This document shows, in pieces, positions 1 through 58,443 of a stretch of DNA of 58,443 bases; positions within the stretch are counted from its first letter, which is position 1, and each line of letters begins with the position of its first letter. The DNA comes from Bdellovibrionales bacterium (GTDB taxonomy: Bacteria > Bdellovibrionota > Bdellovibrionia > Bdellovibrionales > UBA1609), in assembly GCA_019695175.1 (NCBI GenBank), contig JAIBAM010000014.1, positions 1 through 58,443 on the forward strand, read 5' to 3'. The position numbers were made by a program, and so were the translations under genes. The notes below the pieces were generated by a model. The model was not told the origin of the DNA, made no database searches, and was given only the letters and a program-made list of their open reading frames with translations.

Positions 1-509
1 TGGATTTTTTTTGCATTTTTAATTTCTTTTCGAATAAGGCTTCCATAGGATTGTCCACCCATATCTTTTAAATGATGGTGGCGAATATTTTTTACGTCAA
101 TGACAGCTTGTCTTAACCACGGGAGAACTTCATGAACCTGATGCTGCAGTAGTTGGGTTGAGATGTCTGAAGAGTTTATTGCAGAAGCAGTATTTTCATC
201 CCGTGTGGGAGATTTTATTTGGCTTTCTAAGTGTTCGACAAATAATTTAAATTGTCCAAACACTTCAGTTTCTCCAACGACGGGAGAGTGAAGGCCACAC
301 ACGATGGAAAGAAGAAGTCGATAGGCCTCTTGATCAAAAAAGATTTGATCTAAATCCGAGTTTAAATTCAAGAATTGTAAATCTTGTTTGGGTCCCCAGT
401 GAAAAGCCAATTGACGCATACAGGTGGACCAGAGGAGCCAGTCGTGATTAGCTTCAGACCATGACCAAGGTTCGGCATGGGGGCGATGTATGATAATAAA
501 TTGATGCAT
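1..509 (-). CDS. hemA: Glutamyl-tRNA reductase, N-terminal part (runs off window)
   Basis: The reading frame is open from ATG at 509 down to base 1, giving 169 codons and no stop, so the 3' part lies outside the window. The product would reduce glutamyl-tRNA to glutamate-1-semialdehyde, the first step of C5 haem synthesis in the cytoplasm. Visible family marks are STCMR with the likely catalytic Cys30, then the stretch LLLSIVCGLHSPVVGETEVF that matches the conserved VVGE region, and later GGQSYGSLIRKEIKNAK. Most family members carry about 50 residues before the catalytic Cys; here there are 29, and a TGA lies in frame about ten codons upstream, so the short N-terminus seems real unless a base is wrong. 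It is divergent from the lipoprotein gene at 730. Confidence 0.82.
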   Translation of the reverse strand, partial: MHQFIIIHRPHAEPWSWSEANHDWLLWSTCMRQLAFHWGPKQDLQFLNLNSDLDQIFFDQEAYRLLLSIVCGLHSPVVGETEVFGQFKLFVEHLESQIKSPTRDENTASAINSSDISTQLLQHQVHEVLPWLRQAVIDVKNIRHHHLKDMGGQSYGSLIRKEIKNAKKI

Positions 510-673
510 GCTCAAAATATATCGCTTAACCTGTTCAAGTTTGTCACAGAACTGTCATGTTTGTGTTCTCAAATTGAGATTTTTAGAATCTTTATGAGGA
601 AGCTGTAACCCAATCGCTCAAAATTTTTAAACAGGCGCTTAGGTCAAGAATTTATTAAGAATTAAATAAAGAG

Positions 674-690
674 AGAAGAGGTAGTTTATT
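674..690 (+). promoter_or_regulatory. Strong ribosome binding site ahead of a possible ATT start
   Basis: AGAAGAGG at 674-681 is the only good Shine-Dalgarno match ahead of the next gene, and it lies six bases before ATT at 688, with an in-frame TAG at 682-684. No ATG, GTG or TTG follows at a normal distance; the first standard start in frame is TTG at 730. Starting at ATT would give a short basic and hydrophobic leader (FFRVIIYIFFGIGLSF) ending at a Cys, as in lipoproteins. AUU starts are known but rare (infC). Confidence 0.35.
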
Positions 691-729
691 TTTTTTCGAG
701 TAATTATTTATATTTTTTTTGGTATCGGA

Positions 730-1746
730 TTGAGTTTTTGTGGCAAAGGAAATCTGAATTCGGGACGAGTTGAAAGTACAAAACAGGATGTGCCATTAGA
801 TCCTAAATCTGACCCAGGGGCTTTATCTCCCTTTTTATTTTTGCTCAATGACTTAAGTTATTTCTACCATACGATCAAAAACCTAACTCACCTTCGTGAA
901 ACCCAAAGCATCCCCTGCAGGGAGGTTAATTTTTCGAGATGGAAAGGGTCAGAGGATTTGAGTGAACTTATTTCAATTCAAACCAACACTCGATGTTTTT
1001 CTGACTCAGTAAAAGAGTCTCCAGTTGGAAGACTTCAGAGAGGGGAGATTCTACCTTTCATTTTGGGTTTGGAAAAATTTGATTTATTACGGGTGACAAA
1101 AATTCCCAATGATCGTTGGGGGACAACCCTTGTTAAATTTGATCAAGCCTTTTTACAGGAGTTAGATCCCCTCATCATTTATAACGAAAAAGGAGTGAAG
1201 ATTTTAACCTTTTCTTTTTCATTAAATATTTGGTTGGATCAGGATCAGGAACACGCACAAAATCCGGTCTATGAATTTAGTTTTCAAACAAAATGGCAAA
1301 CTCATACCTTGCCCAAACCCTTTCATTCCGGACAGTGGGATTCGGTATTTTCTGGAAAAATTAAGCCGGGTCGAGCTTTACGGGGGAATTCTGCAGAATT
1401 AATTTATACTGATGTCACTACGGAATCTCATTTACAATTTCTGACTTTGTCGGGGTTGGAACTGCAAGAAGAAGTCCAAAAAGTATCTGTTTCGTCGGGT
1501 GGTTTTGTCTTTAACTCTTGTGGAGTACCTGCAATAGAAACTCAATGGTTAGGGGAGTATGAAACCAGCCTCTTTCCCGACAAAAAAACAAATGTGATTT
1601 TCAAAGTGAACCCATCTCATGCCACAATTATGGGTTTGGAAAATAAATTTCCTTTGGGTACCTGTCGACAAATGGAGTTTGTCTTTCGAGAAAGAGTCTT
1701 AAGACAATTGGTTCACATCAATCAGTTAAGGAGATCTATAAATTGA
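730..1746 (+). CDS. Putative lipoprotein, unknown function
   Basis: I do not recognise the family. The first standard start in frame is TTG at 730, but the frame is open back to 685 and codes for a hydrophobic stretch that ends at Cys4 of the 730 form, so the true product is probably a lipoprotein starting near 688 (see the ribosome binding site entry). The residue before the Cys is Phe, which is unusual for a lipobox. The mature protein is about 330 residues with further cysteines, including a SCGVP motif near the C-terminus. It overlaps the next gene by four bases, and both carry a late SCG(V/I)P motif, so they may be diverged duplicates working together in the envelope. Confidence is good for coding, low for function. 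Confidence 0.7.
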   Translation: MSFCGKGNLNSGRVESTKQDVPLDPKSDPGALSPFLFLLNDLSYFYHTIKNLTHLRETQSIPCREVNFSRWKGSEDLSELISIQTNTRCFSDSVKESPVGRLQRGEILPFILGLEKFDLLRVTKIPNDRWGTTLVKFDQAFLQELDPLIIYNEKGVKILTFSFSLNIWLDQDQEHAQNPVYEFSFQTKWQTHTLPKPFHSGQWDSVFSGKIKPGRALRGNSAELIYTDVTTESHLQFLTLSGLELQEEVQKVSVSSGGFVFNSCGVPAIETQWLGEYETSLFPDKKTNVIFKVNPSHATIMGLENKFPLGTCRQMEFVFRERVLRQLVHINQLRRSIN

Positions 1747-2729
1747 AGTTAGTTACAGAAAATTCCTCACCAGGCAGATCTTTTTTTAAGGGGTTACACC
1801 TGTTTAGTTTGATTTTTTTTCTATTGTTAACACACTGTAATCAAAAAGATCGTTCGCTGCGAAACATTAGGTTTAGAAGTGAAAAGCCAAGTCGAGATCA
1901 CGATCAAAAATTAAAACGGGACGTGTTGGACCAATTCCAAATGGCTGTTTTTGGATGGATGGATCTCTTTGAGATAGTACAGGCACTTTCGTTATATGAA
2001 ACAAAAGCAAATCCTACGAGCTGCTTACAAAAAAGAGATCAAACTTTAATTTGGGATTGCAAACTCTCGACGGTAAATGCTTATGCTCGAATCGGTCAAG
2101 CACGGATCCTTCAGAATGGTTCAAATTGGGTTGTGCAAACAGAGGGTGAAGGTCTTTCCATTTACATAACTGTTGGAAAAAAATATTTAGGAGCCCATCA
2201 ATCTTTTAAACTGGATCTTGTTCAAGGGGAAAACAATGTTTTCCAAGTAAAAATGAATTCTTTCTTGAGCGTGGATTTTGTGAACGGTTTGATGGTACAA
2301 AAAAATCACCTGCAATGGAATATGACCGGCTCTCTCATTTTAAAAGAGTTGCCGTGGAGTTTGCAACAAGCGGAAGTGACATTCCTCTTATCAAAATCGT
2401 TTGTACCCTTACAGAGCGAAACAGGTTCCGTAAGCTCTGACGAGGTATCGGGGGATCAGTCAGCAGAGGTTGTGGCGGATTCTAAAGAGAAATGGAGCTT
2501 GGTTCATCAGGAAGATGTGGAGTTGGGATCCTGTGGAATTCCCACAGGGCGGTTTAAATTTGCTCAAGAACAAAAAGGAAGTTTTTTTATCGTTTCGAAT
2601 GAAAAAGAAGGATTTTTTGAGGTGACCCAGAAAAAAATAAAAAATCCTTGGGTTGTTTGTAAAGAGCCTTTGTATGGATTCATGGTGTTGCGTCGACCCT
2701 GGTTGCGTTTTTTACTAAATTATTACTAA
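1743..2729 (+). CDS. Putative lipoprotein, unknown function
   Basis: The start is TTG at 1743, supported by AAGGAG eight bases upstream, and it overlaps the stop of the previous gene, which points to translational coupling. Residues 15-32 are a hydrophobic leader (FFKGLHLFSLIFFLLLTHC) with Cys32 as the likely lipidated residue; His just before it is atypical. The rest has no family I can name. It is cysteine-containing, with pairs near residues 95 and 107 and a SCGIP motif near residue 264 that resembles SCGVP in the upstream protein. A short run rich in Ser, Asp and Glu lies at about 224-250. The gene is the second of a two-gene unit next to hemA; I cannot infer a role. Confidence 0.72.
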   Translation: MKLVTENSSPGRSFFKGLHLFSLIFFLLLTHCNQKDRSLRNIRFRSEKPSRDHDQKLKRDVLDQFQMAVFGWMDLFEIVQALSLYETKANPTSCLQKRDQTLIWDCKLSTVNAYARIGQARILQNGSNWVVQTEGEGLSIYITVGKKYLGAHQSFKLDLVQGENNVFQVKMNSFLSVDFVNGLMVQKNHLQWNMTGSLILKELPWSLQQAEVTFLLSKSFVPLQSETGSVSSDEVSGDQSAEVVADSKEKWSLVHQEDVELGSCGIPTGRFKFAQEQKGSFFIVSNEKEGFFEVTQKKIKNPWVVCKEPLYGFMVLRRPWLRFLLNYY

Positions 2730-2799
2730 ACGCAGGAACCTTTTAGAATTTTGAATATTCCTTGCTTGGTTCTAAAAATTTAGTTATTCGAGACGATCT

Positions 2800-3072
2800 A
2801 TGACACGATTTATTTGTTTTATACTTTTTGGAGCTTTATTTGTAAGTACATTAGCTACATGGTTATCACCAAGGCTGGTTTCTTGGTATGCCAGCCCCCC
2901 TGTTGCCATTGGGGTGACTTGTGATCCGGCAATGAAGTGGGCCATGAACAAACTGATTGTAGGGCAAAGTATTGGTTTGGCGGTGGGGGCTTGTTTAGGC
3001 TTCGCATTTTATTTTTGGTTCAAAGGGTCTAAAAAAGTTACTAAAGAATCTGTCGAGATGAAAAGGCAATAA
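2800..3072 (+). CDS. Small membrane protein, unknown function
   Basis: This 90-residue protein starts at ATG 2800, about 70 bases after the lipoprotein gene and on the same strand. It has two likely membrane segments, residues 4-26 and 53-74, with a loop between them containing one Cys and several prolines, and a basic C-terminal tail (GSKKVTKESVEMKRQ) that should stay in the cytoplasm. No enzyme motif is visible. The ribosome binding site is weak. A possible terminator follows at 3137-3166, so it may end a transcription unit with the two lipoproteins. Confidence 0.6.
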   Translation: MTRFICFILFGALFVSTLATWLSPRLVSWYASPPVAIGVTCDPAMKWAMNKLIVGQSIGLAVGACLGFAFYFWFKGSKKVTKESVEMKRQ

Positions 3073-3136
3073 GTTATTTTTTAGTGAGGGTTCATTTTTA
3101 AAAAGGGTTTGACCCAAATGGAGATCTCAGAAGGGT

Positions 3137-3166
3137 GTGTTTCAGAAACACGTCATTTATTTTTTT
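3137..3166 (+). terminator. Possible rho-independent terminator
   Basis: GTGTTTC at 3137-3143 pairs with GAAACAC at 3145-3151, so the loop must open into the stem. After CGTCATTTA comes a run of T at 3160-3166. It sits 65 bases after the small membrane protein gene. The gap between stem and T-run is longer than ideal, so this is tentative. Confidence 0.35.
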
Positions 3167-3247
3167 AGAAGGATTTTCTCCTGGATGAAGAGGGTGGAAT
3201 TTTTCTTTGTGAGATCGAGAAATTGTCGTAGAAATGTAAGGATCTTT

Positions 3248-3712
3248 TTATTGCGAGTTGCTGGGTTGAGTAGATAAATTAAATTTTTCACACGTTACGT
3301 TCGCACTCTGACTGGGCTGTTGTACCTCTGCTGTTGGTGAAGCTGAAATAGTTGTTGAAGTTGAAATAATAGTTGCAAACCTTAAAGTTAATTTTCCATC
3401 TGAATTTTCGAACGTAATATTACAATTGTATTTTAACCAAGAAGCTAAACATTCGATTCTACCATTTTTCGTGTCCGGATCAGCAGAGTATTTTTCTGAG
3501 CATGTTTTTAGGATTAGTAGAGAAAGCTGAGAACTTGGGTCACTTTCACTAGTATGAATAATTTTTTCTGCAAATTCAGCTAGGACCTGTTTTTGTTGCT
3601 GAGTGTAATTATTAAAATCGGGAGGAACGTACCAGTAAACAGGATACGCCCAAAGGTTCGTGGAAGAGAACAATAACACGATTAGAAAATTTAAAACAAA
3701 TTTTATTGACAT
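3248..3712 (-). CDS. Secreted protein, unknown function
   Basis: The 154-residue product begins with a clear signal peptide (about residues 1-22, hydrophobic core FVLNFLIVLLFSSTNLWA, cleavage likely after LWA). The mature part starts with the tyrosine- and proline-rich stretch YPVYWYVPPDF, then a Gln-rich helix. It has cysteines near residues 70, 88, 96 and 140, which suggests disulphide bonds outside the cytoplasm. The C-terminus is rich in Ser and Thr. I see no known domain. The gene is convergent with the small membrane protein at 2800 and has no close partner. Confidence 0.6.
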   Translation of the reverse strand: MSIKFVLNFLIVLLFSSTNLWAYPVYWYVPPDFNNYTQQQKQVLAEFAEKIIHTSESDPSSQLSLLILKTCSEKYSADPDTKNGRIECLASWLKYNCNITFENSDGKLTLRFATIISTSTTISASPTAEVQQPSQSANVTCEKFNLSTQPSNSQ

Positions 3713-4294
3713 AAAAACTCTACCCTTAATTTATCGTTTTTGTTTCTTAATATTACTTAAGTAAAAAATTTTAATTTTGAACTTTTTTTATGCTTTTACT
3801 TTGCATGCATAAAGCATGCCGGCTGCACTGCTGTATTTATTCAATTGATCCAAATGGGGGTCAATTGATCCAGATGGGGGAGTTATTTTGTTAATTTCAG
3901 AGAAAAGGTTGTGTAAACAAGTGTTTTTGGTATTTGTTTTTGTAGTTTATGCCAATGGAGGTTTGGATTAAAAGTGGCGGAATCGTCGATAATTAATGGT
4001 CAACCATATAATAAATTCCTGGTGGGTAAAAGTCAGGTGCCGTTATTGAGCCTGGGCAGGGTATTTTTTCATGGTATGTACTTTGCTCTAGTATTTATAA
4101 AAACAAATTAAATATTTTTGATTTTCCCTAAGCATAAGGTCGGATCAGGTTGGGGCTGGGTTTTATATCAAACCAATTGGCTCAAACTTTTTTTGCATGG
4201 ACCAGCAGTAGACTCTCCTCTATCTTCTCAATCCAGTTTAGACTACCCTAAAAATGTTTGCCACGCTCTTCATCCCAGGTAAGGGGGATTTAAA
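3713..4294. other. Long intergenic region with a tandem repeat
   Basis: About 580 bases without a supported gene. It holds the tandem 20-base repeat described at 3841-3880 and otherwise AT-rich DNA with many stops in all frames. The last part must carry the promoter of proBA; I could not pick a convincing -35/-10 pair. The region may be the scar of a lost insertion element. Confidence 0.5.
3841..3880. repeat. Two 20-bp tandem repeats, possible orphan IS21-type end
   Basis: TCAATTGATCCAAATGGGGG at 3841-3860 is followed at once by the same 20 bases with one change (A to G at the 13th base) at 3861-3880. Spaced copies of a GGGTCAATT-like word are typical of the ends of IS21-family elements, but no istA or istB gene is present here, so the link is a guess from memory of such ends. 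Confidence 0.45.
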
Positions 4295-5098
4295 TTGAAA
4301 AAATCAAATGCTAAATCAAATATGAAAAAACGCAGATGGGTAGTTAAAGCTGGAAGTCGAATGGTATGTGAGGGGGGGCCCCTTCTTTTACGTACCTGGA
4401 TGCATCAGGTTCGAGATTTAGGGAAAAAACATCAAATTGAGGTGATTTGGGTGACTTCGGGGGCGATTGCATTGGCAGCTCTTCGTACCGATTTTAAAAA
4501 AAGCATAAAAACTCTCCCTGAAAAACAAGCCCTAAGCGCCATAGGTCAACCTCTTATTATGGATCAGTACAATTTAGCTTTACAAGCTACCAGTTTGTTG
4601 GGCGCCCAGGTTCTGCTAACGGCAGGGGATATGGAAGACCCTTCACGACGCAGGAATTTGCAGAATACTTTAAATCAACTGCTAAAAATGAAGATAGTTC
4701 CAATTCTAAATGAAAATGATGCTGTTGCTACTGAAGAAATTAAATTTGGTGACAATGACTCATTGGCCTCAAAAGTAGCTATTATGATGAGGGCTGAACG
4801 TCTAATCTTACTAACTGATGTAGAGGGGCTTTATGAGGATGATCCTAAAAAAAATGCTCAAGCTCCTTTGATCCATTTTGTTGCTAAACTTGAAACAAAA
4901 GAAATGAAGTTTGCAAAAAGGTCCAAATCTAAGCAAGGTACTGGGGGAATGATTTCTAAGCTTAGAGCTGCAGACCAAGCCCTCAAGCATAATATAATAA
5001 CCCATTTGATTCGTGGGGATCATCCTCATAATTTATTGGGAATTGCCAGTGGAGAGTCCATCGGAACTCAGATTGGAGGACAGCCTCATGAGGGATAA
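4295..5098 (+). CDS. proB: Glutamate 5-kinase
   Basis: ProB phosphorylates L-glutamate to gamma-glutamyl phosphate, the first step of proline synthesis, in the cytoplasm. The amino acid kinase fold is clear: the N-terminal VVKAGSRMV, the WVTSGAIALA loop, LTAGDMEDPSRRRNLQNTL, NENDAVATEEIKFGDNDSLA (substrate and metal site) and LTDVEGLYEDDP, followed by GTGGMISKLRAA. The protein is 267 residues and ends after the kinase domain, so it lacks the C-terminal PUA domain of the E. coli type. The start is TTG at 4295 with AGGGGGA upstream; an internal ATG at 4322 is possible. The stop overlaps proA by eleven bases, so the two genes are coupled. Canonical proteins have Ser where this one has Arg in KAGSR. 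Confidence 0.93.
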   Translation: MKKSNAKSNMKKRRWVVKAGSRMVCEGGPLLLRTWMHQVRDLGKKHQIEVIWVTSGAIALAALRTDFKKSIKTLPEKQALSAIGQPLIMDQYNLALQATSLLGAQVLLTAGDMEDPSRRRNLQNTLNQLLKMKIVPILNENDAVATEEIKFGDNDSLASKVAIMMRAERLILLTDVEGLYEDDPKKNAQAPLIHFVAKLETKEMKFAKRSKSKQGTGGMISKLRAADQALKHNIITHLIRGDHPHNLLGIASGESIGTQIGGQPHEG

Positions 5099-6344
5099 TT
5101 CTATTGTAAAGTCTATTAAAGAATTGCGCCTTTCGCAGAGAAAACTTCAGGCGCTAGATTCTCAGTTAAAAAACAACTTGCTTAGGGCTTTGTCCCTGTC
5201 GCTACTTGAAGGTGAAAAACTCATTTTGCAGGCCAACAGGGAGGATTTAAATAATTTACCTGGTGATACAACAGAGGCCTTTCGAGATCGTTTGGAGCTT
5301 CATCCGAAGCGAATTCAAGATATTACAGAAAGTTTAAAACAGGTGGCCTGTCTTCCAGATCCGGTGGATGAACTAGTTGAAGAGAAAGTTTTATCAAATA
5401 AATTAAATTTAAAAAAAATCCGAGCTCCTTTAGGTCTTATTTTTATGATTTTTGAGTCTAGGCCCAATGTGATTCTAGAAGTGTTTTCATTGGCTTTTAA
5501 GTCTGGAAACCTGATCGTCCTGAGAGGGGGATCTGATTCAAAACGAACCGCCCATGAAATTTATAAAATCATCTCACAAACTTTGATCCGTGAAGGTGTT
5601 TTGTTCCCAGTTTTTTTTGCCATCGAAAATTATGAGCGAAATTTAGTTTTAGATCTTTTGGCACGCAAAGATTTAATTGATGTTGTGATTCCCCGGGGAG
5701 GAGAAAAACTTATTTCCTTAGTGCAAGATAATGCCAAAATGCCCATCATTAAAAATGATCGCGGTCTTTGTCATGCCTACGTCGACGAAGATGCAGATCT
5801 GACGATGGCGATGGATATTATTATTAATGGTAAAACCCAAAGACCCGGAGTTTGTAATTCTTTAGAAACGATTCTAGTTCATAAAAATTGTGCGGAAGGA
5901 TTTCTTCCAAGTTTGTATCAGGCCACGCAAAAATTTTCGGTGGAATGGCATGTTGACAACAGGTCTGAGAAAATTCTTCATGGAAAGCCACAAATAAAAT
6001 TAGCCACTGCAGAGGACTGGAACACAGAGTATCTCAGACAGATAATGAATTGTAAAATTGTCGATAGTTTGGACGAGGCTTTGCTTCACATTGAAAAATA
6101 TGGTTCAAAGCATTCCGAGGTTATTATTACTTCAGCGATTGAAAAAGCACGACGCTTTCAAAAGGAAGTGGATGCGGCGGTGGTTTATTGGAATGCCTCC
6201 ACCAGATTCACCGATGGGTTTGAATTTGGCTTGGGAGGTGAGATTGGCATTAGCACCCAAAAACTTCATGTTCGAGGGCCAGTGGGACTTTATGAATTAA
6301 CAACCCCGCGGTGGATTGTGGATGGTACTGGTCAAGTGAGGTAA
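5088..6344 (+). CDS. proA: Gamma-glutamyl phosphate reductase
   Basis: ProA reduces gamma-glutamyl phosphate with NADPH to glutamate-5-semialdehyde, the second step of proline synthesis. I place the start at ATG 5088, which has GGAGGA nine bases upstream and overlaps the end of proB; the frame is open further upstream to 5013 but that part lies inside proB. The 418-residue length is normal for the family. Recognisable parts are the cofactor loop IFESRPNVILEVFSLAFKSG, VVIPRGGEKLI, NGKTQRPGVCNSLET with the catalytic Cys, and the C-terminal FEFGLGGEIGISTQKLHVRG, VGLYELTT. It is the partner of proB and probably made in a complex with it. Confidence 0.96.
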   Translation: MRDNSIVKSIKELRLSQRKLQALDSQLKNNLLRALSLSLLEGEKLILQANREDLNNLPGDTTEAFRDRLELHPKRIQDITESLKQVACLPDPVDELVEEKVLSNKLNLKKIRAPLGLIFMIFESRPNVILEVFSLAFKSGNLIVLRGGSDSKRTAHEIYKIISQTLIREGVLFPVFFAIENYERNLVLDLLARKDLIDVVIPRGGEKLISLVQDNAKMPIIKNDRGLCHAYVDEDADLTMAMDIIINGKTQRPGVCNSLETILVHKNCAEGFLPSLYQATQKFSVEWHVDNRSEKILHGKPQIKLATAEDWNTEYLRQIMNCKIVDSLDEALLHIEKYGSKHSEVIITSAIEKARRFQKEVDAAVVYWNASTRFTDGFEFGLGGEIGISTQKLHVRGPVGLYELTTPRWIVDGTGQVR

Positions 6345-6499
6345 AGATTTCTCCACCATGAAATCAGTTCCCCCAGATTTTAAGATGGAGGAGGAGTTTT
6401 TTGATGTAGAAAAAATGCCTCCAATAAAAAAATCAAATTGAGCTAACTGCGCTTTATTGCCTAACAGGATATTATCTAACAGGATTGCCAAACAAGATT

Positions 6500-7693
6500 T
6501 TATTCTTTTTTAAAGACAAATATAGCATTGGTTCCATCTACCTCATCATCAGAACCCTTGAGGTTATCTTTATAAACAAGTCTAAATCCAGTTCCTTCAG
6601 CTAAACTCTCAATCTCTTCAGGAATGAAACGTTTACTTTGGAAGTGATGAACTCTCGCACCACTTGGTAAGATACCTACCTCAATACCATTATGAAAAAT
6701 TTGAATGTCTCTATTTATAACATAATTGCCTATAATACTCAGTCTTATGGGATCCCAAGTTACCTCGTAGCTAAAGTCACTCGAGTCAAAACCCATGGAA
6801 AGCAATGGACCGAGAGCGACCCTTACTTTTTGGGGAGATCTATATCTTTCAATCAGTTTTTCGATGTTATTGGGGTCATAAGTGACTACAGCTAGAGCGA
6901 AAATTGAGCCACTGGGCGCTATTTCAGAAAGTCTATGTAAAAATTCTCTGCGCGTCCCACTAGGAAAATTTCCGAATGTCTGTCCAAAAAATAGAAATAA
7001 ATTATGAATTATGTTTCCTGGAAGGTTATCTTGAGAATCTTGGTTAATTTTTTTCGCCAGATGAATCATTGCCATTGCAGTAGTTAAGAAATCAACAGTT
7101 GGGTCTACGGTTAAGGATCGTGACATCAGAAACCTATCAGAAAATTTATCACGCACCATTGCTAGTAATGGGTTAGATACATCGACGGGCATATAACATA
7201 TCGGATTAGGACATTTGTTATGAATTCCTTCTATTAAACCCATGGCCGTTTCTCCATCACCAGAACCAAGATCAATAAAATTTAACTTATCATTCCCTTG
7301 AAGGGAGGGTAAAAAATGAAGTTTTAGGAATTCAAGAAATAATTTAATTTCGTATCCTTTAACTTTGCCGAAAGGGTTGTCCAGATTTTGATCAGCGTCG
7401 GGCTTCTGCGGTTCAAAAGCGGTTGACCACGCTTGAGCACCATCCTCTGTAAGGTAGTCTAAAAAAGTGGGAACTACTCTGGAACTTACAAGCGCTCGCA
7501 GATAGGCAAGTGTATGACGACCAAAAGCATCTGGGGCGTTAATAATTTTGGGAGGCGGTTTTTTGGGGTGTAATAGGCCTCTGCATTTTTCATCAGGATT
7601 GGCAAAACCACTTGCGGGGATAATGGTGATGAGAAGTAAACCGGGAAAGATGATGAACGCGATAGTTTGTTTTATGTAACTTTTTGTGACCAA
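6500..7693 (-). CDS. EgtD-like SAM methyltransferase with signal peptide
   Basis: The body resembles the histidine-specific methyltransferase family (EgtD, PF10017). It shows a SAM-binding motif FIDLGSGDGETA at residues 139-150, then YMPVDVSNPLL, then FLFFGQTFGNFPSG, and a C-terminal VHHFQSKRFIPEEIESLAEG that matches the family's ending. The N-terminus (residues 1-31) is a signal peptide or membrane anchor: basic start, core IAFIIFPGLLLITIIPA, likely cleavage after SGFA. SAM is not expected in the periplasm, so an exported enzyme of this type is odd; it may be membrane-anchored facing the cytoplasm, may act in another cell, or may have a new role. It is 397 residues, convergent with proA and has no ergothioneine partner genes nearby. 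The fold call is fairly sure, the substrate unknown. Confidence 0.7.
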   Translation of the reverse strand: MVTKSYIKQTIAFIIFPGLLLITIIPASGFANPDEKCRGLLHPKKPPPKIINAPDAFGRHTLAYLRALVSSRVVPTFLDYLTEDGAQAWSTAFEPQKPDADQNLDNPFGKVKGYEIKLFLEFLKLHFLPSLQGNDKLNFIDLGSGDGETAMGLIEGIHNKCPNPICYMPVDVSNPLLAMVRDKFSDRFLMSRSLTVDPTVDFLTTAMAMIHLAKKINQDSQDNLPGNIIHNLFLFFGQTFGNFPSGTRREFLHRLSEIAPSGSIFALAVVTYDPNNIEKLIERYRSPQKVRVALGPLLSMGFDSSDFSYEVTWDPIRLSIIGNYVINRDIQIFHNGIEVGILPSGARVHHFQSKRFIPEEIESLAEGTGFRLVYKDNLKGSDDEVDGTNAIFVFKKE

Positions 7694-8068
7694 ATCAAAT
7701 CCAACGGTAAAACTTACTTTTGTTAGGTATCGGCCGTAAAATAATTTTTGTATACAAAAATTATTTACCTATCATTTAATATATTCATTTTTTATTTTTT
7801 ACAAGTTTGTTGATTGAGTTCAGAAAAGAAAAAATTTTATCATGTAAAAATTTTACGTCTTGTTGGTTGGAAAAATAAGTTTTGGGCCGGAAAGGCTTTT
7901 TAATCTAGAGCTTATCAATGTCCGATCCGAAGGCTCTAATTAAGGGATTTCAATAGCTGAAAAAAAACGGCTAAAAAAAGCTGCTGTCGTGGTGGTGGTG
8001 CTTCAGTTTTTCGCCTTCAGAGGGTTTCAAAAATATGAAATTAATGAAACTTTTTTACAACTCTCAAA
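7694..8068. other. Intergenic region between spoVG and the methyltransferase gene
   Basis: About 375 bases, AT-rich, with stops in all frames. It should hold the promoter of the methyltransferase gene and the terminator of spoVG. I see a short inverted word pair around 7743-7766 (AATAATTTTTGTA with TACAAAAATTATT), which could act as an operator or weak terminator. I see no RNA gene. Confidence 0.4.
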
Positions 8069-8401
8069 CTAATCATCCCCAGTGCGGTCTTTAGTCTCTG
8101 ACTGTAATGGGCTACTGCCTCGCAATTGATCCAGAGTTGAACCCATATTCTTGATTTCATTTTCATAGGCTGAGAAAATGAGGTTTTCCAACTCACTGCG
8201 GGTTTCTTGATTGAGAGGATGGGCAATGTCCTTGAACTGTCCGTCCTTTCTTTTCTTTGAGGGCATGGCCACAAAAAGCCCATCATTACCACGGATTATT
8301 TTCAAATCTCTAATCACAAAACAATTATCTATGGTTATAGTGACATAGGCTTTGAGTCGATCTTCATTTACTGGGAATATTTTAACTTCCGTAAACTTCA
8401 T
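8069..8401 (-). CDS. spoVG: SpoVG family RNA/DNA-binding regulator
   Basis: The 110-residue protein begins MKFTEVKIFPVNEDRLKAYV and contains IDNCFVIRDLKIIRG, LFVAMPSKKRKDGQF, KDIAHPLNQETR, all hallmarks of SpoVG. In Firmicutes SpoVG is a small nucleic-acid-binding protein that affects septation, virulence and RNA stability; Bdellovibrio and some spirochaetes also have it. The start ATG at 8401 has TAGGAG in front. It stands alone, 218 bases downstream of degP on the same strand. Its role here cannot be read from the sequence, but its presence helps to place the organism. Confidence 0.95.
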   Translation of the reverse strand: MKFTEVKIFPVNEDRLKAYVTITIDNCFVIRDLKIIRGNDGLFVAMPSKKRKDGQFKDIAHPLNQETRSELENLIFSAYENEIKNMGSTLDQLRGSSPLQSETKDRTGDD

Positions 8402-8619
8402 AGGTGTCTCCTAGCAGAAAGTCCAACACATGATGATCTCAAGGGGTTGTCACGTTCTTAAACTTGAAGTCATCTGAAGTTTGTTCTTTCAAAGTCTGTT
8501 CTAAAATGGCCAACTCACTACTTAACGGACAAAAGTCTGAAATACTTTAGTCCGTCTTGCTTAAGGGGGAGACTTTGGGAATTGGGCCTCATTTTTGAAA
8601 AGAATCTCATGTGGAGATT

Positions 8620-10158
8620 TTAAAGCTTAATCAAAATGACTTGTCCTTGCTTGAAGACACGGAGGATATTTTGATTTTTTTTGAGGCTTTTGTAGAGCTC
8701 CTCAACTGATGTGACCCTTTTCATGTTCACATCTAGAATCACATCACCAGGAGCTAAGCCAACACGCTCAGCAGGTGAATCCAAATCCACTTGAACCACA
8801 ATGGGACTGGGTTGTCTTAAGCTTGGAATGTCGTATTGCTGTGCCACATCTTCTGAGTAATCGATTGCACTAAAACCTAAATAAAAAGGCGCTTTTTTAC
8901 TGAATGAGGGCTTGGATTTTGTTCCTGGAATTTGATTTATGGAAGAAGGTTGATTTCCCACTTTTACTTTTAGCGCTACTATTTTGTGATTACGTATTAC
9001 TTTCATGGAGACTTCTTTGCCAATCGAAGTTCGGGCAACGAATTTTTGAAACTCATGACTTGATTTGATTTTTTGTCCGTCAACTTCAGTGATAATATCG
9101 TATTCCTTAAGGCCTGCGGCTTGGGCCGGGGAGTTGGGCACGATTTGAACGACCATGGCACCGCTGTTGGCTTTTAATTTTAAATAACTGGCAATTTCTT
9201 CTGTGATGTCTGACATGTGGATTCCAATAAATCCTCTTTTGACGCCGCCCTCTTTTTCCAACTGGGGAAGAATTGTTTTTACATAGTCAATGGGTATGGA
9301 AAATCCAATTCCTTGGGCTTTTGGGTCAATCGCTGTATTGATTCCGATCACAAGTCCTTGGGTATTGACAAGGGGACCTCCGGAGTTTCCCGGATTAATG
9401 CTGGCATCCACTTGAATAAATGGAGCTAAATTGATTTCATCTATTTCTCTTCCAATGGCGGAAACAATTCCTTTGGTCATGGTGTGTCCGTGACCAAAGG
9501 GGTTACCAAAGGCAGCAATCCATTCTCCCACTTGAACATCAGAGCTTGTTCCTAGTCTGGCCACAGCGAGGCGTTTTTTTGTTTCAATTTTGATGAGAGC
9601 CACATCCGTGTTGGCATCTCGTCCAATCACCTTGGCATCAAATTGCTGATCTGTTTTCTCATCCAATTGCACCTTAATAATATTGGCGCCATCTATAACG
9701 TGGTTGTTGGTGAGAATAAGACCGTCTTCACGAATCACAAAACCTGTTCCCAAACTCTGGGCTGGTCTGGACTGACGAGGACCCATAAACTGCTCGAACA
9801 AATCAAAAAAAGGATCTCGCATTTGATTGCGCGGGCCCATATTAAATTGTTTGGGCAAATAAGTTGTAGAGATATTAACCACGGCAGGATTTATAAGTTT
9901 ACCTAATTTTATAAACAGATCGTGGGGAAGGGGTTCTCCCTCTTTGAGTTTGGGGAGCTGATCTGTAACTTGGGCCTCCAACTTTGTAAGAGGGGACTCT
10001 TTCAAAGCTAAGGTCAAAAAATCTGAGCTCCACTGGCTCAGGGAAAGTTGCCAGAAAGCTACGGAGAGAATTCCCGAAATTAAGAAAAAAATAAGAGGAC
10101 GTAAAATTTTTTGAAGAGAGATTTTAGAATTTTTTAAAATATTTGAATTTGTTTTCAT
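8620..10158 (-). CDS. degP: DegP/HtrA-type periplasmic serine protease
   Basis: This 512-residue protein degrades or refolds damaged envelope proteins in the periplasm. Residues 20-42 are an uncleaved-looking signal anchor (PLIFFLISGILSVAFWQLSL). The trypsin-like domain carries the catalytic triad His153 (LTNNHVIDGA), Asp185 (ANTDVALIKI) and Ser259 (INPGNSGGPLVN). Two PDZ domains follow, roughly residues 300-390 (FIGIHMSDITEE, VPNSPAQAAGLKEYDII) and 420-512 (VDLDSPAERVGLAPGDVILD). The Met/Pro/Arg-rich insert near 107-133 fits the loop LA region. The order and length match DegP/DegQ. The gene lies just upstream of spoVG and downstream of the DUF1844 gene on the same strand. Confidence 0.94.
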   Translation of the reverse strand: MKTNSNILKNSKISLQKILRPLIFFLISGILSVAFWQLSLSQWSSDFLTLALKESPLTKLEAQVTDQLPKLKEGEPLPHDLFIKLGKLINPAVVNISTTYLPKQFNMGPRNQMRDPFFDLFEQFMGPRQSRPAQSLGTGFVIREDGLILTNNHVIDGANIIKVQLDEKTDQQFDAKVIGRDANTDVALIKIETKKRLAVARLGTSSDVQVGEWIAAFGNPFGHGHTMTKGIVSAIGREIDEINLAPFIQVDASINPGNSGGPLVNTQGLVIGINTAIDPKAQGIGFSIPIDYVKTILPQLEKEGGVKRGFIGIHMSDITEEIASYLKLKANSGAMVVQIVPNSPAQAAGLKEYDIITEVDGQKIKSSHEFQKFVARTSIGKEVSMKVIRNHKIVALKVKVGNQPSSINQIPGTKSKPSFSKKAPFYLGFSAIDYSEDVAQQYDIPSLRQPSPIVVQVDLDSPAERVGLAPGDVILDVNMKRVTSVEELYKSLKKNQNILRVFKQGQVILIKL

Positions 10159-10196
10159 GGGACAGCCTTGTTTTTATAAAAAGGAAATTATATAAA

Positions 10197-10514
10197 CTAT
10201 TTTGATTGAATGTATTTGACTTGCAAATCATTTATAATGGAAGTGAGAAATTTTTCTTCATCTTCTTCTAAGTTGTTGCGAGTTTTTTCACGAAGCAAAA
10301 TCAGTAAATCGATGTGAAACTTTGCATTTTCAATATTCTTCTCCATTTTTTGTGTTTGTGGATTGGGGGCAATTCCGAGGGCCATGGCCGCAGAGGATGC
10401 TATGGAGAGAACCAAGGTGGAAAGGCTGGGAGTCAAGATGTGATTGGGAATCTCTTTAGCAAGATCCTTGTTTTGAATCTCATCACTGGTTTTGGCACTG
10501 TCTTTTTGATCCAT
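10197..10514 (-). CDS. DUF1844 family protein
   Basis: A 105-residue soluble protein whose central part (STLVLSIASSAAMALG, then NPQTQKMEKNIENAKFHIDL, LREKTRNNLEEDEEKF) matches DUF1844, a short conserved family of unknown function found widely in deltaproteobacteria-like lineages and Planctomycetes. I chose ATG 10514 because GAGG lies six bases in front; an ATG at 10526 is also in frame. It sits 38 bases upstream of degP and downstream of the M48-like gene, all on the minus strand, so it may be co-transcribed with them. No catalytic residue is evident. Confidence 0.82.
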   Translation of the reverse strand: MDQKDSAKTSDEIQNKDLAKEIPNHILTPSLSTLVLSIASSAAMALGIAPNPQTQKMEKNIENAKFHIDLLILLREKTRNNLEEDEEKFLTSIINDLQVKYIQSK

Positions 10515-10557
10515 TTTATTCCTCATCTATTTAGGTATTTGGGACTATTTTTTTTAA

Positions 10558-11397
10558 TTAAATGGGAAAATATCCTACCAGAGCCTTGATGCGTTCACTG
10601 ACCTGGGGTTGGGTTCGAAAATAGCGATTCCAGTATCCTCCCGTCAAGGGATTCACAATAAAGAAATGGGCCTGGGGAATGGGAGCATGAAAAGGTTGGT
10701 TTTCAGCGTAGGACTGGAGTTTCCACAAAGCGTGGGAAAAACTTGTCCCCTCACCCATAACTTTTACAACCATTTTGTCTGCATTAAAATATACCTTTTT
10801 GCTGATAGTGAAGTGGAGGAGGCCCCCTGCTACGGGAGCCAAAAGCAAACTAAATAAGCCTAAACTTTGGTTCTGATTTTTCGCCTTGAAAAAAAAATAA
10901 GTCAGGGAATCACCAGCGTAACCAACACTGAGCACAGCTTCCGCCAGAGCACCAGCCACACTAAATATGAAAGAGGATCTTTGTTGTAGAAGTGCCAGAT
11001 TGTAAATTAAAACGGCTTGAGTTTCTTGGGGTGTAAGCCGTTGAAGCAATCCTTCACTGAGAAAAATTTTCCCCGATTTAGGGTGGTATCCTAGGGCAAA
11101 AGCTTGGGGGCATTGGCTTTGAATTCTATAGATTTTGGGCACACTCCAATGCATTTTTTTACAGATATTTTGCGTCTGAGTGAGGAGTTGTTGGGGATCA
11201 TGGCCTTCAATTCTTTGAGTTTTGAATCGCTTTTCTAGACTAAAGTTAGCATAGTAAATGAGTAAAAAAATAATGCTAAGCGCAAAAAAAACCGCCACAA
11301 TTAAACCATCTCTTCGTTGTGATTTTTCACCCAGGAAGATGATGAATCCTGCGACAAATAAAACAAGCAACCAGGTTTTTATAACTCGAGAGTTCAT
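10558..11397 (-). CDS. M48 (HtpX-like) membrane protein without zinc site
   Basis: The layout is that of an HtpX-type membrane peptidase: two N-terminal membrane segments (about 7-23 and 31-50), then a domain where QAFALGYHPKSGKIFLSEGL and LLQRLTPQETQAVL align with the region before the HExxH helix. At the HExxH place the protein has Y132-N-L-A-L136, so both zinc histidines and the catalytic Glu are gone; the later Glu ligand (EYRAD in the HtpX at 48213) is replaced in KVYFNADKMV. The C-terminal RTQPQVSERIKAL still matches STHPPLEERIERL. It is therefore a likely inactive paralogue, perhaps a scaffold or regulator of envelope proteolysis next to degP. The frame is intact, so it is not simple decay. 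Confidence 0.72.
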   Translation of the reverse strand: MNSRVIKTWLLVLFVAGFIIFLGEKSQRRDGLIVAVFFALSIIFLLIYYANFSLEKRFKTQRIEGHDPQQLLTQTQNICKKMHWSVPKIYRIQSQCPQAFALGYHPKSGKIFLSEGLLQRLTPQETQAVLIYNLALLQQRSSFIFSVAGALAEAVLSVGYAGDSLTYFFFKAKNQNQSLGLFSLLLAPVAGGLLHFTISKKVYFNADKMVVKVMGEGTSFSHALWKLQSYAENQPFHAPIPQAHFFIVNPLTGGYWNRYFRTQPQVSERIKALVGYFPI

Positions 11398-11750
11398 AGG
11401 ATATTTAGCCTTCTTTAAGTCAGAGTTGGATCGGAAATCCTGCGTCAGTGACCTCCATGTCCGGGCTCTGAGAAACTTTGTGGGTAAAATTATTCTTTAC
11501 TACCCAGCAAATATTGTAAGGGATAATATCCAACAATAAAGCAATTTAAAAAGAAGAAATTGCACTGATTGCTCTAAGAGTCTGTTCGGTGATGATGTGT
11601 GTAGTTTTTATCGCGGCATTTCTGAATAAGCTCTAGCTTTGAGTTTAGTGGCCCTTATTCTGTTGGATGGGGAAAATAAACTTTTTACAAAAACCAGTCG
11701 TTGTGAGTGTCATGGGCTCTCCTTCGATTAACTATGGGAGAAAAATTGCC

Positions 11751-12740
11751 GTGAGCGTGGATATTTTAGCCTTAAATGAAGCCATCAAAAAAGAAAGTCA
11801 GTTTGTAGACCGAGCCATGACTGAAATTAGCAAAATGGTTGTGGGTCAGAAAGAAATGATTGAAGGCATTATTATGGGATTGCTGACGGGCGGACATGTT
11901 CTGTTAGAAGGAGTTCCTGGTCTTGCTAAAACGCTCACTATATCGTCTGTTTCCAAAGTGATTTCATTGCACTTTCAACGTATTCAATTCACCCCTGACC
12001 TTTTACCAACAGATCTTATTGGAACCATGATCTTTAATCCAAAGAGTGGGGAGTTTTTGCCAAAAAAAGGTCCCATTTTTACCAATATTGTTCTTGCCGA
12101 TGAAATCAATAGGGCTCCAGCTAAAGTACAAAGTGCTTTGCTGGAAGCCATGGCTGAGAAACAAGTTACTATCGGTGACACCTCTTATGTCTTGGAAAAA
12201 CCATTTTTAGTTTTGGCGACGCAAAACCCATTGGAACAGGAAGGAACTTATCCCTTGCCCGAAGCACAAATGGATCGGTTTATGTTTAAAATTTTAGTAA
12301 CTTATCCAAAAAAAGAAGAGGAGTTACAAATTTTAAATAAAATGGCGACGGATCAGATTCCAAAATTGACGACGGTGATCAGTCGTGAAGATCTTTTACG
12401 AGCCCAAGAGCGGGCCGACATGGTGTATGTCGATGAAAAAGTGAAAAATTATATTGTAGATATTGTGATGACTTCACGAGAGCCCGGTCAATACGGGATG
12501 TCCAGTTTAGTGCCTCTTTTAAAGTATGGAGGATCTCCTCGGGCCACCATTAGTTTAATTAGGGCGGCCAAAGCCCATGCATTTATAAGGGCTCGAGGGT
12601 ACGTGACGGCAGAGGATGTGAAGTCTGTAGCCTACAGTTCTTTGCGTCACCGCTTGTTGCTCACTTATGAAGCAGAGGCTGAAAACATAACAGCGGATGA
12701 TGTGATTAAAGAAATACTGAATCATGTGGAGGTTCCTTAA
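11751..12740 (+). CDS. MoxR family AAA+ ATPase
   Basis: MoxR ATPases act as chaperones that insert metal ions or activate von Willebrand proteins encoded beside them. Visible parts are VVGQKEMIEGIIMGLLTGGH, Walker A GVPGLAKT, Walker B IVLADEINRAP, VQSALLEAMAEKQVTIG, the sensor LVLATQNPLEQEGTYPLPEA with QMDRFMFK, and a C-terminal lid. The frame is open from ATG 11667, but I favour GTG 11751: it has GGGAG ten bases upstream and gives the usual 30 residues before VVGQ. It is the first gene of the Bat operon and ends two bases before the DUF58 gene. Confidence 0.93.
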   Translation: MSVDILALNEAIKKESQFVDRAMTEISKMVVGQKEMIEGIIMGLLTGGHVLLEGVPGLAKTLTISSVSKVISLHFQRIQFTPDLLPTDLIGTMIFNPKSGEFLPKKGPIFTNIVLADEINRAPAKVQSALLEAMAEKQVTIGDTSYVLEKPFLVLATQNPLEQEGTYPLPEAQMDRFMFKILVTYPKKEEELQILNKMATDQIPKLTTVISREDLLRAQERADMVYVDEKVKNYIVDIVMTSREPGQYGMSSLVPLLKYGGSPRATISLIRAAKAHAFIRARGYVTAEDVKSVAYSSLRHRLLLTYEAEAENITADDVIKEILNHVEVP

Positions 12741-12742
12741 AA

Positions 12743-13618
12743 GTGTCGCTGCCCCCTGAGATTTTAAAAAAAGTTAAACTCTTAGAAATTAAAACACGCA
12801 AATTGGTGAATAATTTGTTTGCTGGGGAATACCATTCTGCATTTCGTGGTCAGGGGATGACTTTTTCTGAGTTTAGGGAATACATTCCCGGGGATGATGT
12901 GAGAGCCATTGCTTGGTCTTTGACGGCAAGAGCGGGAAAGCCCTACATTAAAAAGTATGATGAAGAACGGGAACTGACTCTCATGCTTGTGGTGGATGTC
13001 AGTGGTTCTGAGGACTTTGGTTCTAAAAATTATTTTAAAGGTGAGATCATAGCCCATTTGGCGGCGGTTTTAAGCTTCAGTGCTTTAAAAAATAAAGATC
13101 CTGTGGGTCTTTTGTTATTTTCAGATCAAGTCGAGCATTTTGTTCCCCCTCGTAAAGGGAGAGGGCACATCCATCGCCTCTTAAGAGATCTTTATTTTTT
13201 TAAACCTCGGTCCCAGAAAACAAAAATTGCCGTTCCTTTAGATTTTATCCAAGGGATTTTAAAGAAAAGAACCAATATTTTTTTATTTAGTGATTTTATG
13301 GATAAGGGTTTTGATCAAGCCCTTCGACGAATTGGAAAAAAACATGACACCGTTGCCATCGTGGTCACGGATCCTACGGAAATGCAACTGCCCAATGTGG
13401 GCTTAATTGATTTTGAAGATCCAGAGTCTGGAGATGTGATGACCCTAGACACAAGCTCAATCAGTGTCCAACGTGACTACGCCAAATTGATGCAAAAAAG
13501 AAAAGAGGAAAGGGATCGGGAACTGCGTCGTGCCCAAGTGGAGCGGGTGGAAATTTTAACTGATCAGGATATTGTTCAACCCCTAATTTCATTTTTTCAG
13601 AGGAGAAATAGCAAATGA
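12743..13618 (+). CDS. DUF58 protein with von Willebrand-like domain
   Basis: This 291-residue protein starts at GTG 12743, immediately after moxR. The N-terminal half has the DUF58 signature (GEYHSAFRGQGMTFSEFREY, IPGDDVRAIAWSLTARAGKP, KKYDEERELT). The second half is a VWA-like domain with a metal site motif VVDVSGSEDF (DxSxS) and the FSDFMDKGFD stretch. In moxR clusters such proteins are thought to be partners of the ATPase. It has no signal peptide or membrane segment, so it should be cytoplasmic. Its stop overlaps the next start (ATGA at 13615-13618). Confidence 0.93.
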   Translation: MSLPPEILKKVKLLEIKTRKLVNNLFAGEYHSAFRGQGMTFSEFREYIPGDDVRAIAWSLTARAGKPYIKKYDEERELTLMLVVDVSGSEDFGSKNYFKGEIIAHLAAVLSFSALKNKDPVGLLLFSDQVEHFVPPRKGRGHIHRLLRDLYFFKPRSQKTKIAVPLDFIQGILKKRTNIFLFSDFMDKGFDQALRRIGKKHDTVAIVVTDPTEMQLPNVGLIDFEDPESGDVMTLDTSSISVQRDYAKLMQKRKEERDRELRRAQVERVEILTDQDIVQPLISFFQRRNSK

Positions 13619-14553
13619 AGGAGCCCTCCTCTGCGGCAAATAGCCCTTCCTCTGCAAACGGTGATCCGAACCTATTGCCGCTTCCTTCGGGACCGGATTG
13701 GAGTTGTAGTTTTGCAGGAGATGTTAAAGAGCCTCAGACGGTGGGGGCTTTGCGTAGTTTGTACTGTACGGGACCTGGGATTGCCGCCTGGAAGAAGCCG
13801 CCCCACACTAAATTTCAAAGTTCTGATTTGGAATTTTCTCTTGTGGTGGTGGACATGCTCCACAATAGTGAGACCTCAGCTGATTTATTAGTTACGGGTT
13901 ATAAACCTGGAGATTATAAACCTGAGGTTTTTGCTTTGGTGGGGGAAGAAGGAACGGTTCATGTAAAAGGGTTTTCTTGGCAGACGGCTTCTGTATTGAA
14001 TCCTAACCAAGGTCAGCAAAAACCCTACCCACCGTTTGGTCCATTTTTATTTGGGTGGCCAGCATGGATTTGGTGGGGCCTATTTGCGGTTCTCTTTTTA
14101 ATTTTCGTGCTTTTGGGTTGGCGGTGGCGAAAAAAATGGACCCGACAAAGAGCTTTACGAAAAGTGTCCTCAAAAGGATATGGTTCTCCCTATGATTTGT
14201 TTCATAAGGAAATGCGGCTTTTGTTGCGTCGTTATCAAGGACAAAATCAAGTGGATTCAAGGCACAACCCTCAGCATTACTTTGATCGCTTGAACGAGGT
14301 CTTTCGAGAATTTCTCACGCGAGAATTGTCTGTTCCTGCTTTGGAATGGTCGGATCGCCCTTTATTAAGAGACATCAGAAAACACCACTTCAAAGTTTAT
14401 CAAAAAGTAGACCCTCTTTTATCCCAACTTTTAAGAGAATTGAGTCGAGTCAAAAAGTTCGATAAAATAAGTTACATTGACTGTGAACAACTACATTCCA
14501 TGAGTCGACAGGTCGTCGATTTAATTTATATGAGCCGTAAGGAGAACTCATGA
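13615..14553 (+). CDS. Bat-operon membrane protein, unknown function
   Basis: The 312-residue protein has a roughly 140-residue N-terminal part rich in Pro, Ser and Gly and with a pair of cysteines, a single membrane segment at about 144-166 (AWIWWGLFAVLFLIFVLLGW), and a basic C-terminal half (KEMRLLLRRYQ, HYFDRLNEVFREFLTREL). The general plan resembles the DUF4381-type proteins often found between DUF58 and BatA genes, but I cannot name it firmly. No cleavable signal peptide is seen, so the first part is either exported through the single segment or cytoplasmic. It overlaps both neighbours by four bases, so it is a true operon member. Confidence 0.75.
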   Translation: MKEPSSAANSPSSANGDPNLLPLPSGPDWSCSFAGDVKEPQTVGALRSLYCTGPGIAAWKKPPHTKFQSSDLEFSLVVVDMLHNSETSADLLVTGYKPGDYKPEVFALVGEEGTVHVKGFSWQTASVLNPNQGQQKPYPPFGPFLFGWPAWIWWGLFAVLFLIFVLLGWRWRKKWTRQRALRKVSSKGYGSPYDLFHKEMRLLLRRYQGQNQVDSRHNPQHYFDRLNEVFREFLTRELSVPALEWSDRPLLRDIRKHHFKVYQKVDPLLSQLLRELSRVKKFDKISYIDCEQLHSMSRQVVDLIYMSRKENS

Positions 14554-15557
14554 TAACGTGGGCATCCCCTTGGGCTTTTTTCCTTATTATTCCTGTCATT
14601 TTGGTTGCCATTTGGTTTCGTTTACGAAGACATAAAATAAGTGCGGCGGTACGATTCAGTAGTCTTTCGTTGCTCACGTCAGTTCCTAAAGGAATTCGAA
14701 CTTATCTGGTAAAACTGATCCCTTTGCTCAAATTAACCGCATTTATTCTGGCTATTTTTGCCCTTGCAAGACCCCAACGTGCGGACACAAAAATAAAACG
14801 CAATGTGGAAGGTATAGATATCGTTTTGACTCTGGATATCTCTGATTCCATGCTCATTGAGGATATGAAGCCTCAAAACCGAATGGAATCGGCAAAACTT
14901 ATCATTAAACAATTTATTGAAGGACGTACTTCAGATCGAATTGGATTGGTGATTTTCAGTGGAGAATCCTACACTCGAGTTCCATTGACTTTGGATTACC
15001 CCCTTTTGCAAAAAAGTTTGGCGGCAGTGCAGATTTCCCGTGATATAAAGATGGGCACTGCTATTGGAGTGGCGCTTGCAAATGCTGTGGCCAGAATTAA
15101 AGACTCCACAGCAAAATCGCGTGTGGTTATTTTGCTCACTGATGGTGAGAATAACTGCGGTACTATCGATCCAGAAACAGCTTTGGAAATAGCGAAGGGT
15201 TTTGGAATTAGATTGTATACTATTGGTGTTGGTCAAGATGGTGAGTCAATGCTTCCTGTTTATATTGATACAGGAACAGGAGATAAAATAAAACGATATC
15301 GACCCATTCACTCCAAAGTGAATGACGAGTTATTGACAAAAATGGCGGAAGAAACCGGAGGAAAGTATTTCCGTGCCACCACCACCAATGCGCTTAAAAA
15401 TGTTTTTAATGAGATCAATCGTTTGGAAAAAACCTCCATTGAAGTCAACCAATACACCAAGTACGCCGAGTTATTTCCTCCGTTTTTAAAGGCAGCGGTT
15501 TGGCTGTACCTTTTGGCGATAATTTTAGGTCTTACTGTGTTAAGGAGGGTGTCTTGA
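14550..15557 (+). CDS. batA: BatA-type von Willebrand membrane protein
   Basis: The 335-residue protein has two N-terminal membrane segments (about 6-24 and 53-74), a VWA domain facing the periplasm, and a C-terminal membrane segment (about 308-330). The metal-binding MIDAS motif is LTLDISDSMLIEDMKP, with the later conserved IGLVIFSGESYTRVPLT and VVILLTDGENNCGTIDPETA. The length and order (moxR, DUF58, batA, batB) match the Bacteroides-type aerotolerance operon. Bat proteins are believed to form an envelope complex linked to stress resistance; the exact task is unknown. Start and stop overlap both neighbours. Confidence 0.9.
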   Translation: MITWASPWAFFLIIPVILVAIWFRLRRHKISAAVRFSSLSLLTSVPKGIRTYLVKLIPLLKLTAFILAIFALARPQRADTKIKRNVEGIDIVLTLDISDSMLIEDMKPQNRMESAKLIIKQFIEGRTSDRIGLVIFSGESYTRVPLTLDYPLLQKSLAAVQISRDIKMGTAIGVALANAVARIKDSTAKSRVVILLTDGENNCGTIDPETALEIAKGFGIRLYTIGVGQDGESMLPVYIDTGTGDKIKRYRPIHSKVNDELLTKMAEETGGKYFRATTTNALKNVFNEINRLEKTSIEVNQYTKYAELFPPFLKAAVWLYLLAIILGLTVLRRVS

Positions 15558-16612
15558 TTTTTATTGATCGATTTGCAAACCCAGCGGCCCTGCAGTTGTT
15601 ATGGTGTATTCCTGTGCTGCTTGTGGTGTCCTGGCGAATGAAGCTTCGTAGTCAAAAGAAAATGAAAGCAGTGTTTGGTACAGCCCTTATGTCCTCAGGA
15701 TCCTTAAAACGTCAAAATGTTAAGTTGGGTTTGGAAATATTTTTTTTGACCTTGTTGGTGGTGGCACTTGCTAGACCCCAGAGGGGAGAAACAAAACAAA
15801 AAATAAAAACAGAGGGAACTGAGATCATGTTATTAATCGATGTTTCCCAAAGTATGATGTCTGAGGATGTGAGACCCAGTCGTTTGGAGTTATCAAAAAA
15901 AGAATTGAACAAATTTATAGATTTGGTGGGTGGAGATAAGGTGGGCTTGGTGGCCTTCGCGGGGACCGCAGTGACCTTGTCCCCACTAACGACAGATAAG
16001 TCCGCCTTAAAAATGTTTTTAGACTCTCTGTCTCCGACCACGGTCAGTACGCAGGGTACTGATTTTAGACGTGCTTTAGTTGAAGCTAAAAATGCCTTTG
16101 AGCGGGGGGGAGTTGAAGGGGGTACTGAAACATTGGTCACTCGATTGGTGGTGGTTGTTTCAGATGGAGAGGATAATGAAACAGGTGCGAGTGATGTGGT
16201 CCATGAATTGACTGGAAAGGGTATTCGATTATTTACTTTGGCCGTTGGGACCGAAAGCGGTGGGACGATTCCCGTCAGAGATGACCGTGGCAATATTGTG
16301 GGGACTCTTCATGACAAAAATGGTCAAGAGGTGATTACAAAAGTGAGCGGCGATTCTTTGCGGGACTTGGCTAAGGAAGGACGGGGATCATTTTACTATA
16401 TTACCATTGGCGGTGATGCCATACCGTCTTTGTTGAAGGATGTGAATCAGTTACAAAAATCCATTTTTGCGGACACAGAAATTATAAGTTATCGGGAGAG
16501 CTATCAGTTTTTTATTTTGACAGCTTTGATTTTTGGATTAGGAGCTTTTCTCTTTTCAGAAAGAAAAAAAGGCTTAACCCCGTGGCGAGGCCGATTTGAG
16601 GGAACTCCATGA
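15554..16612 (+). CDS. batB: BatB-type von Willebrand membrane protein
   Basis: A second VWA protein, paralogous to the preceding batA. I place the start at TTG 15554, which overlaps the batA stop and has AAGGAGG a few bases upstream; the frame also runs back to 15500 inside batA. That gives 352 residues. It has N-terminal membrane segments (one is LALEI-like FFLTLLVVALAR after residue 58), the MIDAS motif MLLIDVSQSMMSEDVRP, VGLVAFAGTAVTLSPLTTD, and VVVSDGEDNETGASD, and a C-terminal membrane segment near SYQFFILTALIFGLGAFLF. It overlaps batC by four bases. Together with BatA it should form the membrane core of the complex. Confidence 0.9.
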   Translation: MIFIDRFANPAALQLLWCIPVLLVVSWRMKLRSQKKMKAVFGTALMSSGSLKRQNVKLGLEIFFLTLLVVALARPQRGETKQKIKTEGTEIMLLIDVSQSMMSEDVRPSRLELSKKELNKFIDLVGGDKVGLVAFAGTAVTLSPLTTDKSALKMFLDSLSPTTVSTQGTDFRRALVEAKNAFERGGVEGGTETLVTRLVVVVSDGEDNETGASDVVHELTGKGIRLFTLAVGTESGGTIPVRDDRGNIVGTLHDKNGQEVITKVSGDSLRDLAKEGRGSFYYITIGGDAIPSLLKDVNQLQKSIFADTEIISYRESYQFFILTALIFGLGAFLFSERKKGLTPWRGRFEGTP

Positions 16613-17322
16613 CCGGGAAAGGTTTAATTCTATTATTGATGGGACTTTTTCTTTACCGTGTCGATGCGACCTCCAATTTGAATTTGATTTGGTTGAACAA
16701 TCAGGGAATTTTGGCCTTGCAGAAAAAAAATAATTTTTTGGCCTATCAAACTCTTCTTAAAGCGATTGAGAAAGATTCTTTCAATCCTGTTTTAAGGTTA
16801 AATTTGGGAATCATTTATTTGGCCAATAAAGAGAATAGCAAGGCCCTCCAGGAATTTAAAATCGCCGAAGAGTATGCGGGGTCACAAAAAGAGATTCGTT
16901 TTCAGGCAAGATTTAATCAAGCTATTGTTCTTGCTGAAAATGGAGATATTCCTGGAGCTCTCAAATCCTATCAATCCGCTTTGGCTTTAGATCCGAATGC
17001 AATCTCCGTGAAAACAAACATTGAATTGCTTTGGCAAAAGGGTGGATCCTCAGGCAAACAAGGAGATAAAAAAGACTCCCAACAAAAGGAAAAGGGAGAT
17101 CAAGAAGGTAAGTCAGAAGAACAAAAAAATGAGAAAAATAAATCCAACAAAACCGGAGATGAACCTAAGGAAAAGCCGAAACCCAAACCTTTTTCTAGTC
17201 GTGATATGACTCCTGAAACGGTGGATAAAATTCTAGATGAGTTAAAATCACAAGAACAAAGAGTGCGAGCCGAACATTACTCCAAGGGGCAGAAGGAGAG
17301 GCCACGTGATAAAGATTGGTAG
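16609..17322 (+). CDS. batC: BatC-type TPR protein
   Basis: The 237-residue protein has a signal-like N-terminus (residues 4-20), then two to three TPR repeats (NQGILALQKKNNFLAYQTLL, NPVLRLNLGIIYLANKENSK, RFNQAIVLAENGDIPGALKS) and a long Lys/Glu/Gln-rich low-complexity stretch at about 147-195. The final 40 residues (MTPETVDKILDELKSQEQRV, ending in KDW) match the usual end of BatC proteins. TPR repeats in the periplasm probably hold the BatA/BatB partners. The gene overlaps batB by four bases and batD by 17 bases. Confidence 0.87.
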   Translation: MTGKGLILLLMGLFLYRVDATSNLNLIWLNNQGILALQKKNNFLAYQTLLKAIEKDSFNPVLRLNLGIIYLANKENSKALQEFKIAEEYAGSQKEIRFQARFNQAIVLAENGDIPGALKSYQSALALDPNAISVKTNIELLWQKGGSSGKQGDKKDSQQKEKGDQEGKSEEQKNEKNKSNKTGDEPKEKPKPKPFSSRDMTPETVDKILDELKSQEQRVRAEHYSKGQKERPRDKDW

Positions 17323-19252
17323 TTTATTAAAAATTATTTATCTAATTTTAGGATGTGCTTCTTTAAATTTATTTTATTGGGTAGTGGTTGAGGCTAAGGA
17401 AGAATCTGTCCGAGTTGAATCCTACATCGAGGACTACGAGCCCACTGCGGTTGGGGAAAAAATTAAAGTAGGTTTGGGTGAAATGCTTAAACTCGTGATT
17501 AAAGTGGAGTCCTCATCCAGCCAAAATATCTCAGAACCCCAGTTGCCAAGCTCCATGATAGGCTTTGAATTGCAACCGGGGCCTCCGCAAACGCAGTCCG
17601 AAAGTGTGGCGACCTTTTTTGGACAAGGCGGTCAATTTCAATCGCAACAGACTTTGTATTTTAAGTACGATATTCGAGCCTTGCAAAAGGGCGAATTCAT
17701 CCTACCAAGAATAAAAGTGAGTGTGGAAAATAAAGATTATTACACCAAAACAATTCCAATTGTTGTGACTCAAAACAAAGAGAGGTCTCAACGAAAAAAT
17801 CCCAACCCGACGGACGATTCTTTCGATCAAATGGACCAAATGGATAGTCTTTTTAATCAATTATTGCAGAGAAGGATTCGACCACGCGACCAGCAAATGG
17901 AGAATATAAATTTAGAAGACTCCTTTTTTATAAAGGCTGAAGTTGATAAACAAAAAGCTTATGTAGGGGAACAAATCACAGCCAGTTGGTACCTTTACAC
18001 TCGTGCCCAAATTCATGATATTGATACGCTCAAATACCCTGCCCTTAAAGGTTTTTGGAAAGAGGAAATTGAATTAGCCACAAGACTTAATTTTCAACAG
18101 CAAGTCGTCAATGGGGTTGTTTATCATCGAGCTCTTTTAGCATCCTATGCTTTGTTTCCTCTGTCCCCAGGAACTGCAGTTATTGATGCTTATGAAGCAA
18201 AATGCACGGTTTCTTCCCCTTCATTTTTTGGGTTTAATCGACCTCAAAAGATTGTCAAATCGAGTAAAACTATTTCTGTTGATGTTAAAGAGGTGCCCAC
18301 CCAAAATCGACCAGGGGACTACAAAGGTGCCGTCGGACAATTCTCTGCTTCGGCTCAATTGGATGAGAGCACTGTGGTGGCTCACCAACCCTTAAACTTA
18401 AAAATTCGCTTTGAAGGCAGGGGTAATGCAAAAATGCTTGATTTGCCATCACTTCACCTTCCTCCAAATTTAGAAATTTATGATAGTAAATCGGAAGCAA
18501 AATTTTTTAGAGAGGGGACTAGCTTTAAGCAATTTAATGTGGTTTTGATTCCTCGACAAGCTGGGAAGTTGGAAATTCCAGCCATTACTCTACATGCATT
18601 TAACCCAAATACTGAAAAATTTTATGAGGTTTTGACCCAACCCATAGCACTTAACGTTTTACCTGGAACAGGACAAACAGTAGGATCTTCCCTGTCCCTG
18701 AAGTCTGCTGAATCTGTGAAACCAAAACTAGAACTGACTTTACCCGGAGCAATTCTTTCCTGGCAGCCACCTTCAGTGGGGATTCAATCTTGGGTGATCT
18801 GGGGAATTTCCTTTTTACTTGTTCTTCTGATGTTCGGGGGGCTTTTTTTAAGAGAGTGGTATTCTTTGGGTTTTCAAAAAGACTTATCCAAAGTGATTCA
18901 TAAAAAAATGAACCGTATCAAACAAAAAATGAATCAAGCGGATTGGCGAAGCGTGGGCGCTGATTCAACTAATTTAGTTTATTTAATTTTGGGGGAAATT
19001 TCAGGACAAGGTGGGGCCAATCAAGAGTTAGATAAAATACTGTTGGCAACCCCTCCCAGTTTGAGAAGGGAGCTGGCCCAGCCTTTATCAGAATTGTTGA
19101 AAAGTTTTGAATTGCTCAGTTTTGCTCCAGAAGAAATGGTTGGAAACTTGAAAAATACAGAAAATCTTGCGAAATTGATTAAACAGTTGGAGAGTGTTCT
19201 CATACGAGCTCTCAAATTGATGGAAAAAGATAAAACTTCAAATTCAAAATAG
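17306..19252 (+). CDS. batD: BatD-type membrane protein
   Basis: The 648-residue protein matches BatD in size, order and layout. It starts at GTG 17306 within the end of batC, with AAGGAGAGG upstream. Residues 7-30 form a signal peptide, followed by beta-rich periplasmic repeats (for example VEKQ-like KQKAYVGEQITASWYLYTRA, RPGDYKGAVGQFSASAQLDE and RFEGRGNAKMLDLPSLHLPP, the typical BatD oxygen-tolerance motif), and a single membrane segment at about 497-520 before a cytoplasmic helical tail. A Gln/Met/Asp-rich linker lies around 165-200. It closes the Bat set before the transglycosylase genes. Confidence 0.88.
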   Translation: MIKIGSLLKIIYLILGCASLNLFYWVVVEAKEESVRVESYIEDYEPTAVGEKIKVGLGEMLKLVIKVESSSSQNISEPQLPSSMIGFELQPGPPQTQSESVATFFGQGGQFQSQQTLYFKYDIRALQKGEFILPRIKVSVENKDYYTKTIPIVVTQNKERSQRKNPNPTDDSFDQMDQMDSLFNQLLQRRIRPRDQQMENINLEDSFFIKAEVDKQKAYVGEQITASWYLYTRAQIHDIDTLKYPALKGFWKEEIELATRLNFQQQVVNGVVYHRALLASYALFPLSPGTAVIDAYEAKCTVSSPSFFGFNRPQKIVKSSKTISVDVKEVPTQNRPGDYKGAVGQFSASAQLDESTVVAHQPLNLKIRFEGRGNAKMLDLPSLHLPPNLEIYDSKSEAKFFREGTSFKQFNVVLIPRQAGKLEIPAITLHAFNPNTEKFYEVLTQPIALNVLPGTGQTVGSSLSLKSAESVKPKLELTLPGAILSWQPPSVGIQSWVIWGISFLLVLLMFGGLFLREWYSLGFQKDLSKVIHKKMNRIKQKMNQADWRSVGADSTNLVYLILGEISGQGGANQELDKILLATPPSLRRELAQPLSELLKSFELLSFAPEEMVGNLKNTENLAKLIKQLESVLIRALKLMEKDKTSNSK

Positions 19253-19299
19253 ATCTTCAAACAGGTTCTTGGAACCTTAAATATAAGGCGTAATAATTC

Positions 19300-21588
19300 G
19301 TGTTAAGAAAATTTTTTTTAATAGGTTTTGTTTTGACTTTAGGGTTCCCTATGGCTCTCTTCAGTCAAAGTACGGTAGCTAAAATGAGGACGGTTTCAGT
19401 TTCTCTTTATCAAGATTGGGTCGCACCCCGTTGGCAATATGATTCTAAAGTCAAAATCACAGGGCCTCCCATTGTTTCGGAGATGGTCCGTTTAAGGAAA
19501 GATAAATTAAATAAAAAATACAATCGCTGTGCTACGACTGCAACCAAATTAAGTCAAAGTTCTAAAGGCATGGAAGTTTGGTTGGTCACTGAAAAATTTG
19601 ATTGTATTTTGTCGGGGATCAAGTCAGGTGAAAATTTATTTTCGTCCCTAGTGACAGCGGTGAAGAATGTGGACGCCCACCCCCATTGGCTGTTGTTGGG
19701 AGCCCCTGTAAATGGATTAAAGGAACTTTATGTGGAGGCGCGAGTCCTTCTTTTCGAAAGGCAACTCAAAGCGGAACGTCGCGAGGCATGGAATAACTTC
19801 GATCAAATCATGCAGATGCAGAGCTGGCTTAATTTGGATCAGTTAGCGCGAGTTTATAGGGCGGGAGGAGAATTGGCTTTTTTGGAGCAGAATTTAAGTT
19901 TGGCAGTGAGTATGCTCCAGCAAAGTTTAAATGAAAAAGATTCTGCAGAAGTTCGAAAAAAGTTGGAATCCATTAAGAGTGTTACATTTTCTAAAAAAGA
20001 GTCTGTGATTTTAAAAGGGACGCAAAACAATCAGGAAGTAAATGCTACTTTTCTTTATGGTGAGGCCCAGGGAATTGTGGATCGTATGCAGACGGCTCTA
20101 CAATCGGGCGATTTAATCTCTGCGCTTGAAGATGGTTTAAAAATTATTGAAAAGTATAGTGGCAGTACTGCTGCAAAATGGGCTACGGATCGAGTTTTGG
20201 AAATCTATCTTAGTTTAGGTGCAAAAACTGAAGGTGATTTTCCTGTTTTGAGAAAAAGGGCTGTAAACATCATGGTCAAAGCCGATGGAGTTCGGCTGCT
20301 GCGTTGGGAAAAAAATGCCTTTGTTAAGGGTTATTACCAGGACGTATTAACTTTGGGGGCCGCTGCTATTGTTAAATTAGTGGGTCAGCCAGAAGCCACT
20401 AAAGCCATTTCTTTAGTAGCGAATGCGGCACTTTATTCTGGTGAGTTGTCTCAAGCTGAAAAATGGTTTGAAGTTTTAGTCAAAGAACATTTTGGAAGTG
20501 AGGAATCTCGTCAGGCTTTATTTCGTTTGGGATTGATTCGTTTTCGTAGCGGAAAATGGGCCGATTCCTCTGCATTTTTTGAGAAACTATTAGCTGTAGC
20601 TCCAGGATCAGATTGGGAGTATGGAGCTTTATATTGGTCTTGGCGCTGTCAGCAAAAATTAAAGTCCACTCAAGCTGCTCCCCTTGCTGAAAAGTTGATG
20701 CTGAAATATCCTCTGACTTACTATGGGTTAAGGGCGAGGGCTGAAACAAATGATGGACTTTTAGATCTGGGGTCGGCAGGGGAAAATGCCTCGAATCTCA
20801 AACTGGAGATGTGGCTTACGGAAGCGCAAAGTCAGGCTTGGGAAAGATTTCAGATTCTACTGAAAGCCGGTTGGTTTGCAGAAGCTCAAGCAGAATTGAA
20901 AATCCTGCCAGAACCTCAAAGCCCAGAAGAACGATTGATCAGATCTCGCATGCTCGTTGCGGCTTTTGATCATTTTAGTGCCATTAAAATGTTGAATCAG
21001 TCCCTAGCTGATAAACATGAATTATTTAATTTAAATTTAGCCCAATATGCGTTTCCAAGAGAGTATGAAAACCTTGTTAAGGAAAAGAGTAAAGTCAGTG
21101 GGGTGGACTCGGCTCTGGTCTGGGGTCTTATGCGACAGGAGAGTTCCTTTCGAGCCAAGGTGGTGAGTTCTTCAGATGCCTTTGGCTTAATGCAATTGTT
21201 GACGGGTACGGCACAAGAAGTCGCCAGCTCTTATAAATGGAAGGTTCCGCTGAAATGGCCGGAAGACTTATATGATCCAGAGATTAATATTAAACTGGGC
21301 ACAACGTATTTGTCCCGGATGGTGACGGCATTTAACGGACATGTTCCTTTAGCTTTAGCGGCCTACAATGCAGGAATTGGTAGAGTTCGGCGTTGGCTGA
21401 GTTATCGTCCTGATTTAGGTGATTTGGTAGGTAAAATGAGCTCGGAACCTGAAGATGAGATATGGATTGAAGAGTTGCCTTGGGAAGAAACCAGTTTTTA
21501 TGTAAAAGCAGTTTTGCGAAACTTAATATTTTATCGATTGATTGAGACCCAAGGGAAATTAAAAGTCAAAAATCCAATCTGGCAATGA
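19300..21588 (+). CDS. slt: Soluble lytic murein transglycosylase
   Basis: The 762-residue protein cleaves glycan strands of peptidoglycan to 1,6-anhydro products in the periplasm. It starts at GTG 19300, 48 bases after batD, and begins with a signal peptide (residues 1-23). The long helical middle part has superhelical, TPR-like repeats (ALFRLGLIRFRSGKWADSSA). The catalytic domain is C-terminal, with Glu614 in GLMRQESSFRAKVVSS, then DAFGLMQLLTGTAQEVA, NIKLGTTYLSRMV and PLALAAYNAGIGRVRRWL. This fits the Slt70 class. Its place at the end of the Bat run suggests a shared envelope task. Confidence 0.92.
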   Translation: MLRKFFLIGFVLTLGFPMALFSQSTVAKMRTVSVSLYQDWVAPRWQYDSKVKITGPPIVSEMVRLRKDKLNKKYNRCATTATKLSQSSKGMEVWLVTEKFDCILSGIKSGENLFSSLVTAVKNVDAHPHWLLLGAPVNGLKELYVEARVLLFERQLKAERREAWNNFDQIMQMQSWLNLDQLARVYRAGGELAFLEQNLSLAVSMLQQSLNEKDSAEVRKKLESIKSVTFSKKESVILKGTQNNQEVNATFLYGEAQGIVDRMQTALQSGDLISALEDGLKIIEKYSGSTAAKWATDRVLEIYLSLGAKTEGDFPVLRKRAVNIMVKADGVRLLRWEKNAFVKGYYQDVLTLGAAAIVKLVGQPEATKAISLVANAALYSGELSQAEKWFEVLVKEHFGSEESRQALFRLGLIRFRSGKWADSSAFFEKLLAVAPGSDWEYGALYWSWRCQQKLKSTQAAPLAEKLMLKYPLTYYGLRARAETNDGLLDLGSAGENASNLKLEMWLTEAQSQAWERFQILLKAGWFAEAQAELKILPEPQSPEERLIRSRMLVAAFDHFSAIKMLNQSLADKHELFNLNLAQYAFPREYENLVKEKSKVSGVDSALVWGLMRQESSFRAKVVSSSDAFGLMQLLTGTAQEVASSYKWKVPLKWPEDLYDPEINIKLGTTYLSRMVTAFNGHVPLALAAYNAGIGRVRRWLSYRPDLGDLVGKMSSEPEDEIWIEELPWEETSFYVKAVLRNLIFYRLIETQGKLKVKNPIWQ

Positions 21589-21809
21589 CTTAATGAGGGG
21601 TTGTTCGGGAAATTGCAGTAGTAGCCGAGGAGGCACCATTTCCGGCCCGACTCTAATATAGTTTTAAAAAGTGGTCTAGGTGATCTGGTCTAAAGACCTG
21701 TTTCTGAATTAGATTTTAAATGTAGTAGGGCGGCGTTCAATCCACTTCTACAATATTAAAAGTCTAGGAGTTAATTTGGTCTTAAGATCTTAATTTGGAG
21801 ATTCGGACA

Positions 21810-23873
21810 ATGAAAAAAACAAAAAGCAGCACAGTACTTAACCATCCAGAGAATCCAATTTCAGTTTTTAAAAGTTCAACTATTTTAGGTTGTTTTGTGA
21901 TTTTATTATCTGGTTGTGCGAGTTGGAAGTTATCCCATGACTCTAGGGTTAAGGGAAAAGAAACGGATGCCATTCAAATTTCTGGAAAAGAAAATGCATC
22001 TAAAGAAATCATGAATAATTTATCCACCAATTATCAAAGCGCTTTTGGGGATATTCCTTTGGATTTGACTCCCCTGACGAAAAAATGGATTGATTACTTT
22101 CAGGGCAAGGGTCGAAAGCACATGATGCTTTATTTGGAGCGATCTGCGCGTTATCTTCCGATGATGAAAAATACTTTGAGGGAGAACAGTTTACCTGAGG
22201 ATTTGGTTTACATTGCACTCATTGAGTCTGGTTTTAGTCCTCGGGCCCATAGTCGAGCCAATGCTGTGGGGTATTGGCAGTTTATTCGGAGTACGGGTAA
22301 ACGGTATGGGCTCAAAGTGGATCCATTTATTGACGAACGTAGAGACCCCGTTCTTTCCACTCGAGCCGCAGCAGAGTATTTTAAGACGCTTTACGGGATG
22401 TTTAATTCTTGGCATCTTTCTTTAGCGGCTTACAACGTGGGTGAAAATCGGGTCAAGCGAGCCGTTCAAACTTACTATACTAAGGACTATTGGGAATTGG
22501 TTAAAAAAAGACGAGCTTTTCCCAAAGAAACTCGACATTATGTGGCTAAATTTATAGCTGCAGCTCTGATTGCAAAAAATCCAGCACAATTTGGTTTTGA
22601 AAAAGTGGATTATCAAGCTCCTTTAGCTTTTGATACAGTCAGTTTAATTAATCCTATTAGTATGAGCAAACTGGCACTGAAAATGAATGTGTCGGTTGAT
22701 GACTTACAAATGTTGAATCCAAAGTTTCGGGGCGATTTTGTTCCCCAATATCGTGGAAGTGAAACATTAATTAGAGTTCCGGTTGGAATGGTTACTTTGG
22801 CCAGTCAATCCATACCAGAAGCTTTTTCAGAACAACCTAAAGTGTTACAAACGGCTGACTTCACCTTTTATAAAGTTAAAAAGGGCGATACGTTATCAAC
22901 CATAGCCCGACGTCATCGGGTCTCATTGGTAAAACTTCGTCAGCTCAATAACTATCAAAATAAAACATTATTGAGAGTGGGATCTCGAGTTCGGGTCCCA
23001 GATCGAGGCGGAGAATTTATTAGTTATGTGATGCCAGTAGATACAGTCAATCGCACTCTTGCTGGAGATAAAGACAATGTGAAAGTGAAGGATATTGAAA
23101 ATGAAAAACCAAACAAATCCGGAATGGCAGTTCTTTCTTCCGTAGCTAAAGTGGAGGGTGAAAGAGTCGTGGCTGAAAATACAGTAGAATCTGAGGAAGA
23201 TTCGGAAACGGCTCCCAATGATGAAGAGGATCCAGCAAGTCCACAATACACTGATAATGAAAGTTCTGAGGGATCAGAAGAAAATATAAGTAAAGAAGTG
23301 CATCAGGCCTCTTTGGATTTAAAAAATAAAAAAATAAAATCAGAAACAGATTCTATTCAACCTTCTCCTAAAGTAAATGATTTGCCTTCAAAAAATGAGA
23401 TCGTTGAAGAGCCCACACAACACATTGTCCGTCGCGGTGAGAACTTAACCTTAATTGCGCATAAGTATGGCTTAAGCGTTTCTCAATTAAAAAAGATAAA
23501 TAAACTTCCTAGACGTTCGGTTTTAAGAGCAGGGCAAACACTTATTTTAAAAACCAAGGAAGAAAGTGGCGATTTGGATAGCAAACCTTCTCCTGAGGAG
23601 GGAACTTTTCGTCGAAGTCAAAAGGGGGTTGGTGGAGCTAAAGTGGCAAGTCTTACCCGTTTAAAAGAGGGCAACCCGTCTTCTTCACGAGGGTTGAGTT
23701 CGATTAAAGAAAGTAAAAAAATTAAAGCAACACATTTGGTTAGACGAGGCGAAACGCTCGCCGACATCGCACGCAGGTATCGGATTTCGGTTGGGGCTTT
23801 GGCTCGACACAATTTAATTAAAAATAAGTCCCGACTCATTGCGGGTAGAGCTTTGGAAATTCCATTTCCATAA
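21810..23873 (+). CDS. mltD: MltD-like lytic transglycosylase lipoprotein with three LysM
   Basis: A lipoprotein that cuts peptidoglycan at the outer membrane or cell wall. I chose ATG 21810, with GGAG nine bases upstream, over the TTG at 21795. Its signal peptide ends in the lipobox LLSGC (Cys near residue 34). The transglycosylase domain shows Glu139 (LIESGFSPRAHSRANAVGYW) and SLAAYNVGENRVKRAVQTYY. Three LysM domains follow: near residues 352-395 (KVKKGDTLSTIARRHRVS), 540-583 (VRRGENLTLIAHKYGLS) and 640-687 (VRRGETLADIARRYRIS), parted by acidic linkers. MltD of E. coli has two LysM, so this is a longer form. It lies 220 bases after slt and may have its own promoter. Confidence 0.93.
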   Translation: MKKTKSSTVLNHPENPISVFKSSTILGCFVILLSGCASWKLSHDSRVKGKETDAIQISGKENASKEIMNNLSTNYQSAFGDIPLDLTPLTKKWIDYFQGKGRKHMMLYLERSARYLPMMKNTLRENSLPEDLVYIALIESGFSPRAHSRANAVGYWQFIRSTGKRYGLKVDPFIDERRDPVLSTRAAAEYFKTLYGMFNSWHLSLAAYNVGENRVKRAVQTYYTKDYWELVKKRRAFPKETRHYVAKFIAAALIAKNPAQFGFEKVDYQAPLAFDTVSLINPISMSKLALKMNVSVDDLQMLNPKFRGDFVPQYRGSETLIRVPVGMVTLASQSIPEAFSEQPKVLQTADFTFYKVKKGDTLSTIARRHRVSLVKLRQLNNYQNKTLLRVGSRVRVPDRGGEFISYVMPVDTVNRTLAGDKDNVKVKDIENEKPNKSGMAVLSSVAKVEGERVVAENTVESEEDSETAPNDEEDPASPQYTDNESSEGSEENISKEVHQASLDLKNKKIKSETDSIQPSPKVNDLPSKNEIVEEPTQHIVRRGENLTLIAHKYGLSVSQLKKINKLPRRSVLRAGQTLILKTKEESGDLDSKPSPEEGTFRRSQKGVGGAKVASLTRLKEGNPSSSRGLSSIKESKKIKATHLVRRGETLADIARRYRISVGALARHNLIKNKSRLIAGRALEIPFP

Positions 23874-24230
23874 ATTGATTGAAAGTTTTTCTGGAAAATA
23901 AGGCGGTACTTCTACATTAGTATTTTTTTCTTTTTGAGACCAAAGAGAACAGGTGAGAAACTCCTTATTATATTTTAAGTATATTTTAAGGCCAAAACTT
24001 CAGTGGTTGTTTTACCAGATAATTAACAGCCTTTGCGTTATGATTTAGTCGATTTACGTCTTGGTTCTGGTTGTTGTTTGATGAATCCCACAACCTGTTA
24101 AAAGCAAAGAAGACGCAAAAGCACTTAAAATTATTTTTATAATGTAATGATTATATTATAATCCTTAAGGAAGCATAAGAATCAATTTCGAGGAAGATTG
24201 CTTGGTTAAAATGCTTAAGGAGCATTGATA
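23874..24230. other. Intergenic region with a palindrome
   Basis: About 357 AT-rich bases after mltD. The region from 24120 on holds the palindrome listed separately and the leader of the ferredoxin-like gene (AAGGAG at 24217-24222). I looked for a tRNA-like cloverleaf and saw none. No open frame with a good start exists. Confidence 0.45.
24149..24163. promoter_or_regulatory. Perfect 7-1-7 palindrome, Fur/PerR-like
   Basis: GATTATATTATAATC is a perfect inverted repeat of seven bases around one central base, 68 bases before the start of the ferredoxin-like gene. The 7-1-7 plan and the AT-rich words resemble operators of the Fur/PerR family, which would suit a gene for an iron-sulphur protein. 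AT-rich palindromes also occur by chance, so this is weak. Confidence 0.3.
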
Positions 24231-24545
24231 ATGAAAAATAGCGACAGTCCATGGAAACATGGGGCCCTCTTTATTTGCGAAAAATGTGGAAAGCGTCAAG
24301 ATGCCGATCCTATTCTCATGAACTTTGCGATAGAAGTGAAAGAGGAATTCAAGTTGCGTCTTAAGTCTGAAAGCATTGGAAAATCAGTTCGAGTTGCAAC
24401 CTCAAGTTGCCTGAGTCTTTGTCCTCCAAACAAACAAGTTGCAGCTTGGTGTCCTTCTGAAGGGAAAATGGAGATGATTGAGCTGAAGGCTTCAGAGAAA
24501 GAAACCCTCTTTTCTTGGTTAAAGAAAAAAATAGCTAACCTCTAG
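24231..24545 (+). CDS. Small thioredoxin-like [2Fe-2S] ferredoxin-type protein
   Basis: The start is ATG 24231, eight bases after AAGGAG; TTG at 24225 would be too close. The 104-residue protein has Cys16-x-x-Cys19 (FICEKCGKRQ) and Cys60-x3-Cys64 (SSCLSLCPPNKQVA), plus Cys74. The second motif is typical of thioredoxin-fold [2Fe-2S] ferredoxins; the first pair is closer together than in the classical form (which has about ten residues between), so cluster binding is likely but not certain. It should be a soluble electron carrier or metal-binding protein. It stands alone between mltD and the chemosensory genes. Confidence 0.65.
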   Translation: MKNSDSPWKHGALFICEKCGKRQDADPILMNFAIEVKEEFKLRLKSESIGKSVRVATSSCLSLCPPNKQVAAWCPSEGKMEMIELKASEKETLFSWLKKKIANL

Positions 24546-24993
24546 AAGAGCCGTCATCCCTCAAATTCTTTTTTGATGAATCTTATTTTGTAGTTATAAC
24601 TGGAAGTCGCCACGACGTTCATATATCGCGATTTTCGACTTTGATCTGGAAAATCCCCTTATCTTTGGGATAGTTTTTTTTAAATCTAAATGAATTTGTC
24701 TAGAAATTTATAAAATAGATACAAATTAGTTTTAAAATTTGGTTAGGAAATCATTTTCGTAAATTTAATGCCGATAAAAAATTGGTTGAATTTGTTGGGT
24801 TCGCTGATGAAGACAGGATTAAAGGTTCCGTCGGATTGATTTGGATCTCACTCAGAGTTTTATACTTTATATTTTTGAACTTGGAAACATTGCGATTTTG
24901 CACTGAGACTTTGGAATTTATGGGAGCTTGCAACTTATAAATTAACTTTGTGTTTAGATTTATGTTTAAAAATTTCGCAACTTATAGGAATTT
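24546..24993. other. Leader region upstream of cheA
   Basis: About 448 AT-rich bases. It holds the sigma-28-like element at 24770-24777. A frame on the plus strand stays open from about 24720 to the TAA at 24941 but has no ATG or GTG start and no known similarity, and the minus strand also has a 60-codon open frame; I call neither a gene. Confidence 0.4.
24751..24777 (+). promoter_or_regulatory. Possible sigma-28 (FliA-type) promoter
   Basis: GCCGATAA at 24770-24777 is identical to the consensus -10 element of sigma-28 promoters for flagellar and chemotaxis genes. The matching -35 place (24751-24758, TCATTTTC) agrees only in part with TAAAGTTT. It lies about 220 bases before cheA on the coding strand, so it would suit the chemosensory operon, but the weak -35 leaves doubt. 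Confidence 0.35.
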
Positions 24994-25539
24994 ATGACAT
25001 TTACAGATCAAGAAATTGAAGAATTTAAAATTGAAGCCATGGATCTTCTGGAAAACGCCGAAAAAAGTTTGTTGGGAATTGATAGTGAACAAGATTTTTC
25101 AAAAACATTTGATAGTATTTTTAGGTGTTTTCATAACTTGAAGGGTGGATCTGGAATGATGGAAATGACCGCCCTGCAAACCCACGTACATGAACTGGAA
25201 ACTATTTTAATGGATTTTAAGCCTGGGCCTACTATTCCAACCCATTATGTAAAATTTTTTCTCAAAGGTATAGACGCTGCGAGAAATCTTCTCGATGGTA
25301 AAGAAATTGAATTTAGTTATAACTTAGAAAACAGTCTGACTCAAAACACTGAAAAACAAAAACATGAAATCGCAAAAACGAATTCTGAAAGCAAATTAGA
25401 GAAAAGTTTAGAAAAGTCATTTGAGAATTCCATAGAAAAGGTTCCAGATTCAAAAACAAATATTAGAGATGAATTGTCTCAATCTAAAATGACTAAAGAA
25501 TCACTCACAGAATTTTTTCGGAGAGCGAAGAAGCACTAG
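24994..25539 (+). CDS. cheA: CheA histidine kinase, N-terminal Hpt part (frameshifted)
   Basis: This 181-codon frame holds the first phosphotransfer (Hpt) domain of a CheA kinase, with phospho-acceptor His47 in FRCFHNLKGGSGMM. A charged linker follows (KLEKSLEKSFENSIEKV). The frame ends at TAG 25537-25539, but the reading in the next frame continues without a break in sense as SESEEALDRVAHVLKLL into the second Hpt domain, so this is the front of a single gene reaching to 28082. The break lies in a run of six T at 25513-25518; one more T would restore one frame. It may be a real mutation, an assembly error or a frameshift site. Confidence 0.8.
   Translation: MTFTDQEIEEFKIEAMDLLENAEKSLLGIDSEQDFSKTFDSIFRCFHNLKGGSGMMEMTALQTHVHELETILMDFKPGPTIPTHYVKFFLKGIDAARNLLDGKEIEFSYNLENSLTQNTEKQKHEIAKTNSESKLEKSLEKSFENSIEKVPDSKTNIRDELSQSKMTKESLTEFFRRAKKH
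25510..25521 (+). other. Frameshift site in cheA (run of six T)
   Basis: The first frame reads GAA TTT TTT CGG, the second frame TTT TCG GAG AGC GAA GAA. Adding one T, or stepping back one base on the second TTT, joins them into TEFFSESEEALDR, a natural Hpt helix. The site is not a standard X-XXY-YYZ heptamer, but the second Phe codon can re-pair fully one base back. Six T is a common place for indel errors. Confidence 0.75.
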
Positions 25540-25544
25540 ATCGT

Positions 25545-28082
25545 GTGGCTCATGTTCTGAAGTTATTGACTGAAAATCAATACACTCAAGAAAAGGTGGA
25601 AAACATTTATCGCGACATTCATTCTCTAAAAGGAGCAGCATTTTTATATTCTTTTAATGAGATTGGTGTCTTGGCTCATAAAATGGAATCTCAATTGGAA
25701 GCAGTTCGTGATGAGGTGAGAGCTCCAACAAAAATAGAAATTGATGCTTTTTACATTTATTTGCATCGTATAGAAAAGCATCTGAAAGAAATTTTTTCTG
25801 ATAATGAAAATGGAAATGAAAATCCTGAAAAAGGCAAGTTAGCACAAGAAGTGCCCCAAGCAGTTATCAATAAAGAAAAAATGAGTAGTGAATTAATTCC
25901 TAAAATTGAAAAAATGGAGTTGGATAAAATACAACCCCAACAACAAGTAAAATCAAAGGAAAAAGAAGCAGAAGGGAATAGCACTATTCGTGTGGCGGTT
26001 TCATTGCTGGATAATTTGATGACCCTTATGGGGGAAATGGTTTTAGTACGCAATCAAGTGTTACAATTTTCTAGTCAATCTGAAGATTTAGAATTTCTAA
26101 ATCTAAGCAAAAGGTTGAATGTAGTCACCAGTGAAATTCAAGGCGAAATGATGAAGACGCGTATGCAGCCCATAGGGAATATTTTAAATAAGTACAACAG
26201 GGTTGTTCATGATTTGTCTTCGGAACTTCATAAGGAAATACATCTAAGCCTATTTGGATCTGAGACAGAATTAGATAAATCTTTGTTAGAATCAATAAAA
26301 GATCCATTAACTCATATTGTTCGTAACTCCTGTGATCATGGAATTGAAACTCCTGATGTTAGATTAAAATCTGGAAAAAATAAATTTGGAACAATCGCCA
26401 TAAAAGCGTACCACGAGGGGGGACAAGTTGTAATAGAGGTCAGTGATGATGGGAAGGGCCTGCACAAAGAGAATCTAATCAAAAAAGGACTGGAACGTGG
26501 AATTATTACTTCAGCTCAGGTGCCAAATCTTTCTGAAAAAGAGATTTTAAATCTGATTTTTGCTCCGGGCTTTTCCACGGCAGAAAGTGTGACCAGTGTG
26601 TCCGGGCGTGGTGTGGGTATGGATGTGGTGAGAACCAATGTGGAACGTATCGGGGGTTCTGTTGAATTAGAAAGTGTCGCGGGAAAAGGAACAACGACGA
26701 AGTTAAAAATTCCACTGACCTTAGCTATTGTACCTGCACTCATTATAAAGTGTTCTGGTGAGACCTTTGCAATTCCACAAATTAAACTTGAGGAATTGGT
26801 TCGAGTGGATCCTTCGTCTCATGAGAATAAAATTGAACTTTTACATGGGGTTCCAGTTTATCGACTCAGAGGTCGAATCCTTCCCTTGGTTAGCCTTAAT
26901 AATGTTTTAAAATTAAATTCGGATAAAGAAAAAAACCAAGCTTATAATATTGCGGTTTTGAATGCAGATCATTGTTCTTTTGGACTGATCGTAGACGAAA
27001 TTTTAGACACTGCAGATATTGTTGTTAAACCTATCAATCGACTCCTAAAATCATTACAAGTTTATTCCGGAGCTACGATTTTGGGGGATGGATCCATTGC
27101 GCTTATATTGGACATAGTAGGTATGTCAAAAACAGTGCAATTAGCCAACGATAAAGATGCTGGTCATTCTTCTGAAGTGAATTCTAAAAATCAACTGCAA
27201 AATATTCATAGAGATTTTCAGGAATTTCTTATTGTTCGTTTAAACTCACCTACAATGCATGCCCTAGCATTAAATGATGTTTATAGACTAGAAGAATTTC
27301 CAATCACAAGAGTGGAAGTTACCAATAAGATGCGGGTGATACGTTATGGCCAATCTTTGCTTCCGATTATTTCAATAAATTCCTTAATGGGATATGGAAA
27401 TGAAAATTTAGAGAAAAATGAGAAGGTAAGAAGAAAAGAAACTCTTTCCGTTGTGGTTGTAGAAAAGGCGGGGCTTCTTTATGGTCTTGAAGTGGACGAA
27501 ATTATTGACACCATTTCAACTGATATTGTGGTGGAAACAAATTTAGCTTTACAAAAAGGTACCTTTGGTAATTTAAGTATGCCAGATCAAGTGATTATTG
27601 TTTTAAATGCATTTGAAATTATTAACCTCTCATTTCCTGAGACCACAGTGAAACCCGTGTTCAACTCAGGTTATTCATCTTTAGTCAGTGCCAAAGGAAA
27701 AAATCTACAAATTTTATTGGTAGAAGACACTGTTTTTTTTAGAAGAGAGTTGTCAAAAATATTGAAGTCAGATGGTCATGAGATTTCCATCGCTAATGAT
27801 GGAATGGAAGCTTTGCAGATTTTAGAATCCAATCCAACAAAATTTGATTTGATTGTAACTGATATAGAAATGCCAAGGATGAATGGTTTTGAGCTTGCAA
27901 AATCAGTTCGTGGTAACAAGGCTTTAAGTGCAATACCTATGTTAGCGATTAGTTCTAAAGCGGATAAGAATTATACGGATAAAGGTCTCAAAGCGGGATT
28001 TGATATTTACATCGAAAAATTAAAGCCTGAAACTTTATTAAAAGCAGTGGCCACACTGTCTTTGCCAAGGAAAGTCGCATGA
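25545..28082 (+). CDS. cheA: CheA hybrid histidine kinase, main part
   Basis: The 845-codon frame holds, in order: a second Hpt domain (His26 in YRDIHSLKGAAFLY), a linker, the dimerisation domain, the ATPase domain with N-box HIVRNSCDHGIETPDVR, VSDDGKGLH and SGRGVGMDVVRTNVERIGG, a CheW-like domain near 360-520, a second CheW-like segment near 555-690, and a C-terminal receiver domain with Asp773 (LIVTDIEMPRMNGFELA). It passes phosphate to CheY and CheB. A GTG at 25545 could start it, without a good ribosome binding site, but it is more likely the continuation of the frame at 24994. The stop overlaps cheW (ATGA). Confidence 0.88.
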   Translation: MAHVLKLLTENQYTQEKVENIYRDIHSLKGAAFLYSFNEIGVLAHKMESQLEAVRDEVRAPTKIEIDAFYIYLHRIEKHLKEIFSDNENGNENPEKGKLAQEVPQAVINKEKMSSELIPKIEKMELDKIQPQQQVKSKEKEAEGNSTIRVAVSLLDNLMTLMGEMVLVRNQVLQFSSQSEDLEFLNLSKRLNVVTSEIQGEMMKTRMQPIGNILNKYNRVVHDLSSELHKEIHLSLFGSETELDKSLLESIKDPLTHIVRNSCDHGIETPDVRLKSGKNKFGTIAIKAYHEGGQVVIEVSDDGKGLHKENLIKKGLERGIITSAQVPNLSEKEILNLIFAPGFSTAESVTSVSGRGVGMDVVRTNVERIGGSVELESVAGKGTTTKLKIPLTLAIVPALIIKCSGETFAIPQIKLEELVRVDPSSHENKIELLHGVPVYRLRGRILPLVSLNNVLKLNSDKEKNQAYNIAVLNADHCSFGLIVDEILDTADIVVKPINRLLKSLQVYSGATILGDGSIALILDIVGMSKTVQLANDKDAGHSSEVNSKNQLQNIHRDFQEFLIVRLNSPTMHALALNDVYRLEEFPITRVEVTNKMRVIRYGQSLLPIISINSLMGYGNENLEKNEKVRRKETLSVVVVEKAGLLYGLEVDEIIDTISTDIVVETNLALQKGTFGNLSMPDQVIIVLNAFEIINLSFPETTVKPVFNSGYSSLVSAKGKNLQILLVEDTVFFRRELSKILKSDGHEISIANDGMEALQILESNPTKFDLIVTDIEMPRMNGFELAKSVRGNKALSAIPMLAISSKADKNYTDKGLKAGFDIYIEKLKPETLLKAVATLSLPRKVA

Positions 28083-28561
28083 GTCAGTCAATCAGTCTAA
28101 AATCAGAGCATAAAGCCAATGAGCTATTCACTACATTCTATGTGGGGAATGATTTCTTTGGTATTGAGGTGATGAAGGTCCAAGAAGTGACGGGTTCCCC
28201 ACGAATTATTTCAGTTCCCCTGGCCCCAAAATTTGTTCGTGGACTCATCAATTTGCGTGGACAACTGGCTACGGCACTTGGATTACATGAACTATTTGAA
28301 AATAAAATTCAAAATACGGAAAATCAAATGTCCGTTGTTTGTAAGTTGGATGGCAACCTCGTCTCTCTCATTGTGGATTCAATTGGGGATGTGGTGGAAG
28401 TCAATGGTAAAAACTTCGAATTGCCGCCTGACACTCTACCTCCAAATATAAAACCCTTTGTAAAAGGCATTTATAAAATGGAAGGGCAATTGTTAAGTGT
28501 TCTAGATTTGAGTCGAATTGGAAAGGAATTATCGCCAACAATGGAACAAAACGTTTCTTAA
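28079..28561 (+). CDS. cheW: CheW coupling protein
   Basis: The 160-residue protein links receptors to CheA in the chemosensory array. The start overlaps the cheA stop (ATGA). It consists of one CheW domain: [60 protein letters not shown] and [20 protein letters not shown] are the usual conserved parts. The length is normal. It is followed after 38 bases by the receptor gene with ACAGGAGAAA in front. Confidence 0.93.
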
Positions 28562-28599
28562 AAAAACAATTTTTAATTAAACAACAGGAGAAATTCTCT

Positions 28600-30567
28600 A
28601 TGTCAGCCGCAAAAAAAATATCGCATAAAAACTTGAAACTGGCCTCCGATCGCAACTCTTCCTTTAGTACTCAAGATACCAAAGGGATGATTAGTGCTAT
28701 GAACCGGGTGCAGGCAATTATTGAGTTCAACCTAGATGGAACCATTATTAATGCAAATGAAAACTTTCTTACAACCCTGGGTTATACACTAGATGAAATT
28801 GTTGGTAAGCACCATCGTATGTTTTGTGATCCGACATATGTATCTAGTTTAGAGTATAGGAATTTTTGGGAAAAATTAAATCGTGGGGAGTTTGATTCAG
28901 GTCAATACAAGCGAATCAATAAAAGTGGTAAGGAAATTTGGATTCAAGCTTCTTACAACCCAATAAATGATAGTCATGGTAAATTGACCAAAGTAATTAA
29001 GTTCGCCACCGACATTACGGAACAAAAAAATAAATCAGCTGAGTTTGAAGGTAAGATGAATGCAGTTTCAAAGTCTCAAGCAATTATTGAGTTTAATCTT
29101 GATGGAACCATTATTAATGCAAATGACAATTTCTTAAATACCCTTGGTTATTCACTTGCGGAAATTCAAGGGAAACATCATCGTATGTTTTGTGAAACAA
29201 CCTATGCCAATAGTTACGAGTATAAGGGTTTTTGGGAAAAATTAAATCGTGGGGAGTTTGATTCTGGCGAATATAAAAGAATAGGTAAAAACGGCAAAGA
29301 AATTTGGATTCATGCTTCTTATAATCCAATTTTTAATGCGAATGGTAAGGTTTATCGTGTGGTTAAGTTTGCAACGGATATAACTCAAGAAAAACTTTTG
29401 GCTTTAGAGACGGAATTTAAAATGAACGCCATTTCAAAAGCACAAGCCATCATTGAGTTTAATTTGGATGGATCTATTATTACTGCGAACAATAATTTTT
29501 TGACCACTGTTGGATATGATTTGGGGGAAATTAAAGGCAAACATCACCGAATGTTTTGTGATCCTGATTACGCAAGCAGTGCGCAGTATAGGGCGTTTTG
29601 GGAAAAATTAAACCGAGGAGAGTTAGACGCTGGTGAGTATAAGAGAATAGGTAAAGGTGGAAAAGAAATTTGGATTAATGCTTCTTATAATCCAATTCTA
29701 GACGTGAGTGGTCGTCCAATTAAAGTTGTAAAGTATGCGACAGATATTACTGATTTAAAAAAAATGATTCAGTCTATTGAAGAAACTGCAACTTCTCTTT
29801 CTGCTGCTTCTACGGAGTTGACGGCAACAGCAACAGAAATGGCATCAACTGCCACAAAAACAAATCGGGAATCTATTTCGGCCTCTAAAGCAGCAGAGGA
29901 GGTAGCTACCGGAGTACAAACTGTGGCTACAAATGTGGAAGAAATGGTAGCTTCCATAAAAGAAATTGCACGATCCACAAATGAGTCATCTCAAATGGCA
30001 AAGACCACCTTACAGAAGGCACAGGAATCTAATTCCACTGTTTTAAAGTTGGGGACAAGCAGTCAAGAAATAGGTGATGTGATTAAGGTAATTAGTTCCA
30101 TCGCGCAACAAACAAATTTATTGGCCCTGAATGCAACAATTGAAGCGGCCAGAGCAGGTGAGGCCGGTAAAGGATTTGCTGTTGTTGCAAATGAAGTCAA
30201 AGAGCTTGCAAAGCAAACTGCAAAAGCCACAAATGATATCACACTTAAAATCAGTGCTATCCAAAATGACACTCAAAGTGCGGTGGAGGCAATTGGTGGA
30301 ATTTCTCAAGCGGTGGAAAAGCTCAATGGAATTGCAGGAGTGATTGCCGCAGCGGTGGAAGAACAAACTGCCACAACTAACGAAATATCCCGCGTGGTGA
30401 TTCAATCTAAAAAAGGAGTGGAGAGCATTGCTGGAACGGTGAAGATGGTGTCCATGGCATCAACCGAAAGTACAGCAGCTTCTAATCAAACTTTAGAGGC
30501 CTCAAAGGCTTTATCACAAATTGCGCAAAGACTTACAAACTTAGTTCGAAAAAATAAAACGGCATAA
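28600..30567 (+). CDS. Soluble methyl-accepting chemotaxis protein with three PAS domains
   Basis: The 655-residue receptor has no membrane segment, so it senses inside the cell. Three near-identical PAS domains lie at about residues 33-150, 155-272 and 277-394; each has (Q/A)[16 protein letters not shown] and [11 protein letters not shown] followed by KEIWI and a KFATDIT end. This type of PAS resembles those of Aer-like and BdlA-like receptors and might bind haem or flavin. The signalling domain follows with the hairpin tip [20 protein letters not shown] and the neighbouring [15 protein letters not shown]. No HAMP domain is seen. It lies between cheW and cheB, so it is the dedicated receptor of this array. 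Confidence 0.93.
28690..29762 (+). repeat. Three tandem PAS-coding repeats of about 365 bp
   Basis: The PAS-coding segments begin near 28706, 29074 and 29437 and are similar at the DNA level, for example in the words around ATTATTGAGTT and GGGAAAAATTAAATCG. They show recent internal duplication in the receptor gene, and copy number could change by recombination. Confidence 0.6.
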
Positions 30568-30576
30568 AACAATTAA

Positions 30577-31722
30577 ATGAAAACAATTAAGGTCCTTATA
30601 ACTGATGATTCTTTAGTTTACCGGTCCCAGATAAAGGCAGCTTTGGCAAATTTATCTGGGATAGAAATTGTTGGAGTGGCGTCCAATGGGAGACTGGCTT
30701 TGGAAAGAATCAATCAATTGGAAGTAGACCTCATGATTTTAGACATGGAAATGCCTGAGATGGATGGATTAGAAACTCTTAAGCGTTTGGCATTGATGGA
30801 GGTAAAACCAAAAGTTTTAGTTTTCTCATCAATTTCAAATCGATCTGCCGACGTAACTCTAAAGGCCTTAAAATTGGGTGCCACTGACTTTGTAGTGAAG
30901 CCAAGTGGCCTTGGAAACTTTTCAAATGCTGACGTTATTCTTGAACCCAGTGTGGTGATAAGAAATTTACTGGAGCCAAAAATCAGATCTATTTTTTTTG
31001 AATCCAAAAGGGATGTGGTAGCTTCTCCTGCAAAAGAAACTTCGGTTGTTGATGTTCTTCCACTTTCTCGAAAAAAAGAATACATATCTCAAACTATATG
31101 GGAATTATTTAAGCCTAAAATTCTTGTCATCGGAGCCTCAACTGGAGGGCCCACAGTTCTTGAACAGGTATTTACTCAGATCGGTCCACCACTTCAGTGT
31201 CCCATTTTAATTGTTCAGCATATGCCCCCTGTATTTACCGCGACTTTTGCAAAAAGATTGCAAAATCTTAGTGGCTTGCCTGTGGAAGAAGCTCCTCATG
31301 GTGCTATATTGGACAAGAACAGCGTTTATATTGCTCCTGGTGATTATCACATGTCGTTGTCTCGACAAGGATCCAAAATCAAAGTGAATTTGGATCAAAG
31401 TCCCCAGGTTAATTCCGTTCGACCTGCAGTCGATCCACTTTTTTCTTCAGCCGCTGAAATTTATAAAAATCAATGTCTAGGAATTGTATTTACTGGAATG
31501 GGGGAAGATGGGAAGTTGGGTGCGGAATCAATTAAACAAAACGGTGGTTCGGTGATTATCCAAAATCAAGCCTCATGTGTTGTTTTCGGAATGCCTGGAG
31601 CTGTTAAAGGGGTCGGTGCCTTTGATTTTGAAATGACACCAGAACAGATTATTCATACTTTGCGAGATAAAGTGGCTTCAACGAATTTATCGACTAAAAG
31701 CAATGCTGTGGGAGTGGGCTAG
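30577..31722 (+). CDS. cheB: CheB protein-glutamate methylesterase
   Basis: The 381-residue protein removes methyl groups from receptor glutamates and has an N-terminal receiver domain. The receiver shows DDS near the start, the phospho-acceptor Asp in LMILDMEMPEMDGLETL, and Lys in FVVKPSG. The esterase domain has the catalytic Ser in VIGASTGGPTVLEQV, His in IVQHMPPVFTATFAKRL and Asp in FTGMGEDGKLGAESIK. It starts at ATG 30577, ten bases after the receptor gene, with only a weak ribosome binding site, so it may be coupled to upstream translation. Confidence 0.94.
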   Translation: MKTIKVLITDDSLVYRSQIKAALANLSGIEIVGVASNGRLALERINQLEVDLMILDMEMPEMDGLETLKRLALMEVKPKVLVFSSISNRSADVTLKALKLGATDFVVKPSGLGNFSNADVILEPSVVIRNLLEPKIRSIFFESKRDVVASPAKETSVVDVLPLSRKKEYISQTIWELFKPKILVIGASTGGPTVLEQVFTQIGPPLQCPILIVQHMPPVFTATFAKRLQNLSGLPVEEAPHGAILDKNSVYIAPGDYHMSLSRQGSKIKVNLDQSPQVNSVRPAVDPLFSSAAEIYKNQCLGIVFTGMGEDGKLGAESIKQNGGSVIIQNQASCVVFGMPGAVKGVGAFDFEMTPEQIIHTLRDKVASTNLSTKSNAVGVG

Positions 31723-31768
31723 ATTTAAATCTATAAGTTTAAAACATTTTTTAAATTGAGAGAATATT

Positions 31769-32608
31769 GTGTCTACAAATCAGATTTACCAATTTTTTGC
31801 AAAGTTTATCGAAGATGAAATCGGTGTTATTTACGCCGAACATAATTACTATCAATTGCAGAGTCGTTTGGATGAAATATCCCATTTACAAGGTTTAGCC
31901 AATGTGGAAGAGCTTTTTCAGTTGGCCTTGAAGGGTATCAGTGGAAAATTAAAACAACAACTTTTAGATATATCAACGAATAACGAGACCTCTTTTTTCA
32001 GAGATGGAAAAGTTTTTGCTGCTCTAGAAAGTCATATGCTAAATGAAGTCCTTTCCCGGTACCCTACTGAAAAATTAAATATTTGGTCCGCAGCCAGTTC
32101 TACGGGCCAAGAAGCTATTTCCTTATGTATACAAATTTTGGAGTGGATGAACTCTCATAATAAAAAAATAGATTTTGATATTGTTGCCACAGATATTTCC
32201 GAGCGAGTTTTGACAAAAGCGAGACAGGCCCAATACACCCAATTGGAGGTGCAGAGGGGATTGAACAATGAACTGTTACGAAAATATTTTTTACAAATAG
32301 AATCAAATTTTTGGACGGTCTCCCGAGAGATTTCTAGCAAAATTCATTACAAGCAGCTCAATTTAAGGCATCCATTCCCCTTTATTGAAAAATTTCATAT
32401 TATTTTTTGTAGAAATGTTCTTATCTATCAAAAAGTGGAAAGCAAAATTGATATTCTAAATCGATTGACCAACCAGCTAGTCAGTGGAGGATATTTAATT
32501 TTGGGTTCAGGGGAGAGTCTATTAGGGCTTTCCAATGATTATGATCAAGTGGTTGAACAAGGAGTGGTGCTTTACCGAAAAAGGTCCACTTTATTATCTG
32601 CAGCTTAG
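31769..32608 (+). CDS. cheR: CheR protein-glutamate methyltransferase
   Basis: The 279-residue protein methylates receptor glutamates using SAM. It starts at GTG 31769, 46 bases after cheB. Conserved parts are NNETSFFRDGKVF (family NETxFFR motif), the SAM site IWSAASSTGQEAISLCIQI, DIVATDISERVLTKARQAQY, and HIIFCRNVLIYQ. It closes the operon: a hairpin follows. With CheB it makes the adaptation pair for the PAS receptor. Confidence 0.94.
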   Translation: MSTNQIYQFFAKFIEDEIGVIYAEHNYYQLQSRLDEISHLQGLANVEELFQLALKGISGKLKQQLLDISTNNETSFFRDGKVFAALESHMLNEVLSRYPTEKLNIWSAASSTGQEAISLCIQILEWMNSHNKKIDFDIVATDISERVLTKARQAQYTQLEVQRGLNNELLRKYFLQIESNFWTVSREISSKIHYKQLNLRHPFPFIEKFHIIFCRNVLIYQKVESKIDILNRLTNQLVSGGYLILGSGESLLGLSNDYDQVVEQGVVLYRKRSTLLSAA

Positions 32609-32632
32609 GCGAGGTTTCGCCGAAGCTCGAGC

Positions 32633-32680
32633 CGAAGTGTCTCCAAACAATTGCTTAGACTCTATATCGGAGACACTTCG
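32633..32680. terminator. Bidirectional terminator hairpin between cheR and katG
   Basis: CGAAGTGTCTCC at 32633-32644 pairs perfectly with GGAGACACTTCG at 32669-32680. The following bases are TTTATAATAAAAA, so T- or A-runs follow on both strands. It lies between convergent cheR and katG. A second small hairpin, GGCGA/TCGCC at 32608-32621, comes just before it. Confidence 0.6.
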
Positions 32681-32699
32681 TTTATAATAAAAATGGATT

Positions 32700-35021
<2,322 letters not shown>

Positions 35022-35047
35022 TCATAAGAATTATTGAAATGTAAAAT

Positions 35048-35082
35048 CGATAGTTTCTATTGATGATAGAAGAAAACTATCG
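35048..35082. promoter_or_regulatory. Inverted repeat upstream of katG, possible OxyR-type site
   Basis: CGATAGTTT at 35048-35056 and AAACTATCG at 35074-35082 are perfect mirrors. Within it, ATAG at 35066-35069 and CTAT at 35077-35080 are seven bases apart, as in an OxyR half-site; the other ATAG/CTAT pair is not spaced correctly. It lies about 100 bases before the katG start and could be a peroxide-response operator. Confidence 0.35.
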
Positions 35083-35185
35083 GTTATGGAAGGAGTGGGG
35101 GATGTTATATTGAGTAAACACTCACACAATATCCCAGATAAATTTTAGAGTTAGAAGGAGGGTGAAGGTATTTCCAAATCTGCCT

Positions 35186-36541
35186 TTAAGCAGCCTCTCT
35201 TTTAATAAAGGAACTGATTTTAATCAGAAGTTCCACAGAAAGTCCTAATTTGTTTGCAATAATATCATGAGCTTCATGAGCAAGGATTTGCTTTTGTCCC
35301 AACTTGGGTCGCGTGAGGTATTCAAAGGCATCGGCGTAAGAAAGAAGTTGTGCTTCCAAAGGGATTTTATGCTTTGGCAATTGGCTTGGGAACCCCTTAC
35401 CATCGGAACGTTCATGATGTTTTTCAATAATTTCAGCGATTATTGGGGTGAGGGTAATTTTTTTTTCTTTCAAGAGATTCAAAGAAAGTCGTGGATGCTG
35501 CATGTATTGTTTCTTTTCAATTTCATTGAGTTGATCTAATTCAAATATTGTAATGTCTTGACTGATTCCTTGAATTCCAATGTCGTGGAAAAGTCCTGCG
35601 ATAGCTAGGTCCTCTGGTTGTCCAATTCCCGTGGCCATACTCATAAGGCATGCGATCGAAGAAACAATCTGAGCGTGGGAATAAGAGTCTTTACCCTCTC
35701 CAATAAAATTGTTCAATTTTTCTTGGAGATTCAACCCGGTTTTTTTTTCTACAAAACTCTCTACCACTTTTTTCGATTGTTCTAAGAGATCCCGTCCTCC
35801 TTCAAAGTTATTATCCTGGTTTGATGAGTCTAGAATGGATTTGAAGAGATGGCGAACGCTGGTTTGCAAGCGCTCTGATTTTTCCGTTTGTGAAACAGAG
35901 TCATTGGTGGCCTGCCCCATCTGGATCAATTGATCTGCAGTGTATTCATAAAACTTTTCCAACTCTTCTGTGGCTATAAATACCGAGTTAATGCTTTTTT
36001 GCTTTAACATCTCAATTTTTTTGTCAGAGATGGTTCCGTTTCCAGTAAGAAGAGCATACTTTCGATTGATAGGCAGGAAAGTTCGAACTTCAAAGGGAAG
36101 ATTTTGTCCGGACTGTATATCAACAAGTTTTACTGCTTTGAATTTGCGAACACCAGCACTGTTTTTTTTGGACTTAATGTTTTCTACACATTCTAAGGTT
36201 AATTGTTGATCCAATGGCCATAAAAGACATTCTGAGAATCCATTTTTTTTAAGTTTATGAACTTCAAATTTTGTTTGATCCATGGTCATAAAAATCAAAA
36301 GAGTTCCGGGATAATAAGAACTTAAGGATTGACCGATTTCCAGTTGATTCATTCCAGTTAATGAATTAGAAACAAAAATAGAAGAGCCGGGGGCCATTTG
36401 GTAGTCTTCCAAAAATTGTTCTACTTCCTGGCTGGTGGAAAGGTGCTTGTATTTCAAAGGATTGAGGTGCTCACTCAATATTTTGAGTAGCACCGGATCA
36501 AATCCAATTAGTAAAATGTCAAAAGAAACATTTTCACCCAC
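35186..36541 (-). CDS. HD-GYP domain protein with degenerate receiver-like N-terminus
   Basis: HD-GYP proteins hydrolyse cyclic di-GMP, a second messenger for motility and attachment. The 451-residue protein starts at GTG 36541, six bases after the CheY-like gene. The C-terminal domain has the HD pair in IAGLFHDIGIQG and the GYP-equivalent loop KHHERSDGKGFPSQLPKH, with GFP in place of GYP, then LLSYADAFEYL. The N-terminal 120 residues have the fold pattern of a receiver domain but lack the acidic phosphorylation pocket, so it may not be phosphorylated. The middle has a PilZ-like or linker part. Activity needs testing, since variants are often inactive. Confidence 0.82.
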   Translation of the reverse strand: MGENVSFDILLIGFDPVLLKILSEHLNPLKYKHLSTSQEVEQFLEDYQMAPGSSIFVSNSLTGMNQLEIGQSLSSYYPGTLLIFMTMDQTKFEVHKLKKNGFSECLLWPLDQQLTLECVENIKSKKNSAGVRKFKAVKLVDIQSGQNLPFEVRTFLPINRKYALLTGNGTISDKKIEMLKQKSINSVFIATEELEKFYEYTADQLIQMGQATNDSVSQTEKSERLQTSVRHLFKSILDSSNQDNNFEGGRDLLEQSKKVVESFVEKKTGLNLQEKLNNFIGEGKDSYSHAQIVSSIACLMSMATGIGQPEDLAIAGLFHDIGIQGISQDITIFELDQLNEIEKKQYMQHPRLSLNLLKEKKITLTPIIAEIIEKHHERSDGKGFPSQLPKHKIPLEAQLLSYADAFEYLTRPKLGQKQILAHEAHDIIANKLGLSVELLIKISSFIKREAA

Positions 36542-36547
36542 GATAAT

Positions 36548-36943
36548 TTAAGCTGCAGCACGCTTTTTAAAAGTTTGCTCCAACTTCTCCTTTAATGATT
36601 CAAAAGTGAATGGTTTCAATACATAACTATCCACTTTTGCAGCCATGGCCTCTTTAACTTGATGTACTTCTCCTTCCGCAGTTAATAGGATAAAGGGAAG
36701 GTCCTTAAATTTAGAGTCGGCTCTAACTCTTTTCAGTAAATCCAGACCTGTGCAATTGGGCATGTTCCAATCTGAGATTATCAAGCCCACGTCGGGATTT
36801 TCATTTAACTTAGCCCAACCAAGCACGCCATCAGCAGCTTCTTCAATGACTGAGAACCCCATGGTATTTAATGTTTTTTTGACCAATTTTCTCATGGTCA
36901 TCATGTCGTCTACGATGAGAACTTTCATAGATAAATTAAGCAT
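36548..36943 (-). CDS. CheY-like response regulator
   Basis: The 131-residue protein is a single receiver domain: VLIVDDMMTMRKLVKKTL (acidic pair), phospho-acceptor Asp in LIISDWNMPNCTGLDLLKRV, Thr in FILLTAEGE and Lys in YVLKPFTFESL. It is the diffusible output expected of the CheA system. The start ATG 36943 has GGAGGAG five bases upstream, and it overlaps the end of the CheX gene by eight bases, so the two are coupled; the HD-GYP gene follows. Confidence 0.93.
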   Translation of the reverse strand: MLNLSMKVLIVDDMMTMRKLVKKTLNTMGFSVIEEAADGVLGWAKLNENPDVGLIISDWNMPNCTGLDLLKRVRADSKFKDLPFILLTAEGEVHQVKEAMAAKVDSYVLKPFTFESLKEKLEQTFKKRAAA

Positions 36944-37676
36944 GTTTCTCCTCCATTATTGGTTTGTTAAATTCAATTTCCAGGTGCAGTGGGCCAGCAT
37001 CTGTTTCGAAAGGAACAATGACCACCGGTTCTAGGCCAGACTGGCGGATGCTGATTTTTTCTCCCTTAAGAATTGTAGGGAGGGCTTTTTGAAAATTAAA
37101 ACCTTTTGTATTCAGATCGATTTTTGCAAGACCATAAATGATATTTAGTAATTCAGCTGCAGCATCCTCAAGCTCCGCTGTTAATTCTTTGTGCTCTTCG
37201 CTAAACATATTTTTATATATTTTCAAAAAAGATTCTTTTGTAAACGATAAAACAATACTCCCTGAAAATTCATTGGAAATTAACGAAAGAACACTCGCAA
37301 TGGCTACATTCGATATTTGATCTTTTTTTAAAAATGGCTTTAAAATTTTAACCTTTGTTTTGCACTGAACCTCTAAGGTTTTTTTTGTGGCCAGCAAAAA
37401 TGGATTTATAAAATCCACATTGAGGGTGTTATTTTTTTTGGCCAGAGACTTTTCTTCTGCAATTAAGGAGTCAAGGGATTTAATCAAATGAAAAGCGGAT
37501 TCAATCCCATCAGCTTTAATTTGTTTGAGCAGTTCCATAGATAAATTCAAAGCATGAAGGTGTTTTTGATCTTTTTTAAGATTCGATTTTAAGTGGAGTA
37601 GGGATTGGTAAAATTCTCTGCTGATGCTGACAACATTTTTATAATCAATCACAAAATGCATCACAGGAGTGAGCAA
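36936..37676 (-). CDS. CheX-type phosphatase, C-terminal part of STAS-CheX protein
   Basis: The C-terminal half (from FINPFLLATKKTLEVQCKTK, through SLISNEFSGSIVLSFTKESF to AELEDAAAELLNIIYGLAKI) matches CheX, which removes phosphate from CheY; the helix with AELLN carries the usual catalytic Glu and Asn. The N-terminal part (VIDYKNVVSISREFYQSLLH, HLHALNLSMELLKQI) looks like the later half of a STAS domain. The earlier half is still readable in the same frame upstream but is separated by TAA at 37713-37715. The start given, TTG 37676, has no ribosome binding site; ATG at 37661 is also possible. The gene overlaps the CheY-like gene, its likely substrate. Confidence 0.75.
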   Translation of the reverse strand: MLTPVMHFVIDYKNVVSISREFYQSLLHLKSNLKKDQKHLHALNLSMELLKQIKADGIESAFHLIKSLDSLIAEEKSLAKKNNTLNVDFINPFLLATKKTLEVQCKTKVKILKPFLKKDQISNVAIASVLSLISNEFSGSIVLSFTKESFLKIYKNMFSEEHKELTAELEDAAAELLNIIYGLAKIDLNTKGFNFQKALPTILKGEKISIRQSGLEPVVIVPFETDAGPLHLEIEFNKPIMEEKHA

Positions 37677-37799
37677 CCAAGATTTTGCTTGGTCAGAAAA
37701 ATCTTTGGCGACTTATGCATTCAGAGTGGATGGGCAGTCAATTTTTAGGATGTTGTTGGTTTTTTCATGGTTGAAGGTTTTCATGTTTTTTAATTCCAT
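37677..37799 (-). pseudogene. 5' end of the STAS-CheX gene, cut off by an in-frame stop
   Basis: The same frame runs back from the CheX gene to ATG 37799 and ATG 37784, reading MELKNMKTFNHEKTNNILKI then DCPSTLNA, a TAA, and VAKDFSDQAKSWLLTPVMHF. This is a normal STAS beginning with one stop in the place of a sense codon. Either the gene is broken by a nonsense mutation, with possible restart downstream, or one base is misread. Confidence 0.6.
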
Positions 37800-38167
37800 T
37801 TTAATAAAGTTTATTTATATAAATATTTTATCTTTTGTATCGATTATTGGTAGTCTTAAATTTCTAGTCTAAAGGACACTCATTAGGACACCCATTTTTC
37901 TTTTAATATAGATCGGTCAAAAATAACTTTTGTATGATATTTATTCCAAGAGATTGTAGTTGTTTTGGATTTAACTGACTCAGATAAAGAATTTATATTA
38001 ATATTTGCTTTAGATTTGACTCTGAAGAGCGGGTGAGCTCTTTAGTTAGATTTCAGACTAGAGTCGAAGCATTTTTTGAAGCTTACGTGTTTGCCCCCTC
38101 CCTTTTTCAAAGGGGGACGACACTATTTTTGATGGAACTTCCCTCCCTTTTTCAAAGGGGGACGACA
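37800..38167. other. Intergenic region between the CheX gene and czcA
   Basis: About 368 bases. It must hold the promoter of the CheX-CheY-HD-GYP unit (minus strand) and the terminator of czcA. It contains the first copy of the 45-bp tandem repeat and a short GGACAC direct repeat at 37874-37892. Nothing else is evident. Confidence 0.45.
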
Positions 38168-38185
38168 CTATTTTTGATGGAACTT
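38096..38185. repeat. Perfect 45-bp tandem repeat with hairpins, overlapping end of czcA
   Basis: Two identical copies, 38096-38140 and 38141-38185, each beginning CCCTCCCTTTTTCAAAGGGG and ending GATGGAACTT. Each copy can fold as a hairpin (CCCCCTTTGAAAAAGGGAGG on the minus strand). The last codons of czcA lie in the second copy, so the duplication copied the end of the gene and its terminator-like hairpin. Confidence 0.85.
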
Positions 38186-41100
38186 ATTTTTTCGATTTGT
38201 AGGTGGGGTTTTGATTGTGGCTATAAGTCCAGGTAAGAGTGTAAGCGTAAGAATTAATGAACTTAACAATCCACCGAGTATCATAACTGCAAAAGGGCGA
38301 GCTGTTTCTGAACCAATGCCATGGGAGACGGCTGCAGGTACGAGACCAATGATAGCTACGCCACTAGAGATGATAATGCCGCGACCCGATTCTTTAAGAG
38401 TGTGCCAGACATCTCCCGATTGAGACCATTCACTGATGAACATGATTCCGGTTAAAAATGAAACTCCAATAAGGACAACTCCTCCAGCTGCAGCAGAAAT
38501 GCTGAGATTGAGTCCAGCTAAATGGAGTCCTACAAAACTGCCAAGGAGTGAGAAGGGAATTTCAAGTAAAACCAAGGCCACAAGAATCCAGTTTTCAAAC
38601 CAACTCATTAAAATGACGATCATAGCTATTAAACAAATTGGAACTACAATTAAAAGTTGTTGTCCTGCTCGAGCCGCATTTTCAAAGGATCCAGACCATT
38701 GGGTGCGATATTTATCTGGTAGTTGGATTTGGTCTTTTAGCTTTTGTGAGGCTTCTTTGACAAAATCGACCACGGCCCTTCCTCGGACCGAACACTTTAC
38801 GGCCACTCGGCGCTCGCCCAATTCCCTATAAATACGGCTGACTCCTTCAACCAATGAGGGTCTAGAGACTTCGTCGAGAGGAATTTTAGCTCCATCAGAA
38901 GTAAGAAGCGGTAACGAGGATAAAGTGTTTTTATCAATCGGTTCTGGGAGATTAGGTTTAACCAAAATTTCAATTTCTCTTCCTTGATTGTCTCTCATCT
39001 TTGCGGCGAGCTTTCCTAGTAGAGCCGTTTCTAAAACTTCTTCAGCTTCGGTAACTCGAAGTCCATATCTCGCTAAGAGTTCTCGATTGGCTTCGAAGCG
39101 AAGTTCGGGTTGACCTAATAATTGCTCTGCAGCTACGTCAGTGGCTCCGGGTGTTTTTTTTAAAATAGCCACAATCTGATTGGCAATACTTTGTAAGTTC
39201 TCCAGTTGTGGTCCAAATATTTTAATAACCAGTTCACCTTTAACTCCACTAATGGCTTCGTCCACATTGTCCTTGATCGGTTGGGAAAAATTGAAATCCA
39301 CGCCTTGGATGTTTTTTAGTTGAGCTTCAGCAACAGTCATTAACCCCGATATAGTGGAAGCAGTTTTCCAGTATTGGGGGGCCTTCAAAATAACAAGAGT
39401 TTCAATGTTATCAAACCCGTTGACATCGGTACCATCATCGGGACGACCCAATTGGGAAATGACATCAATCACTTCAGGTATATTTTTTAAGCGTTGGCGA
39501 ATGAGCTGTGCCAGTTCTACAGAAGATTCTCGTGAAATGGTTGATGGAGCTGTGGCACGAATGTAAATCGATCCTTCATTAAGGTCGGGTAGAAATTCGC
39601 GACCCATCTTCCAGCACAAAATTACTAGGAGAAAAAAAATACTGATTAGAGAATAAATAAAAGGTTTCTTTAAACGAGCCACTTTGTGGGCTACAAAGCT
39701 GCAATTTAGTAACACAAAGTCGAAAAATCGATCGGTGTATCCATGGGTTTTGTTGAGGCGAACTGGAACTAAAAATGAAACTAAAGGAATGAAAATCAGT
39801 GCCCCTAATTGTCCGCCTAAAAGAGCTGAGACTAATGTGATTCCCAGGGGTTTAAATATGCGCCCTTCGACTCTTTGCAAACTGAGGATGGGAACAAAAG
39901 CAATTAATAATAAAAGGGCACAAAGAAAAGCAGGAGAAAGTACTTTAACAATGGATTCATTGATCAAACCGGGAGCGCGGGAACGTTTGCGAGCTGTCGC
40001 AACAATCACAGCTTCGGCAGCAAAAATAGCTGTTTCCACAATGATTCCAAAGTCAACAGCTCCCAAGGAAATCAGGTTGGGAGTGTAACCCGCCAATCGG
40101 ACTCCGACAAAAGCCATGAGAAGGGCGAAAGGAATAATCAGCGCAACCCCGAAGCTCATGGCCCAATATTGGGTGCCAAAACCCAATATTAATACTAAAC
40201 AAACTAAGAAAATTCCAAATACGATATTATGCACTACTGTTTTACTGCTTCGCGAAATGAGATCGGTTCGATCATAGTGGGGAATAATTTGAACCTCTTT
40301 TGGTAAAATAAAATTATTTAGTTTTTCAATTTTTTCACGAATCTTGGCGCATGTTTCAAGGGTGTTGGACCCATGGCGTAAATAAATAATTCCTTCCACC
40401 ACATCGTCTGAAGCGTTAAGTCCCACTTGTCCTAGGCGGGTTCGGTGTCCCAATTCCACGGAACCAATATCACGAACTCGAATGGGTACGCCGTGTTGAG
40501 TGGCGACAACGGCCTGTTCAAGACTTTCAGGGCTTTCGAAAAGACCGATGGAGCGGACAATATAACTTTCTTCTCCATGGGTGATAATGCTTCCACCTGC
40601 ATTGGCGTGATTTTGACCTAGAGCTTGAGCAATGGCATCCACGGTCAAACCCATGGCTTTGATTCGTGGCACATCTAATTTAACTTCAATGGTTCGAACG
40701 GCTCCTCCAAAGGTGATGACGTCAGCTACACCAGGGATACTTTTGAATTCCCGTTCCAGTTTCCAGTCTTCAATCAGACGCATTTCCTCAATGGGCAAAT
40801 GTCCTTGCAAGGTGTAACGAAAAATTTCACCCACGGGAGTTGAGTCAGGGGAGAGCTCAGGTTTTACATTTTCAGGGAGTTCCGCATCCATCAATCGTTG
40901 GGCTACATCAATTCGAGCTTGTTTTGTGGGAACAAAATCATCAAAGGTTAAAGTCACTACGCTCAACCCGAAAATGGAAATGGATCTTTGGTTGATCAGG
41001 CCGGAGAGCCCATTGGTTGCCACTTCGATGGGAACCGTGAGTTGCCTTTCTATTTCCTCAGCTGCTTTTCCTGGCATTTGAGTGATAATTTGAACTTGAA

Positions 41101-41242
41101 CGTTGGTGAGTTCTGGAAAGGCTTCGATCTCACTTTGATAGGCTATGTAACAACCCCAGAGAATAAAACTGATCAAGCAAAAATAAAATAAAATTTTTCT
41201 ATTTCTCTGAAAAGCAATCCAAGCTCGCACCAAATTTATCAT
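38168..41242 (-). CDS. czcA: CzcA-type heavy-metal RND efflux pump
   Basis: The 1024-residue inner-membrane transporter drives metal ions out of the cell with the proton gradient. It has the RND layout: one membrane helix near residues 17-36, large periplasmic loops, and two groups of membrane helices. The HME-family motif in helix 4 normally reads DFGxxxDGAxxxxEN; here it is DFGIIVETAIFAAEA, so one Asp is Glu and the final Asn is Ala. Other conserved parts are VRSIGLFESPESLEQAVV, VRDIGSVELGHRTRLGQVGL and GGVVLIGVSFLTGI. The start overlaps the czcB stop by four bases. The metal cannot be told from the sequence. Confidence 0.9.
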   Translation of the reverse strand: MINLVRAWIAFQRNRKILFYFCLISFILWGCYIAYQSEIEAFPELTNVQVQIITQMPGKAAEEIERQLTVPIEVATNGLSGLINQRSISIFGLSVVTLTFDDFVPTKQARIDVAQRLMDAELPENVKPELSPDSTPVGEIFRYTLQGHLPIEEMRLIEDWKLEREFKSIPGVADVITFGGAVRTIEVKLDVPRIKAMGLTVDAIAQALGQNHANAGGSIITHGEESYIVRSIGLFESPESLEQAVVATQHGVPIRVRDIGSVELGHRTRLGQVGLNASDDVVEGIIYLRHGSNTLETCAKIREKIEKLNNFILPKEVQIIPHYDRTDLISRSSKTVVHNIVFGIFLVCLVLILGFGTQYWAMSFGVALIIPFALLMAFVGVRLAGYTPNLISLGAVDFGIIVETAIFAAEAVIVATARKRSRAPGLINESIVKVLSPAFLCALLLLIAFVPILSLQRVEGRIFKPLGITLVSALLGGQLGALIFIPLVSFLVPVRLNKTHGYTDRFFDFVLLNCSFVAHKVARLKKPFIYSLISIFFLLVILCWKMGREFLPDLNEGSIYIRATAPSTISRESSVELAQLIRQRLKNIPEVIDVISQLGRPDDGTDVNGFDNIETLVILKAPQYWKTASTISGLMTVAEAQLKNIQGVDFNFSQPIKDNVDEAISGVKGELVIKIFGPQLENLQSIANQIVAILKKTPGATDVAAEQLLGQPELRFEANRELLARYGLRVTEAEEVLETALLGKLAAKMRDNQGREIEILVKPNLPEPIDKNTLSSLPLLTSDGAKIPLDEVSRPSLVEGVSRIYRELGERRVAVKCSVRGRAVVDFVKEASQKLKDQIQLPDKYRTQWSGSFENAARAGQQLLIVVPICLIAMIVILMSWFENWILVALVLLEIPFSLLGSFVGLHLAGLNLSISAAAGGVVLIGVSFLTGIMFISEWSQSGDVWHTLKESGRGIIISSGVAIIGLVPAAVSHGIGSETARPFAVMILGGLLSSLILTLTLLPGLIATIKTPPTNRKNKFHQK

Positions 41243-42186
41243 AGGGTTGAGCCTATTTTTTTAAATAAGAAAATAGCCCCTTTGCTTGCTACTAGATCTC
41301 CGGTTTTTAATTCACCATCTTTGAGGGGTCGGATGGAACTCACATCATCAGTTTCGCTGACAACATGGACCTCGATAGCGAGTGGGTTGGCTTCTGAACC
41401 CTTAATCACAAACTGTCGGTTGTGATTGAATATGAGAGCTTCTGTAGGAACTTTCAGTAAAGATTCTTGAGATCCCACTTCAATTTCACCAAAGATAAGG
41501 GAATCGAGAGTGGTGGGTGTATTGAGTTTAACAGGGGTGAGTCTCACTTTGCTGGTTCGAGAGGTGGAATCAATCATAGGAACAATCAGAGAAATCTTGG
41601 CGTTGTAAGTATGAGTGGGGTCTGATGCCAATCGGAAGTGAACGGCCTGATTCTTTTTAACTTTGGCAAGATCTCTTTCTGGTAGATCCAGCTCAGCCGT
41701 TAATCTCGAGACATCTAAAATTGTTACTAAAGAATCACCAATGTTAAAAGAGGCCCCGGACTCGATATTTCTTTTGGTTAATATTCCAGAGTGGTTGGCG
41801 ATCAACTGACAGGAGTTTGCTTGAACCTTGAGGCCCAATTGATTCTCTCTTCGGCTCACGCCCTCTTCGAGGTCACTAATATGTTTATCTAAAGCTACTT
41901 TTCTTTCCTCATAGAGTGAAAAACATTCCGCACTATTAATTGCAAAAAGTGGAGTGCCGGAACTAACGGCTTCCCCCTCTCGTTTAAGAATGGTTAGAAT
42001 TCGACCTTGCACTCGTGCTGATTCAATATTGAGGGCGCCGTCCTGGGGGATCATTTTGCCGGTGACTTTAAGACTAGTGCTGTAAGAAGCTACTTCTACT
42101 TTCGTCCAATGATAATTAGATTCAGCTCGCAGGACTGGCGTTTCTGAAAAAAACATTATAATCAAGATGTAATCGGTTATTTTCAT
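41239..42186 (-). CDS. czcB: CzcB-type periplasmic adaptor protein
   Basis: The 315-residue membrane fusion protein joins CzcA to the outer-membrane channel. It begins with a signal peptide (YILIIMFFSETPVLRAES), followed by the biotinyl-lipoyl halves (VQGRILTILKREGEAVSSG and NHSGILTKRNIESGASFNIG), a short helical hairpin between them, the beta-barrel part and the membrane-proximal part (VPTEALIFNHNRQFVIKG). The family usually has 350 to 500 residues, so this is a compact form. It lies 24 bases after czcC and overlaps czcA. Confidence 0.87.
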   Translation of the reverse strand: MKITDYILIIMFFSETPVLRAESNYHWTKVEVASYSTSLKVTGKMIPQDGALNIESARVQGRILTILKREGEAVSSGTPLFAINSAECFSLYEERKVALDKHISDLEEGVSRRENQLGLKVQANSCQLIANHSGILTKRNIESGASFNIGDSLVTILDVSRLTAELDLPERDLAKVKKNQAVHFRLASDPTHTYNAKISLIVPMIDSTSRTSKVRLTPVKLNTPTTLDSLIFGEIEVGSQESLLKVPTEALIFNHNRQFVIKGSEANPLAIEVHVVSETDDVSSIRPLKDGELKTGDLVASKGAIFLFKKIGSTL

Positions 42187-42210
42187 AAAAGAATCCTCAA
42201 AAATTGAAGT

Positions 42211-43530
42211 TTATTCAACTTGGCATTGAGTGAGGCAACGCAACCTTGCTTGAATTGTAGCGACCTTGAGTTGAATTTCCTGGGTCTTTAATTCAGTTAA
42301 AGTTTTTCGTGCCATCATCAATTCTGCAAAACCTAATTTTCCAATTTTATAGGCTGAAAAAGTACTGACGGCTAAGGCTTCAGCCAAATTTAAATCTTTG
42401 TCATGAAGCTCCTTCAAACGAAGTTTATTTCTTTGGAATTCAAGCGAAGCTTCCCGTTTATCATGTTGAGCCATGCGTTTTTGAATTTCAGCACTGTGTT
42501 GGTCCATGGTCGCTTGGGCATGAATCCGACGCACATCCACAGCCTCTTGAAATGGAAAGAAAATGGGCAGGGTGACAGAAACACTGAATGAGGAAGTCCA
42601 TAACTCGCCTGTGGGGCTTCCAGCAAGACTCATGTAATGGTTGCGCGAAAAAGACCAATTGATATCAGGGGCAATGGTCCACCAACGCAATTGATCGGTC
42701 ATTTGTGCTTGTTCATATTGAGTTTGAGCGCGACTTTCATCCGCTGTTTTGTTGCCCAGTAGAGCAATGGTTTCTTCGGAAAGGTCCTCTGGAATTCCAT
42801 CCTTAAGTTTGTTTTCAAATGGATCCGCAGGAAAATTTTCTTGGTGAAATCGTTCCCACTGTTTACAAAAGGCCTGGGCACGATCTTCAGTAGATCTTAA
42901 CTCAGCTTGACTTTGGCGCACCTGTAATTCCGTGCTAATTCTCTCAGCTTGGGAGGCATGTCCTGACACGTACATCACCGTTAAAGATTTGTGGAGAGTT
43001 TCTAAATCACTCACAGCGTTTTTCTGCAAATCTACTAAAAGCGTTTGACTGGCGCAGTCCAAGTAATAGGCTGTAATTATTTTAGCGAGATCCATTTTTT
43101 TTGCTAAAATTTCGTTTTTTTCTGCTTGAGCCTTGAAACGATCCCAGCCCATGTAGGCAAAGGTTTTTCCTGGGAATGCAAAGCTTCCTCCTACCCCGTA
43201 GGAAACTTCGTTGTGGGAGTCACTGCTGGAAAATTGTAAATTGGGTTCTTTCATTAAAAAATGACGCCAGCGATCGCCCTCTGCAAGGCGAGCTTGGTTT
43301 TCTTGAGCTCGAATGATGTTTGAGTGGAGTAGCTCGGATTGAATCACTTGATCCAAAGTCGAGGCCTGACCATTAGGGCATAAAGTAAAAAATAATAGAA
43401 AATTTATACAAAAAATGGTGGGACCATTTAAGCTATTTTGAAATCGATTGAGATTGAATTTTATCTTATGCTTTATCCAGGATAAGATTAAACTTAAATT
43501 ATTTTTGTTTAGTTTATTTTTTTGTCTCAT
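42211..43530 (-). CDS. czcC: CzcC-type outer-membrane efflux protein (TolC family)
   Basis: The 439-residue protein is the outer-membrane channel of the efflux system. A longer than usual N-terminus precedes the signal peptide (hydrophobic core IFCINFLLFFTLCPNGQAS at about 40-57), so the true start may lie downstream of 43530. The body has the two helical repeats of the family, with LAEGDRWRHFLMKEPNLQFS, NEILAKKMDLAKIITAYYLD, and in the second half VDVRRIHAQATMDQHSAEIQ and AYKIGKLGFAELMMARKTL. It is the first gene of the efflux operon. Confidence 0.83.
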   Translation of the reverse strand: MRQKNKLNKNNLSLILSWIKHKIKFNLNRFQNSLNGPTIFCINFLLFFTLCPNGQASTLDQVIQSELLHSNIIRAQENQARLAEGDRWRHFLMKEPNLQFSSSDSHNEVSYGVGGSFAFPGKTFAYMGWDRFKAQAEKNEILAKKMDLAKIITAYYLDCASQTLLVDLQKNAVSDLETLHKSLTVMYVSGHASQAERISTELQVRQSQAELRSTEDRAQAFCKQWERFHQENFPADPFENKLKDGIPEDLSEETIALLGNKTADESRAQTQYEQAQMTDQLRWWTIAPDINWSFSRNHYMSLAGSPTGELWTSSFSVSVTLPIFFPFQEAVDVRRIHAQATMDQHSAEIQKRMAQHDKREASLEFQRNKLRLKELHDKDLNLAEALAVSTFSAYKIGKLGFAELMMARKTLTELKTQEIQLKVATIQARLRCLTQCQVE

Positions 43531-43621
43531 GCGTGGGATGAGTTTTTTTGTTTTCCAGTTTGAATTTTATCATTTAATTTTTTAGAACAGAGTTTGTTGA
43601 ATCTTCATCTCCGAAAAAAAA

Positions 43622-44251
43622 CTAAGAAGAGGTACTTTTAGTTTTTTTATAATAATTAACGGCAAATCCAAGAATCAAAAAGTCATCTAATAAACCAAAT
43701 AAAGGAAGCGTGTCGGGAATAAGGTCAAAAATGACGATAAGATAAAATAAGGCCCCATAAGCAGGATACTTATCTAAAACACTTATTTTTTTTGATTTTA
43801 TTAGTTGTGTTAAAGTCGTGATCCTTTCACTCCAATCCTTACCTTTTGACTTGTAAGTATTGATTCTACTGCCCTCGGCATCCACCTTTTCTCTTTTTTG
43901 AACCTTTGAGCCAATTTGGGAAAGTCCCATTAAAACTTCTTCTTCCTGATTGATAAGGTCAGTTCCCATGTTGTCGGGAAAACCTAAAGATTTAATGGCA
44001 GCTCTTTGAGTGAGCTCACTGGGTTTAGAAAATAATTTTTGTAATAGAAAATTATCCTCCTTAATCTGATTATCCAAAACCATTTTAAGAAGGGCTTGTT
44101 GTAGGGCGCCTTCATAGAAGGAAGGAATAGGGTTATTTGGCTTTTCCATCCAGCGTCTTATAGTCATACCTGCAATTCCTACTTTGGCTGCAAATTGCTC
44201 TGGAGAGAGATTGGTTTCTTCTAAAAATTTTATCAAATGTGAGGTATTCAT
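43622..44251 (-). CDS. HTH domain fused to DUF1232 membrane protein
   Basis: The N-terminal 60 residues (LIKFLEETNLSPEQFAAKVG, GMTIRRWMEKPN) look like a helix-turn-helix of the XRE or MerR-like kind. The C-terminal part (YPAYGALFYLIVIFDLIPDT, LPLFGLLDDFLILGFAV) is the DUF1232 motif, a short membrane-associated domain. A DNA-binding domain on a membrane protein could act as a membrane-tethered regulator. I chose ATG 44251; TTG at 44257 is also open. The start lies inside an inverted repeat (44250-44265), which might be its own operator. It is upstream of and on the same strand as czcC, 91 bases away. Confidence 0.78.
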   Translation of the reverse strand: MNTSHLIKFLEETNLSPEQFAAKVGIAGMTIRRWMEKPNNPIPSFYEGALQQALLKMVLDNQIKEDNFLLQKLFSKPSELTQRAAIKSLGFPDNMGTDLINQEEEVLMGLSQIGSKVQKREKVDAEGSRINTYKSKGKDWSERITTLTQLIKSKKISVLDKYPAYGALFYLIVIFDLIPDTLPLFGLLDDFLILGFAVNYYKKTKSTSS

Positions 44252-44265
44252 TAACAAATGTTAAT
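44250..44265. promoter_or_regulatory. Inverted repeat over the start of the HTH-DUF1232 gene
   Basis: ATTAAC at 44250-44255 and GTTAAT at 44260-44265 are mirror words with four bases between them, right over the start codon. This is a fitting place for autoregulation, but the site is short and AT-rich. Confidence 0.3.
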
Positions 44266-44898
44266 TTAAAAAAAACCTCTAATCAAGAGATTTTGAAAAA
44301 AACCTAAAGTTAAAATAGTTAGAACAACAATTCTGATACAAACTGCAGATGGGTAATTTCTCTCCCTCCAGGTGGTGGGTAATTTCTCTCCTGTTATTAT
44401 ATTATAAATTTTGACTTATATCTTTTTGTGGTGTTGACGTACTTAGTTCTTACCATCCTCAAAAATTAGATTGCTTGGGTTAGGACCATCGGAGGTTAGA
44501 GGGAGACCATGTTTCAAATTTCAACTAAAAATAAACTGGCTTTGGTTAGTGGGCTAAAGATGTTAAGTTGTTTGCACTCAAAATTTGGAGCATTTTAAAA
44601 ATTTTTTGATTTTAATAATTTAAAAATAAATAAATTTTGTTATCTATTAAGAAATTGTATCAATTTAATACAGTAAAATTTTAAGCTTTAAGTTCTTTTC
44701 ATACTACCTTTTAACAACTTCATACCAGAACCTCAAATCTGTACAAATATTTTCTTAATGTCTAAGGACTAACACTGTTAAGAAAGTAACTGCAATTGAA
44801 AATACTGTAGAAGGTGAGTCGGGTTGATGTTTTGATCTGGTGGGTTTTGATTTTGCATAGATCTTTACTTAAACAAAGCTTTTTTCAGGGGGAAGATA
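44266..44898. other. Long intergenic region with a repeat, possible element scar
   Basis: About 630 AT-rich bases. It holds the repeat described at 44351-44391 and, further on, a 29-codon frame from ATG 44509 to a TAA near 44596 that I do not support as a gene. The final part carries the promoter of the lipoprotein gene at 44899. Confidence 0.45.
44351..44391. repeat. Two GGGTAATTTCTCTCC words, 26 bp apart
   Basis: GGGTAATTTCTCTCC occurs at 44351-44365 and again at 44377-44391, each preceded by AT or GT. The spaced GTGGGTAATTT words again look like the repeats at IS21-type ends. No transposase gene is near. Confidence 0.4.
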
Positions 44899-45525
44899 GT
44901 GTACAAAAAAATTTTTTTTAGACAGATTTTTTTTAAGGCATCAATTTTAATATCAACTGTTTTGATGGGGTGTACAGGGCTTAAATATTCTAGTGAGTCT
45001 TTGGCCTCTCAGGCCGGAAGTCAAGGGGTTGATCAAGGTAATCCTATAGATGAGAATCCACCCGTGGAAGAGAAGTCAGCCTCCTGCCAAGATTATGCAG
45101 CTCCTGAAGGCTTAATCGAAAACCAAAGATATTTTCTTTTTTTTCAAGGGAGTCAGGAATCTTCTTCTGGGGCCATGCTTTATTGTAAGGTGGGTGAGAG
45201 TAATTCAAAACCGAGTTGTTTAGGGAAAAAATGCACTGAATTGGGCTTGGTTGATATAGGGGCTTCTACTTCTGGAACAGCGGATGTCGCGGACTCTATT
45301 TCAGATTCAGATCGATGCGAAGTCCTCAAATGTGCGAATGAATTCGTTTACCAATCCTATTCTAAAGTTTGTCCGGGAAGATTTCCGGAGAACGGAGTTG
45401 AGGGGGAATTTTATATAGCCACACTATCCAGCAACGGTACGGGCGTGTTGCAATCGGGAGGTCCTAACTCGGCAAACTTGCAAGGTGATAATGTTTATGC
45501 CCCTTGCCGAATAATAAATGAATAA
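44899..45525 (+). CDS. Cysteine-rich lipoprotein, unknown function
   Basis: The 208-residue protein starts at GTG 44899 with GGGGGAAG upstream. Its signal peptide (residues 1-25) ends in the lipobox VLMGC. The mature part has cysteines near residues 63, 95, 105, 110, 137, 143, 157 and 203, and an Asp/Glu/Pro linker after the Cys. Disulphides are likely, so it acts in the periplasm or outside. I know no domain match. The secreted barrel-like protein follows closely on the same strand. Confidence 0.68.
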   Translation: MYKKIFFRQIFFKASILISTVLMGCTGLKYSSESLASQAGSQGVDQGNPIDENPPVEEKSASCQDYAAPEGLIENQRYFLFFQGSQESSSGAMLYCKVGESNSKPSCLGKKCTELGLVDIGASTSGTADVADSISDSDRCEVLKCANEFVYQSYSKVCPGRFPENGVEGEFYIATLSSNGTGVLQSGGPNSANLQGDNVYAPCRIINE

Positions 45526-45660
45526 TAAATGAAACGAATAGTTCAAGCTGATTTTATGGGGCTTTGTAAGGCCATGTGCTCAATCACGCAGTTTCGGACC
45601 GTCCTGGCACAGAAAATGTTCAATTTTAAATTTATTTTCGAAATAGTGTGGGGGGAGTTC

Positions 45661-46935
45661 GTGTTATTAAAAATAAAAATTATTTATAAATATGTATTAA
45701 GGTTGGTGGTAGGACTGTTCTTTGTGACTCTTTTTGCTGCCAAAATAAGTGCTCAAGAATCGGAGCCAAATAAGGACTTTTGGATGACACCCAATTCCAC
45801 AGCGGAGGATTTTGGTCAATTTCTTGATGTAAACAACGTGCCAAAATGGCAAAATGTTTACGATAAAGTAAAGGTATTTAAATTCTATTTTGTGAACATA
45901 GCACCTCAACACCCCTCGTACATGGGGGATCAAAATTTTGAAAAATTTAAAACATTTTTAAGAAAAATTAAAAGTGATGGTAAAAAAGTAGCTTTTGAAG
46001 TTGCGGGGGTTTATGCGCAGGTTTGTGATACAGAAAAAAGACCAAATATTTTACCTCAAGTATTTGAACCCGCGGTTCAAATAGAAGGGGGAATTTTGTC
46101 TTCTGTGACTTCTATGGGTTTGAATATAGATTATTTAGTTTTGGACGGCCCATTTTATCGAATTTTTGAGTCCACCTCTTCCTCATGTATTTCCAAATTT
46201 GGAAAGAAAATCAATTTACAATATGCAGCTCAACAAGTGGTTTATTATATGAAAATAATGAGAAATAAATTTCCTGGAGTGAAATTTGTTTTATTATCCA
46301 ATTTTCCTAATTGGAACTTCAGAGAATTTAACTCTGTTAATGGAGTGGGTGAAAGGATCAGGGATAGTCAAGGTAATGCGATCAACTATGAGCAGGTCCT
46401 GAGAACGGCTGTTGAATTAGCCCGAGGTTACGGTATCCCATTTGATGGTTTTCAAATCGATAATCCTTACAATTTCATCTATTACAACTCAGGATTGATT
46501 GAAAGCGGTAGATCCTATGGTCAGGGTCTTGAAGATAAGTGGAGTCGTTTGAGTCAATTAGTGGATTTAGCGCATTCCTTAAATCTTAAGGTGAGTCTCA
46601 TTTTAAACTCCGAAACCCCCGGGTATCCCCAAGGGAAAAATCGTGATTTCTTTTTTCGCAATCAAAATTCGCAAATATTTTCAAACTTAACCATTCAGTA
46701 TGCTGCAGACTTAAGATTTTTAAAAAACATTCCTGTTGAACAATATGTTGTACAAAGCTGGTATGATGCCCCTACGTATATTTTCCCTGTCCTTACGCGG
46801 TACACATTCTCCAATGTGGTCTCTAATGTAATGTTCTTGTTATCTCCCCAGGTCATAGTTTCCTCATCAACACCAGCGAGATCACCCGCTTCACGCGCCA
46901 AACCTACTGTTTCGCAATCTTTAAAAAAGAAATAA
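45661..46935 (+). CDS. Secreted TIM-barrel-like protein, possible glycoside hydrolase
   Basis: I set the start at GTG 45661 because GGGGGAG lies just before it and the product then begins with a signal peptide (IIYKYVLRLVVGLFFVTLFA, cleavage after ISA). The frame is open back to 45529. The 424-residue product has the alternating pattern of a (beta/alpha)8 barrel: VKVFKFYFVNIAP, KVAFEVAG, LNIDYLVLDGPFYRIFE, VKFVLLSNFPNWNFREFN, IPFDGFQIDNPYNF, LKVSLILNSETPGYPQ, VEQYVVQSWYDAPTYIFP. Acidic residues at strand ends (Asp in VLDGP and QIDNP, Glu in NSETPG) would suit a glycoside hydrolase. No family is certain. The end is a basic, low-complexity tail. Confidence 0.62.
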   Translation: MLLKIKIIYKYVLRLVVGLFFVTLFAAKISAQESEPNKDFWMTPNSTAEDFGQFLDVNNVPKWQNVYDKVKVFKFYFVNIAPQHPSYMGDQNFEKFKTFLRKIKSDGKKVAFEVAGVYAQVCDTEKRPNILPQVFEPAVQIEGGILSSVTSMGLNIDYLVLDGPFYRIFESTSSSCISKFGKKINLQYAAQQVVYYMKIMRNKFPGVKFVLLSNFPNWNFREFNSVNGVGERIRDSQGNAINYEQVLRTAVELARGYGIPFDGFQIDNPYNFIYYNSGLIESGRSYGQGLEDKWSRLSQLVDLAHSLNLKVSLILNSETPGYPQGKNRDFFFRNQNSQIFSNLTIQYAADLRFLKNIPVEQYVVQSWYDAPTYIFPVLTRYTFSNVVSNVMFLLSPQVIVSSSTPARSPASRAKPTVSQSLKKK

Positions 46936-47122
46936 ATCAATGGTAAAATCAATATCAGAACGTGCGTAAGAAGTGTCGAGCCAGTCGCCTCAACACTTTT
47001 TAAACACGTTCTCAGTAAGGGTCTCTTTTTAAGAGATCCTGCAGAATTCCTCAGTGTCAGCTCCTGCTGTTATCAAGGTCAGAAAAATTTTGTTCTTGGG
47101 TAATGGATATTTTATTTTCCAA

Positions 47123-48019
47123 TCACTTCACCATAAAAGATTTCATTAATTTAGCGGCAATGGGATTCTCCAGTTTTCTTTGTGCTGATATGAGCCATAT
47201 TTCTTCGAAAACATCGTTGAGTCTCCCTAAACGAATGAGTTCGAGATTCTGCCAGTGATTGAATTCGGACAGTGGTGCTAATCCCACACCATGTTGAGCG
47301 AGTAGTTTTTGTAAGCTGGTGTCTTGGGTTTCTGCCACTGGATTGATCTTTATATTATGTAATTTAAAGTAGTGATTTAAATCATACCTTAATTTGCTGT
47401 GAGAAGTGGGGAGGACAAAGGGCTTTGTGTTCAAAGATTGGGGGAAATTCTTTTTTAGTTTTTTATATTTGCTGGAACCATAAATGGAAACGGGTAATTT
47501 GGCCACGGATTTAGAAAAAACTTGTGTTTCTTCTTGAGCTTGAGAGGAATAATTGGAAACAATTAAATCTATTTTATGAGTTCTTAATTCACGAAATAAA
47601 ACATCCCCTTTACCTTCTAAAATGGAAACTGAGCAGGGGGAAACTTTATAAGCAAACATGACAATGGCAAGAATGACTTCTTTTGGAACACTATCTAAAG
47701 CTCCAATTTGAAGGTGGGACTGTCCCTCTGGATTGCGATCCTTGAGAACCTCAATCATTTCCTCACCTAGTTTAAAAATTTCATTGGCATAGGCTAAGGC
47801 TTCTTTACCGGCTTCAGTTAAAATCAACTTCCTTTGTCGTCGCTCAAAAAGTGGTTTCCCAACCATCTGTTCTAGTTGTTTTAATTGAGCACTGAGCGTG
47901 GGTTGACCCAAATGTAGCTTTTCAGCGGCTCGTGCGATACCGCCTAAATTAGCGATCATGTAAAAGTAGTAAAGATGGTGATAATTAAGCCAAGAGTTCA
48001 TAGTTTTTTTTGAGTCCAT
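47123..48019 (-). CDS. LysR family regulator, NhaR-like
   Basis: The 298-residue protein has an N-terminal winged helix (LNYHHLYYFYMIANLGGIAR, AAEKLHLGQPTLSAQLKQLE, then FERRQRKLILTEAGK) and a C-terminal effector domain. The start LNYHHLYYF is typical of NhaR, the activator of the Na+/H+ antiporter gene in E. coli, but no nhaA is near, so the target is unknown. It is divergent from htpX, with a 29-base palindrome between them that may be its operator. The residue before the start ATG 48019 has no strong ribosome site; ATG at 48001 is also possible. Confidence 0.9.
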   Translation of the reverse strand: MDSKKTMNSWLNYHHLYYFYMIANLGGIARAAEKLHLGQPTLSAQLKQLEQMVGKPLFERRQRKLILTEAGKEALAYANEIFKLGEEMIEVLKDRNPEGQSHLQIGALDSVPKEVILAIVMFAYKVSPCSVSILEGKGDVLFRELRTHKIDLIVSNYSSQAQEETQVFSKSVAKLPVSIYGSSKYKKLKKNFPQSLNTKPFVLPTSHSKLRYDLNHYFKLHNIKINPVAETQDTSLQKLLAQHGVGLAPLSEFNHWQNLELIRLGRLNDVFEEIWLISAQRKLENPIAAKLMKSFMVK

Positions 48020-48106
48020 TTGAAAACGCCGTCTGCGAACAAGCGCTCAATTATTATTTGCAAATACAAGGGTTTAGGTAATTTTTTCTGTGTTCTTTAT
48101 GGCTCA

Positions 48107-48135
48107 CTAATACTTTGTTTAAAACAAAGTATTAG
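48107..48135. promoter_or_regulatory. Perfect 29-bp palindrome between lysR-type gene and htpX
   Basis: The 14 bases CTAATACTTTGTTT at 48107-48120 are mirrored by AAACAAAGTATTAG at 48122-48135, with one base between. It lies 87 bases upstream of the regulator start and 77 bases upstream of htpX. This is a likely operator for one or both; a transcription terminator is unlikely, since both genes start away from it. Confidence 0.6.
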
Positions 48136-48212
48136 TTTGAATTTATCGTCTTTATAAAAGGATCTGTCAAAGATATACTAGCGGCTATATTTTATTGTCA
48201 GCGGAGGTTCGT

Positions 48213-49133
48213 ATGGTATTTATGAAACGAATATTTTTATTTCTTGCCGTAAATATGCTTGTTGTATTGACGATTTCACTGCTCTTGAACATTTTGGGTG
48301 TGAAACCTTATCTATCAGCGCAAGGAATAAATTATGAATCTCTTATGGTTTTTTGCCTTATATGGGGCATAGGTGGAGCCTTTATTTCCCTTGCCCTATC
48401 AAGAGTTATGGCCAAATGGATGATGGGAGTTCAGCTAGTAGATCAAAATCACTCAAATCCACAATTCAGAGAGTTGGTATCTACTGTACACGATTTGTCA
48501 AGAACAGCTCGTTTGCCGGTTATGCCTGAAGTGGGTATTTATGAATCGAACGATATAAACGCTTTTGCCACAGGTCCTTCTAAGTCAAAATCGTTGGTCG
48601 CTGTTTCCACAGGACTGCTTGATAGATTAAATCAAAATGAAATCAAAGGAGTACTAGGTCATGAGGTTGCTCATATTGCTAACGGAGACATGGTAACTAT
48701 GACTTTAGTTCAAGGCGTGGTTAATGCATTTGTTATGTTCTTAGCTCGTGCAATTGCTTTTGCACTCACTATGACAAAGAGTGAGGAAGGTGAGGAGCGT
48801 CAGGGGCCACCACTTATGTATTTTGTCGTTCAGTTTGTTTTAGAAATGTTTTTTATGGTTTTAGGATCTATAGTCGTTTCATGGTTTTCGCGATACAGAG
48901 AGTACCGTGCTGACGCAGGAGGTGCTCGCCTGGCGGGTCGACAAAACATGATACAGGCTTTAGAGGGCCTAAGACGATCTATGGTTAGCATGGAAGGGAC
49001 AGATTCTCCTGAGGAACCTCTAGCCGTGCAGTCTTTGAAAATTTCAAATCGTCCCAGTCGATTTATGAGTCTCTTTTCAACTCATCCACCATTGGAAGAA
49101 AGAATTGAGCGATTAAAAATGAGCGTGATTTAA
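48213..49133 (+). CDS. htpX: HtpX zinc metalloprotease
   Basis: HtpX cleaves misfolded inner-membrane proteins. The start ATG 48213 has GGAGG five bases upstream; the frame is open to 48195. The 306-residue protein has two N-terminal membrane segments (about 6-28 and 46-66), the zinc motif His150-Glu-Val-Ala-His154 (GVLGHEVAHIANGD), two further membrane segments, and the third ligand Glu in RYREYRADAGG. The C-terminal STHPPLEERIERL is also conserved. It is the active counterpart of the zinc-less paralogue at 10558. A likely regulator is encoded divergently upstream. Confidence 0.96.
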   Translation: MVFMKRIFLFLAVNMLVVLTISLLLNILGVKPYLSAQGINYESLMVFCLIWGIGGAFISLALSRVMAKWMMGVQLVDQNHSNPQFRELVSTVHDLSRTARLPVMPEVGIYESNDINAFATGPSKSKSLVAVSTGLLDRLNQNEIKGVLGHEVAHIANGDMVTMTLVQGVVNAFVMFLARAIAFALTMTKSEEGEERQGPPLMYFVVQFVLEMFFMVLGSIVVSWFSRYREYRADAGGARLAGRQNMIQALEGLRRSMVSMEGTDSPEEPLAVQSLKISNRPSRFMSLFSTHPPLEERIERLKMSVI

Positions 49134-49207
49134 ATTTAAGAATTTTTCGCTCAGGCCTCAAATTCATCAAGAATCAACACATCTAGAGAAATTCTAAGGA
49201 ATTGCAA

Positions 49208-49723
49208 ATGAAAAAATTTGAAGGAATCTTTGAAAGCATCATATTTTCAAGCCGATGGGTTCAAGCACCTATTTATGGGGGTCTGGTTATAGCCTCTTGC
49301 CTTTATACGTACAAATTTATCGAAGAATTGATTCATCTCTGTATAAGTGTCGGGGGTATTAAAGAAGAGGTTTTGATGCTGGGGATATTAACTCTTGTGG
49401 ATATCTCTATGGTTTTAAACTTATTAATCATGGTGATTGTCGGTGGATATGCGACTTTTGTCAGTCGAATTCGTTTGGAAAATCATGAGGATCGTCCTGA
49501 TTGGTTGGAAAAAATTGATGCTGGAACTTTGAAGGTCAAGCTGGCTGGAGCTCTTGTGGGAATTTCGGGAATTCATTTACTAAAGTCTTTCATTAATATT
49601 ACCAACAAAGATGTGGATCAGGTGAAGTGGCAAATTGTAATTCACGTGGTTTTTTTATTTTCCACGCTCATGTTGGCTTACACGGAAAAAGTTCTTCATT
49701 TTTCCCACGCAAAAAAACATTAA
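49208..49723 (+). CDS. UPF0114 family membrane protein
   Basis: The start is ATG 49208, with AAGGA seven bases upstream; the frame is open to 49202. The 171-residue product has four membrane segments and matches the YqhA/UPF0114 family by FESIIFSSRWVQAPIYGGLV, LTLVDISMVLNLLIMVIVGG and RPDWLEKIDAGTLKVKLAG. Its function is unknown; a channel-like role has been suggested for the family. It lies 74 bases after htpX on the same strand, with no sign of overlap. Confidence 0.9.
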   Translation: MKKFEGIFESIIFSSRWVQAPIYGGLVIASCLYTYKFIEELIHLCISVGGIKEEVLMLGILTLVDISMVLNLLIMVIVGGYATFVSRIRLENHEDRPDWLEKIDAGTLKVKLAGALVGISGIHLLKSFINITNKDVDQVKWQIVIHVVFLFSTLMLAYTEKVLHFSHAKKH

Positions 49724-49919
49724 GTTTACTTTATTCGAGCCAGTTTTAAGTGGTAATGGTTTCACAAGTTAAAGTAAAGTTTTATGGGTTTTGATCCATT
49801 TAGGTTCAGATTCTAACAGAACTTTAATAATTGTAGAGAGAATTTAGGTTTTGGCTTGGAATCATTCTGTGCTTATTTGACTCGTATGAAAATTCAACAT
49901 ACAAACGGAACTATTCATC

Positions 49920-50558
49920 ATGGCAAATTTTTATTCATATTTCATCATTGGTTTCTCTGCTATTTTTTCTGTTGTAAACCCCTTGGGAGCTGTGCCTGCA
50001 TTTCTCGCTATGACTGCCGATGATTCTCGAAGCAAACAGAGGTCTATGGCCAAAAGAGCCTCGTGGATTGCCTTAGGGGTTTTAGTCATATGTGGTGCTA
50101 TCGGGAGTTTTTTATTTCGATTTTTTGGTATTACTTTACCTGCGGTTAAAATTGCCGGGGGTTGTTTGTTATTTCTAATAGCTGTGGACATGTTAAATGC
50201 GAGGCAAAGTCGTGCAAGAAGCACTGCCGAAGAAGCTGAAGAGGGAGTTATTAAAGAAGACATTGCTGTATTTCCTTTAGCTGTGCCTCTTTTGTCTGGT
50301 CCAGGATCCATTGTCACAGTTTTTATTTTAATGGAGAAAGCAAGTACCCCTGTTGAGCACCTTGCTTTGTACTTAGGAATGGGGTTGACCATGTTTCTAT
50401 CATTTTTGATGTTGAGTGAAGCGAGTCGATTGACTCGGATCATGGGGCGAATTGGAATGAATGTTTTCTCTCGTATCATGGGTCTTATTTTGGCTGCAAT
50501 TGCGGCACAGTTTATTATAGATGGAATTAAGGAAGCCCTTCCTGGTCTTAAAGGCTAA
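49920..50558 (+). CDS. MarC family membrane protein
   Basis: The 212-residue protein has six predicted membrane segments and begins in the usual way for MarC: YSYFIIGFSAIFSVVNPLGA and VPAFLAMTADDSR. Other conserved stretches are FRFFGITLPAVKIAGGCLLF, FPLAVPLLSGPGSIVTVFIL and FSRIMGLILAAIAAQFIIDG. MarC was once linked to multidrug resistance but its real role is unclear. It stands alone, about 200 bases after the UPF0114 gene. Confidence 0.93.
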   Translation: MANFYSYFIIGFSAIFSVVNPLGAVPAFLAMTADDSRSKQRSMAKRASWIALGVLVICGAIGSFLFRFFGITLPAVKIAGGCLLFLIAVDMLNARQSRARSTAEEAEEGVIKEDIAVFPLAVPLLSGPGSIVTVFILMEKASTPVEHLALYLGMGLTMFLSFLMLSEASRLTRIMGRIGMNVFSRIMGLILAAIAAQFIIDGIKEALPGLKG

Positions 50559-50920
50559 TAAAAAAACGGGGCAAAACGATACCACCTGGTTTCTGCTGGA
50601 CTGTTGCGGAGAAGAAATATTGTGGTCATGTGGTGTCACTTTGTCCTTTTAATAAAAAAACCAAAAAATTTATTCTTTAAATGCACCCACGGAAATGAAG
50701 CCAGAATTCAAAAAACAGGGAGAGCTGGGCTTATATTTTATTTGACTAGAAACAAAGCAGAGTTTTCATTTTACTCTTATTTTTTTTAATTTGGCCTCTT
50801 TTTTGCCTTAAGACGTTAATGGGCACCGTTGTTAATAAGTTAAACAGCGGATTGAATTGTAATGAGGGCTCAAATTTTGTTCCAATACGATGAAGCAGTA
50901 AATTTCATGAAAGGAAAAAA
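50559..50920. other. Intergenic region after the MarC gene
   Basis: About 360 bases, AT-rich at its end. One frame is open for 61 codons at 50604-50789 but has no ribosome site and no known similarity, so I do not count it. A run of T at 50781-50788 may be part of a weak terminator. Confidence 0.4.
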
Positions 50921-51112
50921 ATGACCACAAGAAAAACGCGTTTTGTTGTAGGGGTATTTTTGTTGTCACAACTCTTTTTAGGTCAGCGAATGGAAAATTC
51001 CTCTGAAGTTATTCTGGGTATGAATATTCAGTCTTCCCAGGAAAAAATATTTTTGGCTACATGCTGCAATATAAAGTGCGGCTGTCTTAAAAAAAACCGT
51101 CTTATTATTTAA
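50921..51112 (+). CDS. Small secreted-like Cys-rich peptide, doubtful
   Basis: A 63-codon frame from ATG 50921, with AAAGGAAA upstream. The first 22 residues look like a signal peptide (basic TTRKTRF, then VVGVFLLSQLFLG). The end is TCCNIKCGCLKKNRLII, with four Cys in seven residues. It overlaps the end of plsC on the opposite strand by eight bases. It could be a secreted metal-binding or disulphide-rich peptide, or a chance frame. I know no relative. Confidence 0.35.
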   Translation: MTTRKTRFVVGVFLLSQLFLGQRMENSSEVILGMNIQSSQEKIFLATCCNIKCGCLKKNRLII

Positions 51113-51890
51113 AGATCCCCAGTTCCCTATTGAGTTGAGTTATCTTTTCACCCATTAAATTAATCGCTTTAGTTTGAATATCTTCCAAATCCCTTTCACT
51201 TTTTCCCAGAGTTGATATGGGGGGTAGAATTTCTACTAGAACCTTTTTCTTCCAAAAACCACTGTTGTTAAGCAGCCAACTGGATTTTGGCATGGTGTCT
51301 CGGGCTCCAGCAAGAACGAGGGCTAGTAAAGGCATTTGAGCATGAACTGCAAATAAAAAAGGTCCTCGCTTAAAACGTCCCAATGCCAATTGAGTTTGTC
51401 GTGTTCCTTCTGGTGCGAGTGCAAAACATTCACCATTAGCAGCTCTTTTTTCGGCCTCTCGATAGATATTTAAAACATTCCTGCGGTTTTTTCTCTCTAT
51501 GGGCAGAACCCCTACTTTACGCATGGCAGTTCCAAAAAATGGTATGGAAAATAGTTCGATTTTCGCACCAAACCGAGGCACTCTTGGAAGCTTGGCAGAG
51601 AGAATAATAATATCCATCCAGCTGGAGTGGTTAAAGATAATCAAACATCCTGAGTTTTGGGGCCAAAGCTCACTACCTCGGACTTCAACTTCAATTCCTG
51701 CAAAAAACAAAACCGGGCTTGCCCAAAGAACTTTTATAATAAAATCGGCGAGTCTTTGAGGTAAATAAAAGGGAGATAAAAAGATAACGAGGAGAGCACA
51801 ACAAAGTGTGTGAAAGTAAAACCAAATAGTTACCAACAAACTTCTTGGAAAACTTAAAATACGATTCCATAAAAATGATTTAAATTTCAT
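51105..51890 (-). CDS. plsC: 1-acyl-sn-glycerol-3-phosphate acyltransferase
   Basis: PlsC moves an acyl group to lysophosphatidic acid to make phosphatidic acid at the inner membrane. The 261-residue protein has N-terminal membrane segments (about 16-45) and the acyltransferase motifs IFNHSSWMDIIIL (His-x4-Asp), VLPIERKNRRN, LAPEGTRQ and PLLALVLAGARDTM. The length and order suit PlsC. It lies 28 bases after the hypothetical gene on the same strand. Confidence 0.92.
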   Translation of the reverse strand: MKFKSFLWNRILSFPRSLLVTIWFYFHTLCCALLVIFLSPFYLPQRLADFIIKVLWASPVLFFAGIEVEVRGSELWPQNSGCLIIFNHSSWMDIIILSAKLPRVPRFGAKIELFSIPFFGTAMRKVGVLPIERKNRRNVLNIYREAEKRAANGECFALAPEGTRQTQLALGRFKRGPFLFAVHAQMPLLALVLAGARDTMPKSSWLLNNSGFWKKKVLVEILPPISTLGKSERDLEDIQTKAINLMGEKITQLNRELGIFK

Positions 51891-51918
51891 AGTTTGCTAA
51901 CTCAAACAGAGGGTTTTA

Positions 51919-52584
51919 TTAATGTTTCTTTTTGTTTTTTGGAAAAATTTGTTCATGGGAGTGATGTGGGGTTGAATATGGATCATGGGGCACTGGATTT
52001 AAATCTTCTTGATCCTCACCTAATCCTAAGTTGGATTTGATGGAGCTAAGTAAACTATTTTCATAAGGTGATAATCCGTCCAGGGATCTTTGTTCATCCT
52101 CAGTAAAAATACTGTGTTCTGCGAGCAGATCATCTTCATGAACCAGTCTATCCTCTGCTAAAGACAAAAGTTTTTCGGCTTCAGTCTCAAGTCGGCTGTT
52201 GATAGAGCTAAATTGAATATAAACATCACGGCCCTCGATTTGGAATGACTGCCAAAGTCGTGGAAAATCGAGGTCATTTTCACTCGAAAAAAGCTCTTCT
52301 AGCATCGTGGCACCCACGTCCACAGCCAGTCCTAGTGTTTTATAGGCGTCGTCTTTACCTGGAAGGTAATCAATGGAAATCTCAAAGTTTTGTTGGTGAA
52401 GTCGGCCCTTTTCTAAAAAACCAATTCTTACGAGTAGCTCTTTTGGATAAATGCGACCTTCAATTATGAAGGAACCTTTTTTAGCTTGGTTAGTAAATGA
52501 CTTAATCAGGGCTTCGTTAACTTGTTGAATAAAATCTTTTGGAAGCGGGGTCCATCGTGCGGAGGTTTGACTTCGAGGTTCCAT
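51919..52584 (-). CDS. Conserved-looking hypothetical protein
   Basis: I do not recognise the family. ATG 52584 has AAGGA about eleven bases upstream; an ATG at 52656 is open but has no ribosome site. The product of about 221 residues is soluble. It has a mixed alpha/beta first half (FIIEGRIYPKELLVRIGFLE, QNFEISIDYLPGKDDAYKTL, LDFPRLWQSFQIEGRDVYIQ), then a charged helical part rich in Glu and Asp (LVHEDDLLAEHSIFTEDEQ) and a His/Pro/Lys tail. It sits upstream of plsC and is divergent from miaB. Confidence 0.65.
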   Translation of the reverse strand: MEPRSQTSARWTPLPKDFIQQVNEALIKSFTNQAKKGSFIIEGRIYPKELLVRIGFLEKGRLHQQNFEISIDYLPGKDDAYKTLGLAVDVGATMLEELFSSENDLDFPRLWQSFQIEGRDVYIQFSSINSRLETEAEKLLSLAEDRLVHEDDLLAEHSIFTEDEQRSLDGLSPYENSLLSSIKSNLGLGEDQEDLNPVPHDPYSTPHHSHEQIFPKNKKKH

Positions 52585-52845
52585 TTTGGTTTTAATCCTT
52601 CTTAATATTCGTTGCGGGTTCGGACGTTTACAGTCGGTTAATAGCTCAACTGACATGAGACTTTATTTACTAAACTCGCTTCGAGGTTTAAAATACTATT
52701 AAATCATTTTTTTTATTATCGTTCGCTTTGTATTCATTTTTTCAACAAAATCCCTTGCTGTTTTGAGGTAATCCTTTTACGACAATTACAATAAATCGGG
52801 ACAAAATCCGCAACAAAAAGAATTTTGTGAATTTGGAGCCTTCCT

Positions 52846-54255
52846 TTGCAAGATAAAGAGAATACTACATTTGGTCCAAAGAGTTTTCCAGTCAATTCAG
52901 ACATGGGTAAAATCCATGGTGTATTTATTTCAACTTATGGTTGTCAAATGAATGTGAATGACAGTGAAAGGATGTTGGCTTTACTTGAAATGGCCAATTA
53001 TGTGTCTGTTTCCTCGCCAGAAGAGGCCGATTTAATTATTATTAATTCATGCAGTGTTAGAGAAAAACCAGTTCATAAAGTTCACTCTGAGGTTGGACGT
53101 TATCGTGTTTTAAAAAGCAAAAACCCCAGACTCCGTATCGGAGTGGCAGGGTGCGTGGCCCAACAGGAAAAAGGTCAGTTGCTCAAAGATATTCCGCTTT
53201 TAGATTTTATTTTGGGAACGGATGCGATTGATGAGCTCCCAGATATAGTAGGACGACTTTATGAAAACTCAGATTTTTCCCGCGCAAATGCAAAAGTGGT
53301 TTCAGCGCGGTTTGAACATCAAAAACCCTATCATATTCAAACGTTAGTTAGAAACCCTGGGGTCACGGCCTTTGTGAATATTACCAAGGGTTGTGATAAT
53401 TTTTGTACTTTTTGTGTCGTACCCTTTACGCGAGGGCGGGAAAGAAGTCGACCCATGGCCCATTTGTTGGCGGATGTTCATCAGATGACCGCAAGAGGGA
53501 TAAAGGAAGTGACGTTATTAGGGCAGAATGTAAACTCCTACAAGTCGGATTGTGGAGCCCACTTTGCACACCTTCTTCAAACATTAGCAACACAAACAAA
53601 TATAGAGCGAATACGGTTTACTACAAGTCATCCGAAAGACTTTAATGAGGAACTGGTAGATGTGATTCAAAATCATCGACAAAAAGTGGTTGAGTACATT
53701 CATTTACCAGTGCAATCCGGTAACTCACAGGTCTTGCAAAGAATGAATCGTGGGTATTCTCGTAAAGAATATATCGACAAAGCCCATTTGATCTTAAATA
53801 AAATTCCCGGAGTGGCTCTTTCAACAGACATTATTGTGGGTTTCCCTGGGGAAACAGAGGAGCAATTTATGGAAACGATGAGTTTGTTAGATGAGGTCCC
53901 ATACGAGAATATTTATGCTTTTGCCTACAGTCCGAGACCTTTGACTAAAGCAGCTAAATACACTGACGCTGTTGATCCGCAAGTTCAGTCGGATCGACTG
54001 ACCCGATTGCTAGCAAAACATCGTGAAATTGCATTTAAGTTGGCAAAACAGTATGAGGGCCAAATAGTTCCTGTTTTGGTTGAAGAATTTCATAGTGACC
54101 TTTCCCGTGTGGCCGGACGATCACCACAGAATAAAATGGTCCATTTTGGCGGAACTCAGGAATTAATTGGTAAAACTGTATTAGTTCGTATTAAAGAAGC
54201 GTTTCCTTTAACTCTTCGTGGTGAACAAGTTCATTTGGGAGAAACATTACAGTGA
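52846..54255 (+). CDS. miaB: tRNA-2-methylthio-N6-dimethylallyladenosine synthase
   Basis: MiaB adds the methylthio group to isopentenyl-adenosine 37 of tRNA, using two iron-sulphur clusters. The N-terminal domain carries Cys33 (STYGCQMNVNDSERM), Cys68 (INSCSVREKP) and Cys102 (VAGCVAQQEKG). The radical SAM motif is Cys183-x3-Cys187-x2-Cys190 (GCDNFCTFCVVPFTRGRE), followed by LLGQNVNSY, RFTTSHP and LPVQSGNS, and a C-terminal TRAM domain. It starts at TTG 52846 with TTGGAG upstream. It is the first of six close, co-oriented genes. Confidence 0.96.
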   Translation: MQDKENTTFGPKSFPVNSDMGKIHGVFISTYGCQMNVNDSERMLALLEMANYVSVSSPEEADLIIINSCSVREKPVHKVHSEVGRYRVLKSKNPRLRIGVAGCVAQQEKGQLLKDIPLLDFILGTDAIDELPDIVGRLYENSDFSRANAKVVSARFEHQKPYHIQTLVRNPGVTAFVNITKGCDNFCTFCVVPFTRGRERSRPMAHLLADVHQMTARGIKEVTLLGQNVNSYKSDCGAHFAHLLQTLATQTNIERIRFTTSHPKDFNEELVDVIQNHRQKVVEYIHLPVQSGNSQVLQRMNRGYSRKEYIDKAHLILNKIPGVALSTDIIVGFPGETEEQFMETMSLLDEVPYENIYAFAYSPRPLTKAAKYTDAVDPQVQSDRLTRLLAKHREIAFKLAKQYEGQIVPVLVEEFHSDLSRVAGRSPQNKMVHFGGTQELIGKTVLVRIKEAFPLTLRGEQVHLGETLQ

Positions 54256-54833
54256 AACAAACATTGGATCTAAAAAGTTTTTCTATAGATTTGGGTTTAG
54301 AAGGTGAGTCCTCTCCACATCCGCCCTCCAATCTTGAAGAAAAAATTAAAGTTGGAAAAGACTGGATTGAATTAGAACCCTATGGGCTAACCGCCTCTGC
54401 AGATGCCACTCGTCCTGTAATGCTATTTAAATCCAAAAAGGGTGAGGAAATTTTGCCGGTCTGGCTGAGTCCCCTTGATGCGGGCATTGCTATCACTCAA
54501 CACCAAGTGAAAAGCCCTTCTCTTTCACCTCATGATTTGACTCTTAAGATCTTACAATCGCTGGGTGTTCACTTGGAAAGCTGTGTTTTTACTGAGGTCA
54601 AAGGACATCACCAATATGTTCAATTAAACTTTTCTGGAAGTCGTAAGCTCAAATATATTTCAGCCCGTGCCGACCAAGCCATATCATTTTCTCTACAAGC
54701 AAAGGCTAAGTTTTTTTGTGGAAAAAACTATATAAAGGACAGTAGAGTGTTAAATGCAGAAATGAGTGTGGTTCTTCAAGACTTAAGAGATAATCCCTCC
54801 TCTGGAAAAAATCGTCATCCGTATTTAAATTAG
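54252..54833 (+). CDS. Bifunctional nuclease (DUF151) family protein
   Basis: The 193-residue protein starts at GTG 54252, overlapping the miaB stop. The core (TRPVMLFKSKKGEEILPVWL, LSPHDLTLKILQSLGVHLES, VQLNFSGSRKLKYISARADQ, AISFSLQAKAKFF) fits the bifunctional nuclease family, whose members have weak nuclease activity and unknown tasks. The canonical proteins are about 150 residues; this one has extra residues at both ends. It is the second gene of the miaB run. Confidence 0.85.
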   Translation: MKQTLDLKSFSIDLGLEGESSPHPPSNLEEKIKVGKDWIELEPYGLTASADATRPVMLFKSKKGEEILPVWLSPLDAGIAITQHQVKSPSLSPHDLTLKILQSLGVHLESCVFTEVKGHHQYVQLNFSGSRKLKYISARADQAISFSLQAKAKFFCGKNYIKDSRVLNAEMSVVLQDLRDNPSSGKNRHPYLN

Positions 54834-54845
54834 ATTGGAAAGGGT

Positions 54846-55358
54846 TTGTTAGTGATCATGACCGTTCGTGGTAAAAGTCCGCAAATAGGTAAAGGAACCT
54901 TTCTGGCTCCATCTGCAGATATTGTTGGTGATTGTCAGATCGGAAATAATTGCTCGATTTGGTTCCATGTGGTTTTGCGAGGCGACGTTATGCCGATCCT
55001 TATTGGGGATGAAACCAATATCCAAGATGGTACGACAGTGCATGGTACTTTTGGTCAAGCCCAGGCTGTGATTGGGCGTCGAGTGACCGTGGGTCACAAC
55101 GTTATACTGCATGGATGTCATATTGGGGATCTTTGTCTTATTGGTATGGGAAGTGTGATTATGGACCATGCAAAAATTTCGAATCGTTGCATTGTGGGTG
55201 CGGGATCTCTGGTTACGGAAAATTCTGTATTTCCTGAGGGGCATTTGATTTTAGGGCGTCCAGCCAAAGTGATTCGCCCCTTAAATGAGAAGGAATTGGG
55301 CTTTTTGGAGCAGTCAGCGAAGAATTATTTGCTGTACAAGAGTTGGTATGAGATTTAA
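54846..55358 (+). CDS. Gamma carbonic anhydrase family protein
   Basis: The 170-residue protein is a left-handed beta-helix of the YrdA/PaaY type, with hexapeptide repeats (IGNNCSIWFHVVLRGDVMPI, IGDETNIQDGTTVHG, VTVGHNVILHGCHIGDLCLI) that hold three zinc-binding His (His in TTVHG, GHNV and LHGCH). A C-terminal helix follows (LNEKELGFLEQSAKNYLL). It may act as a carbonic anhydrase or metal-dependent acyl enzyme. The start is uncertain: TTG 54846 is used here, while GTG 54852 and ATG 54858 are also in frame; GGAAAGGG at 54837-54844 favours 54852. Confidence 0.88.
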   Translation: MLVIMTVRGKSPQIGKGTFLAPSADIVGDCQIGNNCSIWFHVVLRGDVMPILIGDETNIQDGTTVHGTFGQAQAVIGRRVTVGHNVILHGCHIGDLCLIGMGSVIMDHAKISNRCIVGAGSLVTENSVFPEGHLILGRPAKVIRPLNEKELGFLEQSAKNYLLYKSWYEI

Positions 55359-55385
55359 ATAAAAATAATTTATAAAAGGAAGTTT

Positions 55386-56837
55386 ATGGATTTTGCACTT
55401 ACTTTTGACGATATATTGTTGGTGCCTCAATACTCTGAAGTGGTACCGACGGAAGTAACCACGGATTCCTTTTTTGCACGGGATCTTTTTTTAAAAGTTC
55501 CCATACTTTCTGCAGCCATGGATACTGTTACCGAGAATAAAGTGGCGAGAGTCATGGCCCAGTTGGGGGGTATGGGGATCATTCATAAAAATATGAATAT
55601 TGAAGCCCAAGCATTTGAGGTGGAAAAAGTCAAAAAATATGAAAGCGGAATGATATTAGATCCCATTACTTTATCACCCGACAAGTCTGTGAGTGATGCT
55701 ATGGACTTGATGAGACGTTATTCAATCAGTGGTGTTCCCATAACTGTTTCGGGTAAGTTGGTGGGGATATTGACGAATAGAGATTTGCGTTTTGAAACCA
55801 ACTTAAGTCAGCCCATTCAAAATTTAATGACCACGGAAGAAAAATTAATTACGGCATCGGTGGGGACCACATTGGCGGAAGCTCGGGTGATTTTACAGCG
55901 CCATCGAATAGAAAAACTTCCTGTGGTGGATCAAAAAGGCCAACTGAAGGGCTTAATCACTATAAAAGATATTGAGAAAGCCAAAACTTTTCCCCAGGCA
56001 AGTAAGGATCGACATGGAAGGCTTTTAGTTGGAGCTGCCATTGGCGTTGATGCAACGGCCAGAGAGCGAGCGGCGGCTTTAGTTGCTGTGGGTGTTGATA
56101 TCCTTTGTGTAGATACCGCCCATGGACATTCGCGTAATGTAATTAATATGGTGAAAGACCTCAGGCTGCACTATCCCGACGTCATTTTGGTGGCAGGAAA
56201 TGTAGTTACAGAAGAAGCCACGAATGAGTTGATAGCCGCAGGAGCCGACGTCGTTAAAGTAGGAGTGGGTCCTGGAAGTATTTGTACCACAAGAATTGTT
56301 TCTGGTGTGGGTGTACCCCAAATCACTGCGATTTTGGAATGTTCAAAAGCGGCAAAGAAAAAAGGACGAACTATTATTGCTGATGGAGGGGTCAAGTTTT
56401 CAGGGGATGTGACAAAGGCTCTTGCTCTTGGAGCTAATACTGTCATGGTCGGCAACGTGCTGGCTGGTTCTGATGAGAGTCCGGGTGAAACCATTCTATT
56501 TCAGGGAAGAACTTATAAGGTCTACCGGGGTATGGGAAGTTTGGGTGCCATGAAAATGGGTTCCAAAGACAGGTATGGTCAGGCAGATGTGGAAGACTAT
56601 GAAAAGTTAGTTCCAGAAGGAATCGAAGGTAAAGTTCCCTATAGAGGTTCGACCAGTGGGATCATCCATCAACTGGTCGGTGGTATAAAATCAGGGATGG
56701 GATACTTGGGGGCGCGTAACATTGAGGAGCTGCAAAAAAGATCTCGTTTTGTTAGAGTGACACCTCAGGGCTTGCGAGAATCCCATGTTCATGATGTGAG
56801 TATCACCAAAGAATCACCCAATTATCGACTTGAGTAG
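55386..56837 (+). CDS. guaB: Inosine-5'-monophosphate dehydrogenase
   Basis: GuaB oxidises IMP to XMP with NAD+, the first step of GMP synthesis. The 483-residue protein has the usual layout: the N-terminal (beta/alpha)8 barrel ([34 protein letters not shown]), two CBS domains at about 95-200 ([20 protein letters not shown]), then [20 protein letters not shown], the active-site Cys loop [19 protein letters not shown], and [17 protein letters not shown] in the flap. It starts at ATG 55386 with AAAGGAAG in front. guaA follows after three bases, so the two enzymes are made together. Confidence 0.98.
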
Positions 56838-56840
56838 CCC

Positions 56841-58370
56841 ATGACACCTAATGGTTTTTTAATCCTTGATTTTGGATCTCAACTGACCCAACTGATTGCG
56901 CGTAGACTTAGAGAACTTCACGTTTACTCTGAACTTCTCCCTTATGATACTCCCTTGGCAGAGATCCAAAAAAGGCAACCAAAAGGAATTATTCTCAGTG
57001 GAGGACCCAGCTCTGTTTTTGAGTCCGGGGCGCCTATTCGAAATGACATACCCGAGCTCATGCAAATAGCGCCGGTTCTTGGCATTTGTTATGGAATGCA
57101 GTTACTCGCTCATCAATTGGGTGGGAAAGTGGTGGGATCCTCTCAACGGGAGTATGGCTTTAATGAGGTTTTATGGTCAAAACCGTTAAGCTCAAAAGTA
57201 TCTAGTAAACAAAAAGTATGGATGAGTCATGGCGATGTAGTTCAGGTGCCACCTCCTCACTTTGAGGTTTTGGCTTACTCAAGCAATCACCCGGCAGTCA
57301 TGGTCGGTCCAAAAGCTTGGGGATTTCAATTTCATCCGGAAGCGACCCATACCGAAAGTGGCCTGGAATTAATCAAGAGTTATGTTTTTGATCTATGTAA
57401 GGCTCAACCTAATTGGGTGGCTCAACAAATCGTACATCAATTGATCCAGCAAATTAAATTACAAGTCCCTGACAATGAAAGAGTTTTATGTGCGCTCAGT
57501 GGGGGAGTGGACTCCACAGTTGTTGGAACTTTGGTGACTCAGGCTTTAGGAAAAGATCGTGTTCATTGTGTTTTTGTCGATACGGGTTTGTTGCGTAAAA
57601 ACGAAGCTCAAAGTGTTTTGGAGCTTTATAATGACATAGGATTAAACGTGCATTGTGTTCGGGCCCAAGAGGCATTTCTTTCTCGACTTAAAGGAGTGGA
57701 GGATCCTGAAAAGAAAAGACAAATTATAGGCCATACTTTTATTGATGTCTTTAAGGAAGAGATTCAAAAAATAGGAAAAATAGATTGGTTGGCCCAGGGA
57801 ACACTTTACCCTGATGTTATTGAAAGTGTTTCGTTGCGAGGAACCAGTGTCACCATAAAAACTCATCATAATGTGGGTGGATTGCCTAAAGACTTGAATT
57901 TAAAATTGTTGGAGCCGGTAAGGGAACTCTTTAAAGATGAAGTTCGTGCCTTAGGGGCGCAATTGGAGATACCTCATAAATTCCTTTGGCGACATCCTTT
58001 CCCGGGGCCAGGACTAGCCATCAGAATTTTAGGTGAAGTCAATGCCGATGATTTAAATATTTTACGTGAGGCCGATGCTATCTTCATCGATGAATTATAT
58101 AAAAATAGTTTATACGATAAAATATGGCAGGCATTTGCCGTTTTGCTTCCCGTTCGCACGGTTGGGGTTCAAGGAGATGCCAGATCTTATGACCGTGTGT
58201 TAGCTCTTCGAGCCGTGAACTCCTCCGATGGAATGACCGCTGATTGGTATGGTTTTACTACAGAGTTTATGCGTCAAACTTCAAATCGTATCACCAATGA
58301 GGTTCGTGGGGTGAATCGAGTGGTGTATGATGTCACTTCCAAACCTCCAGGTACCATAGAATGGGAGTAA
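56841..58370 (+). CDS. guaA: GMP synthase (glutamine-hydrolysing)
   Basis: GuaA turns XMP into GMP using ATP and glutamine. The 509-residue protein has a glutaminase domain (ILDFGSQLTQLIARRLREL, ILSGGPSSVFESG, nucleophile Cys in LGICYGMQLLAHQLGG, His-Glu in FQFHPEATHTESG), an ATP-pyrophosphatase domain (CALSGGVDSTVVGTLVTQAL, QGTLYPDVIESVS) and a C-terminal dimer domain (TADWYGFTTEFM, PPGTIEWE). All key residues seem to be present. It lies directly after guaB and one base before dnaE. Confidence 0.98.
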   Translation: MTPNGFLILDFGSQLTQLIARRLRELHVYSELLPYDTPLAEIQKRQPKGIILSGGPSSVFESGAPIRNDIPELMQIAPVLGICYGMQLLAHQLGGKVVGSSQREYGFNEVLWSKPLSSKVSSKQKVWMSHGDVVQVPPPHFEVLAYSSNHPAVMVGPKAWGFQFHPEATHTESGLELIKSYVFDLCKAQPNWVAQQIVHQLIQQIKLQVPDNERVLCALSGGVDSTVVGTLVTQALGKDRVHCVFVDTGLLRKNEAQSVLELYNDIGLNVHCVRAQEAFLSRLKGVEDPEKKRQIIGHTFIDVFKEEIQKIGKIDWLAQGTLYPDVIESVSLRGTSVTIKTHHNVGGLPKDLNLKLLEPVRELFKDEVRALGAQLEIPHKFLWRHPFPGPGLAIRILGEVNADDLNILREADAIFIDELYKNSLYDKIWQAFAVLLPVRTVGVQGDARSYDRVLALRAVNSSDGMTADWYGFTTEFMRQTSNRITNEVRGVNRVVYDVTSKPPGTIEWE

Positions 58371-58371
58371 G

Positions 58372-58443
58372 ATGTCGTTTGTTCATTTGCATGTTCATTC
58401 CCAGTATTCTTTGCTTGAGGCCACTTGCCAATTTAAGCCTTTA
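58372..58443 (+). CDS. dnaE: DNA polymerase III alpha subunit, first 24 residues (cut by window end)
   Basis: The frame from ATG 58372 reads MSFVHLHVHSQYSLLEATCQ and runs off the window. The opening with HLHVHSQYSLLEA matches the PHP domain of DnaE, where the His-x-His pair binds metal. It could also be a DnaE2-type protein, because only the first 24 residues are seen. It begins one base after guaA and on the same strand, as part of the same run. Confidence 0.8.
   Translation, partial: MSFVHLHVHSQYSLLEATCQFKPL

What the first reader, a model, noticed from the sequence alone, without database searches (positions are those of the whole stretch)
6500..7693. EgtD-like SAM methyltransferase carrying a signal peptide
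The fold (SAM motif IDLGSGDGETA, then the EgtD-type ending) is that of a cytoplasmic small-molecule methyltransferase, yet residues 1-31 form a clean signal sequence with SGFA cleavage. SAM is absent from the periplasm. If the leader is real, the enzyme might be membrane-anchored with an inward face, might be delivered into another cell, or might have lost SAM use. None of the ergothioneine partner genes is present.
Basis: partly seen in the sequence, partly recalled or inferred. Interest (0 to 1): 0.6.

Follow-up and report, generated by a model that had tools for sequence, protein, structure and literature searches.

The report
Exported relatives of EgtD in Bdellovibrionota
This gene belongs to a small, apparently undescribed group of SAM-dependent methyltransferases whose Bdellovibrionota members (a phylum that includes predators of bacteria) carry an export signal and a remodelled substrate pocket, which suggests they work outside the cell that makes them, probably inside attacked prey.

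Summary
ORF 6500-7693 (-) encodes a PF10017 methyltransferase (61 bits; cut-off 23) whose predicted fold matches EgtD best, behind an N-terminal Sec-type leader. TTG1 is the only ATG/GTG/TTG start before residue 151, which lies next to the SAM motif, so the leader cannot be dismissed as a mis-called start. It is not solitary. A leader-bearing paralogue (one in-frame TAG) lies in the same genome, and three more relatives occur in other Bdellovibrionota genera. All five have a leader, against 0 of 43 EgtD-like proteins examined. A sixth relative, in a Paraburkholderia with type III secretion genes, has a disordered-looking N-terminus instead. The six split from canonical EgtD on a 100/100 branch and share a pocket switch: SAM-site and amino-acid-backbone residues are kept (Y39, G86, G88, D113, N166, Y206, S284), while histidine-ring contacts are lost (E282 to F in 6/6; T213 lost). 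The genome has no EgtB and has a type II secretin. Best explanation: an exported, non-histidine amine/amino-acid N-methyltransferase that works where another cell's SAM is available, most likely prey. Export and the pocket change are well supported by sequence; delivery, activity and substrate are inferred. SignalP could not be run; the window copy alone has K92 changed to T.

The parts
6500..7693 (-). Complete CDS, 397 aa, TTG start, EgtD-like (PF10017) methyltransferase with an export leader
7601..7693 (-). Sec-type signal peptide, residues 1-31 (likely cleavage after ASG or SGFA; no Cys at +1, so no lipobox)
   Evidence: sequence
6578..7282 (-). PF10017 methyltransferase domain, residues 138-372
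   Evidence: fold match to EgtD
7244..7276 (-). SAM-binding motif IDLGSGDGETA (residues 140-150); the two glycines kept, canonical K92 is T here
6968..6985 (-). GQTFGN motif (residues 237-242); Q replaces the S162 of all 44 canonical EgtD-like proteins, N166 kept
6626..6643 (-). FQSKRF motif (residues 351-356); F replaces the pocket residue E282, S284 kept, K286 replaced by R

Best explanation
The protein is an exported class I SAM methyltransferase of the EgtD (PF10017) fold, one member of a small divergent clade. Shown by sequence: in Bdellovibrionota its members carry a Sec-type signal peptide, and the catalytic domain keeps the SAM site and most contacts for an amino acid's alpha-amino and carboxyl groups but has replaced the contacts for the histidine ring. 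Inferred: after Sec export (and perhaps type II secretion) it reaches a place where SAM of another cell is present, most likely the interior of killed or invaded prey. There it N-methylates a small amine or amino acid other than histidine, perhaps one with a hydrophobic or aromatic side chain because E282 has become F. The product could spoil a prey metabolite or protect something the predator needs.
For: The leader is obligatory: no ATG/GTG/TTG start lies between TTG1 and residue 151. All five Bdellovibrionota members score 10.7-13.6 as signal peptides, against a top score of 7.5 in 43 EgtD-like proteins scored the same way (Fisher p 6e-7, rows not independent). The relatives were found through the catalytic domain, with matched columns starting at 134-137, so the leader did not select them. 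The six proteins split from canonical ones on a 100/100 branch. Pocket switch in 6/6 against 44/44: S162Q, E282F, K286R; kept: G86, G88, D113, N166, Y206, S284. Roles of N166, Y206, S284 and T213 in histidine binding come from PMC8593015. A solved engineered EgtD, M252V/E282A, binds tryptophan (4pip title). Foldseek's top 15 PDB hits are all EgtD. No EgtB; type II secretin present. Paraburkholderia relative: no leader, Ser/Gly/Ala-rich N-terminus, in a genome with HrcV-type type III secretion genes, where it is an extra copy found in 1 of 11 congeners beside an EgtD-like protein in all. Leader-bearing Bdellovibrio nucleases are secreted into the bdelloplast (PMC7925074), and predator proteins are found in killed prey (PMC11003981).
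Against: SignalP was not available; my scorer is crude, and about 25% of sampled ORFs in this genome pass it. The window copy has T for the otherwise invariant K92 (5/6 of the family keep it, 44/44 canonical), so its SAM use may be weaker. The mature N-terminus is basic, which is not ideal for export. Nothing shows that this MAG is a predator. The paralogue has an in-frame TAG, so purifying selection on both copies is not shown. Long branches weaken the tree's inner order.
Confidence: 0.5

Rival explanations
1. Exported but no longer a SAM enzyme: the fold was reused in the periplasm as a binding protein for an amino acid or another ligand.
For: SAM is not known in the periplasm (general knowledge). 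The window copy has K92 changed to T, the paralogue has a stop codon, and the branches are very long.
Against: The SAM-site glycines and D113 are invariant in all six, and N166, Y206 and S284 too. A pure binding protein would not need the cofactor site.
Confidence: 0.2
2. An ordinary periplasmic or outer-membrane enzyme of the producer that methylates an envelope component, using SAM that reaches the periplasm by leakage or an unknown exporter.
For: The leader alone gives periplasmic location; nothing seen here proves a further step outward.
Against: No source of periplasmic SAM is known (general knowledge), and the pocket keeps free-amino-acid contacts. The relative in a type III secretor has no leader.
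Confidence: 0.15
3. A single-pass membrane protein whose catalytic domain faces the producer's cytoplasm; the hydrophobic segment is an anchor, not an export signal.
For: The early mature region is basic in the window copy (net about +2), which could hold it inside.
Against: N-terminal positive charges precede the segment in most members, good -3/-1 cleavage residues follow it, and five of five Bdellovibrionota members show the same short n-h-c plan.
Confidence: 0.1
4. A canonical EgtD of ergothioneine synthesis that picked up a leader by chance or by a wrong start codon.
For: PF10017 and an EgtD fold.
Against: 40 bits against an equivalog cut-off of 290.9; no EgtB; histidine-ring contacts lost in all six; no alternative start; leaders in all five Bdellovibrionota members.
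Confidence: 0.03

Closest known systems
EgtD, L-histidine N-alpha-methyltransferase (TIGR03438, PF10017; PDB 4pim, 4uy5, 7scf)
   Same: Fold, SAM-site glycines and acidic residue, N166/Y206/S284 that hold the amino and carboxyl groups
   Different: Export leader; S162Q, E282F, K286R, T213 lost, Y56 mostly lost; far under the equivalog cut-off; no EgtB in the genome
Engineered EgtD M252V/E282A solved with tryptophan (4pip)
   Same: Loss of the E282 contact
   Different: Laboratory mutant with Ala at 282; here the change is natural and to Phe in all six
Fungal EasF family methyltransferases (TIGR03439)
   Same: Same superfamily; a precedent for a non-histidine substrate (general knowledge)
   Different: 29.5 bits against a cut-off of 205.6; not exported, as far as I know
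Leader-bearing Bdellovibrio nucleases secreted into the bdelloplast (Bd0934, Bd3507; PMC7925074)
   Same: Sec leader, soluble enzyme, same phylum
   Different: Hydrolases that need no SAM; here the enzyme would need the victim's SAM
PbBSMT, a secreted SAM methyltransferase of the clubroot protist (discussed in PMC6604361)
   Same: A methyltransferase proposed to be secreted and to act on a host small molecule
   Different: SABATH family of a eukaryotic pathogen; not the same protein family

Membership tests
PF10017 (Methyltransf_33) superfamily | Profile score over the curated cut-off | tested here: met
   61 bits against 23; the other members 64-88 bits
EgtD (TIGR03438 equivalog) | Equivalog score | tested here: not met
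   40.1 against 290.9 bits
EgtD (TIGR03438 equivalog) | Histidine-ring contacts E282 and T213 | tested here: not met
   F and R in the window protein; position 282 is F in 6/6 of the family, E in 44/44 canonical
EgtD (TIGR03438 equivalog) | EgtB partner gene in the genome | tested here: not met
   No TIGR03440 match in the whole genome, 97% complete
EgtD (TIGR03438 equivalog) | Trimethylation of histidine | not testable with these tools
   Needs an enzyme assay
Class I SAM methyltransferase | GxG motif and acidic residue after strand 2 | tested here: met
   G86, G88, D113 in 6/6; fold match
Class I SAM methyltransferase | K92, invariant in canonical EgtD-like proteins (not a class-wide feature) | tested here: not met
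   T in the window, K in the other five and 44/44 canonical
Sec-exported proteins | n-h-c signal peptide, no alternative start | tested here: met
   crude scorer, not SignalP
Effectors delivered into another cell | Found in or acting in a target cell | not testable with these tools
   Only indirect: type II secretin, type III genes in the genome of the leaderless relative

The most novel reading that the evidence does not exclude
A class of methyltransferase effectors of the EgtD fold that bacteria send into other cells by different routes (Sec leader in Bdellovibrionota, probably type III in one Paraburkholderia), where they use the victim's own SAM to N-methylate an amino acid or amine other than histidine.
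Probability: 0.35. Interest if true: 0.8.

Novelty: new variant of a known kind. Interest (0 to 1): 0.58.

Why it matters
A SAM-dependent enzyme with an export signal has no known cofactor supply in the producer's own envelope, so the family points to an enzyme that runs on another cell's cofactor. If true, it adds small-molecule methylation to the known, mainly hydrolytic, tools of bacterial predators. The natural E282F switch also gives a ready test of how the EgtD pocket changes substrate.

Tried and rejected
Mis-called start: rejected, no other ATG/GTG/TTG start before residue 151. Chance leader: rejected for the family, although about 25% of sampled ORFs in this genome pass the crude score. 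Phage or plasmid origin: tblastn of the window protein in the phage collection and an IMG/VR scan found no relative; plasmids hold only distant egtD-like genes. Ergothioneine role: no EgtB. Hrp box upstream of the Paraburkholderia gene: three TTCG-N16-TTCG matches in the locus, about 1.3 expected, none in front of the gene in its orientation. A shared early cysteine in the mature region as a sorting signal: several leader-bearing ORFs have one, but nothing specific, so dropped. Spread of the exported GAMT-like neighbour in L058: only that genome in the phylum. Literature: no held paper was found that links EgtD or PF10017 with bacterial export; the PF10017 hits are mostly Plasmodium papers in which it looks like a locus-name match (I did not open them). 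The structure model has mean pLDDT 55, so only the fold, not the pocket, was read from it. A first five-row alignment (A5) had a wrong L058 end and was replaced by A6.

Full report
What is there. The minus-strand ORF 6500-7693 is a complete 397-residue gene with a TTG start. Residues 138-372 match PF10017, the EgtD family, with 61 bits against a cut-off of 23, but the EgtD equivalog model gives only 40 bits against 290.9. An AlphaFold2 model from five relatives is of low confidence (mean pLDDT 55), yet Foldseek's top 15 PDB matches are all EgtD structures, ahead of every other methyltransferase. The gene stands alone, facing proBA on one side and followed upstream by a spoVG-like gene (proBA named from my reading of the translations).

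The leader. Residues 1-31 have the n-h-c plan of a Sec signal peptide: two lysines, a 17-residue hydrophobic core, and ASG or SGFA before the break. No cysteine follows at +1, so it is not a lipoprotein. No other segment is hydrophobic enough to span a membrane. In frame, TTG1 is the only ATG, GTG or TTG before residue 151, which is next to the SAM motif. The leader is therefore part of the protein, unless a very unusual start codon is used.

It is a family. The same genome holds a second copy on another contig with its own leader, interrupted by one TAG. Searching the phylum (369 genomes) with a profile of these two gave three further members, in three other genera: a Bdellovibrionaceae MAG (G026, L055), a Bdellovibrio MAG (G098, L058) and a Halobacteriovoraceae MAG (G170, L056). 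The matched columns lay in the catalytic domain, from column 134 on, so the leaders did not drive the search. All three turned out to have leaders. The other 46 genomes with hits have matches of no more than 89 bits, against 400 or more for the family. The 43 EgtD-like proteins that I could score, from this phylum and from the Paraburkholderia group, have no leader: five of five against none of 43, p 6e-7, with the caution that the rows are related.

A telling outlier. The scan of 84,980 species found one more member, in Paraburkholderia sp. NMBU_R16. It has no leader but about 100 residues rich in Ser, Gly, Ala and Pro in front of the domain, as in many type III effectors (inference). That genome has HrcV-type type III secretion genes. 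Of 11 congeners searched, only this one has the variant, on top of an EgtD-like protein that all 11 have; in the one I looked at, that gene lies next to an egtB-like gene (named from my reading). The tree puts the six proteins on one side of a 100/100 branch from 30 canonical ones, although their branches are long and their inner order is not secure.

The pocket. On an alignment with M. smegmatis EgtD, all six keep Y39, G86, G88, D113, N166, Y206 and S284. All six differ from 44 of 44 canonical proteins at S162 (Q), E282 (F) and K286 (R); T213 is lost, and Y56 is kept in only three. In EgtD, Y206, S284 and Y56 hold the substrate carboxylate, N166 holds the alpha-amino group, T213 contacts the ring through a water, and E282 lines the same pocket (PMC8593015). 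The engineered M252V/E282A enzyme was solved with tryptophan (title of 4pip). The natural family thus keeps most of what is needed to hold an amino acid and SAM, and has changed what reads the histidine side chain. The window copy alone has T at K92, which may weaken its SAM site.

Mechanism. A conserved SAM site behind an export signal makes sense if the enzyme ends in a place with SAM. Bdellovibrio nucleases with signal peptides are secreted into the bdelloplast (PMC7925074), and predator proteins are found in killed prey (PMC11003981). The window genome has a type II secretin and no EgtB. I therefore favour an exported N-methyltransferase that uses the victim's SAM on a non-histidine amine or amino acid. 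Steps shown by sequence: leader, family, pocket switch, absence of EgtB. Steps inferred: route across the outer membrane, location in prey, activity, substrate. Whether this MAG is a predator is not known.

Comparison. By membership it belongs to the PF10017 superfamily but fails the tested features of EgtD (equivalog score, ring contacts, genome partner). It works, if active, like a class I amino-acid N-methyltransferase. I found no held paper that describes an exported bacterial member. I rate it a new variant of a known kind.

Noticed in passing
L022:4106-4954 (-), also in L058: In the Bdellovibrio Amazon MAG a second leader-bearing methyltransferase, similar to guanidinoacetate N-methyltransferase (PDB 1xcj, E 2e-19), lies directly upstream of the EgtD-like gene; no other genome of the phylum has it.
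   Followed up: partly
G000:C38:738-1994 (L001): Leader-bearing paralogue of the window gene with a single in-frame TAG in an otherwise open 418-codon frame; decay, or an assembly error.
   Followed up: partly
L055:7646-8146 and 8163-8642: Two short leader-bearing ORFs without a Pfam match follow the EgtD-like gene in the Bdellovibrionaceae MAG; by eye they resemble each other in the first mature residues.
   Followed up: no
L057:10890-12506 (-): 538-residue ORF without any Pfam match, about 4 kb downstream of the Paraburkholderia variant; possible effector.
   Followed up: no
window:7693-8068: AT-rich (30% GC) intergenic stretch before the gene, with an inverted repeat TTTTTGTATACAAAAA that might be regulatory.
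   Followed up: no
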